Shown here: piece by piece, positions 1-41,498 of the stretch
Numbering within the stretch: the stretch's first letter is position 1
Layout: every line of letters starts with the position of its first letter
DNA from: a virus
Reading direction: 5' to 3' (one strand)
Virus record (IMG/VR): IMGVR_UViG_3300037584_001118
Span: 1 to 41,498 of that record
DNA: 41,498 bases
Program-made: the position numbers and the translations under genes
Notes under the pieces: model-generated
The model's database searches: none
What the model saw: only the letters and a program-made list of their open reading frames with translations
Told to the model about the DNA's origin: nothing

Positions 1-138
1 GAGCTTAATTTAGAACGTATAAACCTATCTAGAACATTTGACCAAGTTACTGGTGCAATGATTGAAATAGAAAATCAAATTAAAGCTTTAACACCTGAAG
101 AAAAGCCTGCAAAGGCTAAAAAGGTTGAAACCAAATAA
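1..138 (+). CDS. 3' end of a gene of unknown function (truncated by window start)
   Basis: The frame beginning at base 1 is open and stops with TAA at 136-138, leaving the last 45 residues of a protein whose start lies outside the window. The fragment is mostly helix-forming, with a run of charged and hydrophobic residues and a Lys/Ala/Pro-rich tail (EEKPAKAKKVETK). The ending suggests a small helical or coiled-coil protein. The next gene starts inside this one, which supports it being real. In T7-like cyanophages this position falls after the tail fibres and before the lysis and packaging genes. I cannot name it. Confidence 0.6.
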   Translation, partial: ELNLERINLSRTFDQVTGAMIEIENQIKALTPEEKPAKAKKVETK

Positions 139-511
139 AACTTTTAATATTCCAGATGTACCTGAAATGAAAGAGATGACACTGCCGTTACCTACGGCAG
201 ATGTCCCTTTTTATAAACCATTAGTAGTTCCTCCTAGCGATTTACGTCCACCAGACGGTGTAAAATCAGAAGCTGAAGATGAACAACCTACAGGTATTAG
301 AGAAGTAAAGTTACCAGTACTAAATTTTAAAGTACCAGTACCTGAAAACGAAATATTAATAACGGCTGGTACAACAGCAGTCGTTTCTGTAGCAGCCACC
401 CTTACAGCTACAGCAGCTTTTAAATGGGCAGTAACTACACTTAAACCAATATTAAAAACAACATGGAAGAAGCTAAGCCAGTCAAAGAAAAAGGGTTCTT
501 TGGCAAAGTAA
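125..511 (+). CDS. Hypothetical protein with one membrane segment
   Basis: A 128-residue protein that starts with TTG at 125, inside the end of the preceding gene. The first 75 residues are Pro-rich and acidic (LPLPTADVPFYKPLVVPPSD). A hydrophobic Ala/Thr/Val stretch follows at about residues 78-102 and reads as one transmembrane helix. The tail is Lys-rich (about 109-128). This points to an N-out or N-in single-span membrane protein, or a small virion protein that touches membrane. It overlaps the next gene by 49 bases, so the two are probably translated together. I do not recognise a family. A lysis-accessory role is possible from the neighbouring holin candidate but is only inference. Confidence 0.6.
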   Translation: MKPNKTFNIPDVPEMKEMTLPLPTADVPFYKPLVVPPSDLRPPDGVKSEAEDEQPTGIREVKLPVLNFKVPVPENEILITAGTTAVVSVAATLTATAAFKWAVTTLKPILKTTWKKLSQSKKKGSLAK

Positions 512-774
512 AAGACATAGCATCAGAAAAAGAATATCAAGTTGAATTTGTTGGAACAGTAGTAAGACTAGGCGTAGTGGTGTGGTCTGGATTTATTATC
601 ACGATGAATTACGTAGATATACCTGTAATTAAGAAGTCTGGAAACAGCGACATCACGTTCGTAGCCAGCGTTTTTACGGGCGCACTTGCAACTTTCGGGC
701 TGACTACTGGTAAGAACGGTAATGGTAAACCACCAGTCTGTCCAATGGCAAACAAAGATAAACCAAAAACATGA
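463..774 (+). CDS. Small two-helix membrane protein, holin candidate
   Basis: A 103-residue protein with a charged N-terminus and two hydrophobic segments, at about residues 29-48 (GTVVRLGVVVWSGFIITM) and 66-84 (FVASVFTGALATFGL), then a polar Cys- and Lys-containing tail. Size, two predicted spans and charged ends fit a phage holin, which would sit in the host inner membrane and time lysis. It lies beside two exported proteins and upstream of the terminase genes, as T7 gp17.5 (holin) lies near gp18 and gp19. No endolysin is recognisable nearby. The assignment rests on topology and position only. A membrane-anchored virion protein is the main alternative. Confidence 0.5.
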   Translation: MEEAKPVKEKGFFGKVKDIASEKEYQVEFVGTVVRLGVVVWSGFIITMNYVDIPVIKKSGNSDITFVASVFTGALATFGLTTGKNGNGKPPVCPMANKDKPKT

Positions 775-1612
775 AGAAATGGATTCTTCTCTTAGCACTG
801 TTGTCACCCGCAGTAGCGAGAGCAAACACAATAACTCCTCAGTTCACACAAGGGAGTATGACCTCAACGACAACAACTACCCAAACAATTTCAGAAACAA
901 TAAATCAAGAAGTATATGGAGCCGAGGTAAAAACTTGGTCAGGAACAAATATAACTCCTTCAGGAGATATTGCAGATACTGCTACAACCTTCAGTTTGAC
1001 AACTCCCGGAGCAGACTTTCAGTTAGAGATAACAGAAAGATCAGCAGGGATAATCGAAACAATAGATACCGTACGCACAATCGACACAGATTCCACTACT
1101 ACTTCTTACTCAGTCTTCTCACAATAAGTCCAGCATACGCAGAGACAGATCCTGAGACAAATAACGTTAGCAATCCAGTGGCTGCGGCGACTGGAAACGT
1201 TACGAATCAGGCTGTCCAATTTCAGAATAATGGAGCTCCAAGTCGTCAACAGTACGGTGGAAACATAAGCTGCAACGGCAGTACTATGACCTTTTCACCT
1301 TTTTATATGGGCAACCATACAAAACCGTGGGAGATGGATGAAGAAACTGGAATGAACCCTTCTAGCTACACACTGGCTGAGAACTGGGGTTTCCAAGTTA
1401 ACTTTATGGTTCCGTTAGATAAAGAAAGTTTAAAACGATGCAGAAGTATAGCTGCACGACAAGAAGAGAAGATGCGACTCGACTACGAGTTAACGAGAGC
1501 ACTTAAATGTGCCTCATTACAAAAAACAGGTTTCACCCTAAGACCGGGAAGCAGAGTTGTGCATTTGTGCAGCGACATAATCCCAATTCAATCAACCAAA
1601 TCAAAGAAATAA
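722..1612 (+). CDS. Exported protein, start unresolved
   Basis: The open frame runs from an ATG at 722, but protein-like sequence begins only near 1079. There a signal-peptide core (YYFLLSLLTISPAYA) and a clean AYA/ET cleavage site appear, followed by about 160 residues with conserved-looking Cys, Trp and charged segments (for example RSIAARQEEKMRLDYELTRALK). The part before 1079 is Arg/Asn/Ser-rich and looks like the shadow of the overlapping exported gene at 771-1127. No ATG, GTG or TTG occurs in this frame between about 935 and the signal peptide. Translation may therefore use an unusual start, a -1 frameshift from the upstream gene, or the far ATG. The function is unknown, and export to the periplasm is likely. 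Confidence 0.6.
   Translation: MVNHQSVQWQTKINQKHEEMDSSLSTVVTRSSESKHNNSSVHTREYDLNDNNYPNNFRNNKSRSIWSRGKNLVRNKYNSFRRYCRYCYNLQFDNSRSRLSVRDNRKISRDNRNNRYRTHNRHRFHYYFLLSLLTISPAYAETDPETNNVSNPVAAATGNVTNQAVQFQNNGAPSRQQYGGNISCNGSTMTFSPFYMGNHTKPWEMDEETGMNPSSYTLAENWGFQVNFMVPLDKESLKRCRSIAARQEEKMRLDYELTRALKCASLQKTGFTLRPGSRVVHLCSDIIPIQSTKSKK
771..1127 (+). CDS. Exported protein with signal peptide, Thr/Ser-rich
   Basis: A 118-residue protein that begins with a textbook signal peptide: a Lys pair, a hydrophobic core (WILLLALLSPA) and a signal peptidase site near VARA/NT at about residue 18. The mature part is rich in Thr and Ser and free of Cys, suggesting a beta-rich extracytoplasmic protein. It overlaps the preceding gene by four bases (ATGA). 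The -1 frame is open across its whole length and leads into a second exported protein at the next entry. I know similar sequences from uncultured marine phages but no function. A role at the cell envelope during lysis, in the place where other phages carry spanins, is speculation. Confidence 0.7.
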   Translation: MKKWILLLALLSPAVARANTITPQFTQGSMTSTTTTTQTISETINQEVYGAEVKTWSGTNITPSGDIADTATTFSLTTPGADFQLEITERSAGIIETIDTVRTIDTDSTTTSYSVFSQ

Positions 1613-1613
1613 A

Positions 1614-1769
1614 ATGTTAGCAATCTTAAAACCATTTGTATTATCTGCACTTAAGTCACCAAAATTTAAGACTTTTGTAGTTGAACTATTAGAAAAATTA
1701 GTTGAGCAAACAGATAACGATTTAGATGATAAGGCATTAGCCATGGTCAAAAAAGGGCTAGGCATCTAA
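1614..1769 (+). CDS. Small helical protein, 51 residues
   Basis: A short frame from ATG 1614 to TAA 1767-1769. The product is MLAILKPFVLSALKSPKFKT and then an amphipathic acidic helix ending DDKALAMVKKGLGI. It stops on a TAATG that starts the next gene, and the preceding gene ends two bases before its ATG, so it fits the tight operon spacing exactly. The N-terminal third is hydrophobic and might touch membrane. I do not recognise a family. Confidence 0.65.
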   Translation: MLAILKPFVLSALKSPKFKTFVVELLEKLVEQTDNDLDDKALAMVKKGLGI

Positions 1770-2005
1770 TGGCTAACGTCAGTTTAAAAATCGGCAAGCA
1801 TAAAAGTCGTACTGGCGGACTCACCAAAGCTGGTAGAGAAAAATACAACAGAGCAACAGGCTCAAATCTAAAAGCACCTCAACCGGGTGGTGGTCCTCGC
1901 AAAAGATCATTTTGCGCTCGTATGTCAGGGGTAAAAGGACCAATGAAAAAACCAAACGGCAAGCCTACTCGTAAGGCTTTAGCCCTTCGCAAATGGAAAT
2001 GTTAA
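1769..2005 (+). CDS. Small basic conserved phage protein (DUF6321-like)
   Basis: A 78-residue, strongly basic Gly- and Lys-rich protein with the pattern SRTGGLTKAGREKYN, a PGGGPRKRSFCARM segment and a final ALRKWKC. I recall this pattern from a family of unknown function found in many phages (DUF6321), but I could not search for it. Its start codon shares bases with the stop of the preceding gene (TAATG). The high charge suggests nucleic-acid binding or packaging with the DNA. Function is otherwise unknown. Confidence 0.7.
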   Translation: MANVSLKIGKHKSRTGGLTKAGREKYNRATGSNLKAPQPGGGPRKRSFCARMSGVKGPMKKPNGKPTRKALALRKWKC

Positions 2006-2007
2006 TT

Positions 2008-2082
2008 ATGCCAAAAGGAAAAGGTACCTACGGTACAAAAAAAGGAAGACCACCTAAAAAAGGTAAGTGTTGTCATGTCTAA
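2008..2082 (+). CDS. 24-residue basic peptide
   Basis: ATG 2008 to TAA 2080-2082 encodes MPKGKGTYGTKKGRPPKKGK followed by CCHV. Peptides of this form (MPxGKGTYGxxxGRPPKK) recur in phage genomes, in my memory. It starts two bases after the previous stop, and its end overlaps the next ATG at 2075. Function is unknown. Confidence 0.55.
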   Translation: MPKGKGTYGTKKGRPPKKGKCCHV

Positions 2083-2221
2083 ACGTGGACTCTATGCAAA
2101 CATCCACGCCAAACGTCTAAGAATCAAAAAAGGTTCTGGCGAGAAGATGAGAAAACCCGGAGCTAAAGGTGCTCCTACTGCTGCAAACTTTAAACGTGCT
2201 GCTAAGACAGCTAAAAAATAA
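2075..2221 (+). CDS. Small basic protein, 48 residues
   Basis: ATG 2075 to TAA 2219-2221. The product starts MSKRGLYANIHAKRLRIKKG and continues with SGEKMRKPGAKGAPTAANF. This resembles a very common short phage protein of unknown function (LYANIHAKR...GSGEKMRKPG...GAPT). It overlaps its upstream neighbour by eight bases and shares the TAATG with its downstream neighbour. The charge suggests DNA or RNA contact. Confidence 0.65.
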   Translation: MSKRGLYANIHAKRLRIKKGSGEKMRKPGAKGAPTAANFKRAAKTAKK

Positions 2222-2373
2222 TGGCAGCTAATAACATTCTAAAAATAAGAACTGTTCGTGGAGTACCTAAGTATCTATACAACTTAGATAAAGAAAGGTA
2301 TGGCGATAAGTTTAAAACTATCAAGAAGATAGAAAAAAGAGTACAGAAGAAAAAGAAAAAGCGTAACGCATGA
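2221..2373 (+). CDS. Small basic protein, 50 residues
   Basis: ATG 2221 (inside the previous stop, TAATG) to TGA 2371-2373, which itself overlaps the terminase small subunit start. The product has a mixed first half (MAANNILKIRTVRGVPKYLY) and a poly-Lys tail (RVQKKKKKRNA). It is the fourth of a run of tiny basic proteins directly upstream of the terminase small subunit. I do not recognise it. Confidence 0.55.
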   Translation: MAANNILKIRTVRGVPKYLYNLDKERYGDKFKTIKKIEKRVQKKKKKRNA

Positions 2374-2615
2374 AAAAGAAAGCAACCGAAGATCAATTCA
2401 ACGAGTTGCATAACTTAGTTACTAAGGAGTTCCTCGCTCGCATCAAAGCAGGTGAGGCAACTACCCAAGACTTAAAGGCAGCCTGCGATTGGTTAAAAGC
2501 TAATGATATTAGCGGTGTTGCTTATGACGGGAACCCTCTGTCAAAACTTGCACAGGTTATGCCAACTGTTGATCCAGAATTAGTACAGGCGAAGCTCTAT
2601 GGAAGGAACAGCTGA
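2370..2615 (+). CDS. terS: Terminase small subunit (T7 gp18-like)
   Basis: An 81-residue protein with the pattern ATTQDLKAACDWLKANDISG near residues 30-49, typical of T7-like small terminase (DNA maturase A) proteins. In that family the protein forms a ring that helps the large subunit recognise and package concatemeric DNA. Length is close to T7 gp18 (89 residues). It starts on ATGA overlapping the previous stop. The large subunit lies about 2 kb downstream, with an HNH nuclease between, as in many phages where HNH enzymes accompany terminases. The family call rests on motif and position. Confidence 0.75.
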   Translation: MKKKATEDQFNELHNLVTKEFLARIKAGEATTQDLKAACDWLKANDISGVAYDGNPLSKLAQVMPTVDPELVQAKLYGRNS

Positions 2616-2850
2616 ATACTACCGGTCCAACCCAAAAGCTAAAGCTAAAAGGCTTAAGCAACAAAAAAGATACAACAAAACTAAAAAGGGCTTAGCCCTG
2701 CGTGTAAATGCAAATCGACTTAATAGACAACTTGGTACCTACGGAAATGGTGATGGGCGAGACGCTGCTCACTATAAGGGGAGTACTACCAAGGGAAGAC
2801 TCCAATCTCCATCTAAGAACAGACAAAGCCGACTCAAAATACGTAAATGA
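2599..2850 (+). CDS. Conserved basic hypothetical protein
   Basis: An 83-residue basic protein. It begins MEGTAEYYRSNPKAKAKRLK and carries the segment GTYGNGDGRDAAHYKG near residues 46-61. I recall similar proteins next to terminase genes in marine phages. It overlaps the small terminase by 17 bases and the HNH gene by four (ATGA). The basic helical first half and Gly/Asp middle suggest nucleic-acid contact during packaging, but no function is known to me. Confidence 0.65.
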   Translation: MEGTAEYYRSNPKAKAKRLKQQKRYNKTKKGLALRVNANRLNRQLGTYGNGDGRDAAHYKGSTTKGRLQSPSKNRQSRLKIRK

Positions 2851-3176
2851 CCCCTCTACTACCTAGTCCAAAACATTACCTTCACAACTTAATAACCATG
2901 ACAAGTTCAGATTCTAAAAGGCTCTGGAGAAGAGCAGTAAAAGAGCACTTCGATTGTACATGTGTTTATTGCGGAAAAACTTATGAATTTAAAGAACTTA
3001 CACTCGATCATGTCAAACCTCGTTCAAAGGGAGGACAAGATCTTACAACAAATGTTGTCTGTGCGTGCAGGCAATGCAATGCGGACAAAGGTAGTAGTCA
3101 TTGGCTTGGATGGATGCGAAAAGCATTTGGATTTCAGCCACTGCGAGAGCTAATTATTCAACGACACATAACCTAA
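2847..3176 (+). CDS. HNH endonuclease
   Basis: A 109-residue protein with a complete HNH pattern. It has a zinc-binding CVYC near residues 39-42, the catalytic LDHVKPRSKGG near 53-63, Asn in TNVVCACRQCNADKGSS, and a second CRQC knuckle. Metal-dependent DNA nicking or cutting is the established role. HNH enzymes next to terminases often take part in DNA packaging, which fits its position between the two terminase genes. ATG 2847 overlaps the previous stop. An alternative ATG at 2898 would remove 17 residues without touching the domain. Confidence 0.85.
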   Translation: MTPLLPSPKHYLHNLITMTSSDSKRLWRRAVKEHFDCTCVYCGKTYEFKELTLDHVKPRSKGGQDLTTNVVCACRQCNADKGSSHWLGWMRKAFGFQPLRELIIQRHIT

Positions 3177-3178
3177 CG

Positions 3179-3742
3179 ATGGATACTAAAAAAAAGAAAA
3201 AATACAAGATTGTCAACGGTAAAAGAGTTGAAGACCATAGTGGACTTGGACTTAAAAAACTTGGAGGTCTTGCAAACAAAGCTTTAAAAATAATTACCAG
3301 AACTGATGGTTTTAATACCTACAGTAAAAAGGATCTGGAGAACCTAAGAAAAAAACAAAACACTACAAAAGGCAATTTTAATAAAGTTAATCCTCTTAAT
3401 AAGCAAAATAAGAAGATTAACGAAAAGAAAGCCAACATAACGAAAGAAAATGCTGGCAAGACAAAAGCTCAAATAGCAGCTCTTAAACGTAAAAGAGACG
3501 GTAAAACAGTTGCAAGCGTTAACGCAGATAACAAGAAAAAAATGCGTGACGCTGCTCGTACAAGAAACGACAAGTTTAAAAAGACTGGTAAGTCAACTGT
3601 AGAAGAACGTAGAGCAGCAGCTAAAAAACGTATGCAAGATGCTGCGCGTAAAAGAAACGAAGCTTTTAAAAACAAAAGAAAACTAAAAGTAGCCAATAAG
3701 AGAAAGAAAAAAGATAAATACGCAGGTATTTCAACAATCTAA
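3179..3742 (+). CDS. Lys/Arg-rich protein with internal repeat
   Basis: A 187-residue, extremely basic protein that begins with a Lys run (MDTKKKKKYKIVNGKRVEDH). Two near-copies of a helical unit occur near its end: KKKMRDAARTRNDKFKK and, about 30 residues later, KKRMQDAARKRNEAFKN. Asn, Lys and Arg dominate, and there is little hydrophobic core. It looks like a nucleic-acid-binding or DNA-condensing protein, possibly packaged with the genome. The frame extends upstream into the HNH gene, but ATG 3179 right after that gene is the natural start. A rho-independent terminator follows at once, so this gene closes the transcription unit. Confidence 0.65.
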   Translation: MDTKKKKKYKIVNGKRVEDHSGLGLKKLGGLANKALKIITRTDGFNTYSKKDLENLRKKQNTTKGNFNKVNPLNKQNKKINEKKANITKENAGKTKAQIAALKRKRDGKTVASVNADNKKKMRDAARTRNDKFKKTGKSTVEERRAAAKKRMQDAARKRNEAFKNKRKLKVANKRKKKDKYAGISTI

Positions 3743-3748
3743 ATAGCC

Positions 3749-3768
3749 GCCCCGTAAGGGGCTTTTTT
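3749..3768 (+). terminator. Rho-independent terminator
   Basis: A perfect five-pair GC stem (GCCCC and GGGGC) with a GTAA tetraloop is followed directly by six T. It lies seven bases after the stop of the Lys-rich gene and ends just before the next ATG at 3770. Confidence 0.85.
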
Positions 3769-3769
3769 A

Positions 3770-4633
3770 ATGCCTATAGATAATATTCTTCGCTCCGCGC
3801 TGAAGAACGGGAAGAGTGCTGTCAAAAACGGTGTCAGGAATGGCGTAAAGAACGGCATAAATGGCAACGGTTTTAAGAACGGCGTACAAGAAATAACGGG
3901 TGGTGAACTAGCAAAACGTCAATATGTAGAGCAACAGTTAGCAAGACAAAACTTTGGTACACGTAAACCCGGAAGTGCTGTTAGAGCGCAAAGACCTACA
4001 AGTCGTATGGGTGCCAGAAGTATTATTGCTAGTGAACCAGTCAAGATGTTAAAAGCTTACCCAAATAGAAAAGAAGAAATAAACATGTGGATGCGTAACG
4101 CATATAAACATGCAAGAGAAAACGGAAGTCTAGATGGGTACCCAGAATACGTAGGTCCTGACGGAAAAACATGGAGACCTAAACCTAGTCAAAGTGCATT
4201 TGAAGGTCTTAAATTAAAAGGTGACGATAAACAAGCTAGAGCTAAGATACTTAAAAAAAGATCTGATAGAGAAAAACCTTGGACTAAATCAAAAGGTCAA
4301 GATGAAATTTACGCAGCATTATTAAAAGTTGGTAAGGAGCATCTATATGACAAATTGATTCGTCTTATGAAAAAAGACTATACAAGAAAGAAAAAATCAT
4401 TAAAAGGTTTGACTAAAGGGCATTTTATATCTCTTGATAACGGTGGTTTAGATGTTGCAGAAAACTTTGGACCACAAAGAGGTAAAAGCCTAAAAATACG
4501 CAAAGGCAACAGATTTGAAGTAGATCCCGGTAACTATTCTGAACAAGCAGATAGTACTGTTGGATTTGGTTCTGGAAAAGGCGTAGATAATTGGGACGAT
4601 TACGTAGCTATGAAGCTCTCAGAGCTCGAATAA
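3770..4633 (+). CDS. Hypothetical protein with possible HNH-like core
   Basis: A 287-residue basic protein. The N-terminus holds repeated NG units (NGVRNGVKNGINGNGFKNG, about residues 20-38). Near residues 219-248 lies GHFISLDNGGLDVAENFGPQ followed by Arg/Lys-Gly and Asn (KGNR). The His, the Asn and the closing Asn-Arg have the spacing of a divergent HNH beta-beta-alpha fold (H...N...N..RG), so a nuclease is possible. This is inference from one motif. It starts one base after the terminator T-run, so most of its message must come from a promoter or readthrough I cannot place. It precedes the large terminase. Confidence 0.6.
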   Translation: MPIDNILRSALKNGKSAVKNGVRNGVKNGINGNGFKNGVQEITGGELAKRQYVEQQLARQNFGTRKPGSAVRAQRPTSRMGARSIIASEPVKMLKAYPNRKEEINMWMRNAYKHARENGSLDGYPEYVGPDGKTWRPKPSQSAFEGLKLKGDDKQARAKILKKRSDREKPWTKSKGQDEIYAALLKVGKEHLYDKLIRLMKKDYTRKKKSLKGLTKGHFISLDNGGLDVAENFGPQRGKSLKIRKGNRFEVDPGNYSEQADSTVGFGSGKGVDNWDDYVAMKLSELE

Positions 4634-4654
4634 CATATTTATCCACATTCGTAC

Positions 4655-6385
4655 ATGAAAGACGTTTTAACGTCCTTACAGGGCGATTTCAAGCTGTTTC
4701 TGCAAGCATTATGGGACCAGCTTGATCTCCCTTCACCAACTAGGGCGCAATATGCCATTGCAGACTATTTACAACACGGACCTAAACGTCTACAGATCCA
4801 AGCCTTCCGAGGAGTCGGAAAAAGTTGGATTACTGGAGCGTTTGTGTTGTGGACGCTCTTCAATGACCCAGAAAAGAAAATAATGATAATTTCTGCCTCT
4901 AAGGAGAGGGCAGACAACATGAGTATCTTCTTACAAAAACTAATAATAGAAACACCATGGCTAAGTCACTTACAACCAAAGAGCGACGACGCGAGATGGT
5001 CAAGAATTTCCTTCGACGTTCTATGCTCACCTCATCAGGCACCGTCAGTCAAAAGTGTTGGTATTACTGGTCAGTTAACGGGAAGCAGGGCAGACCTGAT
5101 GATTCTGGACGACATAGAAGTTCCCGGGAACAGTATGACGGAGTTGATGCGTGAAAAGCTTCTTCAACTCTGCACCGAAGCAGAATCAATCCTTACGCCG
5201 AAAAACGATAGCCGTATTATGTATCTCGGGACTCCTCAGACTACTTTTACTATTTATCGTAAGCTGGCAAGCAGGAATTACAAACCGTTTATTTGGACCG
5301 CAAGATACCCAAGAAATAATACCCCTTACGAAGGACTTATAGCTCCACAGTTACAAGAAGACATTGATAACGGAGCTGGTCCTTGGACACCTACAGACGA
5401 TAGATTTTCAGATGATGACCTCGTTGAAAGAGAAGCGTCTATGGGACGCAGCAACTTCATGTTGCAATTTATGTTGGACACAAGTCTGTCAGACGCTGAG
5501 AAATTCCCTCTCAAAATGGCTGACCTTATTGTTACTAGCATCAATCCTACTAAAGCACCCGACAATATCGTATGGTGCTCAGATCCAAGAAACTGTCTTA
5601 AAGACTTACCCACAGTGGGCTTACCCGGTGATTACTTCTATTCGCCTATGCAGCAACAAGGTGAGTGGACTGATTACCAAGAAACCATCTGCTCAGTCGA
5701 CCCCTCAGGTAGAGGAGCCGATGAGACTGCCGCCTGCTACATCTCGCAGAAGAACGGCTTTCTATACGTACATGAGATGCGAGCCTACCGCGACGGGTAT
5801 TCAGATGCGACCTTGCTCGATATACTAAAAGGCTGCAAAAAATACAACGTAAATACACTAGTTATCGAATCTAACTTCGGTGACGGTATTGTAGCTGAGC
5901 TATTTAAAAAGCATCTACAACAAACAAAACAAAGAATACTTGTAGAAGAAGTAAGAGCTAATGTCAGAAAAGAAGATCGTATTATTGATACCCTTGAGCC
6001 TGTTCTTAATCAACATCGTCTCATTGTCAATCGCTCTCTCATCGAATGGGATTACAACTCCAATAGAGAAGCTCCTCCAGAAGAAAGACTGCTTTACATG
6101 CTCTTCTACCAAATGAGTCGTATGTGTAGACAGAAATACGCTGTCAAACATGACGATAGGTTGGACTGTTTAGCTCAAGGAGTTAAATACTACATAGATG
6201 CTCTGTCTATTTCAGCACAGGCACAGATCAACTTAAAGAAACAAGAAGAATGGTTAGATATGCTCGAACAATTCACTGATGACCCTCAAGCTGCTACTAA
6301 TCACCTTGTCCTAGGACTGGACTTAGACCAGCGTAAAGAGGCGAGAGGTAACGCAGGTAAAAAATCATACAACAACTGGGTTTAG
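4655..6385 (+). CDS. terL: Terminase large subunit (T7 gp19-like)
   Basis: A 576-residue packaging motor and headful or end-cutting nuclease. Visible elements are Walker A FRGVGKS (51-57), Walker B MILDDIE (149-155), a coupling LGTPQT (191-196), and a RNase H-fold nuclease with DPSGRG (D349), IESNFGDG (E405) and DDRLDC (D500, D501, D504). Length and order match T7 gp19 (586 residues). The protein docks on the portal and pumps DNA using ATP. The ATG at 4655 follows a 21-base gap. An 11-base string just before it (tccacattcgt) recurs upstream of the gene at 8406. Confidence 0.95.
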   Translation: MKDVLTSLQGDFKLFLQALWDQLDLPSPTRAQYAIADYLQHGPKRLQIQAFRGVGKSWITGAFVLWTLFNDPEKKIMIISASKERADNMSIFLQKLIIETPWLSHLQPKSDDARWSRISFDVLCSPHQAPSVKSVGITGQLTGSRADLMILDDIEVPGNSMTELMREKLLQLCTEAESILTPKNDSRIMYLGTPQTTFTIYRKLASRNYKPFIWTARYPRNNTPYEGLIAPQLQEDIDNGAGPWTPTDDRFSDDDLVEREASMGRSNFMLQFMLDTSLSDAEKFPLKMADLIVTSINPTKAPDNIVWCSDPRNCLKDLPTVGLPGDYFYSPMQQQGEWTDYQETICSVDPSGRGADETAACYISQKNGFLYVHEMRAYRDGYSDATLLDILKGCKKYNVNTLVIESNFGDGIVAELFKKHLQQTKQRILVEEVRANVRKEDRIIDTLEPVLNQHRLIVNRSLIEWDYNSNREAPPEERLLYMLFYQMSRMCRQKYAVKHDDRLDCLAQGVKYYIDALSISAQAQINLKKQEEWLDMLEQFTDDPQAATNHLVLGLDLDQRKEARGNAGKKSYNNWV

Positions 6386-6404
6386 AGCAAGCATGGGCTA
6401 TTAG

Positions 6405-6427
6405 GGGAGAGAAGGGTGGACTCTCCC
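6405..6427 (+). repeat. Hairpin in the terL-downstream spacer
   Basis: The spacer 6386-6496 contains a perfect seven-pair inverted repeat (GGGAGAG and CTCTCCC, nine-base loop). It also has two copies of GATATC flanking a T-rich loop at 6452-6470. Neither hairpin has a proper T-tract right after its stem, so termination is uncertain. They may be transcript-processing or attenuating structures. Confidence 0.5.
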
Positions 6428-6496
6428 TCACTAATACATAACTGTTAGCTGGATATCCCTTTTTGATATCACCTCTACCTACTTACTTTAACTAGT

Positions 6497-6766
6497 ATGG
6501 ATAATAAATTACATATAAACCATTTTAAAGAACTATATAAGAGTCTGAAGACTCCTTTCCCACCCCTGAATTGGTTAATACTTGGTATGTTGGTGGGGTT
6601 AGAACAGAGATGGGTACATCTCAAAGCAAAACAAACTGTAGATATAGCAATAGAAGAGTACCACGAGAAAATGGACGAACTAGATGAGAAAGTCTACAAA
6701 GCAGTAATAGAAGAGACAGAAGATGGTGGATTTACCATCGGTTACTTCCCGGAAGACGATGAATAA
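6497..6766 (+). CDS. Hypothetical protein, 89 residues
   Basis: An acidic protein with a short hydrophobic stretch near residues 24-35 (LNWLILGMLVGL) and a charged helical second half, ending in an acidic tail (FPEDDE). It could be peripherally membrane-associated. It lies between the large terminase and talC and overlaps a tiny downstream frame by eight bases. I do not recognise it. Confidence 0.6.
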   Translation: MDNKLHINHFKELYKSLKTPFPPLNWLILGMLVGLEQRWVHLKAKQTVDIAIEEYHEKMDELDEKVYKAVIEETEDGGFTIGYFPEDDE

Positions 6767-6839
6767 TATCGGATTAGAAATACTATTCTGGACCGTACTT
6801 ACTATGTACGTCCTCACCCGTATAGGAGTTTTTAAATGA
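6759..6839 (+). CDS. 26-residue single-span membrane peptide
   Basis: ATG 6759 to TGA 6837-6839 encodes a peptide that is almost all one hydrophobic helix (IGLEILFWTVLTMYVLTRIG). It starts inside the end of the preceding gene, and its stop overlaps the talC start (ATGA). This double coupling is the usual sign of a translated gene. The function is unknown. It might be a small membrane regulator, or serve mainly to couple translation into talC. Confidence 0.5.
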   Translation: MNNIGLEILFWTVLTMYVLTRIGVFK

Positions 6840-7492
6840 AGCTGTTCTTAGATTCAGCAATTGTTTCAGAAATAGAAGAAAGATATAAGACAGGTGTTAT
6901 CTCAGGTGTTACTACTAACCCTACTCTTATTAAACGTAGTGGTAGAGAACCTGATGATGTGTACGCTGACTTGATAGATGATGTAGGTGTAAAAGACCTT
7001 TCGATAGAAGTAGATGGTATTGATACTAATACCCTCCTTTCAAACGGTATTAAGTATGGTAAGTACTGGGTTGACCAAGCAACTATCAAACTACCTTGCA
7101 CCTACGAAGGTATAAAGGCGTGTAAAACCCTTAGCTATATGGGGTTACGTGTAAACATGACCTTAGTGTTTAGCACTGCACAAGCGATTCTATGTTCGTT
7201 AGCAGGAGCTACTTACGTCTCACCTTTTATTGGACGTTTAGACGACAATGGTGAGAATGGTATCGAACTGATTAGAGATATAGCAGCAGTGTTTTGTCAT
7301 AACAGATCAGATACAAAGATACTTGCTGCAAGCATTAGAGATGCTGAAACAGTGGGTATGGCGTTTGAAGCAGGAGCACATATTTGTACTGTTCCAACGA
7401 AGGTGTTTGATGATATGTTCAAGCATTATTTGACCGATGCAGGGCTTACTCAGTTTCTGGTCGATAGTGGACAGGCTATACATCGTTTTTAA
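6836..7492 (+). CDS. talC: Transaldolase (phage TalC type)
   Basis: A 218-residue short transaldolase of the TalC/fructose-6-phosphate aldolase type. Visible are the N-terminal LFLDSA with catalytic Asp6, GVTTNPTLI (24-32) and the Schiff-base Lys85 in TIKLP. Cyanophage TalC is known to drive carbon from the Calvin cycle toward the pentose phosphate pathway during infection, giving NADPH and ribose-phosphate for nucleotides. That role fits the ribonucleotide reductase carried here. In T7-like cyanophages talC sits at the right genome end, next to the physical terminus, and here it borders the long non-coding region. Translation is coupled to the tiny upstream membrane peptide. Confidence 0.95.
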   Translation: MKLFLDSAIVSEIEERYKTGVISGVTTNPTLIKRSGREPDDVYADLIDDVGVKDLSIEVDGIDTNTLLSNGIKYGKYWVDQATIKLPCTYEGIKACKTLSYMGLRVNMTLVFSTAQAILCSLAGATYVSPFIGRLDDNGENGIELIRDIAAVFCHNRSDTKILAASIRDAETVGMAFEAGAHICTVPTKVFDDMFKHYLTDAGLTQFLVDSGQAIHRF

Positions 7493-7540
7493 ATTTTGGC
7501 ATAAATTTCTGAGGTGTATTATATAAGTCGACGGCGGCAG

Positions 7541-7566
7541 GACTCCCCCATGGTGGGGTCTCTTTC
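7541..7566 (+). terminator. Possible terminator after talC
   Basis: A hairpin (GACTCC with GGGGTC, one G-T pair, closed by further C-G pairs) is followed by the pyrimidine run tctttct. It lies about 50 bases after talC. The T-tract is imperfect, so this is a weak call. Confidence 0.4.
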
Positions 7567-7580
7567 TAACGCGTGCGGCT

Positions 7581-7774
7581 GCCTGCGTTAATTGTCCCCG
7601 CGACTCAACTATTCGCGGCATGCACGAGGTCGGCGGATTGATAGTCCGCAGAGAACTCAGTCATAGACAGGGATCCGCTCGCTTCGCTCGCTCCCTGACC
7701 GACGAGGTGCCGAGGATTGAAACCATATCGTGCGTGAATCAATACTCGTGCGACATGCGTGCCTGCGTTAATTG
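7581..7774 (+). repeat. Pair of 14-base direct repeats, 180 bases apart
   Basis: The string gcctgcgttaattg occurs at 7581-7594 and again at 7761-7774, exactly 180 bases apart. The surrounding bases are alike in composition (both followed by a C/G-rich segment). The repeats bracket the hairpin-rich part of the non-coding region and could mark a terminal repeat or a duplicated binding site. Confidence 0.6.
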
Positions 7775-7813
7775 ATCGCGTGCAAGAGCAGCGATCTGTT
7801 GCCATGCCGAAAC

Positions 7814-7832
7814 AACAATACTATGTATTGTT
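7814..7832. promoter_or_regulatory. Perfect 19-base dyad, operator candidate
   Basis: AACAATAC and GTATTGTT form a perfect eight-base inverted repeat around TAT. A second palindrome, CCACTAGTGG, lies at 7853-7862, just before a long stem-loop and the first early gene. Spacing of about two DNA turns between arms and site suits a dimeric repressor. The phage carries two small regulators (10750 and 11082) that could bind here. No binding is shown by the sequence alone. Confidence 0.45.
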
Positions 7833-7888
7833 ACAGAATGTAAACATTGCTTCCACTAGTGGACGGTTTGGGACTAGAATGGCAAAAG

Positions 7889-7970
7889 AGAGAGAGTTGT
7901 TTTAGTTATAGTTATATTATCTCTCCCTTTAGGGTGAGAGAGATAAATATAACTTAACTACAACTCCTCT
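7889..7970. repeat. Long imperfect stem-loop upstream of the first early gene
   Basis: The 5' arm (about 7889-7929) and the 3' arm (7931-7970) are complementary over roughly 33 of 40 positions. Matched blocks include AGTTG/CAACT, TAGTTA/TAACTA, AGTTATATT/AATATAACT and ATCTCTC/GAGAGAT, with a tiny loop at the centre. It ends about 28 bases before the ATG at 7999. It could be an RNase III-type processing site in the leader, a replication element, or a cruciform near the genome end. Confidence 0.65.
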
Positions 7971-7998
7971 CAAACAGTTCAATTACCGATTTCAAATT

Positions 7999-8301
7999 AT
8001 GTTTATGATTCCTACACCTCGCTCTTCAACTTGTGTTGAAGCTATCGCAGTTAACCCTTTCACAGCTACTGCTGTGTTGAGATTCACTAAGAATGGCTAT
8101 GAGTACAAGTACTCAAACGTTAGCCGTAAAAAGATTCTTAATCTTTTACTCAACCCAAACATGAGCTTCGGGTTCTGGGTTCAGGATCTAGTCAAGAACG
8201 CAGTTCTTGAGTTTAACGACGAGGTTAGAAACACTGGCAAGCTTAGCTATAAGCTAATCGGTGCTACTTACAACAGTAAGCAAGCCTTACAACTAGCGTA
8301 G
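7999..8301 (+). CDS. KTSC-like domain protein
   Basis: A 100-residue protein with the pattern SSTCVEAIAVNPFTATAVLR, then FTKNGYEYKYSNVSRKKIL and SFGFWVQDLVKN. This matches the KTSC domain layout (a Ser/Val start, beta strands ending in Y-x-Y-x-x-V, then a helix and S-x-G). The domain occurs in small phage and bacterial proteins. Some are linked to lysyl-tRNA synthetase, which gives the name, but its function is not settled. This is the first gene after the long stem-loop, so it is probably expressed early. Its stop lies at the edge of a tRNA-like segment. Confidence 0.65.
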   Translation: MFMIPTPRSSTCVEAIAVNPFTATAVLRFTKNGYEYKYSNVSRKKILNLLLNPNMSFGFWVQDLVKNAVLEFNDEVRNTGKLSYKLIGATYNSKQALQLA

Positions 8302-8356
8302 CTAGTTAGAGCGTCTGGGTCTTCACTTGCGGTTCAACTCCGCAAGGACGCCGTTG
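8299..8356 (+). other. tRNA-like segment (degenerate tRNA or mimic)
   Basis: The segment starts with a D-arm-like TAGCTAGTTAGAGC. It contains a perfect T-arm-like hairpin, with CTTGCGG and CCGCAAG around the loop TTCAACT, which fits the TTCRANY consensus. GCGTC (8312-8316) can pair with GACGC just after the T-arm. There is no anticodon stem, and the D-loop is too short for a functional tRNA. It may be a decayed tRNA, a tRNA-like RNA element, or chance. It occupies most of the 104-base gap between two early genes. Confidence 0.4.
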
Positions 8357-8405
8357 ACTAACAGTTACACTGTTTAGTCATTCTGTCCACATTCGTCCAC
8401 ACTTT

Positions 8406-9176
8406 ATGACTGTCCACATCACACCTAAATCCAGTAACAGCAAGGTCGGACGCCTAATGGTCACGACCAGCTCACAACAATCCTGTCCAACAACATGCCC
8501 ACACTATCAAACAACTTGCTACGCAAGTTCTGGCTTTCACTTAAACCAGCACTGGCAAAAAGTCACATCAGGCGAGAGAGGTGGTTCTTGGTCTGACTTA
8601 ACCAATAAGGTTAAGACTCTCAAAGCCGGTACTATGTACCGCCATAATCAAGCCGGTGATCTTTTCTACGATACCGATGAGCAAGGACGCGAGCTAATAA
8701 CTTTAGCTATGCTAAAAGAATTAGTTGATGCTAACAAATCCAGTGGTGCCAAGGGTTATACATACACACACCACAAGCTAGATTATGTTCATAATCTCGA
8801 GGCTGTGAAGTATGCAAACCGTAATGGCTTTACTGTCAATGGTTCTACTGAGTCTTTGACTCAAGCTGATGATGTAGTGAATGCTGGTGTACCAGCTGTA
8901 ACTATTATTCCAACTGACCATGAAAAGATAGAATCTTTTAAATCAGTAGATCCCAGCGACGGTAAGAAAAAAGAACTCTTTAGAGTTAAAGGTAAGATCA
9001 CAACACCACAAGGACGCCGCGTAGTAGTTTGCCCAGCACAACAGGCACATCCAAACAAGTGCGAAACTTGTAAGCTATGCACAAAAGCTGACCGTGACTA
9101 CGTTATAGCATTCGTAGCTCATGGAAATAAAAAGAAAGTTCTTAATGCTAAACTGTCCACTATCGTACCAAACTAA
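8406..9176 (+). CDS. Cys-rich phage protein of unknown function
   Basis: A 256-residue protein with two Cys clusters: CPTTCPHYQTTCYA near residues 27-40, and C..QQAHPNKCETCKLC near 207-222. The spacing suggests a bound zinc ion or an iron-sulfur cluster. The middle has conserved-looking aromatic and charged segments (TMYRHNQAGDLFYD; TYTHHKLDY). It resembles a phage family known to me only as unknown function (gp88-like or DUF7227-like), which I could not check. It is preceded by a gtccac-rich leader and followed by a TAATG overlap. It belongs to the early block and could be a host-takeover or nucleic-acid-modifying enzyme, but that is a guess. Confidence 0.7.
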   Translation: MTVHITPKSSNSKVGRLMVTTSSQQSCPTTCPHYQTTCYASSGFHLNQHWQKVTSGERGGSWSDLTNKVKTLKAGTMYRHNQAGDLFYDTDEQGRELITLAMLKELVDANKSSGAKGYTYTHHKLDYVHNLEAVKYANRNGFTVNGSTESLTQADDVVNAGVPAVTIIPTDHEKIESFKSVDPSDGKKKELFRVKGKITTPQGRRVVVCPAQQAHPNKCETCKLCTKADRDYVIAFVAHGNKKKVLNAKLSTIVPN

Positions 9177-9328
9177 TGCACAAACACTTATACGTGATCT
9201 ACAAGGACGATCACACAGACACAAGTCATATCAATGACTTAACCCATGCCAATCTTATATCTAAAGGATATAAAGTTATACATTCTGAGGCTGGTTATAC
9301 ATCAACTAGGGTTGAATACCAAAAGTAG
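9176..9328 (+). CDS. Hypothetical protein, 50 residues
   Basis: ATG 9176 shares the TAATG with the preceding stop, and the frame ends TAG 9326-9328. The product (MHKHLYVIYKDDHTDTSHIN, later GYKVIHSEAGYTSTRVEYQK) has alternating polar and hydrophobic residues, suggesting a small alpha-beta fold. It is unknown and probably co-translated with the Cys-rich protein. Confidence 0.6.
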   Translation: MHKHLYVIYKDDHTDTSHINDLTHANLISKGYKVIHSEAGYTSTRVEYQK

Positions 9329-9362
9329 TTAAGTTATAAGTGTAAACAATAAGAACGCAAAG

Positions 9363-9405
9363 CCCAGTCTATGACTGGGTTCTTGCCATTTTTATTTTTT
9401 CCACA
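9363..9405 (+). terminator. Likely terminator
   Basis: A perfect seven-pair stem (CCCAGTC and GACTGGG, loop TAT) is followed by ttcttgcc and then a T-rich run. The T-tract starts late, so efficiency is uncertain. The site fits the end of the 7999-9328 gene group. Confidence 0.5.
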
Positions 9406-9487
9406 ATCATTCACAATCAAGGACGCCACACTCATATTCACAATCAGCATTACACAATCATCACACTCAAGGACGCAAGGACGCATT
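9401..9487 (+). repeat. Iteron-like repeats ahead of an early gene
   Basis: This 87-base stretch contains CACAATCA four times (near 9403, 9413, 9442 and 9455), the variants CACACTCA twice, and GGACGC three times, the last two only seven bases apart and ending just before ATG 9488. A single CACAATCA followed by GGGACGCAATG recurs at 10114-10136, just before another early gene. Such clustered short repeats are typical of binding sites for a replication or regulatory protein. Confidence 0.55.
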
Positions 9488-9799
9488 ATGTCATTTCAAT
9501 TTGGACCACCACCCGACCCAGACAAGGACGGGATCATGGAATGCCACCACTACCGCCAAGCAGTAGACGACTATGACAAGGACGGTGGACTATTTACAGG
9601 CGAGCCAATGCTCAAGCATTGGTTTGTTCTTAACGCATGCGACGTCATCTTAGGCGAGGACGCATTCTACAAATACTCACCACGCGAGCTATTTGAAAAG
9701 CTAGAAGAAATGAGTACATCACACGAAGAGTACACCAACATGCAGGAATGCAGGGACGCTCGCGAAGTACACGAACTAATGAACCCATCACCATTATGA
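9488..9799 (+). CDS. Early hypothetical acidic protein
   Basis: A 103-residue protein from ATG 9488, chosen because the longer frame upstream runs through the repeat array. It starts MSFQFGPPPDPDKDGIMECH and has many Asp/Glu and His/Cys residues and helical segments (SPRELFEKLEEM). It ends in ATGA, which starts the next gene. No family is recognised. Its location between a terminator and the lysogeny-like module suggests early expression and possibly host takeover. Confidence 0.6.
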   Translation: MSFQFGPPPDPDKDGIMECHHYRQAVDDYDKDGGLFTGEPMLKHWFVLNACDVILGEDAFYKYSPRELFEKLEEMSTSHEEYTNMQECRDAREVHELMNPSPL

Positions 9800-10002
9800 C
9801 TGAATACGACGACCTACTCAAACAAGCAGAGGAGCACAACAGAAAACTCCACCGCACAAAAGACATCAACGTTGCCGACTGTCTCACATATGAAGACAGA
9901 GACGCAATCGCAAAGATAGTAGACAAACGCGTTGCCGAGGTATGGGGTGATATGTACCCATTTAAGTGGCAATTTAGCTGCTCTGGTCACTTTATCTGCT
10001 AA
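9796..10002 (+). CDS. Early hypothetical protein, 68 residues
   Basis: ATG 9796 overlaps the previous stop. The product begins with a helical, charged region (MTEYDDLLKQAEEHNRKLHR), continues CLTYEDRDAIAKIVDKRVAE, and ends with an aromatic, Cys-containing tail (FSCSGHFIC). It is unknown. A 131-base gap follows that contains short inverted repeats and one copy of the CACAATCA-GGACGC element. Confidence 0.6.
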   Translation: MTEYDDLLKQAEEHNRKLHRTKDINVADCLTYEDRDAIAKIVDKRVAEVWGDMYPFKWQFSCSGHFIC

Positions 10003-10133
10003 TTTGCCCTCTCAGGATCGCCTGTAAGGTGCCTGAAAAAAGTCTCGGGTACGTTTGTACCTTCAAAAAACACCACCCTGACTAGCAAACAGTCATAAAA
10101 CCCTTTGCCTCTTCACAATCATGCAGGGACGCA

Positions 10134-10295
10134 ATGACTTATTCAATGACTTACAAACCAGAAGGATCTTTATTCTTCAGAACATACACCATTATGAACT
10201 GCGACTCAGCCGAGGACGCAGCATGGATTGGTAAGAAATACTGCGACGATTACGGTTACAAACTTATTGATATAAAAAAATACGATGAAGCGTAA
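10134..10295 (+). CDS. Early hypothetical protein, 53 residues
   Basis: ATG 10134 to TAA 10293-10295, preceded by the CACAATCA-GGACGC element. The product has the pattern SLFFRTYTIMNCDSAEDAAW then YCDDYGYKLIDIKKYDEA, a beta-strand then helix layout resembling small single-domain alpha-beta folds. It overlaps the next gene by 11 bases. Function is unknown. Confidence 0.55.
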   Translation: MTYSMTYKPEGSLFFRTYTIMNCDSAEDAAWIGKKYCDDYGYKLIDIKKYDEA

Positions 10296-10593
10296 ATACT
10301 ATCCCAACAATTGGGACGCCATCAAAGCCTGCCCTCCACACTATTTCCCGCCGATGGAATTTGAAGAGTTTACTGAATGGAAAATACATGGCTATGTATT
10401 ACCTTCAAGTGTCTTTGGCGTAATCAGGACAGAAGACCCAAAAACAGGAAAAGTAGAAGAATATACATACCAGACAAGGCATCATGCCAAGCAAAGACTA
10501 AGCAAGGAAATAAAGAAGAATAAAAAGATAGTTTTAGCAACCATGGAAGGAGTTTATCATCTCCAACCTGACCCACCTTTCGATTTTATTTGA
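10285..10593 (+). CDS. Early hypothetical protein, 102 residues
   Basis: A basic, aromatic-rich protein beginning MKRKYYPNNWDAIKACPPHY, with a central segment containing EEYTYQTRHHAKQRLSKEIK. It overlaps the previous gene and is followed after three bases by another tiny gene. No family is recognised. The Arg/Lys/His-rich centre might contact nucleic acid. Confidence 0.6.
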   Translation: MKRKYYPNNWDAIKACPPHYFPPMEFEEFTEWKIHGYVLPSSVFGVIRTEDPKTGKVEEYTYQTRHHAKQRLSKEIKKNKKIVLATMEGVYHLQPDPPFDFI

Positions 10594-10596
10594 TCC

Positions 10597-10728
10597 ATGA
10601 ATGAACAAACATTTGACAGACGTTACAACCAGCTAGTAACATTACTTAATAATCATAAACACAAGGACGAACTCCTTAACATTATGAAACAACAGATTGT
10701 CGATGATACTGTTATATTAGATACATAA
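10597..10728 (+). CDS. Early hypothetical protein, 43 residues
   Basis: ATG 10597 lies three bases after the previous stop, and the frame ends TAA 10726-10728. The peptide is one or two helices (MNEQTFDRRYNQLVTLLNNH; DELLNIMKQQIVDD). The function is unknown. It lies directly upstream of a ribbon-helix-helix gene, and the two may form a unit. Confidence 0.5.
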   Translation: MNEQTFDRRYNQLVTLLNNHKHKDELLNIMKQQIVDDTVILDT

Positions 10729-10749
10729 GTAATATTTAAGGTCACTATC

Positions 10750-10890
10750 TTGGATTTAAAAAGAGTGACAATTAGAATGCCTAAAGATAAACATTTAAAG
10801 CTGAAAATAGATGCTGCAACAAAAGAGTCTACACTTGAGCAAATCATACTTGATGCAGTCGAAATGTATATACAGTCCAACTGTAAATAA
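10750..10890 (+). CDS. Small ribbon-helix-helix (Arc/CopG-like) DNA-binding protein
   Basis: A 46-residue frame read from TTG 10750, with the ribosome-binding-like AAGG seven bases upstream. The protein shows the classic fold pattern: a beta strand (KRVTIRMPKD, residues 4-13), helix 1 (HLKLKIDAATKES) and helix 2 (TLEQIILDAVEMYIQ). Starting at the only ATG, 10777, would remove the DNA-contacting strand, so the TTG start is preferred. Such proteins are dimeric repressors or autoregulators. Lying just upstream of a winged-helix gene and the integrase, it is a candidate controller of early genes or integration. Confidence 0.65.
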   Translation: MDLKRVTIRMPKDKHLKLKIDAATKESTLEQIILDAVEMYIQSNCK

Positions 10891-10966
10891 GGTTTAACTA
10901 TATTTAGATATCAACATGTACATAGCATGAAAATGGTTATCAGAATATTATTTAAAAGTTATTTTT

Positions 10967-10972
10967 TATAAT
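10967..10972 (+). promoter_or_regulatory. Possible -10 box (TATAAT)
   Basis: A perfect TATAAT lies in an AT-rich stretch between the ribbon-helix-helix gene and the next frames. No good TTGACA lies 17 bases upstream, so the promoter would be an extended or activator-dependent one. It could drive the winged-helix regulator and the integrase. Confidence 0.35.
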
Positions 10973-10975
10973 CCT

Positions 10976-11197
10976 ATGCAACTGATCTCAGTCGGTTCGT
11001 TCTACTTAGGCTACGAATCTGACAAATACTGTGACTTTTCTGTCCACTTAGGCAACTTTCTGCTAGAATACCAATGTCCGAATGCAAAAGGCAATGGAAC
11101 CATTCAGAAAGACGACAGATCTGGAGATGGAGAAACTCCTGAAGGCAATGGAGCTATTCAGGAGCTACGACCCAGAGATTCCAGCACAGGTAATTAG
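10976..11197 (+). CDS. Hypothetical protein (weak call)
   Basis: A 73-residue frame. Residues 1-38 look like real protein (MQLISVGSFYLGYESDKYCD, then FSVHLGNFLLEYQCPN). The rest overlaps the winged-helix gene in another frame and looks like its shadow (Gly/Asp/Arg-rich). It may be a real short gene with an overlapping tail. The start lies only three bases after a TATAAT, so a message from that box would be nearly leaderless here. No family is recognised. Confidence 0.4.
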   Translation: MQLISVGSFYLGYESDKYCDFSVHLGNFLLEYQCPNAKGNGTIQKDDRSGDGETPEGNGAIQELRPRDSSTGN

Positions 11198-11453
11198 CGT
11201 GTTCCTCTACATCGCAAGTCACGATGACGTATCAAAGGTACAGATTCAAGACAAGGAGGTAGGACTAAACATGCCAAGTGCTAGTGCTTCGCGTAATACT
11301 GATTGGCTTTCTCACAAGCATCGGCTCGGTAAAAGCGGACTCAACTGGGTTATCAAATATCGTGACCCAACTGATATGCGTAAACAAATAATGAAGCTAT
11401 CACCTCAAGGTGTGCTTCTAGTCAAACAACTCAGAGACATTCTCTATGGTTAA
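11082..11453 (+). CDS. Winged-helix (MarR-like) transcriptional regulator
   Basis: A 123-residue protein. An N-terminal helical part (MEKLLKAMELFRSYDPEIPA) is followed by QVISVFLYIASHDDVSKVQI, a likely helix-turn-helix (KEVGLNMPSASASRNTDWLS) and a wing ending in MKLSPQGVLLVKQLRDIL. Helix spacing, the LSPQG turn and the closing helix match MarR-type regulators. It overlaps the integrase start by eight bases, so the two are co-translated. It could control integration or early transcription. Confidence 0.7.
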   Translation: MQKAMEPFRKTTDLEMEKLLKAMELFRSYDPEIPAQVISVFLYIASHDDVSKVQIQDKEVGLNMPSASASRNTDWLSHKHRLGKSGLNWVIKYRDPTDMRKQIMKLSPQGVLLVKQLRDILYG

Positions 11454-12330
11454 AAAACGTGCTACTTGGAAAGAGTGCAGGGACATTACACTACGCCGAC
11501 ACCCAGCTTGGGTATCAGGTGGAGGACGTAAGTCAGCCATACTCTATTCAGGTAAATTCACATCTGATCCTCTGAATCACTCAGAGTCATTCGATCCACA
11601 TAGGATCACAATGCGTATGATGCTCGATGACTGTTACGAACTAAAAGCTGAAGGCATGAAGAATGCTTCGCTTAATCGTTACATCTCAGCAATTTCTAAA
11701 GTTCTCAAATTCTCTCAGGAGATGGAGCTTTTATCTCAGGACTGGACAGTCCCTAGATTTAAAAGATTTAGTGAGGACGAAGATTGTCAAGAGCGTAATG
11801 CTTTTACTGCTCAAGACATCAAGGACATGGTTACCCATGCCCGAGCTATATTTCACGAAGATTTAGCTGACATTATTTTGTTTGCTGCTCTCTCTGGAAT
11901 AAGACAAGGACGAATCTTAGCTCTCAAGGCTAACGACATCGACTTTGACAACAACATGATTCGCGTAACTAACCCTAAAGCCAAAGGCGTAAAGGCTCGT
12001 TATTGCGGTCTACACAATGAGTTAAAATCTATGCTTGTACGAAGGTGCAAGGAAAATGTTAACTTATTTGGCGATGACTGGTCTAGTGCTGACTCCGTTA
12101 GGAGTGCATTCAGAAAGTGTTTACGAGCTATCAATAAAACTGATGGCACATACACATTTCATGGCTTACGTCATACATACGGCACATTGATGATTCAATC
12201 AGGTGTCAACATCAAGGACGTTGCTCATCATATGGGTCACTCCTCAACACGCGTAACTGAACGCTACTTGCATGCTGCTGATAAACAGTTAGCTCAGCAA
12301 GTGAACTCTATAGACTTCGCTATTGCGTAA
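11446..12330 (+). CDS. int: Tyrosine site-specific recombinase (integrase)
   Basis: A 294-residue tyrosine recombinase. Catalytic residues are visible: Arg153 in SGIRQG, His239 and Arg242 in FHGLRHTYG, His262/His265 in HHMGHSS, and the nucleophile Tyr274 in ERYLHA. A SAM-like core-binding domain spans about residues 40-105 (ASLNRYISAISKVLKFSQ). It would recombine phage and host attachment sites. A tRNA-Leu-derived attP lies about 100 bases downstream, in the usual order int-attP. Prochlorococcus podovirus P-SSP7 is known to carry an integrase with a tRNA-Leu match, though lysogeny has been hard to show in culture. Confidence 0.92.
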   Translation: MVKKRATWKECRDITLRRHPAWVSGGGRKSAILYSGKFTSDPLNHSESFDPHRITMRMMLDDCYELKAEGMKNASLNRYISAISKVLKFSQEMELLSQDWTVPRFKRFSEDEDCQERNAFTAQDIKDMVTHARAIFHEDLADIILFAALSGIRQGRILALKANDIDFDNNMIRVTNPKAKGVKARYCGLHNELKSMLVRRCKENVNLFGDDWSSADSVRSAFRKCLRAINKTDGTYTFHGLRHTYGTLMIQSGVNIKDVAHHMGHSSTRVTERYLHAADKQLAQQVNSIDFAIA

Positions 12331-12425
12331 TCTAACGCGTCTATAGATTTCAAAATCAACACTTATTACGAGAATTTTGTACGATTTAAGTCCGCAAGCT
12401 ACAATAAAAAAGCGCGAGATCCCTT

Positions 12426-12466
12426 GGGAGTGTGGCGGAATTGGTAGACGCGCCGGACTTAAAATC
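12426..12466 (+). other. attP candidate matching the 5' half of tRNA-Leu(UAA)
   Basis: The 41 bases correspond to a tRNA-Leu from its first base. They cover acceptor strand GGGAGTG, D-arm region GGCGGAATTGGTAGACGCG, anticodon stem CCGGA and loop CTTAAAA with UAA anticodon, ending at TCC. Beyond that the sequence leaves the tRNA (tca instead of the stem partner gg). It therefore keeps the 5' half only. It matches the published 42-base tRNA-Leu identity next to the integrase in P-SSP7, as I recall it. Confidence 0.85.
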
Positions 12467-12493
12467 CTCACGAGATTTGAATAATTAGTGGAC

Positions 12494-12523
12494 GGGATTA
12501 GCTAAAAAGCTAGTCCCTTTCTT
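12494..12523 (+). terminator. Rho-independent terminator between attP and RNA polymerase
   Basis: A ten-base stem (GGGATTAGCT and AGCTAGTCCC, one wobble) with an AAAA loop is followed by TTTCTT. It lies between the attachment site and the polymerase gene, so it would separate the integrase unit from the next. Confidence 0.8.
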
Positions 12524-12533
12524 AATTGTCCAT

Positions 12534-14918
12534 GTGTACGAAGATGCACAGAAAAATCTACCGAGCATGCTAACCGAAAAACAAATTGAAGATCAGCAGG
12601 AGTTCGAGCGTAAATGTATAAGTGGTGGATTGGAAAGGCTAAGATCTAGAACTCGTGATCTTGAGGAAAAGACTTATGCTTCCGCTACTGTTTATGGCTC
12701 ATCATTTGTTAACTCCATATTGCCAAATTTGATAGCAGTAATAGATACGAAAAAAGAAAAAGCAAAGAAACAAGGTGCACATTTAGGTGCAATCGTTAAT
12801 AACAATTTAATGCCAGTAGCATCTGATTTACAGGCTTTACTAACTTGCAAAGTAGTATTTGACCATGTGTTTTCAGCACGTAGTAATAAGCATGTTGTTA
12901 CAACTATTGCTTTAGCTGTTGGTGCAGCTATAGAGGGTGAATGTCAAATGCGATATTACGAAACAGAAGCACCCGCATTATTAGCAACTTTAAAAAAGAA
13001 TTATTGGCATCAAGCAAGAGGAACTGAATACAAACGTAAGTGCATACAAACAACTATGCACAATTTGAATGTTACTCCTTGGGTTGCATGGGGTAAGCTG
13101 ACAAAAATTAAAGTTGGTACTTTTTTAATAAATTGTTTAATGGAAAGTACAATACCCCAAAATAAAAATGAAGGATGGTTTAAAAAAGAATTTATTAGAA
13201 AAGGTAGAAAAACAATTTCCGTATTAGTCCCAACAGAACTTTTAATAAAACATCACGATGACATCATGCAAATGGCAGAGTTATATAGTCCACTTGCTAA
13301 ACCTATGCTTATACCTCCACGTAACTGGCATGTTCTTCAAGATGGTGGATATTATCTAAATGACTTAACAAGATGCCATCAATTTATACGAAGGAGCAAG
13401 CATGGGCTTATACAGGGAGAAAAGCCTTATGAGTTTATTAATAAAATTCAAAAGGTTTCTTACAAGCTAAATCCTTTTATAGTAAAGGTTGCGAAAGAAC
13501 TAGAAGAAAGAGGAATTAGCGTAGGAAAGTTTAGACCTGTAATTGAATACGAAGTACCTCCAAAGCCTCCAGAAGAAGCAAGTAAGGATAGATGGAGGGA
13601 GTGGAAGACGGCAGCAAAAAATGTACACGAACTACGCCAAAATGAATCGCGTAAGTCCTGCCGTACTCGTATGACCATGGAAGTAGTACGAGAATTTGAG
13701 GATAAAGAATACTACATACCTTGGAGCTTTGACTATCGTGGCAGAGCGTATCCAATCCCAAACCTACTAACACCACAAGACACTGACTTTGGAAAGAGTT
13801 TAATTTTGTTTAGTGAAGGTGCAAAGATAACTAAGAAGGGTATGGATTGGATAAAGTTCCAACTTGCTACAACGTATGGTTTAGATAAAGCAACCATGCA
13901 AGAAAGATTGGAATGGATAGAGAACGGAGAGAACAGAGAGTTAGTACATCGTGTATGGTCTGATCCTATCGGTAACATTGCTGACTGGGAAAATGCAGAC
14001 GAGCCATGGATGTTCTTAGCTGCATGTGTTGAGTGGTACGAGTTGTATTACGAACATCGTGATCACACTCATCTGCCTGTAGCAGTAGACGCTACATGTA
14101 GTGGTCTCCAGATTCTCGCCGGTCTCGCCAAGGACGCCTCCACTGCTCGCATGGTAAATGTCATTGGGAGCGAAAAGCCTCAAGACGCCTATGCAACCAT
14201 CGCTTCAAGGAGCATGGAGGCAATCCCTGATCGGCTAAAACCCCACTGGGATAGGAAGGTGACTAAGCGTTGTGTGATGACAATTCCATATAACGCTAAG
14301 CCCTTCTCTAATCGTTCCTACATCAGGGACGCCTTTAAAGAAAAAGGTGTTGATGTAGATAAAGAGGAACTAACTCAATGTGTATCTGCGGTACGTGCAG
14401 CAATGAATGTTGTCGTTCCCGGCGCAATGAGAGTAATGAAATGGATAGAGACAGAGGTAACTAGACGTATTAAAGAAGGACACGACGAAATTAAATGGAT
14501 TACTCCATCTGGTTTTGAAGTCACACAACGTTTAATGAAGCATAAAAGTCAAATTATCCAAACACAATTAATGGGTAAGTGCCAACTATGGGTTCAGGGA
14601 GCTGAAGCAGGTGTAGATCTTAAACATCATAAAAATGCTACTGCTCCTAATTTGATACATTCACTTGATGCTTCTTTACTTCATATAGCTCTTACCTCAG
14701 TAAATTTTCCAATTGCACTAATACATGATTCAGTTCTATGTAGAGCTACTGATATGTGTAAACTGTCCACCTTAGTACGTAAAACATACATGACTCTGTT
14801 CGCAGAGCATGAACCACTAACCGACTTCGCCCTAGCAATAGGAGCTGAAGAACAACCACCGATTATTGGCGACTTAAAACCAGAAGCCGTAATTGATTCA
14901 CAATATTTTTTCTGTTAA
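12534..14918 (+). CDS. Single-subunit DNA-directed RNA polymerase (T7 gp1-like)
   Basis: A 794-residue polymerase (T7: 883) starting at GTG 12534. Key elements are DYRGR (400-404), catalytic Asp519 in VAVDATCSGLQ, KR (578-579) and Tyr586 in RCVMTIPYNAK, and the second catalytic Asp732 in IHDSV. The C-terminus ends in an aromatic foot (SQYFFC), like the FAFA end of T7. In T7-like phages it transcribes middle and late genes from its own promoters. I could not find a clear repeated promoter in the window. A terminator lies just upstream, so it probably has its own promoter or depends on readthrough. Confidence 0.95.
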   Translation: MYEDAQKNLPSMLTEKQIEDQQEFERKCISGGLERLRSRTRDLEEKTYASATVYGSSFVNSILPNLIAVIDTKKEKAKKQGAHLGAIVNNNLMPVASDLQALLTCKVVFDHVFSARSNKHVVTTIALAVGAAIEGECQMRYYETEAPALLATLKKNYWHQARGTEYKRKCIQTTMHNLNVTPWVAWGKLTKIKVGTFLINCLMESTIPQNKNEGWFKKEFIRKGRKTISVLVPTELLIKHHDDIMQMAELYSPLAKPMLIPPRNWHVLQDGGYYLNDLTRCHQFIRRSKHGLIQGEKPYEFINKIQKVSYKLNPFIVKVAKELEERGISVGKFRPVIEYEVPPKPPEEASKDRWREWKTAAKNVHELRQNESRKSCRTRMTMEVVREFEDKEYYIPWSFDYRGRAYPIPNLLTPQDTDFGKSLILFSEGAKITKKGMDWIKFQLATTYGLDKATMQERLEWIENGENRELVHRVWSDPIGNIADWENADEPWMFLAACVEWYELYYEHRDHTHLPVAVDATCSGLQILAGLAKDASTARMVNVIGSEKPQDAYATIASRSMEAIPDRLKPHWDRKVTKRCVMTIPYNAKPFSNRSYIRDAFKEKGVDVDKEELTQCVSAVRAAMNVVVPGAMRVMKWIETEVTRRIKEGHDEIKWITPSGFEVTQRLMKHKSQIIQTQLMGKCQLWVQGAEAGVDLKHHKNATAPNLIHSLDASLLHIALTSVNFPIALIHDSVLCRATDMCKLSTLVRKTYMTLFAEHEPLTDFALAIGAEEQPPIIGDLKPEAVIDSQYFFC

Positions 14919-15487
14919 TGAGAAACATACACGTAACACCCGAGCCTGTAACCCTAGAGGGATATCAAGCTGTGTTGAAGCCAAGTAAGTTTGGCTATTC
15001 ATTAAAAGCGATAGTTGGAGATGACTTAATCTCTAAGCTAGAAGATGAAAGAGCAGACTGCCTCAAGTGGGCAGAGAGTAAACTTAAGAACCCTAAGAGA
15101 TCGACACTGAAACCTACACCATGGGAAGAGGTATCGAAGGGTAAGTATCTAATCAAGTTTTCTTGGTCAGATGAGAAGAGACCTCCAGTTGTTGATACTG
15201 AAGGTACACCAATCAAGGACGAGACTACACCAGTATATGCAGGCAGTAAGGTTAAGCTTGGATTCACTCAGAAGCCATACATATTAAGAGATGGCGTGAC
15301 CTATGGCACATCACTAAAATTATCTGGAGTACAGATAGTAAGTGTGCAGTCAGAGGTAGGTGTAGATACAGGAGATCTTGATGAGCAAGGAGCTGCTGAG
15401 TTGTTTGGTAGCACTTCTGGATTCAAGGCACAAGAACCTAACGTGACACCTGACACGACACCAAGTTCAGTAGAAGACGACTTCTAA
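14918..15487 (+). CDS. Single-stranded DNA-binding protein (T7 gp2.5-like)
   Basis: A 189-residue protein starting on the TAATG of the polymerase stop. It has an OB-fold-like central part (KGKYLIKFSWSDEKRPPV; KVKLGFTQKPYILRDG; YGTSLKLSGVQIVSVQSEVG). It ends in an acidic tail closing on Phe (SSVEDDF), the hallmark of T7 gp2.5, whose acidic tail contacts the polymerase and helicase. It coats single-stranded DNA and organises the replisome. The position between RNA polymerase and endonuclease I matches T7 gene order. Confidence 0.88.
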   Translation: MRNIHVTPEPVTLEGYQAVLKPSKFGYSLKAIVGDDLISKLEDERADCLKWAESKLKNPKRSTLKPTPWEEVSKGKYLIKFSWSDEKRPPVVDTEGTPIKDETTPVYAGSKVKLGFTQKPYILRDGVTYGTSLKLSGVQIVSVQSEVGVDTGDLDEQGAAELFGSTSGFKAQEPNVTPDTTPSSVEDDF

Positions 15488-15843
15488 TGGCATTTCGATC
15501 AGGACTTGAAGAGAAAGTAGCTGATCTATTAGTAAGTTTGGACGTTGACTACGAATATGAGGAAGCGTCCTACCCTTACACTATTAAACACAGCTATACT
15601 CCTGACTTTGTATTACCAAATAACGGAGTAATCCTAGAGGTCAAAGGATATTGGGATCCACCATCTAGGCGAAAGATAAGACAAGTCATAAACGATAACC
15701 CAAAGATAGATCTTCGCATGGTCTTTCAGGATCCATATAAAAGGATCTCTAAGAAGAGCAAAACAACCTATGCGAAATGGTGCGAGCGATATGGAATATT
15801 ATGGTGCGCTGCACACTGCATACCAGTTGATTGGTTGAAATGA
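15487..15843 (+). CDS. Endonuclease I, Holliday-junction resolvase (T7 gp3-like)
   Basis: A 118-residue protein with the PD-(D/E)xK core: FRSGLEEKVADLL at the N-terminus (Glu), YTPDFVLPNNGVILEVKGYW (Asp and Glu-x-Lys), and a basic C-terminal part. T7 gp3 resolves branched DNA and degrades host DNA for reuse. Length is a little under T7 (149). The ATG shares bases with the SSB stop, and its own stop overlaps the primase-helicase start. Confidence 0.92.
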   Translation: MAFRSGLEEKVADLLVSLDVDYEYEEASYPYTIKHSYTPDFVLPNNGVILEVKGYWDPPSRRKIRQVINDNPKIDLRMVFQDPYKRISKKSKTTYAKWCERYGILWCAAHCIPVDWLK

Positions 15844-17396
15844 CAGCAGAGTTTTTAAGACATGAGCCGTGTGAAGTATGCGGCTCTTCAGATGCGAAAG
15901 CTATATACAGCGACGGAAATACATTTTGTTTTAGTTGTCAAAACTTAACGACACAAGATAATCACAATCACATGCCCACCAATGTCACATTCAAAGGATC
16001 AGCCCAAAGGCTGCAAAAACGAAGAATCAGCGAAGCAACCTGTCAACACTACAGAATATACAGAGACGGAGAACTTCTCCGCTTCCCTTATTTCAGCAGC
16101 GATAAAACACTTCGAGGATTCAAAACCAAAAGCAAGTTAAAAGAGTTTAAGTATGAAGGAACTACTACTGACACTTTATTTGGTCAGTCTCTTATTCCTT
16201 CTACTGGCAAACTTATCATTGTCTATGAAGGCGAACTCGATGCTGCATCGGGGTGGGAGGCGTACCCAAACTGGGCGCATGTTTCCCTACCGCATGGTGC
16301 GGCGTCAGCCAAGAAAGACATACAAAAACAACTCCAGTTATTCCAAGGTTATAAAGAAATTATTCTCTTTTTTGACAAGGATGAAGCAGGAAAAAATGCC
16401 ACTGAGCAAGTGGCAGCTCTCTTACCAAGTGGGAGAGTTAAAATTGCTCACCTTCCGGATCCGTACAAAGATGCTTCTGATGCTCTCCAAGCTGGAGATT
16501 CAGAGGCTATTCGGAAAGCGATCTGGAATGCGTCGCCGTATCAACCGGATGGTATCGTCGATGGTAAATCACTTCTGGAATTAGTCACTAACCCTAGTCC
16601 TCCATGTGACTTTGAGTATCCATTTGCAGGACTGCAAAGACTTACTCATGGCTGTAGATACGGAGAACTAACGGTAATAAGTGCAGGAACAGGTCAAGGT
16701 AAATCAACCCTGACAAGACAGTTAGCGACTCACTTTTTAGATAAGGACGAGCGTGTAGGATACATCGCTCTGGAGGAATCAAATAGAAGAACAGCTTTAG
16801 GCTTGATGTCTGTAGCTACTGGTAAAGCATTACATCTTGGAGAACATACCAAGGAAACATTACAAGAAGCATATGACTACACGCTCAAAAACTGGAATCT
16901 CTTCCTTTATGACCACTTCGGGAGTGCTGATCCTGATACTATCTACAGTCGCATTGAATATATGGCACTCGCGCTCGAAACGAAGACCATATTTTTGGAC
17001 CATCTGAGTATATTAATTTCCGGATTAGACGGAGATGAGAGAAAGATGATCGACACCACCATGACTAAGCTAAGAAGTTTAGTTGAAAAGACAGGAATAA
17101 AACTATTCTTGGTATCTCATCTAAGAAGAACACAAACAGATAAAAACCACGAAGAAGGTGCACGTGTAACTCTTGGTCAACTAAGAGGAAGCGCAGCAAT
17201 TTCTCAGTTAGCTGATGAAGTTTGGGGGTTAGAAAGAAATCAACAAACGGAAGCAGTAGACCAGACAATACTACGTGTTCTTAAGAACCGATACTCAGGT
17301 GAAGTAGGTGTCGCATGTCAATTGAAATACAACAAAGAAACATGTAAATACGATGAAACTACGGAGCCAATTTTCAATCCCAGCACAGACTTCTGA
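15840..17396 (+). CDS. DNA primase-helicase (T7 gp4-like)
   Basis: A 518-residue two-function protein. The N-terminal zinc finger has C11, C14, C30 and C33. A TOPRIM primase core has YEGELDA (Glu130) and FFDKDEAGK (178-185). A RecA-type helicase follows with Walker A GTGQGKST (283-290), Walker B IFLDHL (384-389) and LVSHLRR (424-430). It makes RNA primers and unwinds the fork as a hexamer. The frame extends upstream to a TTG, but ATG 15840 (ATGA with the previous stop) keeps the zinc finger at the expected distance and is preferred. Confidence 0.94.
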   Translation: MTAEFLRHEPCEVCGSSDAKAIYSDGNTFCFSCQNLTTQDNHNHMPTNVTFKGSAQRLQKRRISEATCQHYRIYRDGELLRFPYFSSDKTLRGFKTKSKLKEFKYEGTTTDTLFGQSLIPSTGKLIIVYEGELDAASGWEAYPNWAHVSLPHGAASAKKDIQKQLQLFQGYKEIILFFDKDEAGKNATEQVAALLPSGRVKIAHLPDPYKDASDALQAGDSEAIRKAIWNASPYQPDGIVDGKSLLELVTNPSPPCDFEYPFAGLQRLTHGCRYGELTVISAGTGQGKSTLTRQLATHFLDKDERVGYIALEESNRRTALGLMSVATGKALHLGEHTKETLQEAYDYTLKNWNLFLYDHFGSADPDTIYSRIEYMALALETKTIFLDHLSILISGLDGDERKMIDTTMTKLRSLVEKTGIKLFLVSHLRRTQTDKNHEEGARVTLGQLRGSAAISQLADEVWGLERNQQTEAVDQTILRVLKNRYSGEVGVACQLKYNKETCKYDETTEPIFNPSTDF

Positions 17397-17478
17397 GCTG
17401 AAGAAACCAAACCCACCCACAAAACAAGCAAAGAAAAAAGCAAAGTTTAGGGATAAAACATATATCGCTAAAAAATAA
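17353..17478 (+). CDS. Small basic protein between helicase and polymerase
   Basis: ATG 17353, inside the end of the primase-helicase gene, to TAA 17476-17478, which shares the TAATG with the DNA polymerase exonuclease gene. The 41 residues are basic (TSELKKPNPPTKQAKKKAKF...). The stop-start coupling and the otherwise empty 81 bases support translation. It might bind DNA or bridge replisome parts, but I recognise no family. Confidence 0.5.
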   Translation: MKLRSQFSIPAQTSELKKPNPPTKQAKKKAKFRDKTYIAKK

Positions 17479-17996
17479 TGCTGGTATTTGATATAGAAAC
17501 AAACGGATTATTATATGACGTTTCAAAAATACATTGCATTTCCACTTTCGATACCAAAGAGGAAAAGACATACGTATATAACGATCAAGATGACGAAACA
17601 CCCAGTATCAGGGATGGTATCAATCAAATTATGGAAGCTGATACTCTTGCTGGTCACAACCTTATTGGGTATGACCTTGCTGTGCTTCGGAAACTTAGCG
17701 ACGGCTTTCATACTGACGCTACAGTTATTGATACTCTTGTGTTATCTCGCTTATATCACCCAAATTTAATGGAGATAGATAAGCGAAGACAATGGCGACA
17801 TATGCCATTACAGCTATATGGAAGACATTCACTCGAAGCATACGGTTACAGATTAGGAGAATACAAAGGAGACTTTGGTAAAACATCTGACTGGCAAGAG
17901 TGGAGTCAAGATATGCAGGACTATATGGTCCAAGACGTAAAAGTTACCACCAAATTATGCGAACACTTCCGCCCTTATCTGACGCGTGTAGATTAG
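17478..17996 (+). CDS. DNA polymerase, 3'-5' exonuclease part (split gene)
   Basis: 172 residues forming the DnaQ-like proofreading domain of a T7-type family A polymerase. Motif I is FDIETNG (Asp5, Glu7), motif II GHNLIGYD (Asp66), and motif III DYMVQDVKVT (Tyr149, Asp153). All four acidic residues of the T7 active site are present, so it should be active. The frame stops at 17996, while the polymerase domain continues in the -1 frame from an ATG at 17957. The two together equal one T7 gp5. It would remove misincorporated nucleotides and probably pairs with the polymerase product. Confidence 0.92.
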   Translation: MLVFDIETNGLLYDVSKIHCISTFDTKEEKTYVYNDQDDETPSIRDGINQIMEADTLAGHNLIGYDLAVLRKLSDGFHTDATVIDTLVLSRLYHPNLMEIDKRRQWRHMPLQLYGRHSLEAYGYRLGEYKGDFGKTSDWQEWSQDMQDYMVQDVKVTTKLCEHFRPYLTRVD

Positions 17997-19225
17997 AGCA
18001 TCGCGTCGCTGAGATATTAACTGAACAAGAAATACATGGATGGACATTTAATGAACAAAAAGCTCAGCAACTTGAGTCACATCTCCGAAGAGAGATGGAA
18101 GAAACTGAAGCAATACTTCGAGGACAATTCCCTTTCGTTGCAGGATCGTTGTTCACTCCTAAACGAGATAACGCAACACAAGGATACAGAGAAGGATGTG
18201 AAATACAACGAATAAAGGAGTTTAACCCAACATCACGAGACCACATAGCATGGATTTTGAAGACTCATTTCAAAGTCAAATTGAGCAAGACCACCACGAC
18301 TGGGAAACCAATTATCGACGAGATTATATTGACGGAGATAAATATTCCCTTCTCGCTAGCATGTGCGAAATGTTTGACGATAAAGAAGAAGCTTGGAATG
18401 ATATCCGAAGGCGTGAACGCTTGGAACAAGCTTGTTACGACTGAAGGTAAGATACACCATCATTGCTCGGTTAGTACGAACACATTTAGATGTGCTCATC
18501 GTAAACCGAACTTAGCGCAAGTACCTGCGGCAACTGAGTTTAGAGAACTATTCACAGCTAGTCCCGGGAAAATAATGGTTGGTGCAGATTTAAGTGGTAT
18601 TGAATTGAGAATGCTTGCCCACTACCTTGGAAGGTACGACGGTGGTAGATATGCAGATATCCTTCTCAATGATGATATACACCAAGTAAATGCCGACAAG
18701 ATTGGTATTACTAGACGACAAGTTAAGACTGTCACATATGCCTTCCTTTACGGAGCAGGCAACGAAAAAATTGGAACCTCTTATGATAACACCCTCAAAC
18801 CCAATGAAGCTAAAAAGAAAGGAAAGGAAATTAGAGAAGCTTTTGTTTCTGCAATCGAAGGACTCGCTGACTTATTGGGAGCGGTTTCAGCTAAGTCTAC
18901 TAACGGGTGGCTCTTAGCAATTGACGGTAGAAGAGTTCTAGTTGATAGTCCTCACAAAGCCTTAAACTATCTCCTCCAATGTAGTGCTGGTATTGTTGCT
19001 AAAAGATGGATGGTTATTGCGGATGAAGGTATTCGCTACAATTCCCACACTCATCAATTGGCATTCGTCCACGACGAGCTGCAATATGAAACAAAACCTG
19101 ATAATGCTCAAATATTAATGAGCGTTTTAGAAGAAGCCGCAAAATTGGCTGGAGAATATTACCAACTACGTTGTCCTATAGCAGCCGAAGCAAAACAAGG
19201 ACTGACATGGAATGACGTACATTAA
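17957..19225 (+). CDS. DNA polymerase, polymerase part (split gene, family A)
   Basis: Read from ATG 17957, 422 residues carry motif A VGADLSGIELR (Asp211), motif B RRQVKTVTYAFLYG (Arg254, Lys257, Tyr261, Tyr265) and motif C FVHDEL (His372, Asp373). The last residue is His, as in T7. The segment RLEHRVAEILTEQEIHGW aligns with T7 gp5 IEHRAAWLLAKQERNGF, so residues 12 onward are homologous from the start. Exonuclease plus polymerase total about 594 residues against 704 in T7. The missing length could be the thioredoxin-binding insertion (inference). The frame is open to 17900, but the earlier ATG would add shadow sequence. Confidence 0.92.
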   Translation: MRTLPPLSDACRLEHRVAEILTEQEIHGWTFNEQKAQQLESHLRREMEETEAILRGQFPFVAGSLFTPKRDNATQGYREGCEIQRIKEFNPTSRDHIAWILKTHFKVKLSKTTTTGKPIIDEIILTEINIPFSLACAKCLTIKKKLGMISEGVNAWNKLVTTEGKIHHHCSVSTNTFRCAHRKPNLAQVPAATEFRELFTASPGKIMVGADLSGIELRMLAHYLGRYDGGRYADILLNDDIHQVNADKIGITRRQVKTVTYAFLYGAGNEKIGTSYDNTLKPNEAKKKGKEIREAFVSAIEGLADLLGAVSAKSTNGWLLAIDGRRVLVDSPHKALNYLLQCSAGIVAKRWMVIADEGIRYNSHTHQLAFVHDELQYETKPDNAQILMSVLEEAAKLAGEYYQLRCPIAAEAKQGLTWNDVH

Positions 19226-19227
19226 AT

Positions 19228-20010
19228 ATGAAATTATTAATTGATTGCGACTATATAGTCTATAAATGCTGTGCATCAGCAGAAACAGAAATGGATTTTG
19301 GAGATGACGTAATAGTTGTAACTTCTAACTTCTCAGATGCGATGAAATGCGTAAAAAGAGATTTAGACAAGATCCGAAATGAATTAGGTTCGTTTGATGA
19401 TGAATTGATATTGTTTTTTACAAGCCCTAATAATTTTAGGAAAAAAATTCTGCCCGATTACAAGGGTCATCGACAACGAAAAAAGCCCTGTGGATTCAAA
19501 CGTGTCATACAGGAGCTAAAGAAAGAATACAAAGTTATCCTTAAAGATACACTTGAAGCTGACGATGCGTTAGGTATCTACGCAACAAAGTACCCCGGAA
19601 ATATTATTGTCTCTCCTGATAAAGACATGAGACAGATTCCCGGAAAATTATATGACTTTAAAGAAACTGTAGACATTACTCCAGAAGAAGGAGCAAGATG
19701 GCATCTCATCCAGACCATGGCAGGAGATAACACTGACGGTTACGCAGGAGTTCCCGGGATAGGAGTCAAGAAAGCAGAAAAAATCTTTGCAGAAAAAGGA
19801 TACACATGGAAAGCAGTCGTTGAAACTTTTGAAGAGAAAGAGATGACTGAAGAAGATGCTCTTGTTAATGCAAGGCTCGCAAGAATTTTAACTACTGACG
19901 ACTACGACCATGACAAAAAAGAACCAATCCTCTGGCAGCCTTTGGGACAATACGAAATTAACCCTCCATCAGGATCTGGAGATGAGAGAGATACAGTTAG
20001 CGTTGTATGA
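19228..20010 (+). CDS. 5'-3' exonuclease (T7 gp6-like)
   Basis: A 260-residue FEN-type nuclease. Acidic metal ligands appear in order: LLIDCDYIVYK (Asp5, Asp7), DTLEADDALGIYA, SPDKDMRQIPG, and AGDNTDGYAGVPGIGVKKAE, which includes the helix-three-turn GVPGIGVKKA that grips DNA. T7 gp6 removes primers and digests host DNA. It starts three bases after the polymerase stop, in T7 order (5 then 6). Confidence 0.92.
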   Translation: MKLLIDCDYIVYKCCASAETEMDFGDDVIVVTSNFSDAMKCVKRDLDKIRNELGSFDDELILFFTSPNNFRKKILPDYKGHRQRKKPCGFKRVIQELKKEYKVILKDTLEADDALGIYATKYPGNIIVSPDKDMRQIPGKLYDFKETVDITPEEGARWHLIQTMAGDNTDGYAGVPGIGVKKAEKIFAEKGYTWKAVVETFEEKEMTEEDALVNARLARILTTDDYDHDKKEPILWQPLGQYEINPPSGSGDERDTVSVV

Positions 20011-20128
20011 AATAGATAAAGAAACCATGATGGAACTTTATCTGAAGCTACAAGAGCAAGTCTTCAAATTAAATAATTTAATCACCCCATTTTTAAATGA
20101 AGCAAAAAAACACAACCGAAGGTCCTGA
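19982..20128 (+). CDS. Small helical protein, 48 residues
   Basis: ATG 19982, inside the exonuclease end, to TGA 20126-20128. The product is a long amphipathic helix (MREIQLALYEIDKETMMELY, then LKLQEQVFKLNNLITPFLNE) with a basic tail. It overlaps both neighbours, which fits the packed layout. It might form a coiled coil. It is unknown, and another ATG at 20028 is possible. Confidence 0.5.
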   Translation: MREIQLALYEIDKETMMELYLKLQEQVFKLNNLITPFLNEAKKHNRRS

Positions 20129-20315
20129 TTACTACCAGAGAGGAAACATAGAAGTATGGGATTTCATTAGAGATCAAAGCCTGAACTATCACCTTGGAAA
20201 CGTAATCAAATATGTATGTCGCGCAGGATATAAAGACGACGACTTAAAAGATTTAAAAAAAGCTGCCCATTATTTACTCAATGAAATCGAATCAAGAACA
20301 AGCAAAGGAATTTAG
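20097..20315 (+). CDS. DUF3310 family protein
   Basis: A 72-residue protein with the DUF3310 pattern: GPDYYQRGNIEVWDFIRDQS, NYHLGNVIKYVCRAGYKDD and DLKKAAHYLLNEI. The family is found next to replication genes in many phages and includes the nucleotide-kinase-linked T7 gp1.7-like proteins. Here it sits beside a MazG-like gene and ribonucleotide reductase, which suggests nucleotide metabolism. It is shorter than gp1.7, so kinase activity is not implied. Confidence 0.8.
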   Translation: MKQKNTTEGPDYYQRGNIEVWDFIRDQSLNYHLGNVIKYVCRAGYKDDDLKDLKKAAHYLLNEIESRTSKGI

Positions 20316-20655
20316 GAGACTATATAGAATCAAAAGTTCTGAAAGCAAACCAGTCAGACAGTATCAATGTGACTTAATTACTGAAGAGTATCACGAGTTT
20401 ATTGAAGCTGAAGAGATGTTGTTTAGAGATAATGATAATTACAAGGAAGAATGTCTTAAAGAGTTAGCCGACCTTGTGTATGTCTGTTATCAGTACGCTG
20501 CCAACATGGGTTGGGATCTTGATAGAGCATTGAAGTTGATACATGAAAGCAATCTTTCCAAGTTAGATGAAGATGGAAATCCTATCTACAGGGAAGACGG
20601 AAAGGTATTAAAAGGACCTAACTATAAAAAACCAAACTTACATTCACTCATATAA
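20281..20655 (+). CDS. MazG-like NTP pyrophosphohydrolase
   Basis: A 124-residue all-alpha protein with the metal-binding pattern ITEEYHEFIEAEE (about residues 38-50) and ECLKELADLVYVCYQYAANM (E-x-x-D), then IHESNLSKL. This matches the MazG/HisE-type all-alpha NTP-PPase superfamily, which hydrolyses (d)NTPs to monophosphates. Cyanophage MazG proteins are known, and some act on dGTP and dCTP, helping recycle host nucleotides. It overlaps DUF3310 by 35 bases, and its stop is followed at once by ribonucleotide reductase. Confidence 0.82.
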   Translation: MKSNQEQAKEFRRLYRIKSSESKPVRQYQCDLITEEYHEFIEAEEMLFRDNDNYKEECLKELADLVYVCYQYAANMGWDLDRALKLIHESNLSKLDEDGNPIYREDGKVLKGPNYKKPNLHSLI

Positions 20656-22047
20656 ATGGCTAACAAAATTGCTAGGACTGGTCGAGTCCAATCATGGATT
20701 GACAATCCAAAAACACGTCTGCCCGTGTCATGCACAATCTTCAACGTAGAAGATTCAATGGAAGGTAGTGATGGAATCGAAGCATCATGGAGATTTGTAT
20801 CGCATGCTCTCAGATACGGAGCAGGCGTTGCAGTCCACCTGTCGGATCTTAGACCCGCAGGAACAAAAAGCATTAAGGGAACTGATACTCTCGTTGCATC
20901 GGGACCCGTCTCATTCGCAAAAATTTACTCAACATTAAATGAAATTCTTAGACGCGGGGGCACGTACAAAAATGGTGCGGTTGTTGCCCATCTTGATATT
21001 AACCACCCCGATATTCTTGACTTCGTGCAAGTCTCCAGAGAAGAACTCCCATGGATTAAGCGAACAGTTGATCTTACAACAGAGCTCTGGAATAATACAG
21101 AAAATGGAACAAAACAAGCAATTCTTAGAGGAATTGCCAAAGGAGACATTTGGTTATCAAAAATAAAATATGACAAACATGGCAACAGGATCAGAAGCAA
21201 CGTCTGTTTGGAGGTATACCTGCCCTCACGTGGCACATGCCTCCTCCAGCATATCAATCTCGGTGCCTGTCTTATCGGCGACTTACGCTCGGCTTTCCGT
21301 GAAGGTATGTCCGAGTTGTGCAGTCTCCATGGGCGGACAGGCGTTGGAGGGTCTGGAGAATATCTCCCACCAGAAGTAGACAGACAAGTAGGACTAGGAA
21401 TGCTTGGTTTAGCTAACTTCCTAGCTCAAAACAATATTACATATGCCGAGTTTGGTAAGGCTCTTGAAGCAACAAATGATGCTCAACCTTATGAAGGGTA
21501 CGCAGGGTTAGCTGCGCGTGAACTTTTTCTCGGCATACAAGAAGCAGCTAACATAGCAAGAGAGAACAAGATGGAAAGAGCATTCGCTATAGCTCCAACT
21601 GCTAGTTGTTCTTATAGAAGTAGAGACCTAAAAGGTAATACATCTACACCAGAAATTGCACCTCCTATCAGCAGAGTAGTTGATAGAGATTCAGGTACTT
21701 TTGGTGTGGAACAGGTGAAATATGGCGACGTTGAAATCGCATCCGAAGTTGGATGGGAGAGTTATAAATTAGTAGCAGATCAGATAATGATCATGCTAGA
21801 TAGAACAGGATTGCTTCATGGCTATAGCTTCAATTCTTGGAGTGACATGGTGACATACGATGAGGCATTTATAGAAGAGTGGCTAGAAAGTCCACAAACT
21901 TCTCTCTATTATTCTCTACAAGTAATGGGAGATACACAAGATAAATCTGATGCTTACGCAGCTTTAGATTCATCAGAAGTTGACGCATACTTAGAGCAAA
22001 TAATGAGTAACAAACCAGATGATATCGCATGTGACTGTCAGCAATGA
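20656..22047 (+). CDS. nrdA: Ribonucleotide reductase large (alpha) subunit
   Basis: A 463-residue, compact alpha subunit. Redox and active-site residues are in place: Cys26 in LPVSCTIFN, Asn182/Cys184/Glu186 in SNVCLEV (thiyl radical site), Cys195 nearby in SRGTCLLQHINLGAC, and a C-terminal CDCQQ (Cys459, Cys461) to regenerate the site. No N-terminal ATP cone is seen. It reduces ribonucleotides for phage DNA synthesis. Compact cyanopodovirus enzymes of this type were first called class II and later reassigned to class I, because a beta subunit follows, as here. Bases 21180-21380 look more GC-rich than their surroundings. Confidence 0.9.
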   Translation: MANKIARTGRVQSWIDNPKTRLPVSCTIFNVEDSMEGSDGIEASWRFVSHALRYGAGVAVHLSDLRPAGTKSIKGTDTLVASGPVSFAKIYSTLNEILRRGGTYKNGAVVAHLDINHPDILDFVQVSREELPWIKRTVDLTTELWNNTENGTKQAILRGIAKGDIWLSKIKYDKHGNRIRSNVCLEVYLPSRGTCLLQHINLGACLIGDLRSAFREGMSELCSLHGRTGVGGSGEYLPPEVDRQVGLGMLGLANFLAQNNITYAEFGKALEATNDAQPYEGYAGLAARELFLGIQEAANIARENKMERAFAIAPTASCSYRSRDLKGNTSTPEIAPPISRVVDRDSGTFGVEQVKYGDVEIASEVGWESYKLVADQIMIMLDRTGLLHGYSFNSWSDMVTYDEAFIEEWLESPQTSLYYSLQVMGDTQDKSDAYAALDSSEVDAYLEQIMSNKPDDIACDCQQ

Positions 22048-22757
22048 ATCCCTATATAAAATTACTGTCCCGGAAAAGAACTTGGACACCAGTACAAACA
22101 TCTAAAGGAAAACTAAAAGAAGGTGCAGAAGAAACCATCTACCGTGCTCTTGCAATACGCCATATGGAGTTACCAGTTGGCGAGTTCATTACAGAAGCAC
22201 TTGATAAAGAAGTTCCCGACTCTGCCAGAGCACTTCTAGAGTCAAACGTTAAGGACGAGATTAAACATGATCTTGCACTTGGCTATATCACCAACGCACT
22301 AGGCGTAGATGACAAAGCCGAAGCCGAAGCTTTACGCTTACGTGCAGCGTGGGAACAACATCCTGACCATACAATTTGTAAGGCGTTAGTAGCAGAAAGA
22401 GCAGTGTTCTTTGTGTTGCTTCCATTCTTCAGATTCTGTGGAGACGCAGGATTAAGAACTGTATCAGCAGATATATCAAGAGACGAACAAGTCCACGTAG
22501 CTACAAACAGTTTGGTATGTGCGGAACTAGGTCTAAAGCCTAGCCGCTCACTTGATGCCTTAAGAAAGGCAACTATCAACTGGGTTATGGAACCACTTAA
22601 ACAAAGTTCCGATAGATATTTGGACAAAAAATTTTGGTTAGATGCCAGCGACAGACTTATGTACGAAGGCAAAGCACCAGAATTTTCTCAGACCAAGGCA
22701 GCTAGAATGCCTGCATTTTTTGAACACTCGAATGTCAATCTCCCTCAATACTCTTAA
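22044..22757 (+). CDS. nrdB: Ribonucleotide reductase small (beta) subunit, class I
   Basis: A 237-residue ferritin-like protein that starts on ATGA of nrdA. Metal ligands appear as Glu72-x-x-His75 (KDEIKH), Glu118 (VAERAVFF) and Glu148-x-x-His151 (RDEQVH), the normal dimetal pattern. The residue four after His75, where E. coli NrdB has the radical Tyr122, is Leu79. The radical is therefore probably held by the metal pair and not by a tyrosine, like class Id enzymes (inference). It is shorter than standard beta subunits. It passes the radical to the alpha subunit. Confidence 0.88.
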   Translation: MNPYIKLLSRKRTWTPVQTSKGKLKEGAEETIYRALAIRHMELPVGEFITEALDKEVPDSARALLESNVKDEIKHDLALGYITNALGVDDKAEAEALRLRAAWEQHPDHTICKALVAERAVFFVLLPFFRFCGDAGLRTVSADISRDEQVHVATNSLVCAELGLKPSRSLDALRKATINWVMEPLKQSSDRYLDKKFWLDASDRLMYEGKAPEFSQTKAARMPAFFEHSNVNLPQYS

Positions 22758-22917
22758 GCTTTACAACGAAAGACTAGATGAATTAGTCGATAAGTTAGAA
22801 GAGAACTTTGGGTGGAAACCTATTCACCCAAAAGAAGATATCAATACGATCATGTATCGTGCTGGACAAGCCAGCGTTATCGAATATATAAAATCAATTA
22901 TGGACGAGGAAATTTAA
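22732..22917 (+). CDS. Hypothetical protein, 61 residues
   Basis: ATG 22732 overlaps the end of nrdB, and the stop shares the TAATG with the next gene. The product (MSISLNTLKLYNERLDELVD, then KLEENFGWKPIHPKEDINTI) is helical and acidic, ending with IEYIKSIMDEEI. It is common at this position in related phages, in my memory, but without function. It links the nucleotide genes to the structural block by overlap. Confidence 0.6.
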   Translation: MSISLNTLKLYNERLDELVDKLEENFGWKPIHPKEDINTIMYRAGQASVIEYIKSIMDEEI

Positions 22918-23174
22918 TGTGTTTATTTAGAAGCAGTACACCTGCTCCACCACCACCTTTACCTCCAGCTCCGCCACCACCATTACCACCAACACCTCCT
23001 GTTGATCCTCCTGAACCTATACTTAAGGATGTGAATCCACAGGTTAAGAGAGCTAAAGATGATCGTGGTAATAAAAATAAAAACCAGTACTCACAAGGTA
23101 CAGGATCATTAAGGATTAAATTAAATCCTAAAGTAAATACAGGTACAGATCAGACAACTGGGGGTCTTAACTAA
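22917..23174 (+). CDS. Pro-rich small protein before the portal gene
   Basis: An 85-residue protein starting MCLFRSSTPAPPPPLPPAPP, with Pro making up most of residues 9-32. A basic/Gly/Asn tail follows, with QGTGSLRIKLNPKV near the end. T7-like phages carry a similar short gene just before portal (gp7.3, a tail-assembly or virion protein). A structural role is inferred from position and the Pro-rich N-terminus. Start and stop overlap both neighbours. Confidence 0.65.
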   Translation: MCLFRSSTPAPPPPLPPAPPPPLPPTPPVDPPEPILKDVNPQVKRAKDDRGNKNKNQYSQGTGSLRIKLNPKVNTGTDQTTGGLN

Positions 23175-24736
23175 TGACCGCACGTAAGAGATACAATGAA
23201 CTCGTAGTTGATCGAAGACAATTCCTAGATAAAGCAGTTGATTGTTCAAAGCTTACGTTACCTTATTTAATTCAAGACGATACATCTTCAAGACCTACAC
23301 ACGAGACTCTCAATATCCCGTGGCAATCAGTCGGATCTAAGTGTGTGGTAGGGCTTGCTGCAAAATTAATGTTAGCAATCCTACCTCCACAAGGTTCCTT
23401 CTTTAAGTTTCAGGTAAGAGAGGACAAGTTAGGTGAAGAGTTACCTCCCGAAGCAAGATCAGAACTTGATCTTTCTTTGTCCAAGATGGAACGAATGGTC
23501 ATGGACTATATCGCTGCATCAAATGACAGAGTTGTAGTACACCAAGCACTTAAACATTTAATTGTTGGTGGTAATGCACTGTTATTTATGGGTAAAGATG
23601 GTATTAAGAACTATCCGCTTAATAGGTATGTCGTCAACAGAGACGGAAATGGTAACGTCCTAGAAATAGTTACAAAGGAATTGATAAGTCGAGACGTACT
23701 CGGTTACGACGTTCCAGTCAAAGAACCCAACACGGGTATCGACGAAACAAATACTGGTACAAATACTGATGAGGTCGAAGTTTACACGTGCGTGAAACTA
23801 GAGAACGGCAGATGGGTATGGTACCAAGAAGTAAATGAAATGATAATTCCTGGGTCACGAAGTACAGCTCCAAAGAATGCAAGTCCATGGTTAGTCCTGA
23901 CTTTTAATTCAGTAGACGGAGAACAGTATGGTCGTGGCAGAGTAGAAGAGTTCCTTGGTGATCTCAAATCTCTTGAAGGATTATCACAAGCATTAGTAGA
24001 AGGAGCTTCGGCAGCTAGTAAAGTTATCTTTCTAGTCAGCCCATCCTCAACTACTAAACCAGCCACTATTGCAAAGGCTGGAAATGGAGCCATCGTACAG
24101 GGTAGAGCAGAGGACGTACAAGTCGTCCAAGTGGGAAAAACAGCAGATTTTTCTACAGCAGCTCAGATGGCACAAACGATTGAGAGAAGATTACTTGAAG
24201 CTTTCCTTGTAATGAATGTAAGGAATGCAGAAAGAGTAACAGCAGAAGAAGTCAGACTAACTCAGTTAGAACTAGAGCAACAGCTCGGTGGAATCTTCAG
24301 CTTATTAACTACATCTTTCCTTATACCCTATTTAGATAGAACACTTTTAGTTTTACAGAGAAGTAACGAACTACCTAAGTTACCTAAAGATGTTGTACGA
24401 CCAGCAATTGTAGCTGGTGTAAATGCTTTAGGTCGTGGTCAAGATAGAGAAGCTTTAACTATGTTTGTACAAACTATTGCACAGACATTAGGACCAGAGT
24501 CATTGATGAGATTCATTAATCCTTTAGAAGCAATCAAACGTCTTGCTGCTGCTCAAGGTATTGACGTACTGAATCTTGTTAAGACTGAACAAGAACTTGC
24601 AGCTCAGAAAGAAGAACAGATGCAGAATCAGCAGAATCAGACTCTACTTGAGCAGGCTGGACAGTTTGCTAATTCTAAATTAGCTGACTCTGAGAACATG
24701 CAAGGAATGCAACCACCACAAGAACAACCTGAATAA
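23174..24736 (+). CDS. Portal protein / head-tail connector (T7 gp8-like)
   Basis: A 520-residue protein, close to T7 gp8 (536). Visible features are an N-terminal helical part with PYLIQDD and PWQSVGSKCVVGLAAKLM, a beta-rich middle, LVEGASAASKVIFLVSPSST, and a C-terminal helical region with NVRNAERVTAEEVRLTQLEL and an Asn/Gln-rich tail. The protein forms the twelve-membered ring at one capsid corner through which DNA enters and leaves. The place before scaffold and capsid fits. Confidence 0.93.
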   Translation: MTARKRYNELVVDRRQFLDKAVDCSKLTLPYLIQDDTSSRPTHETLNIPWQSVGSKCVVGLAAKLMLAILPPQGSFFKFQVREDKLGEELPPEARSELDLSLSKMERMVMDYIAASNDRVVVHQALKHLIVGGNALLFMGKDGIKNYPLNRYVVNRDGNGNVLEIVTKELISRDVLGYDVPVKEPNTGIDETNTGTNTDEVEVYTCVKLENGRWVWYQEVNEMIIPGSRSTAPKNASPWLVLTFNSVDGEQYGRGRVEEFLGDLKSLEGLSQALVEGASAASKVIFLVSPSSTTKPATIAKAGNGAIVQGRAEDVQVVQVGKTADFSTAAQMAQTIERRLLEAFLVMNVRNAERVTAEEVRLTQLELEQQLGGIFSLLTTSFLIPYLDRTLLVLQRSNELPKLPKDVVRPAIVAGVNALGRGQDREALTMFVQTIAQTLGPESLMRFINPLEAIKRLAAAQGIDVLNLVKTEQELAAQKEEQMQNQQNQTLLEQAGQFANSKLADSENMQGMQPPQEQPE

Positions 24737-25527
24737 TGGCAGAAACATTTTCGTATGATAATACTCCTGAAACAGAAGTTTTAACCGAAGAGGAACAGAA
24801 CTCTCTTGAAGTAGGAGAACAGTTAGAAGCAGAACACGAAGGACTACTAGCTGGTAAATATAAAAATGCTGAAGACTTAGAAGCAGCTTACTTATCATTA
24901 CAAAAGAAACTTGGACAAGAAGAAACAGACTACGAAGAAAGTGACGAAGGATATGAAGAGGAAGAAGGAAGCGATGAGGAGGTATCTGATGAAGCTCCTG
25001 CGGTCAGTTTAATCAACGAAGCTTCTGAAGAATACTATGCAAATGATGGTCAACTTAGTGAAGAAACAATATCTAAGTTCTCTGAAATGAGCAGCCAAGA
25101 TTTGGTTAATGCTTACTTAGAGATCCAAGCCAACAATCCACAAGCTCCTCAACAAACTGTAGAAATGTCTGATGCACAAGTTAATAGTGTACAGAATGCA
25201 GCAGGTGGAGAAGCTAACTACAACAGAGTAGTTGAGTGGGCAGCAAGTAATCTTCCAGATGCACAGATAAATGCGTTTGATTCTGTAGTTGACTCGGGCA
25301 ACCCAGCAGCTATAGGAATTGCTTTCCAAGGTCTACAAAGACAGTACGAAGAATCAAATGGTTATGAAGGCAGAATGCTACAAGGCAAACCTGCATCATC
25401 TTCAGGCGATGTGTTCAGATCACAAGCCGAACTCGTCGCAGCGATGGGAGACCCACGCTATGACAATGACCCAGCTTACAGAGCTGACGTTATTAAAAAA
25501 CTAGATCAATCAGACTTACAATTCTAA
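24736..25527 (+). CDS. Scaffolding protein (T7 gp9-like)
   Basis: A 263-residue, strongly acidic protein with Glu-rich runs (EEEEGSDEEVSDEAP near residues 74-88), a helical centre and a C-terminal LVAAMGDPRYDNDPAYRADV. That last pattern is typical of T7-like scaffold ends that touch the capsid. It guides capsid assembly and is then expelled. It starts on the portal stop (TAATG) and ends on hli. Confidence 0.88.
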   Translation: MAETFSYDNTPETEVLTEEEQNSLEVGEQLEAEHEGLLAGKYKNAEDLEAAYLSLQKKLGQEETDYEESDEGYEEEEGSDEEVSDEAPAVSLINEASEEYYANDGQLSEETISKFSEMSSQDLVNAYLEIQANNPQAPQQTVEMSDAQVNSVQNAAGGEANYNRVVEWAASNLPDAQINAFDSVVDSGNPAAIGIAFQGLQRQYEESNGYEGRMLQGKPASSSGDVFRSQAELVAAMGDPRYDNDPAYRADVIKKLDQSDLQF

Positions 25528-25748
25528 TGAAAACAAAAGATCTAGAAACATTATTAGAAAACGAATACCCTTACGAACCACCAATAAGAGTTATGTCACA
25601 CAATGCAGATTGCGATGGCAATCATTCACACAACCCAATTATGACACCAGAAGCAGAAAGATTTAATGGCTGGGCAGCAATGCTTGGCTTCGTAGCAGCA
25701 CTAGGTGCCTACGTATCAACCGGTCAAATTATCCCCGGTATATTTTAA
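25527..25748 (+). CDS. hli: High-light-inducible protein (HLIP)
   Basis: A 73-residue protein whose last third carries the conserved single helix [20 protein letters not shown] followed by STGQIIPGI. The Glu, Asn and Gly residues are the chlorophyll-binding signature. The N-terminal half is a variable, polar extension with Asn and His. HLIPs protect photosystem II and bind chlorophyll in thylakoids. Placed between scaffold and psbA, as in P-SSP7-like phages, it is co-transcribed with structural genes yet acts during infection. Confidence 0.95.
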
Positions 25749-26827
25749 TGGCTGCAATCTCAGTAACCAGAGAAAGCAGTAATAATTGGCAGAAGTTTTG
25801 CGAGTGGGTAACAAGCACCAATAACCGTCTCTATGTGGGATGGTTTGGTGTGCTTATGATCCCTTGCTTACTGACAGCCGCTACATGTTTTTTACTCGCC
25901 TTTATCGCAGCACCACCTGTAGATATAGATGGCATACGTGAGCCCGTTTCCGGCTCGTTAATGTACGGGAACAATATTATATCTGGAGCAGTAGTTCCAA
26001 GCTCCAATGCAATAGGACTGCACTTTTACCCGATCTGGGAAGCCGGCTCTTTAGATGAGTGGTTATACAACGGCGGACCATATCAACTTATTGTCTTCCA
26101 CTTCTTAATAGGAGTAGCAGCTTATGCAGGTAGACAGTGGGAACTTTCATACAGACTAGGAATGAGACCATGGATATTTGTTGCATACACAGCCCCACTA
26201 TCCGCAGCTCTCGCAGTGTTCTTAGTTTACCCTTTCGGACAGGGGAGTTTTAGTGATGGCATGCCTCTTGGTATTTCTGGTACTTTTAACTTTATGTTCG
26301 TATTCCAAGCAGAACATAATATACTCATGCACCCATTCCATATGGCTGGTGTTGCTGGGGTATTCGGTGGATCTCTTTTCTCTGCTATGCACGGAAGTCT
26401 TGTTACTTCCTCACTTATTGCCGAAACGACAGAGGAGGTCTCGCAGAATTATGGCTATAAATTTGGGCAAGATGAAGAGACATATAATATTGTCGCTGCA
26501 CACGGGTACTTTGGGAGATTGATATTTCAATATGCTTCTTTCAATAATTCTCGTTCTCTACATTTCTTTCTTGCTGCTTTCCCAGTGGTTTGCATATGGC
26601 TTACCGCCATGGGAATCTGCACTATGGCTTTCAACCTTAATGGTTTCAATTTTAACCAGTCAATAGTTGATAGCAATGGAAAGGTAGTACCTACTTGGGC
26701 AGATGTAGTTAACAGAGCGAACCTCGGTTTTGAGGTAATGCACGAGCGTAACGCTCACAACTTCCCACTTGATTTAGCTTCTGCTGAGTCAACTCAAGTT
26801 GCACTTACAGCACCTTCAATAGGATGA
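25748..26827 (+). CDS. psbA: Photosystem II D1 reaction-centre protein
   Basis: A 359-residue, intact D1. Landmarks are [20 protein letters not shown] around TyrZ, the [20 protein letters not shown] region with chlorophyll and quinone ligands, [20 protein letters not shown] in the stromal loop, [20 protein letters not shown] for QB, and HNFPLDLA ahead of the C-terminal extension that host CtpA removes. Cyanophages express D1 to replace damaged host protein, keeping light reactions going. It starts on the hli stop and overlaps the next tiny gene. Codon use appears more host-like than its neighbours in places. Confidence 0.98.
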
Positions 26828-26946
26828 GCCATCAATCAGACAAAATGAGAGCAAGCATCACCAGCTATGCCTTCTATAAAGAAGAGAAAGAAGAGAAGAA
26901 AGAAACTGATAAAGAACTTTCTGACTCTGATAACACTAATAACTAA
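26824..26946 (+). CDS. 40-residue charged peptide after psbA
   Basis: ATG 26824 overlaps the psbA stop (ATGA), and the frame ends TAA 26944-26946. The peptide begins [20 protein letters not shown] and continues in a Glu/Lys-rich helix ending DSDNTNN. The coupling favours translation. It has no membrane segment and no family that I recognise. It may be a leftover of a host gene linked to psbA. Confidence 0.5.
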
Positions 26947-26987
26947 TATCTTTATCATGTCCGGGGTTACCCGACACTGGCAGCCAC

Positions 26988-27045
26988 GTCCGTTCATCCC
27001 CAATCAGGGGACGCATGAATCTTAGGCATGGAACGGGGTCTAAGT
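26988..27045 (+). ncRNA. Glutamine riboswitch candidate (Downstream-peptide / glnA type)
   Basis: P1 is CCGTTC (26990-26995) with GAACGG (27031-27036). P2 is CCCC (26998-27001) with GGGG (27007-27010), loop aatca. These are followed by GACGCATGAATC and the junction sequence TTAGGCATG. The order CGTTCA, P2, GACG..., GGAACG is that of the L-glutamine-binding Downstream-peptide/glnA RNA class known from Synechococcus, Prochlorococcus and cyanophages. That class precedes a short peptide gene, and one lies 15 bases downstream here. Recognition is by eye and memory. Confidence 0.7.
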
Positions 27046-27059
27046 ATATGGAGATAACC

Positions 27060-27113
27060 ATGAAAGTTACTTTCGTATATCGTGGCATTGCTTACACTAA
27101 GGTAATCGGTTAA
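27060..27113 (+). CDS. 17-residue peptide controlled by the riboswitch
   Basis: ATG 27060, preceded by GGAG at a good distance, to TAA 27111-27113. It encodes MKVTFVYRGIAYTKVIG. The YRG-x-x-Y core is typical of the short peptides that follow Downstream-peptide RNAs and of DUF4278. Glutamine sensing would therefore gate this peptide, not a metabolic enzyme. Its function is unknown. In cyanobacteria, related riboswitch-controlled small proteins (GIF/IF17 group) act on glutamine synthetase, but whether this one does is untested. Confidence 0.6.
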   Translation: MKVTFVYRGIAYTKVIG

Positions 27114-27300
27114 AGCCGACGAGGGAGGTGCGAAGCCTCCCATACCAATTTGGCTAAAGCCCTCTGAGGAGGATACCTTTAAGCCGTCGACGGTGGGAAA
27201 AGACCACAAAGCATGGCAGTCTCATGCTAGACCAATTAAGACTGACACAATTCTAACGTTAGGAACGACAATATATACTCTTACATTTTAAGAAAAAATC
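27114..27300. other. Structured spacer before the capsid gene
   Basis: This spacer holds a strong hairpin (GGGAGG 27123-27128 with CCTCCC 27136-27141), a CCGTCGACGG palindrome (27184-27193), an AGCATG/CATGCT hairpin and a CTAACGTTAG palindrome (27253-27262). None has a T-tract, so a terminator is unlikely. The core GTCGACGG occurs also near 7527 in the other non-coding region. The spacer probably carries promoter or RNA-processing signals for capsid mRNA. Confidence 0.45.
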
Positions 27301-28446
27301 ATGGCTCATCAGAGTTCAGATTTAACTACCTCGCTAACACGCCAAGGTCAGTTAAATTCATCCGGTGACGCACGTGCCCTTTACTTAAAATTGTTCTCAG
27401 GTGAGATGTTCAAAGGATTCCAGCATGAGTCAATAGCTCGTGACATGGTGATGAAGAGAACATTGAAGAATGGAAAATCTTTACAGTTTATCTACACAGG
27501 TAGAACAACTGCTGAGTTCCATACTCCCGGAAATTCAATTTTAGGTAACAGTGACGGCGCACCTCCAGTTGCAGAAAAAACAATAACTTGCGACGACCTA
27601 TTAATATCTAGTGCATTCGTATATGAGCTAGATGAGACACTTGCACATTATGAATTACGTGGTGAGATCTCTAAGAAGATCGGCTACGCATTAGCAGAGA
27701 AGTATGACAGACTCATCTTCAGAGCTATTACTAAAGGTGCAAGACAAGCTTCTCCAGTAGCTAAGACTAACTTCAAGGAGCCCGGTGGAACACAGATCAG
27801 AGTTGGTTCAACAACTAATGATTCTGATGCTTACAACGCAGGCAACTTAGTTAATGCTTTCTATGACGCAGCAGCAGCACTTGACGAAAAAGGAGTTTCT
27901 TCCTCTGGAAGATGCGCGGTTCTAAACCCTCGTCAATACTACAGTTTGATCCAAGACATCGGAACAAACGGACTTATCAATAGAGACGTACAAGGTACAG
28001 CATTACAGTCAGGTAATGGAATCATTGAAATTGCAGGCATCAAGATCTTCAAGTCAATGAACATCCCATTCCTAGCTAAGCATGGTGTAGCTTATGGCGG
28101 AACTACAGGTGAGACTTCTCCTTCAAACTTAGGAGACCACGTTGGTACAGCTCTAGCTGACGGACGTAAGTCTGTAACAGGACTAAACAACAACTACGGT
28201 AACAGCACAGACTTTGCTAAATCTTGTGGATTAATTTTCCAGAAGGAAGCAGCAGGGGTCGTAGAAGCTATCGGACCACAGGTTCAGGTAACTTCTGGTG
28301 ATGTATCAGTTGTTTACCAAGGTGACGTAATCCTTGGAAGATTAGCTATGGGTGCAGATTTCCTAAACCCAGCAGCAGCCGTTGAACTATATGTAGGCGC
28401 ATCAGCACCAACAGCGTTCGGTACAACATACCCAGAGAACGGTTAA
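27301..28446 (+). CDS. Major capsid protein (T7 gp10-like)
   Basis: A 381-residue HK97-fold capsid protein. It starts MAHQSSDLTTSLTRQGQLNS, followed by ALYLKLFSGEMFKGFQHESI (N-arm and E-loop region) and later ISSAFVYELDETLAHYELR. T7 gp10A is 345 residues. It forms the icosahedral shell. A leader with riboswitch and hairpins lies upstream, and a strong terminator lies just after it. Both fit a heavily and separately controlled gene. Confidence 0.95.
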   Translation: MAHQSSDLTTSLTRQGQLNSSGDARALYLKLFSGEMFKGFQHESIARDMVMKRTLKNGKSLQFIYTGRTTAEFHTPGNSILGNSDGAPPVAEKTITCDDLLISSAFVYELDETLAHYELRGEISKKIGYALAEKYDRLIFRAITKGARQASPVAKTNFKEPGGTQIRVGSTTNDSDAYNAGNLVNAFYDAAAALDEKGVSSSGRCAVLNPRQYYSLIQDIGTNGLINRDVQGTALQSGNGIIEIAGIKIFKSMNIPFLAKHGVAYGGTTGETSPSNLGDHVGTALADGRKSVTGLNNNYGNSTDFAKSCGLIFQKEAAGVVEAIGPQVQVTSGDVSVVYQGDVILGRLAMGADFLNPAAAVELYVGASAPTAFGTTYPENG

Positions 28447-28462
28447 TTTTTATTCTTTATAC

Positions 28463-28487
28463 GGGAGCTTCGGCTCCCTTTTTTTTT
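28463..28487 (+). terminator. Strong rho-independent terminator after capsid gene
   Basis: A six-pair GC-rich stem (GGGAGC and GCTCCC) with the very stable TTCG loop is followed by nine T. This corresponds to T7 T-phi, which also lies just after gene 10. It ends immediately before the next ATG at 28488. Confidence 0.95.
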
Positions 28488-29096
28488 ATGACTACTCAAA
28501 TAGCAACCGATACCGAACTATCCGCAGTTAACTCTATCTTGGGTAGCATTGGTCAATCACCAATTACTACTCTTAACTTTCAGAATCCAGAAATATCTTT
28601 TATTTATAATATTCTTTCTGAAGTATCTAAAGATGTCATGCAAGAAGGATGGCATTTTAATACAGAAGAACATGTAACAGTTAGTCCAGACTCTTTTGGA
28701 TACATAACTGTTCCTAATACTTATCTACGCTACGACCTACATGATGGTCAAGCCGATAGACAGATGGATTTGGTTAAGAGAAACGGAAGACTTTATGACT
28801 TAGTTGGACATACAGATGTATTCACAAAGGACCTTTCATTAGATATTGTTTATCTTTATGCGTTCACAGATATACCATCAGTCTTTCAAAGATATATTAT
28901 TGCCCGTGCTTCTACCAAAGCAGCAACTCAACTGGTAACAAATACTGATTTAGTAAAACTATTAAAAGATCAAGAAGAATTAGCTCGTGCTTCATTAATG
29001 GAATATGAATGCAATCAAGGAGATGTTTCTTTCTTTGGCTTTCCTAGTGGAACAAGATATAGATCTTATCAACCTTACAAAGCACTTATTAGATAA
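28488..29096 (+). CDS. Tail tubular protein A / adaptor (T7 gp11-like)
   Basis: A 202-residue protein, close to T7 gp11 (196). It starts ELSAVNSILGSIGQSPITTL after a short N-terminus. It has the LSEVSKDVMQEGWHFNTEEH pattern, SFGYITVPNTYLRYDLHDGQ, and an Ala-rich C-terminal helix (RASTKAATQLVTNTDLVKLL). These features are typical of the dodecameric gatekeeper ring that joins the portal to the tail nozzle. It follows the capsid terminator and is coupled to gp12. Confidence 0.93.
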   Translation: MTTQIATDTELSAVNSILGSIGQSPITTLNFQNPEISFIYNILSEVSKDVMQEGWHFNTEEHVTVSPDSFGYITVPNTYLRYDLHDGQADRQMDLVKRNGRLYDLVGHTDVFTKDLSLDIVYLYAFTDIPSVFQRYIIARASTKAATQLVTNTDLVKLLKDQEELARASLMEYECNQGDVSFFGFPSGTRYRSYQPYKALIR

Positions 29097-32000
29097 TGGC
29101 AACAATTACACAAACTATTCCAGCGTTGACGGCTGGCATTTCACAACAACCTGACGAGCAAAAGATTCCCGGTCAGGTGAAAGACATGGTGAACGCCTTA
29201 CCTGACGTTACACAAGGATTATTAAAAAGACCTGCTGGAAAGTTTGTGGCATCTTTAAGTGATGGTACTAAAAATTCATCAGCAGATGGTAAATGGTTTC
29301 ATTACTACAGAGATGAAACTGAACAGTATATAGGACAGATTCATAAGAATGGAACAGTCAGGATTTGGGACTGTCTTACTGGTGCCGAGAAAAATGTAGT
29401 TGATGGTATTGGTAATAATACATATTTAACTCACACTAATGATGAAGATATTCAAACTTTAACTCTCAACGATTTTACTTACTTAAATAACAGATCCATT
29501 AAAACTGAAATGGATACATTAACAGAACCTCTTGGAGATTTTGGGAAAGAAATTTTTGTTGAATTGAAAAGTATATCTTATGCAAAACAGTATGCGTTAA
29601 ATGTTTTTGATAATACAACTACGCAACCAGTTTCTACAGCAACAAGAATAAATGTTGAACTAATTGGTTCAAGTAATAATTATGGGACAACAGCAGGATA
29701 TTTAACACCACATAGTTTAAGAGATAACTATACGACATACAACGATATCGAATCTAATGGTGATGATTTATTTAACCCAACTGATAAATCTGCGGGAGAT
29801 GGTAGAGATGCTTATGCACCAAATGTAGGCACTCGTATTTTTGATATCACTGATGATAAGATTCTTATTGATGAAAATGCTATTGGTGGAATAACTTACA
29901 ATAATAATAATCCTAAAGAAATTGGTTCAATAACTTATAACTCTGGTGTTACTGAAACTGACGAGAATGGTGTTAGTCAAAGTATGCAAAGTAAAGGAGA
30001 TAACTTTAAGTACTCTATAAATGTCATAAATGCTTCTGGACAGAATGTTAGTACACAGACTAATAGAACCCGAGCAAACAACCTCCAACCTAAAAATCTT
30101 TACTTTCGTATAGCAACAACAGGTCAATCAGTGCCTTTTGCAGAGGGCTCTGGAAATAGTCAAGAAACTAAATATAAAGCTAGATATACAACAACATTTG
30201 ATTTACTACATGGTGGTGAAGGATGGGAAACTGGTGATTACTTTTTTGTTTGGATGAAAGATGGCTATTACAAAGTAACTGTAGAAGCTACAAGTACATC
30301 AGTTATCCAAGCTAACTTAGCATTAGTTAGACCTAACCCAACCCCGTTTGATACTGAGACAACTATTACTGCTGAAAGTATTCTTGGTTCTATTAGAGAA
30401 GAAATAACTGGTAGTGCCACAGCATCTACTGGAAATGGTTTTACTGTTACACAAATTGGTACAGGATTACATATAAAAAGATCTACTAATTTTAACGCGT
30501 CTACTCCTGTAGGTGAACTCTTAAACGTAGTTGCTGGAAAGGTTAATGATGTTGGTGATCTTCCTTCTCAGTGTAAAGACGGAATGGTAGTTGAAGTTGT
30601 CAACAGTGTTGCTGACGAAGATAATCATTTTGTAAAATTCTTTGGAAATAGTGGTAGAGATGGTGAAGGTACATGGGAAGAATGTGCTAAACCGGGAAGA
30701 ACTATAAGGCTAAAAAGATCCAAGATGCCAGTTGTTTTAATAAGAACTGCTGATGGTAATTTTAGGATTAGTGAATTAGATGGATCTACATATTCAATTG
30801 GAGGAGTAACTCAACCAGCCGTACCTCAATGGGACGATGCAATTTGTGGTGATGATGTTACAAACCCTGAACCATCTTTTATAGGTAAAACTATAAATAA
30901 AATGGTCTTTTTTAGAAATAGATTTTGTATTCTTTCAGATGAATATATAGTATTATCTCGTCCCGGAGACTTTACAAACTTCTTTGCTAAATCTGCAATA
31001 GTTCAAGTTGCTAGTGATCCAATAGATATTTCTGCTAGTTCAGAATACCCAGCAATTTTATATGACGGTATTCAAGTTAATACTGGATTAGTTTTATTTT
31101 CTAAGAATCAGCAATTCATGCTCACTACAGATAGTGATGCCTTTACTCCTCTAACAGCTAAGATCAATGCTCTTTCTACTTATAACTTCAACACTGCAAC
31201 TAACCCTATCTCTCTTGGCACCACACTAGGTTTTTTAGATAATGCCGGTAAGTTCTCAAGATTCTTTGAGATGGCACAAGTGCAGAGAGAAGGAGAACCT
31301 CAAGTAATAGAACAAAGTGCAGTAGTTTCTAGACTATTTGAAAAAGATCTAAAACTTATATCTAACTCTAGAGAAAACTCAGCTATTTTCTTTAGTGAAG
31401 AAGGTACATCTACTCTCTATGGATATAGATACTTTGATCAAATTACTGAAAGAAGATTAGCATCATGGTTTAAATGGACACTTACTGGAACTATTCAGTA
31501 CCATTGCATGCAAGATGACAATTTATTTGTAGTTGTACGTAATAACAGTAAAGATCAATTACTAAAATATTCAATAAAAATGGACTCTAATACTTTTGCA
31601 TTAGCAGAAAATAGAGTACATCTAGATCATTTAATGTCAGTAAGTGGTTGGACTTATAACACAGTTACTAATAAATCTACAAAAGCTAAACCAACCGGAT
31701 TAGAAAGTTCAAATCAACTTGCAGCCTATGACGTAGACGCTGGTAATAACTTAGGTAGATATGGTCTAATTACTATTAATGGTTCTAACTTAGAACTTGA
31801 TGGTGATTGGTCTGGAGAGACATTCCTTATTGGATATCAATTTACTCTGGAAGTAAAACTACCAACTATCTACTATCTAACTCAAAACGGTCAAAATTGG
31901 AGAGCTGATACTAGAGCTAATACAGTTATCCATAGAGTTAAGTTTGGGTTTGGTCCAATAGGTTTATATAAAACAACTGTAAGTAGAAAAGGTAAAACTG

Positions 32001-32212
32001 ATTATAATGAAGAATTTGAAGTTACTTCTGCTGACCAATATTCTGCGAACACAGGAGTAATTGTAGACGATAATAATTTAAGAACAGTTCCTATATACGA
32101 CAGAAATATAAACGCAGCAATAACTATTAAATCTACACACCCAGCTCCAGCCACAATTCATAACATGACGTGGGAAGGAGTTTACACAAACAATAATTAC
32201 GAGCGTGTCTAA
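29096..32212 (+). CDS. Tail tubular protein B / nozzle (T7 gp12-like)
   Basis: A 1038-residue beta-rich protein (T7: 794), so longer than its model. It starts TITQTIPALTAGISQQPDEQ then KIPGQVKDMVNALPDVTQGL, the clear N-terminal signature of gp12. An added stretch of about 200 residues around 150-400 is Asn/Thr/Asp-rich. The C-terminal half has AICGDDVTNPEPSFIGKTIN and FFRNRFCILSDEYIVLSRPG. It forms the six-fold tail nozzle that binds fibres. It shares eight bases with the next gene. Confidence 0.93.
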   Translation: MATITQTIPALTAGISQQPDEQKIPGQVKDMVNALPDVTQGLLKRPAGKFVASLSDGTKNSSADGKWFHYYRDETEQYIGQIHKNGTVRIWDCLTGAEKNVVDGIGNNTYLTHTNDEDIQTLTLNDFTYLNNRSIKTEMDTLTEPLGDFGKEIFVELKSISYAKQYALNVFDNTTTQPVSTATRINVELIGSSNNYGTTAGYLTPHSLRDNYTTYNDIESNGDDLFNPTDKSAGDGRDAYAPNVGTRIFDITDDKILIDENAIGGITYNNNNPKEIGSITYNSGVTETDENGVSQSMQSKGDNFKYSINVINASGQNVSTQTNRTRANNLQPKNLYFRIATTGQSVPFAEGSGNSQETKYKARYTTTFDLLHGGEGWETGDYFFVWMKDGYYKVTVEATSTSVIQANLALVRPNPTPFDTETTITAESILGSIREEITGSATASTGNGFTVTQIGTGLHIKRSTNFNASTPVGELLNVVAGKVNDVGDLPSQCKDGMVVEVVNSVADEDNHFVKFFGNSGRDGEGTWEECAKPGRTIRLKRSKMPVVLIRTADGNFRISELDGSTYSIGGVTQPAVPQWDDAICGDDVTNPEPSFIGKTINKMVFFRNRFCILSDEYIVLSRPGDFTNFFAKSAIVQVASDPIDISASSEYPAILYDGIQVNTGLVLFSKNQQFMLTTDSDAFTPLTAKINALSTYNFNTATNPISLGTTLGFLDNAGKFSRFFEMAQVQREGEPQVIEQSAVVSRLFEKDLKLISNSRENSAIFFSEEGTSTLYGYRYFDQITERRLASWFKWTLTGTIQYHCMQDDNLFVVVRNNSKDQLLKYSIKMDSNTFALAENRVHLDHLMSVSGWTYNTVTNKSTKAKPTGLESSNQLAAYDVDAGNNLGRYGLITINGSNLELDGDWSGETFLIGYQFTLEVKLPTIYYLTQNGQNWRADTRANTVIHRVKFGFGPIGLYKTTVSRKGKTDYNEEFEVTSADQYSANTGVIVDDNNLRTVPIYDRNINAAITIKSTHPAPATIHNMTWEGVYTNNNYERV

Positions 32213-32699
32213 ATACATTCACCCAGCAACGTTAGAGGCTGCACTTCGTGTGGCTTCTAACCTTTTACCCGATGACTATCGGGAGGTTACAGAAGGTCAT
32301 GGACATGACCCTTTAAATGCACTAGTCGTAGGTTTTCATAACTGCGACTCAGTTTATTTTGAAGTGCCAAATGGCGAGATAGCAGGCATGGCAGGAGTTC
32401 ACGAAGGTGGACAAATCTGGATGCTTTGCACCCCAGCTATCTACGAATATCCTCATACCTTTGCTAGAGAAGCAAAACGGTATGTGAATGCAAGAACAGA
32501 AAAGTTACTGTGGAACATTGTTGACGAAAGAAACAAAGTCCATATCAAGTTACTTAGGTTTTTAGGTTTTAAATTTCTTAGGAGATTTCCCTACGGACCA
32601 AACAATTTATCCTTTATAGAATTTTGCCGTGTGCAGTCCAGCAGCAATAGGTCCAGCGTTCTCAGCAATAGCAGGAGCTCAAGCAGCGTCAGCAAGTAA
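32205..32699 (+). CDS. Internal virion protein A-like (T7 gp13-like), GNAT fold
   Basis: A 164-residue protein starting at GTG 32205, inside the end of gp12. The segment GEIAGMAGVHEGGQIWMLCT and a later VDERNKVHIKLLRFLGFKFL resemble T7 gp13 and acetyltransferase-like phage proteins (N...H...FL...GF). The last 25 residues are a Ser/Arg/Asn-rich tail, which overlaps the following gene by 71 bases in another frame. T7 gp13 helps load internal core proteins. Enzymatic activity cannot be judged. Confidence 0.78.
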   Translation: MSKYIHPATLEAALRVASNLLPDDYREVTEGHGHDPLNALVVGFHNCDSVYFEVPNGEIAGMAGVHEGGQIWMLCTPAIYEYPHTFAREAKRYVNARTEKLLWNIVDERNKVHIKLLRFLGFKFLRRFPYGPNNLSFIEFCRVQSSSNRSSVLSNSRSSSSVSK

Positions 32700-33291
32700 T
32701 GCAGCCGCTAAAAGAAATTATGAGCATCAACTAAAAGTCAGAGAACGTAAGTGGATGCAAACAAGAACTACTTATGCAACTAAGAAAGTTCAGTTCGAGC
32801 AAGAAGTTGACCAGTCAAATATCGCAGCTCAACGTGCTTACTCAAGAACACAACAACAATTAAATAATGCAAGATCTCTAGCAATTCTTCAGAATCAGGA
32901 AGACTTTAAAAAGATGCTTCAAAACGAAGGAATAATAGAAGCTTCAGCAGCAGAGCGAGGTGTTAGAGGTAAGTCCGTAGCTAGACAATTAGTTATGAAC
33001 AATCAAAACTTTGGTATTAGTCAAGCGATGAGATCCAGAGGTTTAACTCAAGCTGGTTACAAAGCTAAGCAAGTTAATGAAGATGTAAACATACAACTTA
33101 AATCGTTATTAAATAGATCCTATGGTCAGGTAGTTATGCAACCAGTACAAGACATAGCACCACCACCTCCTGTAATGCAGAACGTAGGTATGACTTTAAT
33201 GCTAGGCATGGGTCAGGCGTTAGGTTCTGGTATAGCAGGTAATGACGGTCTAATGGAAAAATGGGGTTTCAAATCAAAAACAAAGGTATAA
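32629..33291 (+). CDS. Internal virion protein B (T7 gp14-like)
   Basis: A 220-residue protein starting at GTG 32629 (MCSPAAIGPAFSAIAGAQAA). A helical Ala/Gln-rich body follows, with ERGVRGKSVARQLVMNNQNF around residues 109-128 and a hydrophobic Gly-rich segment (VGMTLMLGMGQALGSGIAG) near 186-204. T7 gp14 (196 residues) is ejected first and forms the outer-membrane pore. Position and helical composition support the call. Confidence 0.88.
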   Translation: MCSPAAIGPAFSAIAGAQAASASNAAAKRNYEHQLKVRERKWMQTRTTYATKKVQFEQEVDQSNIAAQRAYSRTQQQLNNARSLAILQNQEDFKKMLQNEGIIEASAAERGVRGKSVARQLVMNNQNFGISQAMRSRGLTQAGYKAKQVNEDVNIQLKSLLNRSYGQVVMQPVQDIAPPPPVMQNVGMTLMLGMGQALGSGIAGNDGLMEKWGFKSKTKV

Positions 33292-33294
33292 TAA

Positions 33295-35355
33295 ATGATT
33301 CCTAATTACAACATAACTGGGCAATCAGTAACTCCTCAAGAGATAGTAGATGTAGTCCCAGAACAAGAAGCTTCTGACAGAGCTATACAAGCGTCAGAAG
33401 AGAGATACTTACAGCAGCTAGAAAAAAATAATGCTGATAGAGTAAGGAATACCGAAAAGACTTGGGAAGGTTTAGCTTCTCTCTCAGGGAAAGTCGGAGA
33501 AATAATTAAACAAAGACAAGACAAACATAGATCTGACAGAGAAGCACAGATAAAACTAGACATACTTACTAGAGGTGTTAGTCCAGAATTGGAAGCTACT
33601 TTTAAAGGTGAAAGAGATTTACTATTTGAAGATGATCTAGCCACACAAGAATTTGCTTCTAAATACGAAGAGGAAACCGGTGACAGTATCACCGCTCAAG
33701 AATTTCGTAAGATGGCTGGCTGGGAAAAGTATATGGTTGCAGAACAATATGCTTTAGAAAAAGCCAAAGGTTATGACCAGTATGTTTATGATGCTTATGA
33801 AACTACAAAGATAGATGTTATTAGAGATGGTAAAGAAGTTTCAGTTGGTCACTTAGATAATCTTTCTCCAGCAGAACAAGCAGCATTAGACACAAAGATT
33901 AAGTTTGAATATGCAAGACAGTTTGCAGGATTAAACGAAGCACTTGTAGCTACGGTTGTTAAACCAGAGATAGATAAGTTTGACGACGCTAGACGTAAGA
34001 AACAAGCTGTAGAAAGAGAAGCTAATTATCAGGCACAAGTAAAAGCATCTGACAGCAGAATGATTGCAGTTGGTTTTTCAACAGCTAACCCTGCTGATGG
34101 ACATCAACTTGCTCACGATTGGGCAGCTAGGTATGCCGCTAGAAATAGAACTTCTATTGGTGCTGGTAGGACAGCATTTAAAGAAAACCTAATTGATCTA
34201 GTTAGTGAGAATGTGATTACTTATTCAGAAGCTATGTCTATAGTTAATCACGAAATAACAGCTCGTGATGGTTCTACTAAGACTATGGGTTCTTGGAAAG
34301 AGTGGTCAGGTTTAGCAGGTGAATTAGCAGGTGCTGCCCAAATCGGTTCACAAGCTAGAGATGAAGCAAGAGAAGCTGATATTGCTGCTGATTTATCAGT
34401 TATTAGAGAAAACAAAAATTTATCTAATGACGGCAAAGCACAACTCATGGCTATATATAAAGAAAAGTATGATGGATATGTACCAACAGAACTAGCTGAT
34501 GCGTTACGTGGAACTTTAGATGATGATGTAGCTGAAGATATGATTCAAAAATCATTACGTTACCAAGGTGGTGTATATGACTTTGAAATGGAAAATGTCA
34601 GTACAGAAATTTTTAACAAATATAAAGATAAAATTATTGCATCTGGAGCTTTGAATCCGGGTACTCCTGATTATAAAAAAGCACAGAATTTATTAAAGGC
34701 TTACACCAACGCAGGAACAGGAGATACCTTTGGTGAGACTGATACTAAATCAGAAGAATGGTTAACACTGTATGGAAATTTAGAAGAGATATTTAACGAG
34801 ACTTATAAAGATACTTACATGCGTAATGGACAAATTGTAAGCACACCTCAAGATGCTTTTAGAGCTGCACAAGCTGCGGTTAAAGAAGTACTTACTGATT
34901 CAAGAGCTGTAAATAGATTAATGGTTCCTGAATTAGATCCTAGTGATGATTCCTACAGTAGAAGAATACAATTAAACTTACAACAATCTTCAGGTGGTAA
35001 GTGGAAAAAACGTCAACTAAGCACTGACCTTAAAACACAAGAAGAGTTAATAGCTTGGGGACAGACACCACTAAAACAATCTATAGATATACCAGATTAC
35101 TATCGAGACTTAGCAATGAGAATGGGTGTTAATCCTATTGATCTTGCTAATCAACAACTAAAATTTTATACAGAAGACGAAGTAAAAGAAGATAAAAAAG
35201 AACAAAAATATGACGATAAAGTCTTAGAACTTATTTATAAATATCCAACTCGTTCTCGTATTACAAGAGCAAGACTTGAAACAGAAGGAGCTGGTGACGC
35301 AAACGCTAAAACATCCATTTATAACAAAAAAGCTGTAATGAGAAAGGACAAGTAA
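33295..35355 (+). CDS. Internal core protein (T7 gp15-like)
   Basis: A 686-residue, largely helical protein (T7 gp15: 747). It is acidic and Lys/Glu-rich, with segments such as EASDRAIQASEERYLQQLEK, AEQAALDTKIKFEYARQFAG, LPDDYRE-free middle parts, and DIPDYYRDLAMRMGVNPIDL near the C-terminus. It sits between gp14 and gp16 in the fixed T7 order. In T7 it forms the periplasmic tube of the ejection channel. The start ATG follows the gp14 stop by three bases. Confidence 0.9.
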   Translation: MIPNYNITGQSVTPQEIVDVVPEQEASDRAIQASEERYLQQLEKNNADRVRNTEKTWEGLASLSGKVGEIIKQRQDKHRSDREAQIKLDILTRGVSPELEATFKGERDLLFEDDLATQEFASKYEEETGDSITAQEFRKMAGWEKYMVAEQYALEKAKGYDQYVYDAYETTKIDVIRDGKEVSVGHLDNLSPAEQAALDTKIKFEYARQFAGLNEALVATVVKPEIDKFDDARRKKQAVEREANYQAQVKASDSRMIAVGFSTANPADGHQLAHDWAARYAARNRTSIGAGRTAFKENLIDLVSENVITYSEAMSIVNHEITARDGSTKTMGSWKEWSGLAGELAGAAQIGSQARDEAREADIAADLSVIRENKNLSNDGKAQLMAIYKEKYDGYVPTELADALRGTLDDDVAEDMIQKSLRYQGGVYDFEMENVSTEIFNKYKDKIIASGALNPGTPDYKKAQNLLKAYTNAGTGDTFGETDTKSEEWLTLYGNLEEIFNETYKDTYMRNGQIVSTPQDAFRAAQAAVKEVLTDSRAVNRLMVPELDPSDDSYSRRIQLNLQQSSGGKWKKRQLSTDLKTQEELIAWGQTPLKQSIDIPDYYRDLAMRMGVNPIDLANQQLKFYTEDEVKEDKKEQKYDDKVLELIYKYPTRSRITRARLETEGAGDANAKTSIYNKKAVMRKDK

Positions 35356-35401
35356 CTACGGATTACTTGCCTCTCATTTGGCAATATTTACCGTGGTAAC
35401 T

Positions 35402-38400
35402 ATGAATGAAAACTTTGACCCTACGCTTGAGATAGGAATATCTGGAGAAGGGTTGTCCGAAAAGGATACAACCTCAGCAGTAGAAAATATACAAGCTGCT
35501 GATATAAAACTTGGTAGAGAAATTACAGAACAAATTGAACCAACAACTGAACAGGTTCAAGAAGAAGAAGCTATAGAAGCAAACAAACCAGAAGAAGTAA
35601 AAGAAGAAGGTCCTACAGCAGGAGATTATGTAGCTGATACTTTTATTGGTTTAGGAGCTGGAGCTAGAGATATTGCTTCTAACATTATTACTGCACCAGA
35701 AAGAGTCATTGACTTTTTCAATGGTGAGATGGAAGAAGAAGGTAAAACTGAAGAAGGATATAAAACTGAGTGGGATCAGTTTATGTATGGTGACGGCGAT
35801 CCTATTGAAACTAAAACATGGTGGGGCGGCGTTGTTAGAGGTGCTACTGATGTTGTTGGAACTATTGCTGTAACAGGTGGTATGGGTAAAGCTGTAGGTT
35901 TATTAGGTCAAGCTAAAAAAGCTAGTACCTTAATTGGAACATTAAAAGAAGGTGCTTTACTTGGTTTGAGATATGACCTTGTTGCACAGAATGAATCACA
36001 AGATAACTTAACTGGAATGCTTAAAGAGCATTATGGTTGGCTAGATACACCATTCGCTACTAACGACGCAGATCATCCCGGAATAAGAAAACTAAAACAT
36101 ATCGTAGAAGGTATGGGTATAGGTTCCGTTATAGACGCAACCATATTTAAAATGACTCCACTAGCTAAAATGCTTGCTGGTCAAGTTTCTGAAAGTGCAC
36201 CTCGTGTAGCTACAAAAGTTGCCGATACTGCTATCCAAACAGGACAAAAAATAGGTGATTCAACTCAAAAATTAGGCAAAGGACTTACTGATTTAAAAGA
36301 TGATGTAGTTTCTGCTAATCCTGAAGATCTTACTTCTGTGGGTAAAAAGTTCCAAGAATTTATGTCTTCTAGAAAAGACAGTATCGAATTACAAAAAAGA
36401 GAACAAGCTAAATCTCAGATGAAAGATCCCGGGTTTAGAGCACCAAAGAACGAACCTATTGCAGATCCATGGCAAGGTGCAACTACCTCTAACAGTAGTG
36501 CAGCTAGTGTCGATAATTCTATAAAACGTACTAAGAAAGAATGGGGTGCAGAAGAAGGTCACGTAGGTTCTATGACATCCAACACTCAAATTGAGAGGAT
36601 GGCTAAAGGTACAGGTGAAACAGAAGAAGTTATAAAAGAAATACTTGGAAACTTTAGAAGTCAAGGATTTATAAAACAACTAGAAGAAACAGCAACTAGG
36701 CAAGGTAAAACTTTACAAGAAAGTATTGGTGAAGATCTTGATATGTTTAGGTCTGTTTACGAAGGTAGAAATACAAGTGATGTAAGTACAGCAGAGTTCT
36801 TTAAAAAATTTACAAAAGATTCAATTCCAGTAACTAATAAATCTGGAAAGAAAGTTGGTGAATATATGAAACCAATGTACATCAAAGCATTAGACATGGT
36901 TAATACTTCTTTGTTTAATGACATTAGAGACTCTGGTATTGCTGCACGAGAACTAGCAAATATAGCTGACCTTAAGGATATTGATGGTCCTGCTCAGCAA
37001 ATGGTAGAAAAACTAATTGCTGGTTTAAGACTTAGAAAAATATCTAGTGCAGAAGCATCACAACAACTTGCAGAGATAGGTGATTCACGTATTAGAAAAT
37101 TACCAAAAGAGTTTAATGAAGCCATAGATAAAGATGTACAACAAAGCATTGATGCTTTCCGTGCTGTTTTAGATATGACTACAGAACAAGATGGTGATGA
37201 AGTATTTAAAGCCATGCTTGAAGGAATATCAATGGCTAAAGAAATACACACTCTCGACGATTTAGACGCATTTATGCGTTACAAAATGAGAGGTGGTTCA
37301 TGGGCTGGAGATAAAAAGAAAACAGGTGCTTTATTAAGAGAGATGGGATCTATGTTTACTCATAGTGTTTTATCTGGACCTAAAACATCAGTACGAGCAG
37401 TCTTAGGTACGTCCACTGCAACATTTACTCGACCAATGGCTATGGCTATAGGTGGTGCAATGCGTGGTGATTTTATGACTTCAAGAGCTGCATTAGCTTC
37501 TCTTAATGCTATGCGTGAATCTATACCAGAATCATTCCAATTATTTAAGAGCAAATTAAATAGTTATTGGGCTGGTGATATTTCAACAATGAAAACTAGA
37601 TTTGTTGAGCGAACTAAAGCAGATGATGAATGGCTTGCTTATGGTCACTGGGCAGAAACTAGAGGAGATCGTATGGATAAACTTTTGTATCGTACTGCTA
37701 ATCTCGCAAGAGCTGCAAATGATAGTAGTTTCCTTACTTACTCAACTAAAATAATGGCGTCTACCGATGATGCTTTTTCATTAATTATTGGTAGAGCGAG
37801 AGCAAGAGAAAAAGCATTTCTAGAAGCTGCTGCTAAATTACCTGATTCTAATTTTGCAAACTTTGATGCCAAATTCTTTAAGGATATGGAAGATAAGTTT
37901 AATGAAAAAATATTTAATCCAGATGGTACTTTGACTGATGCTGCTGCTGAATATTCAAGAAAAGAAGCAACATTAACACAAGATTTAACTGGGTTTTCTG
38001 AAAAATTAGGAGAAGCATTTCAGTCAGCACCATGGGCTAGACCATTCTTTCTGTTTGCTAGAACAGGTGTAAACGGATTAACTCTAACTGCTAAACATAC
38101 ACCCGGACTAAATTTATTAGTTGATGAATTTAATCTAATAGCTAAAGCAAAACCCGGAGATGATTTAAGACCTCTTGCTAAGTATGGAATAAAAACTAAT
38201 AGAGATCTTATAAATGCTAAAGCTGTCCAAAGTGGAAGATTAGCTATGGGTGGTGCAGCATTAAGTATGGCATCAATGGCATATCTTAGTGGTAACTTAC
38301 ATGGCAATGGACCAACAGATAGAGTAAAAAGACAAGCATGGTTAGATGCTGGATGGAAACCAAGAACTATAAAAATTGGTGGAGTCTGGGTTAACTATGA

Positions 38401-39283
38401 TGCGTTTGAACCATATAACCAAATACTTGCATTAGTAGGAGATATAGGAGATCACCAAGATTTGATGGGTGAAGAGTGGGCAGAAGATAGTTTGGCAAAG
38501 TTAGGACTAGCATTAGCTAATACAGCTACAAGTAAATCTTATTTAGCTGGATTACAGTCCTTTGTAGATTTATTTTCTGGTGCTCCCGGACAGCAGAATA
38601 GAATACTTGCTTCTTTAGCAAATAATACAGTTCCTTTATCTGGTCTTAGGAATGAAATAGGTAAAGTACTAACTCCTTACACAAGAGAATTAGGATCTGA
38701 TTTTGGCAGTGCTATAAGAAATAGAAACTTAATAACTGAAAATATTGCAGTAGATCCGCTACCAATTAAATACGACATCTTAACTGGTAAACCTATTAAA
38801 GATCACGACTTTGTAACTCGTATGTTTAATGCAGCTTCACCTGTGAACTTTAACTTAGATTATTCTCCCGGTAGACAATTATTATTTGATAGTGGTTACG
38901 ACTTACGAACCTCAACATATTCAGCACCAGATGGAACAGATTTATCTGACAGTCCAAAGGTAAGGTCTATGTATCAAAAAGCTATAGGTGAGCAAAACTT
39001 ATTAGCTGACTTTGACAAGATGGCTGGAGAAGAATCAATACAAGTATCTATTGCTGAAATGAATTGGCACAAAAATAATGGATTAAAAGAAGTTGAACCA
39101 AGATCATTTCCACACTACAAGCGTATTGCAAAGTCGTTTGACCGAGCTAAGAAAAGAGCTTGGGCATCTCTTAAAAATGATAACGACGTCCAAAAACTCC
39201 TTATTGAAGAAAGAGATCAAAAGCTAAAAAATAGAAAAGCTAACACAGGAACCATAGACAAAATCTTAGAAATGCCTAAATAA
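35402..39283 (+). CDS. Internal core protein (T7 gp16-like)
   Basis: A 1293-residue protein from ATG 35402, close in size to T7 gp16 (1318). The frame is open back to TTG 35378, but the ATG is the better start. Segments include NVTAPERVI-like membrane-near stretches around residues 80-160 (GVVRGATDVVGTIAVTGGMG) and later GAALSMASMAYLSGNLHG. I saw no lytic transglycosylase signature like that at the N-terminus of T7 gp16, so the cell-wall opening function may be elsewhere. It forms part of the DNA-ejection channel. Confidence 0.9.
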   Translation: MNENFDPTLEIGISGEGLSEKDTTSAVENIQAADIKLGREITEQIEPTTEQVQEEEAIEANKPEEVKEEGPTAGDYVADTFIGLGAGARDIASNIITAPERVIDFFNGEMEEEGKTEEGYKTEWDQFMYGDGDPIETKTWWGGVVRGATDVVGTIAVTGGMGKAVGLLGQAKKASTLIGTLKEGALLGLRYDLVAQNESQDNLTGMLKEHYGWLDTPFATNDADHPGIRKLKHIVEGMGIGSVIDATIFKMTPLAKMLAGQVSESAPRVATKVADTAIQTGQKIGDSTQKLGKGLTDLKDDVVSANPEDLTSVGKKFQEFMSSRKDSIELQKREQAKSQMKDPGFRAPKNEPIADPWQGATTSNSSAASVDNSIKRTKKEWGAEEGHVGSMTSNTQIERMAKGTGETEEVIKEILGNFRSQGFIKQLEETATRQGKTLQESIGEDLDMFRSVYEGRNTSDVSTAEFFKKFTKDSIPVTNKSGKKVGEYMKPMYIKALDMVNTSLFNDIRDSGIAARELANIADLKDIDGPAQQMVEKLIAGLRLRKISSAEASQQLAEIGDSRIRKLPKEFNEAIDKDVQQSIDAFRAVLDMTTEQDGDEVFKAMLEGISMAKEIHTLDDLDAFMRYKMRGGSWAGDKKKTGALLREMGSMFTHSVLSGPKTSVRAVLGTSTATFTRPMAMAIGGAMRGDFMTSRAALASLNAMRESIPESFQLFKSKLNSYWAGDISTMKTRFVERTKADDEWLAYGHWAETRGDRMDKLLYRTANLARAANDSSFLTYSTKIMASTDDAFSLIIGRARAREKAFLEAAAKLPDSNFANFDAKFFKDMEDKFNEKIFNPDGTLTDAAAEYSRKEATLTQDLTGFSEKLGEAFQSAPWARPFFLFARTGVNGLTLTAKHTPGLNLLVDEFNLIAKAKPGDDLRPLAKYGIKTNRDLINAKAVQSGRLAMGGAALSMASMAYLSGNLHGNGPTDRVKRQAWLDAGWKPRTIKIGGVWVNYDAFEPYNQILALVGDIGDHQDLMGEEWAEDSLAKLGLALANTATSKSYLAGLQSFVDLFSGAPGQQNRILASLANNTVPLSGLRNEIGKVLTPYTRELGSDFGSAIRNRNLITENIAVDPLPIKYDILTGKPIKDHDFVTRMFNAASPVNFNLDYSPGRQLLFDSGYDLRTSTYSAPDGTDLSDSPKVRSMYQKAIGEQNLLADFDKMAGEESIQVSIAEMNWHKNNGLKEVEPRSFPHYKRIAKSFDRAKKRAWASLKNDNDVQKLLIEERDQKLKNRKANTGTIDKILEMPK

Positions 39284-39285
39284 GA

Positions 39286-40350
39286 ATGACATCACAAATA
39301 CAAGATTTAGTAGTTAATGATATAACTACTATCCCTGAATCAAATTTAATAAGTTTTAACTACGCAAGAAAAACTGATGTCAAAGTCAAACTTGGTACTA
39401 CTACAGCAAATCTTGTACAGAAAACTTATTTAGTTGACTGGGAAATTACTACAGATAATAGAGTTCAGTTGCAAGCAAATTTATTCTCTGCAACTGGCAC
39501 TTACAAATTACAAATATATAGAGAAACAGATCCAACTACACCAGTACATGAGTTTCAGGCTGGCTCTTCTATAAGAGCAACTGACTTAAATAATGTTAAT
39601 AAACAGACATTATATGTAGCAGAAGAAACACGAGATGTTGTTAATAGTCTTGCTGCTGGTGGAAGCAATATAAGTCAATTATTAATAGATGGTGATAATA
39701 TTGCAGACGGATCAATCAACTCTAGTAAGTTATCTAACCCTGCTGTAAATACTCAAGACATCGTTGATATAGCAGTGACTACAGCTAAAATAGCTAACGA
39801 TGCAGTTACGACAGATAAACTAGCTAACTCTATAAATACGACTATTGCTGGCAAAGCTAATACTGGAGCAAACCTTTCAACTTTTACTAACGACACTAAT
39901 TATATAACCTTAGCTCAAGTTCCTTTGGTCACCGGTATGATTCTGATGTACACAGGAAGCACAGCTCCTAGTGGTTGGGCTTTATGTGATGGACAAAATG
40001 GTACACCAGACTTAAGAGATAGATTTATTGTTGGAACTGGTTCTACTTATTCTTCAGGTAATACAGGTGGTGCTAATACAAATACTTTAACTACAAGTCA
40101 ATTACCATCACATACCCACACATTTAGCGGATCTAATACTCATAATCATTCTTACTCTAGATTAAATAGCGCTAATGATGAGAATGGAAGTCCAGTTGGT
40201 ACTGGTGGAAGTGCTGGTAATAATTTTGGAAATCGCTCTACTGGTAATGCAACTATTACTATTAGTGGTAATACAGGTTCAGTAGGTTCTGGAAGTAGCG
40301 TAGAAAACAGACCACCGTATTATGCACTCGCTTTCATAATGAAAACTTAA
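39286..40350 (+). CDS. Tail fibre with T7 gp17 N-terminal domain and collar-type C-terminus
   Basis: A 354-residue protein. Its first 125 residues follow the T7 gp17 attachment domain, ending in GSSIRATDLNNVNKQTLYVA (T7: GSILRATDLN). A helical spacer with repeats (TTAKIANDAVTTDKLAN) follows. The C-terminus is a phage tail-collar domain with GMILMYTGSTAPSGWALCDG, LRDRFIVGTG, SQLPSHTHTF and NRPPYYALAFIMKT. It should bind the nozzle by the N-terminus and a host receptor by the C-terminus. A second, related fibre follows. Confidence 0.9.
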   Translation: MTSQIQDLVVNDITTIPESNLISFNYARKTDVKVKLGTTTANLVQKTYLVDWEITTDNRVQLQANLFSATGTYKLQIYRETDPTTPVHEFQAGSSIRATDLNNVNKQTLYVAEETRDVVNSLAAGGSNISQLLIDGDNIADGSINSSKLSNPAVNTQDIVDIAVTTAKIANDAVTTDKLANSINTTIAGKANTGANLSTFTNDTNYITLAQVPLVTGMILMYTGSTAPSGWALCDGQNGTPDLRDRFIVGTGSTYSSGNTGGANTNTLTTSQLPSHTHTFSGSNTHNHSYSRLNSANDENGSPVGTGGSAGNNFGNRSTGNATITISGNTGSVGSGSSVENRPPYYALAFIMKT

Positions 40351-40372
40351 GACCATAAAATTTGGATAACAA

Positions 40373-41498
40373 ATGGCAACGACAACTAAAGAATATATAG
40401 GAGATGGTTCTAAAGGTATATCGGGACAAGCCCAATTAACTTTTACCTTTCCTGTTTTAAAAACTGAAGATATTAAAGTTTCACTTAACGGTAAAACTTT
40501 AGCGACAACTAAATACACATTCCCCACAGCCACATCCATCCAATTCGAGCCTATTACAGGCACACCAACAACATTTGAATCTAATACACAAGTACTTTCA
40601 GGTGCTCCAAAATCTGGAGTTAAGATTCTTATTTATAGAGATACAGATGTAGACACAGCTAAAGCTGTTTATTCGTCTGGTTCTTCTATTAGAGCAATAG
40701 ATTTAAACAATAATAAAGATCAGGATTTATATTTTGATCAGGAAGTTCAAGATTCTACAAACCCTAAAAACAAACCAGCATCTTTAAATGGTGCAGGTGC
40801 TCCAGACCAGGGGCTTGGTAAAGAAGGTGATGTTTATATTGATACGACTAATGATGCTATATATGGTCCTAAGACTAATGGTTCATGGGGTAGTGCTTCA
40901 ACATTAATTGGAGCTACAGGAGCTACAGGAGCTACAGGTCCTCAAGGTGCTACAGGTCCTCAAGGTGCTACAGGTAATACTGGAGCTACAGGTCCTCAAG
41001 GTCTCAAAGGTGATAAAGGAGACACTGGTGATACTGGATCTCAAGGTGCTCAAGGAAATCAAGGTATTCAAGGGGTTACAGGTACAGCTGCCACGATTGC
41101 AGTTGGGACAGTAACAACTGGTAATGCTGGAACAAATGTTTCTGTTACCAACAGTGGTACTTCATCAGCTGCAAGTTTTGATTTTTCTATTCCTAAAGGA
41201 GATACTGGAGCTCAAGGTATACAAGGTATACAAGGTATACAAGGTATTAAAGGAGATACTGGAGATACTGGACCACAAGGTCCTCAAGGTGCAACTGGTC
41301 CAACTGGTCCAGCTGCTAGTCCTAATTTTGGATCGCAGAATATAGTTACAACTGGAACTATTGCTTCCAGCGATATAACTATATCTGATGTAAGTCCAAG
41401 TCTTCGTTTTACTGAAAGTGATGCCAATCCTGATTATAAATTAGTAGTTAATAGTGGTAAATTTAGAGTTTATGATGAAACTAACGGTGCTGATAGAT
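40373..41498 (+). CDS. Second tail fibre, collagen-like, cut by the window end
   Basis: The frame from ATG 40373 stays open to the last base, giving 375 residues of a longer protein. Residues 1-130 resemble the T7 gp17 N-terminal domain, with [20 protein letters not shown] and [39 protein letters not shown] segment and then two collagen-like Gly-x-y blocks follow, with a beta-rich linker between. Trimeric collagen-like rods are common in phage fibres. It is a paralogue of the preceding fibre by its N-terminus, so both probably attach to the same tail. Confidence 0.88.
40910..40972 (+). repeat. Tandem repeats encoding collagen-like Gly-x-y (first block)
   Basis: Nine-base units ggagctaca occur three times (40910-40936), followed by two exact copies of an 18-base unit, ggtcctcaaggtgctaca. 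They encode Gly-Ala-Thr and Gly-Pro-Gln repeats. Such repeats can change length by slippage. Confidence 0.85.
41213..41248 (+). repeat. Four tandem 9-base units in the second collagen-like block
   Basis: The unit caaggtata occurs three times in exact tandem, followed by caaggtatt. It encodes Gln-Gly-Ile repeats in the fibre. Near-identical copies at the DNA level suggest recent expansion. Confidence 0.9.

Follow-up and report, generated by a model that had tools for sequence, protein, structure and literature searches.

Genomic Context of the talC–Early Gene Interval

The window analyzed here, i.e., the whole 41,498-nt stretch of IMG/VR record IMGVR_UViG_3300037584_001118, is a contig from a T7-like cyanopodovirus in circularly permuted form. 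Among annotated relatives, Prochlorococcus phage P-GSP1 is the closest over positions 6000–10000 (75% identity across 73% of the query). The stretch under study is the gap between the end of talC (stop at 7492) and the start of the first early ORF (7999), which agrees with its placement in the first-pass annotation. It consists of two adjacent elements, a GC-rich predicted terminal repeat followed by an AT-rich leader hairpin. The features of this region are as follows:

4655–6385, rightward: terminase gene
6497–6766, rightward: small ORF
6836–7492, rightward: talC
7500–7519, plus strand: left-edge box CATAAATTTCTGA (7500–7512) with the following 7 nt, immediately left of the predicted repeat, as in the reference phages
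7520–7793, no strand assigned: predicted direct terminal repeat of 274 bp, called from the edge motifs, a GC content of 58% and a position homologous to the mapped P-SSP7 repeat
7546–7558, no strand assigned: palindrome CCCC-ATGGT-GGGG near the left end of the repeat
7580–7594, plus strand: 15-nt direct repeat TGCCTGCGTTAATTG, copy 1
7760–7774, plus strand: the same 15-nt direct repeat, copy 2
7794–7800, plus strand: ATCTGTT at the right repeat edge, a probable signal of the class II or concatemer-junction type for a single-subunit RNA polymerase
7875–7880, plus strand: sigma70-like -10 box TAGAAT, directly before the hairpin
7888–7971, plus strand: long imperfect, AT-rich hairpin (about 35 bp) with which the first early transcript is predicted to begin
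7921–7942, plus strand: apical core of the hairpin, CTCTCC-CTTTAG-GGTGAGAGAG, with TCTC and GGTGAG invariant across all 52 aligned rows
7999–8301, plus strand: first early ORF downstream of the hairpin (100 aa, phrog_7365, function unknown)

The ORF at 8406–9176 (plus strand, 256 aa) matches Pfam DUF7227 (261 bits) and phrog_2554, and its function is unknown. Sequences resembling tRNA halves, with GGTTCAAnTCC T-arm look-alikes, are present after the leader or first ORF at about 8308–8352, and also at about 620–650 and 1020–1046 of the P-SSP7 record. ARAGORN finds no tRNA in the window, and a tRNA or tmRNA reading was rejected as none was found. When the whole window is searched with Rfam covariance models, the single match at gathering score is a distant glutamine-II riboswitch at 26988–27045 (plus strand), which exceeds that score with 53.8 bits; matches to SNORA41 and CRISPR-DR9 were rejected as weak and far under their gathering scores.

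The GC-Rich Block and Its Stems

The block at 7525–7793 has a GC content of 58.4%, compared with 39.5% for the window, 40% for the left flank and 35% for the right flank, bearing out the earlier remark that its composition is unlike that of the flanks. In a scan at 3-nt steps, none of the other 269-nt stretches of the window exceeds this GC content. Stems are located at 7546–7558 (CCCCATGGTGGGG), 7567–7590, 7598–7618, 7633–7649 and 7774–7796. In 7535–7795, perfect stems of at least 5 bp number five against 2.1 expected (11 of 300 shuffles reach five), and those of at least 6 bp number two against 0.6 expected (40 of 300 shuffles reach two). The first-pass annotation had counted at least four perfect stems in about 260 bases; the stems are indeed present, but exceed only modestly what the composition predicts.

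The same annotation had considered that these stems could belong to a structured non-coding RNA. Several short perfect stems do occur in the block, as this idea would have it. However, the folding energy of the block as RNA is matched by dinucleotide shuffles (z = −0.56; equalled or bettered by 52 of 200), for which reason the idea was rejected, and no Rfam family other than the distant riboswitch reaches gathering score in the window. A non-coding RNA built from the GC-rich stems is thus barely credible. The suggestion of a structured RNA is supported instead for the AT-rich hairpin at 7888–7971, just to the right of the block, which lies within the interval annotated at first pass but outside the GC-rich cluster described there.

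C-run/G-run palindromes similar to that at 7546–7558 occur at the corresponding place in P-SSP7, P-GSP1, P-SSP2 and the metagenomic relatives listed. Relatives carry the 15-nt repeat sequence in either orientation. In the presumed terminal repeat of P-SSP2 (about 2644–2720 of locus L005), three GATCAATTAACGC-type repeats are present in the orientation opposite to that of the two copies in the window.

Edge Motifs and the Predicted Terminal Repeat

The terminal repeats of T7, T3, P-SSP7, Syn5, SP6 and phiKMV were read directly from both ends of the records, and are 160, 231, 206 and 237 bp long in T7, T3, P-SSP7 and Syn5, respectively. All four of the latter phages have A[T/C]CTGTT starting from the first base after the repeat, and a CAtAAA..TCTGA box plus exactly 7 nt ending in TA at the left edge. 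This left-edge box resembles CATAAAAATCTGA, and the Syn5 variant has TGTGA. In SP6, the right-hand motif is shifted by one base and the left side is different; in phiKMV, neither edge motif is found at the repeat. The block in the window is flanked by both motifs common to the mapped repeats, except that the 7 nt before the left cut end in AT, not TA, so that the left end may shift by a few nt.

Conservation of the edges was surveyed in 67 contigs carrying a relative of the early ORF, 59 of which have at least 900 nt upstream (the other eight were left out). Both edges are present within the 900 nt upstream in 48 of the 59 contigs, where the predicted repeats span 209–289 bp with a GC content of 0.56–0.61 inside, compared with 0.33–0.41 to the right. 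One or both edges are missing within 900 nt in the remaining 11 (L014, L040, L061, L063–L066, L068, L073, L075 and L076). The end of contig IMGVR_UViG_3300002488_002860 falls exactly on the predicted right edge, and contig L022 starts about 3 nt or less from the predicted left edge; the ends of other contigs that terminate between talC and the early gene coincide with neither edge.

The ends of P-SSP7 have been sequenced from virion DNA, revealing a 206-bp direct repeat directly downstream of talC (PMC3350473). As judged from sequence comparison, the GC block at about 7520–7793, present as a single copy in the circularly permuted contig, is very probably a direct terminal repeat of the T7 type, that is, a predicted genome end: it follows the last late gene (talC) and precedes the first early gene, in a position homologous to the mapped P-SSP7 repeat, and both shared edge motifs flank it. 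The first-pass expectation of genome termini at this place is thereby well supported by comparison. In the particle, the repeat would stand once at each end, and replication would join genomes through it, as can be surmised from T7 and P-SSP7. The two-edge rule, together with the unique sense ATCTGTT, would allow end-calling from sequence in many uncultured T7-like phages, and is useful where assembly hides the genome ends.

ATCTGTT as a Probable Signal for the Phage RNA Polymerase

The ATCTGTT at 7794–7800 is the only sense-strand copy in the 41,498 bases of the window. Likewise, T7, T3, Syn5 and SP6 each have exactly one sense-strand copy, always at the repeat edge; P-SSP7 has none (the edge reads ACCTGTT), phiKMV has one located elsewhere, and CRP-1 has 16 on the plus strand. 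ATCTGTT is described as the class II terminator/pause consensus of T7 RNA polymerase, and occurs also in the phage DNA concatemer junction (PMC11617373). T7 and Syn5 polymerases are reported to yield terminated products on a cas9 template, the T7 stop being 9 nt past ATCTGTT (PMC9624206).

In sense coding sequence, ATCTGT is absent, with 0 copies observed and 29.4 expected from synonymous shuffling (0 of 60 shuffles reach 0), as counted in 160 open frames of at least 150 codons, some of which are not genes, from 28 hand-chosen cyanopodovirus-type loci (162 kb). In the same 162 kb, the permuted control words ATCAGT and ATGTCT are at expectation. The depletion is confined to one strand, with 0 sense versus 169 antisense copies in the coding sequence of cyanopodovirus-type loci. 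In CRP-type phage loci (the four records tested have no T7-like polymerase), ATCTGT occurs 15 times, with 11.6 expected. For individual phages, the purge is clear in Syn5, P-SSP7 and the window (0 versus 4.6–6.0 expected; 0 of 60 shuffles), weak in T7, T3 and SP6, and not seen in phiKMV. A sense strand free of ATCTGT save at the junction is the pattern that a signal read by a polymerase would demand. ATCTGTT is thus probably read by the phage RNA polymerase.

It is improbable that ATCTGTT serves solely as a recognition or cleavage sequence of terminase, unrelated to RNA polymerase. Such a role would fit the position of the motif, which begins immediately after the cut in T7, T3 and Syn5, and, as ACCTGTT, in P-SSP7; however, a terminase reading double-stranded DNA does not explain a purge restricted to the sense strand, and the terminated products of the T7 and Syn5 polymerases arose on an ATCTGTT-bearing template (PMC9624206).

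For efficient termination by T7 RNA polymerase, a T-run downstream of the class II signal is reported (PMC11617373). No T-run follows ATCTGTT in the window (GCCATGCC), in P-SSP7 (GCTTAATC) or at the T7 junction (ACAGTC), suggesting a pause rather than a full terminator. The phage RNA polymerase would pause or terminate at the junction ATCTGTT at 7794 (GCGATCTGTTGCC), as T7 RNA polymerase does at its own. A packaging role of the junction pause is known for T7, and in the window the pause would mark the place of packaging and right-end cleavage. Polymerase pausing at the concatemer junction is thus suggested to be common to enterobacterial phages and those of the most abundant cyanobacteria in the ocean, and the total lack of ATCTGT in the coding sequence examined provides a clean, testable footprint.

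The reverse complement ACAGAT is enriched compared with synonymous shuffles in sense coding sequence of cyanopodoviruses (169 versus 85.7) and of CRP-1 (35 versus 24.6); a reading of this enrichment as antisense stop signals was dropped because CRP-1 shows it too.

A Conserved Hairpin in the Predicted Early Leader

The hairpin at 7888–7971 is more stable than its shuffles (z = −6.4; 0 of 200), and is mainly responsible for the better folding of the whole stretch (z = −4.9; 0 of 100). It also folds with DNA energies (z = −7.25). Its core is found in P-SSP7, P-GSP1, P-SSP2 and P-SSP3, and, with about 92–94% identity over 47 nt, in the Roseobacter phages CRP-1 and CRP-345. A search of IMG/VR with the hairpin pattern gave at least 119 stretches, many of which are chance matches; 67 distinct copies, taken from public phage records and the IMG/VR matches listed, were kept, and seven unrelated-looking loci (L151, L142, L097, L155, L124, L083 and L177) were dropped by hand, some of which passed z < −2.

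RNAalifold on the MAFFT alignments A1 and A2 yielded only 7 and 12 pairs, respectively, with the arms misaligned, and was therefore replaced by an alignment-free arm-swap test. Among 15 diverged representatives, own arms pair with a mean of −25.7 kcal/mol, compared with −11.4 kcal/mol for foreign right arms, and 0 of 100,000 re-matchings equal the former value. When 17 cyanopodovirus representatives alone are used, the values are −22.2 and −16.7 kcal/mol (0 of 100,000). Own arms thus pair far better than swapped arms, indicating joint change of the two. Pairing could also be maintained by template-switch repair of quasi-palindromes, but unpaired bases are retained in the arms of all 67 copies.

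A covariance model with 12 pairs only (R1), used for detection alone, matches the window, P-SSP7, CRP-1 and CRP-345, and gives no match in T7, T3, Syn5, SP6 or phiKMV. The hairpin matches no Rfam covariance model at gathering score, and plasmids give no match to a 53-nt hairpin query. The literature searched, whose coverage leaves out most subscription journals, yielded no account of this hairpin, nor one of ATCTGTT at the termini of cyanophages. The terminal repeat is an element of a known kind; the hairpin is apparently undescribed.

The position of the hairpin is conserved as well. In CRP-1 and CRP-345, it precedes the first rightward gene, and joining the ends of the CRP-1 record places it immediately ahead of gp01. 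CRP-type contigs have 3–14 nt between the end of the stem and the start codon, in most cases with an AAAGGA-like ribosome site. T7-like polymerase is absent from CRP-1, CRP-345 and two CRP-type contigs, and ATCTGTT was not flagged within 400 nt of the CRP-type hairpin copies, among those listed. The hairpin thus tracks the early leader and not the genome end. With arms that coevolve and a place before the first gene, it is very probably a selected leader element.

L061 and its relatives, a diverged cyanopodovirus group, contain two such hairpins about 625 nt apart (2516–2617 and 3141–3242 of L061). In contig L183, the same core is found in a 39-bp hairpin (893–993, minus strand) that is nearly perfectly paired (−72 kcal/mol). 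In CRP-type loci such as L099, L108 and L111, a conserved GTGAAACGGCACGGGCAGAGGATCAC-like element lies about 60–100 nt upstream of the hairpin core.

Possible Functions of the Hairpin

In 44 of the 67 copies, a -10-like hexamer begins no more than 15 nt ahead of the stem base, as scored with a loose pattern that has no shuffle control; 23 copies, including all 14 of the CRP type, have none. Where such a box is present, transcription would begin at the stem base. In the window, a host sigma70-type promoter (-10 box at 7875–7880) should start the first early transcript there, and the 5' end of the RNA would be locked into a stem of about 35 bp, whose invariant tip is probably read by a conserved factor. 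The likeliest job of the hairpin would be to shield early mRNA from 5'-end-dependent decay by RNase E, or to provide a defined RNase III processing site. Of these, shielding by a 5'-terminal stem is tentatively favored. The hairpin occurs in a system in which host RNase E is reported to be induced on infection by P-SSP7 (PMC9692554). The substrate preference of cyanobacterial RNase E is reported to resemble that of the E. coli enzyme, for which a 5' monophosphate end is required for efficient cleavage of most substrates (PMC10989914).

The long imperfect stem, the unpaired arm bases in 67 of 67 copies and the location in the leader, ahead of the first gene, in both cyanopodoviruses and CRP-type phages would also be consistent with an RNase III processing site of the early transcript, comparable to the R-sites of T7, instead of a shield for a primary 5' end. 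This seems rather unlikely, as a -10-like box right at the stem base in 44 of the 67 copies leaves little upstream RNA to cut off, and RNase III sites are not known to need an invariant tip sequence.

A role as DNA, in which a cruciform or fold-back would aid formation of the left genome end or initiation of replication, is also to be weighed, since a hairpin end has been proposed on T7 concatemers. The hairpin is located about 95 nt from the repeat edge, its favorable folding with DNA energies would suit such a role, and its top-strand tips are mostly of the TTTA or GNA/GNNA types, which are stable in DNA hairpins. Nearly all pairs are Watson–Crick, and the G–U pairs show no strand bias; with 19 G–U versus 12 A–C pairs counted in the hairpin copies, pairing does not decide between action as RNA and as DNA. 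Action as DNA is nonetheless doubtful, because CRP-1 and CRP-345 carry the hairpin before the first rightward gene without a T7-type RNA polymerase, ATCTGTT was not flagged near the CRP-type copies listed, and T7, T3, Syn5 and SP6 share the right-edge motif but give no match to the hairpin.

A more speculative proposal is that the copies constitute a new family of portable 5'-leader RNA hairpins: in unrelated marine phages, both T7-like phages of cyanobacteria and Roseobacter phages lacking a T7-type polymerase, hairpins with the same tip (TCTC...GGTGAG) and coevolving arms at the start of the first early transcript might capture a conserved host factor (an RNase, the ribosome or an RNA-binding protein) to protect or prioritize early mRNA. 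The leader hairpin is a conserved RNA-like element that has no curated family and bridges unrelated phages.

Comparison With Known Systems

As a whole, the stretch is likely to comprise the concatemer junction of a T7-like cyanopodovirus and, after it, the leader of the leftmost early operon. Like the mapped 206-bp repeat of P-SSP7, the predicted repeat in the window is GC-rich, lies directly downstream of talC, is preceded by CA.AAA..TCTGA plus 7 nt, is followed at the first base by A[T/C]CTGTTG, and contains a C-run/G-run palindrome. Unlike that repeat, it is about 274 bp long with ends that are predicted only, its inner sequence is diverged, and it has ATCTGTTG where P-SSP7 has ACCTGTTG.

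Like T7 and T3, the window has ATCTGTT at the first base after the repeat, predicted in the window, as a single sense-strand copy in the genome, and the left box CA[T/C]AAAAATCTGA plus 7 nt. Unlike in the window, T7 and T3 have a different host, repeat sequence and leader, and neither matches the hairpin model.

The hairpin before gp01 of CRP-1 and CRP-345 lies, as in the window, in the leader of the first rightward gene; the arm sequences differ, however, and a T7-type RNA polymerase is absent. Unlike in the window, a Shine–Dalgarno-like AAAGGA comes straight after the stem in CRP-type contigs.

Stem-loops of the ompA type at the 5' end stabilize bacterial mRNAs, and T7 early mRNA has RNase III R-sites. 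Like both of these, the element described here is a long hairpin in a predicted transcript leader. Unlike them, it has an invariant tip and coevolving arms common to unrelated cyanobacterial and Roseobacter phages, and belongs to no Rfam family.

Follow-up and report, generated by a model that had tools for sequence, protein, structure and literature searches.

Marine cyanopodoviruses are abundant, and the question addressed here is how they time capsid production and read the nitrogen status of their hosts. It is raised by a short spacer in a 41,498-nucleotide stretch of viral DNA (hereafter, the window), in which an earlier note, written from the letters alone, had placed a glutamine riboswitch and a 17-residue peptide between psbA and the capsid gene. 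The virus is a T7-like cyanophage with a single-subunit RNA polymerase, a T7-type capsid assembly protein, psbA and a Gp10A-like capsid protein, and its closest isolate by leader DNA comparison is P-GSP1. The parts of the leader and its two flanking genes lie on the plus strand. The upstream neighbor of the spacer is psbA, encoding photosystem II D1 (25748-26827; Pfam PF00124, E 1e-86), and downstream lies the gene for the Gp10A-like major capsid protein (MCP; 27301-28446; Pfam PF21703, E 5e-75). On balance, and by a modest measure of confidence, we read the intervening stretch as a three-module capsid leader made up of a riboswitch with its peptide, a tRNA-like fold and a stem-loop element.

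Three further observations concern the genomes themselves. In the window, a small Lys/Glu-rich ORF (26825-26947) overlaps the psbA stop and is kept upstream of the riboswitch in close relatives, and a tail-region ORF contains a collagen-like stretch, a long run of a 9-base Gly-X-Y codon repeat (40892-41305). One contig labelled as an Actinomycetota MAG (L214, PBPX01000064.1) carries psbA, a Gp10A-like capsid gene, the riboswitch and the stem-loop element; it is therefore a cyanopodovirus contig, and its label reflects a binning error or contamination.

A Glutamine-II riboswitch and a conserved YRG peptide follow psbA

Scanning the whole window with Rfam cmscan returned a sole match at the gathering threshold, to the Downstream-peptide or Glutamine-II family (RF01704), at 26988-27045 (53.8 bits versus a cut-off of 33, E 2e-10). 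The match begins at exactly the position that had been given by eye, and the P1 (26997-27001/27007-27011) and P2 (27021-27025/27040-27044) pairings are those of the Rfam alignment, which also places a pseudoknot between CGUUC (26991-26995) and GAACG (27031-27035). The earlier note had suggested a check with both the Downstream-peptide and glnA models and had named the class as Downstream-peptide/glnA; only the first of these names holds. Since the glnA model (Glutamine, RF01739) scored 17.8 bits, below its cut-off of 35, while RF01704 scored well above its own, the aptamer is Glutamine-II and not glnA. In the Glutamine-II crystal structure, C1, G18, C39 and G40 hold the glutamine, whose site is formed by G2 and C19 (PMC6698751), and the equivalents of C1, G2, G18, C19, C39 and G40 in that numbering are all present in the window (26991, 26992, 27013, 27014, 27034 and 27035, respectively).

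The same family was found above the cut-off in 15 of 20 related IMG/VR contigs and in the isolates P-SSP7, P-SSP2, P-GSP1, NATL1A-7, S-RIP2 and S-TIP37, and was absent from Syn5 and S-CBP2 in the Rfam scan; its recurrence in related contigs and isolates excludes a chance match. A consensus scan of loci yielded 124 phage copies, while the exact riboswitch pattern, searched among genome contigs, matched in two podovirus contigs only. The proposal of a podoviral glutamine riboswitch between psbA and the capsid gene is thus borne out, and the arrangement is conserved among related phages. In 100 loci the riboswitch has psbA upstream of it, the gene often ending 9-20 bases from the aptamer, so the riboswitch is probably transcribed and read as part of a message containing psbA. 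Judged by its sequence, this is a predicted glutamine-sensing RNA of known kind, resembling host Yfr6 mRNAs.

Five nucleotides past the aptamer lies a Shine-Dalgarno sequence (GGAG, 27050-27053) that ends 6 bases before the ATG of a 17-residue ORF, MKVTFVYRGIAYTKVIG (27060-27113, stop TAA at 27111-27113). A second ATG in the same frame, at 27048, runs into the Shine-Dalgarno sequence and is not kept in relatives such as L041, L045 and L093, which makes the ATG at 27060 the likely start. The small YRG peptide noticed earlier just downstream of the aptamer proved to be a regular companion of it: a YRG ORF, 13-79 residues long, follows the riboswitch in 124/124 loci of the consensus scan. Phage YRG ORFs occur in a short form, as in the window, and in a long form with an N-terminal helix-like segment (MxxxELQARxxEQ...LKYRGxxY). 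Across 73 distinct nucleotide windows the Y, R, G and second Y are invariant and pN/pS is 0.46 (dN/dS about 0.28), a pattern that points to purifying selection on the peptide. The window peptide has no match to DUF4278 (PF14105), and longer phage relatives score 13.5-21.4 bits against it, below the Pfam cut-off of 25.3, making DUF4278 a possible distant relative of the longer phage peptides. Taken together, we regard the riboswitch and the peptide as real with near certainty. In three loci (L213 from 4320, L214 from 2956 and L203 from 2505), the riboswitch and peptide are followed directly by a gene with a secretion-signal-like start (MKKIALALAATSFASAPAFAG), and gp222 of NATL1A-7 is a gene of this type in the same position.

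The peptide ORF ends within a probable tRNA-like fold

A tRNA-like structure without a D-arm (27101-27146) draws its 5' half from the last codons and the stop of the peptide. It consists of an acceptor-like stem (27101-27104/27143-27146), a hairpin whose loop contains the peptide stop codon (27106-27110/27115-27119) and a T-arm-like hairpin (27123-27128/27136-27141) with the T-loop UGCGAAG (27129-27135). The unconstrained minimum-free-energy fold of the window sequence comprises exactly the acceptor stem, the stop hairpin, the T-arm and the capsid-leader element described below, with a z-score of -3.64 for a 55-nt tRNA-like segment.

Support for the acceptor stem came from a locus-by-locus helix search combined with permutation. 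Among 46 distinct non-tRNA leaders, the acceptor helix had a mean score of 5.11, compared with 3.98 when 3' strands were redistributed (maximum shuffle 4.41, 0/2000), and the hairpin between acceptor and T-arm paired at 3.41 versus 2.76 in shuffles (0/2000); these permutations leave some relatedness among the leaders in place. More than 12 types of acceptor partners were observed, including GAGUA/UACUC, GAAUA/UAUUC, GGUAA/UUACC, GAUAA/UUAUC, GUAAA/UUUAC, AACUGA/UCAGUU, AAGUGA/UCACUU, AGUGA/UCACU, GGCAAG/CUUGCC and GACUG/CAGUC. RNAalifold recovered the T-arm alone from a mixed 16-sequence alignment, as groups differ by one base in the register of the acceptor. The T-loop is 7 nt long and reads UUCRANN or UGCRANN in nearly all leaders of the T-arm class. 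In all 38 peptide-bearing leaders of this class the ORF ends inside the fold, with the acceptor 5' strand formed by the last codons or the stop, and by the count from the first hairpin scorer the stop codon lies in the hairpin loop in 23 of these 38. Compensatory changes thus preserve a fold whose 5' half is coding sequence.

The fold has the hallmarks of a tRNA-like structure, namely an acceptor-like stem that closes on a T-arm and a T-loop of 7 nt, with covariation in support, and that it exists we consider very probable. It is not a functional tRNA, since 27090-27215 of the window has no Rfam match at E<=10, ARAGORN makes no call in the P-SSP7 leader (L202), and the U55 position in these folds is often G. 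Upstream ORFs other than the peptide also overlap the fold (L003, L136, L152). In the predicted fold of the more distant P60, a near cloverleaf, the 'anticodon' hairpin holds the scaffold-gene stop codon, and that of Syn5 has an acceptor stem, T-arm and P1/P2-like element; each comes from a single sequence whose fold energy is ordinary relative to shuffles.

A conserved RNA element precedes the capsid gene

When the intergenic regions were aligned, conservation was highest not in the riboswitch but in a segment at 27148-27210, which is also present in contigs that lack the riboswitch. This element begins 5 nt past the tRNA-like fold in the window and 2-7 nt past it in relatives. Its architecture comprises a stem P1 (27152-27159/27177-27185) enclosing P2 (27161-27164/27169-27172) with a YNMG-type tetraloop, an asymmetric C/AYAC internal loop (AUAC bulge at 27173-27176 in the window), a palindrome (GUCGAC, 27186-27191) and a hairpin P4 (27193-27196/27204-27207). 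The palindrome keeps its form through sequence change (GUCGAC, GUCUAGAC, GUCAUGAC and GUAAUUAC, generalized as GUC(UA)GAC).

The covariation score of the element was 0.293 compared with 0.068 in shuffles, and 98.9% versus 85.1% of pairing cells were paired (0/500 shuffles; slid controls fail), values whose absolute size is biased by an alignment fitted to the structure. This bias does not touch the P2 types, which were read directly from sequence and include CCUC/GAGG, CCG/CGG, CUG/CAG, CAG/CUG, CGG/CCG and UGC/GCA, among others. A pattern scan of all viral contigs that was blind to the capsid gene recovered the element again, 50-108 nt before the capsid ORF in 162 of 165 phage loci, with the other three at contig ends.

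The covariance model built for the element (R1) gives 60 bits and one match in the window, and no Rfam family corresponds to the element at E<=10. R1 has no match in S-CBP2 or in the pelagiphage HTVC109P and matches weakly in P60 and Syn5; it does not cleanly reach more distant cyanopodoviruses. A repeated phage promoter or T7-like late promoter was rejected as an identity for the element, which is single-copy, both with up to 3 mismatches allowed and by model, and covaries as RNA. A search of the leader for an intrinsic terminator found none. We hold the reality of the capsid-leader element to be as good as certain. Between it and the capsid start, a second hairpin-like segment around CTAACGTTAG (27252-27270) was seen in the leader alignment; this segment and its variants are palindromic in related leaders despite changing sequence.

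A possible link between the riboswitch and the capsid mRNA

The earlier note had offered a choice between a short effector peptide and the capsid mRNA as the target of the sensor, a choice that the aptamer itself does not settle. In NATL1A-7 (1.2 kb) and several contigs, 0.8-1.6 kb containing other genes separates the riboswitch and peptide from the capsid gene downstream, from which it follows that the riboswitch primarily serves to switch the peptide. Where they directly abut the capsid leader, as in the window and about 50 relatives, the end of the ORF within the tRNA-like fold would offer a concrete route to the capsid mRNA that the earlier note had not seen.

Glutamine-II riboswitches are ON switches, probably acting at translation (PMC6698751). 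When glutamine is high, the 17-residue YRG peptide would be translated, and ribosomes terminating on the acceptor strand and stop hairpin would hold the tRNA-like fold open; a terminating ribosome must occupy both of these segments, so that translation of the peptide and tRNA-like folding should be mutually exclusive. In the absence of ribosomes, the fold could form and present a tRNA-type processing signal to enzymes of the RNase Z or RNase P family, both of which cyanobacteria possess (PMC10989914). Cleavage there would leave the stable stem of the new element at the 5' end of the capsid mRNA, where it may protect the message against RNase E, which rises during P-SSP7 infection, when phage transcripts are thought to need protection (PMC9692554).

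By virtue of this mutual exclusion, host glutamine status could gate capsid-mRNA maturation in addition to peptide level. We put such gating forward only tentatively, and likewise doubt, without dismissing it, the specific version in which low glutamine lets host tRNA-maturation enzymes cut the fold, as a metabolite-gated tRNA mimic, and so set the 5' end of the capsid mRNA. On sequence grounds, the effect on capsid output could run in either direction. As a whole, the three-module leader with tRNA-type processing and glutamine gating is the best explanation of the locus that we can offer, and one to which we lean slightly.

What speaks most strongly against coupling is the separability of the modules, together with the fact that the fold also takes in the ends of other ORFs, such that the overlap may be a by-product of compact packing. 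This is the core of a simpler account, somewhat improbable in our judgment, in which the riboswitch controls the YRG peptide only and the peptide acts in trans on host nitrogen physiology, as host Yfr6-type peptides presumably do, while the fold and the element form an independent capsid leader. It draws on the constant pairing of riboswitch and peptide, even far from the capsid leader in several phages, on the selection that keeps YRG..Y unchanged, and on ORFs, including the P60 scaffold gene, that end in the fold where there is no riboswitch. Genome compaction alone, however, sits less easily with about 48 leaders that place the end of the riboswitch ORF exactly in the tRNA-like fold, and with compensatory changes that preserve pairing across a coding strand.

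Exchange of structures upstream of the element

Directly 5' of the element, 72 leaders carry the T-arm-like hairpin and 66 an unrelated hairpin with the loop CACCUCARWGUCGGA. In four leaders of the T-arm class the T-arm is supplied by a genuine tRNA (tRNA-Gly(UCC) in NATL1A-7, L089 and L127, and tRNA-Leu in L080), the 3' end of which abuts the element; in NATL1A-7, the last base of the tRNA is 3811 and the first of the element match is 3810. Mapped onto a capsid tree of 128 sequences, leader type switches a minimum of 22 times, compared with 38-48 in label shuffles, a count that recombination and tree error can inflate. These repeated changes make the two hairpin types and the tRNA look interchangeable in this slot. 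About half of the leaders carry the other hairpin, and a tRNA-like signal is therefore not obligatory.

Several details of these leaders were also recorded. The 15-base loop of the alternative hairpin, which replaces the tRNA-like fold (class C; for example L204 2838-2873, L042 and L073), is near-invariant, and its GCACCUC is the reverse complement of a GAGGUGC found in many T-arms. Four loci (L099, L163, L156 and L190) have an extra GGC segment resembling the P1 5' strand just upstream (CCTGGCTCCT..TTGGCG), which is probably part of a class C hairpin. In the distant relative L080, an Rfam abiF RNA (47.8 bits, 2761-2797) is followed directly by the tRNA-Leu (2803-2874) and then by the capsid-leader element.

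T-loops are common docking motifs in structured RNAs, and the fold and element might accordingly work unprocessed, as one intact device that enhances translation, dimerizes through the GUC(UA)GAC palindrome or stabilizes the mRNA of the capsid cistron. The preservation of the palindrome through sequence change and the position of the element, always 50-108 nt ahead of the capsid start, speak for such a device, which we nonetheless think unlikely, as the replacement of the tRNA-like part by genuine tRNAs and by an unrelated hairpin, with the many type changes on the capsid tree, fits an exchangeable processing signal better than part of a fixed tertiary structure. By analogy with the genuine tRNAs in the same slot, which lend indirect support, we give roughly even weight to the tRNA-like fold being a processing signal. 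Finally, Downstream-peptide RNAs and short YRG ORFs occur in hosts (PMC2864571, PMC1242208), and psbA precedes the phage copy, but the idea of a functionless, drifting Yfr6-like host 5' UTR captured along with psbA is already disfavored to the point of being very improbable, given that several cyanopodovirus genera retain both aptamer and peptide, with binding nucleotides kept and the low dN/dS given above.

Comparison with known systems

Glutamine riboswitches are already known in cyanobacteria and marine myoviruses (PMC2864571, PMC9004378, PMC9964418). Cyanobacterial Downstream-peptide RNAs are followed by short ORFs of 17-100 amino acids (PMC2864571, PMC1242208, PMC2518516), and host Yfr6 RNAs, whose expression drops on nitrogen depletion, have the same layout (PMC1242208, PMC2864571). 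By covariance model (RF01704), the aptamer is common to the phage and to Yfr6 of Prochlorococcus, as is a short ORF within 15 nt. Unlike Yfr6, the phage copy is podoviral, lies by psbA and the capsid gene, and has its peptide end in a tRNA-like fold, a feature not described for host mRNAs in the literature consulted. Phage-encoded glutamine riboswitches are shared with Melnitz, Mosig and T4-like cyanophages (PMC9004378, PMC9964418, PMC9602691); that of Melnitz, however, is of a glnA-like class and was reported with a tmRNA gene, and the other marine phage cases are myoviruses, whereas the window is from a podovirus; in the literature consulted, none of them is placed in the capsid leader of a cyanopodovirus.

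With tRNA punctuation and the tRNA-like domain of tmRNA, the fold shares an acceptor-like stem stacked on a T-arm with a T-loop, as well as the genuine tRNAs in the slot of relatives. It differs from these signals in lacking a D-arm and CCA, in having a stop codon in place of an anticodon and in overlapping an ORF, and its processing is proposed here by likeness. In T7, RNase III sites and the phi10 promoter lie upstream of gene 10. The element shares with that leader its position before a T7-like capsid gene and a proposed role in leader processing, but it has neither sequence nor structural likeness to the RNase III sites or phi10 and is a single-copy, RNA-covarying element, not a repeated promoter.

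Within the open-access literature, we found no description of a glutamine riboswitch in cyanopodoviruses; subscription literature lay outside this scope, and an earlier description there is possible. In one comparative genomics study of these phages, riboswitches, tRNAs and intergenic elements go unmentioned (PMC4646655). Neither the capsid-leader element nor the tRNA-like fold overlapping an ORF appears to have been described in the same searchable literature.

These phages thus have an RNA element that is new to Rfam and that almost without exception precedes the capsid gene in related contigs, and they provide a case in which the stop codon of an ORF occupies the 'anticodon' loop of a fold resembling a tRNA. 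A glutamine sensor, a conserved micropeptide and the capsid mRNA are joined here by a proposed link that experiments can test directly. If the proposed processing is true, cyanopodoviruses of this kind would use tRNA-type punctuation in place of the RNase III processing of T7.
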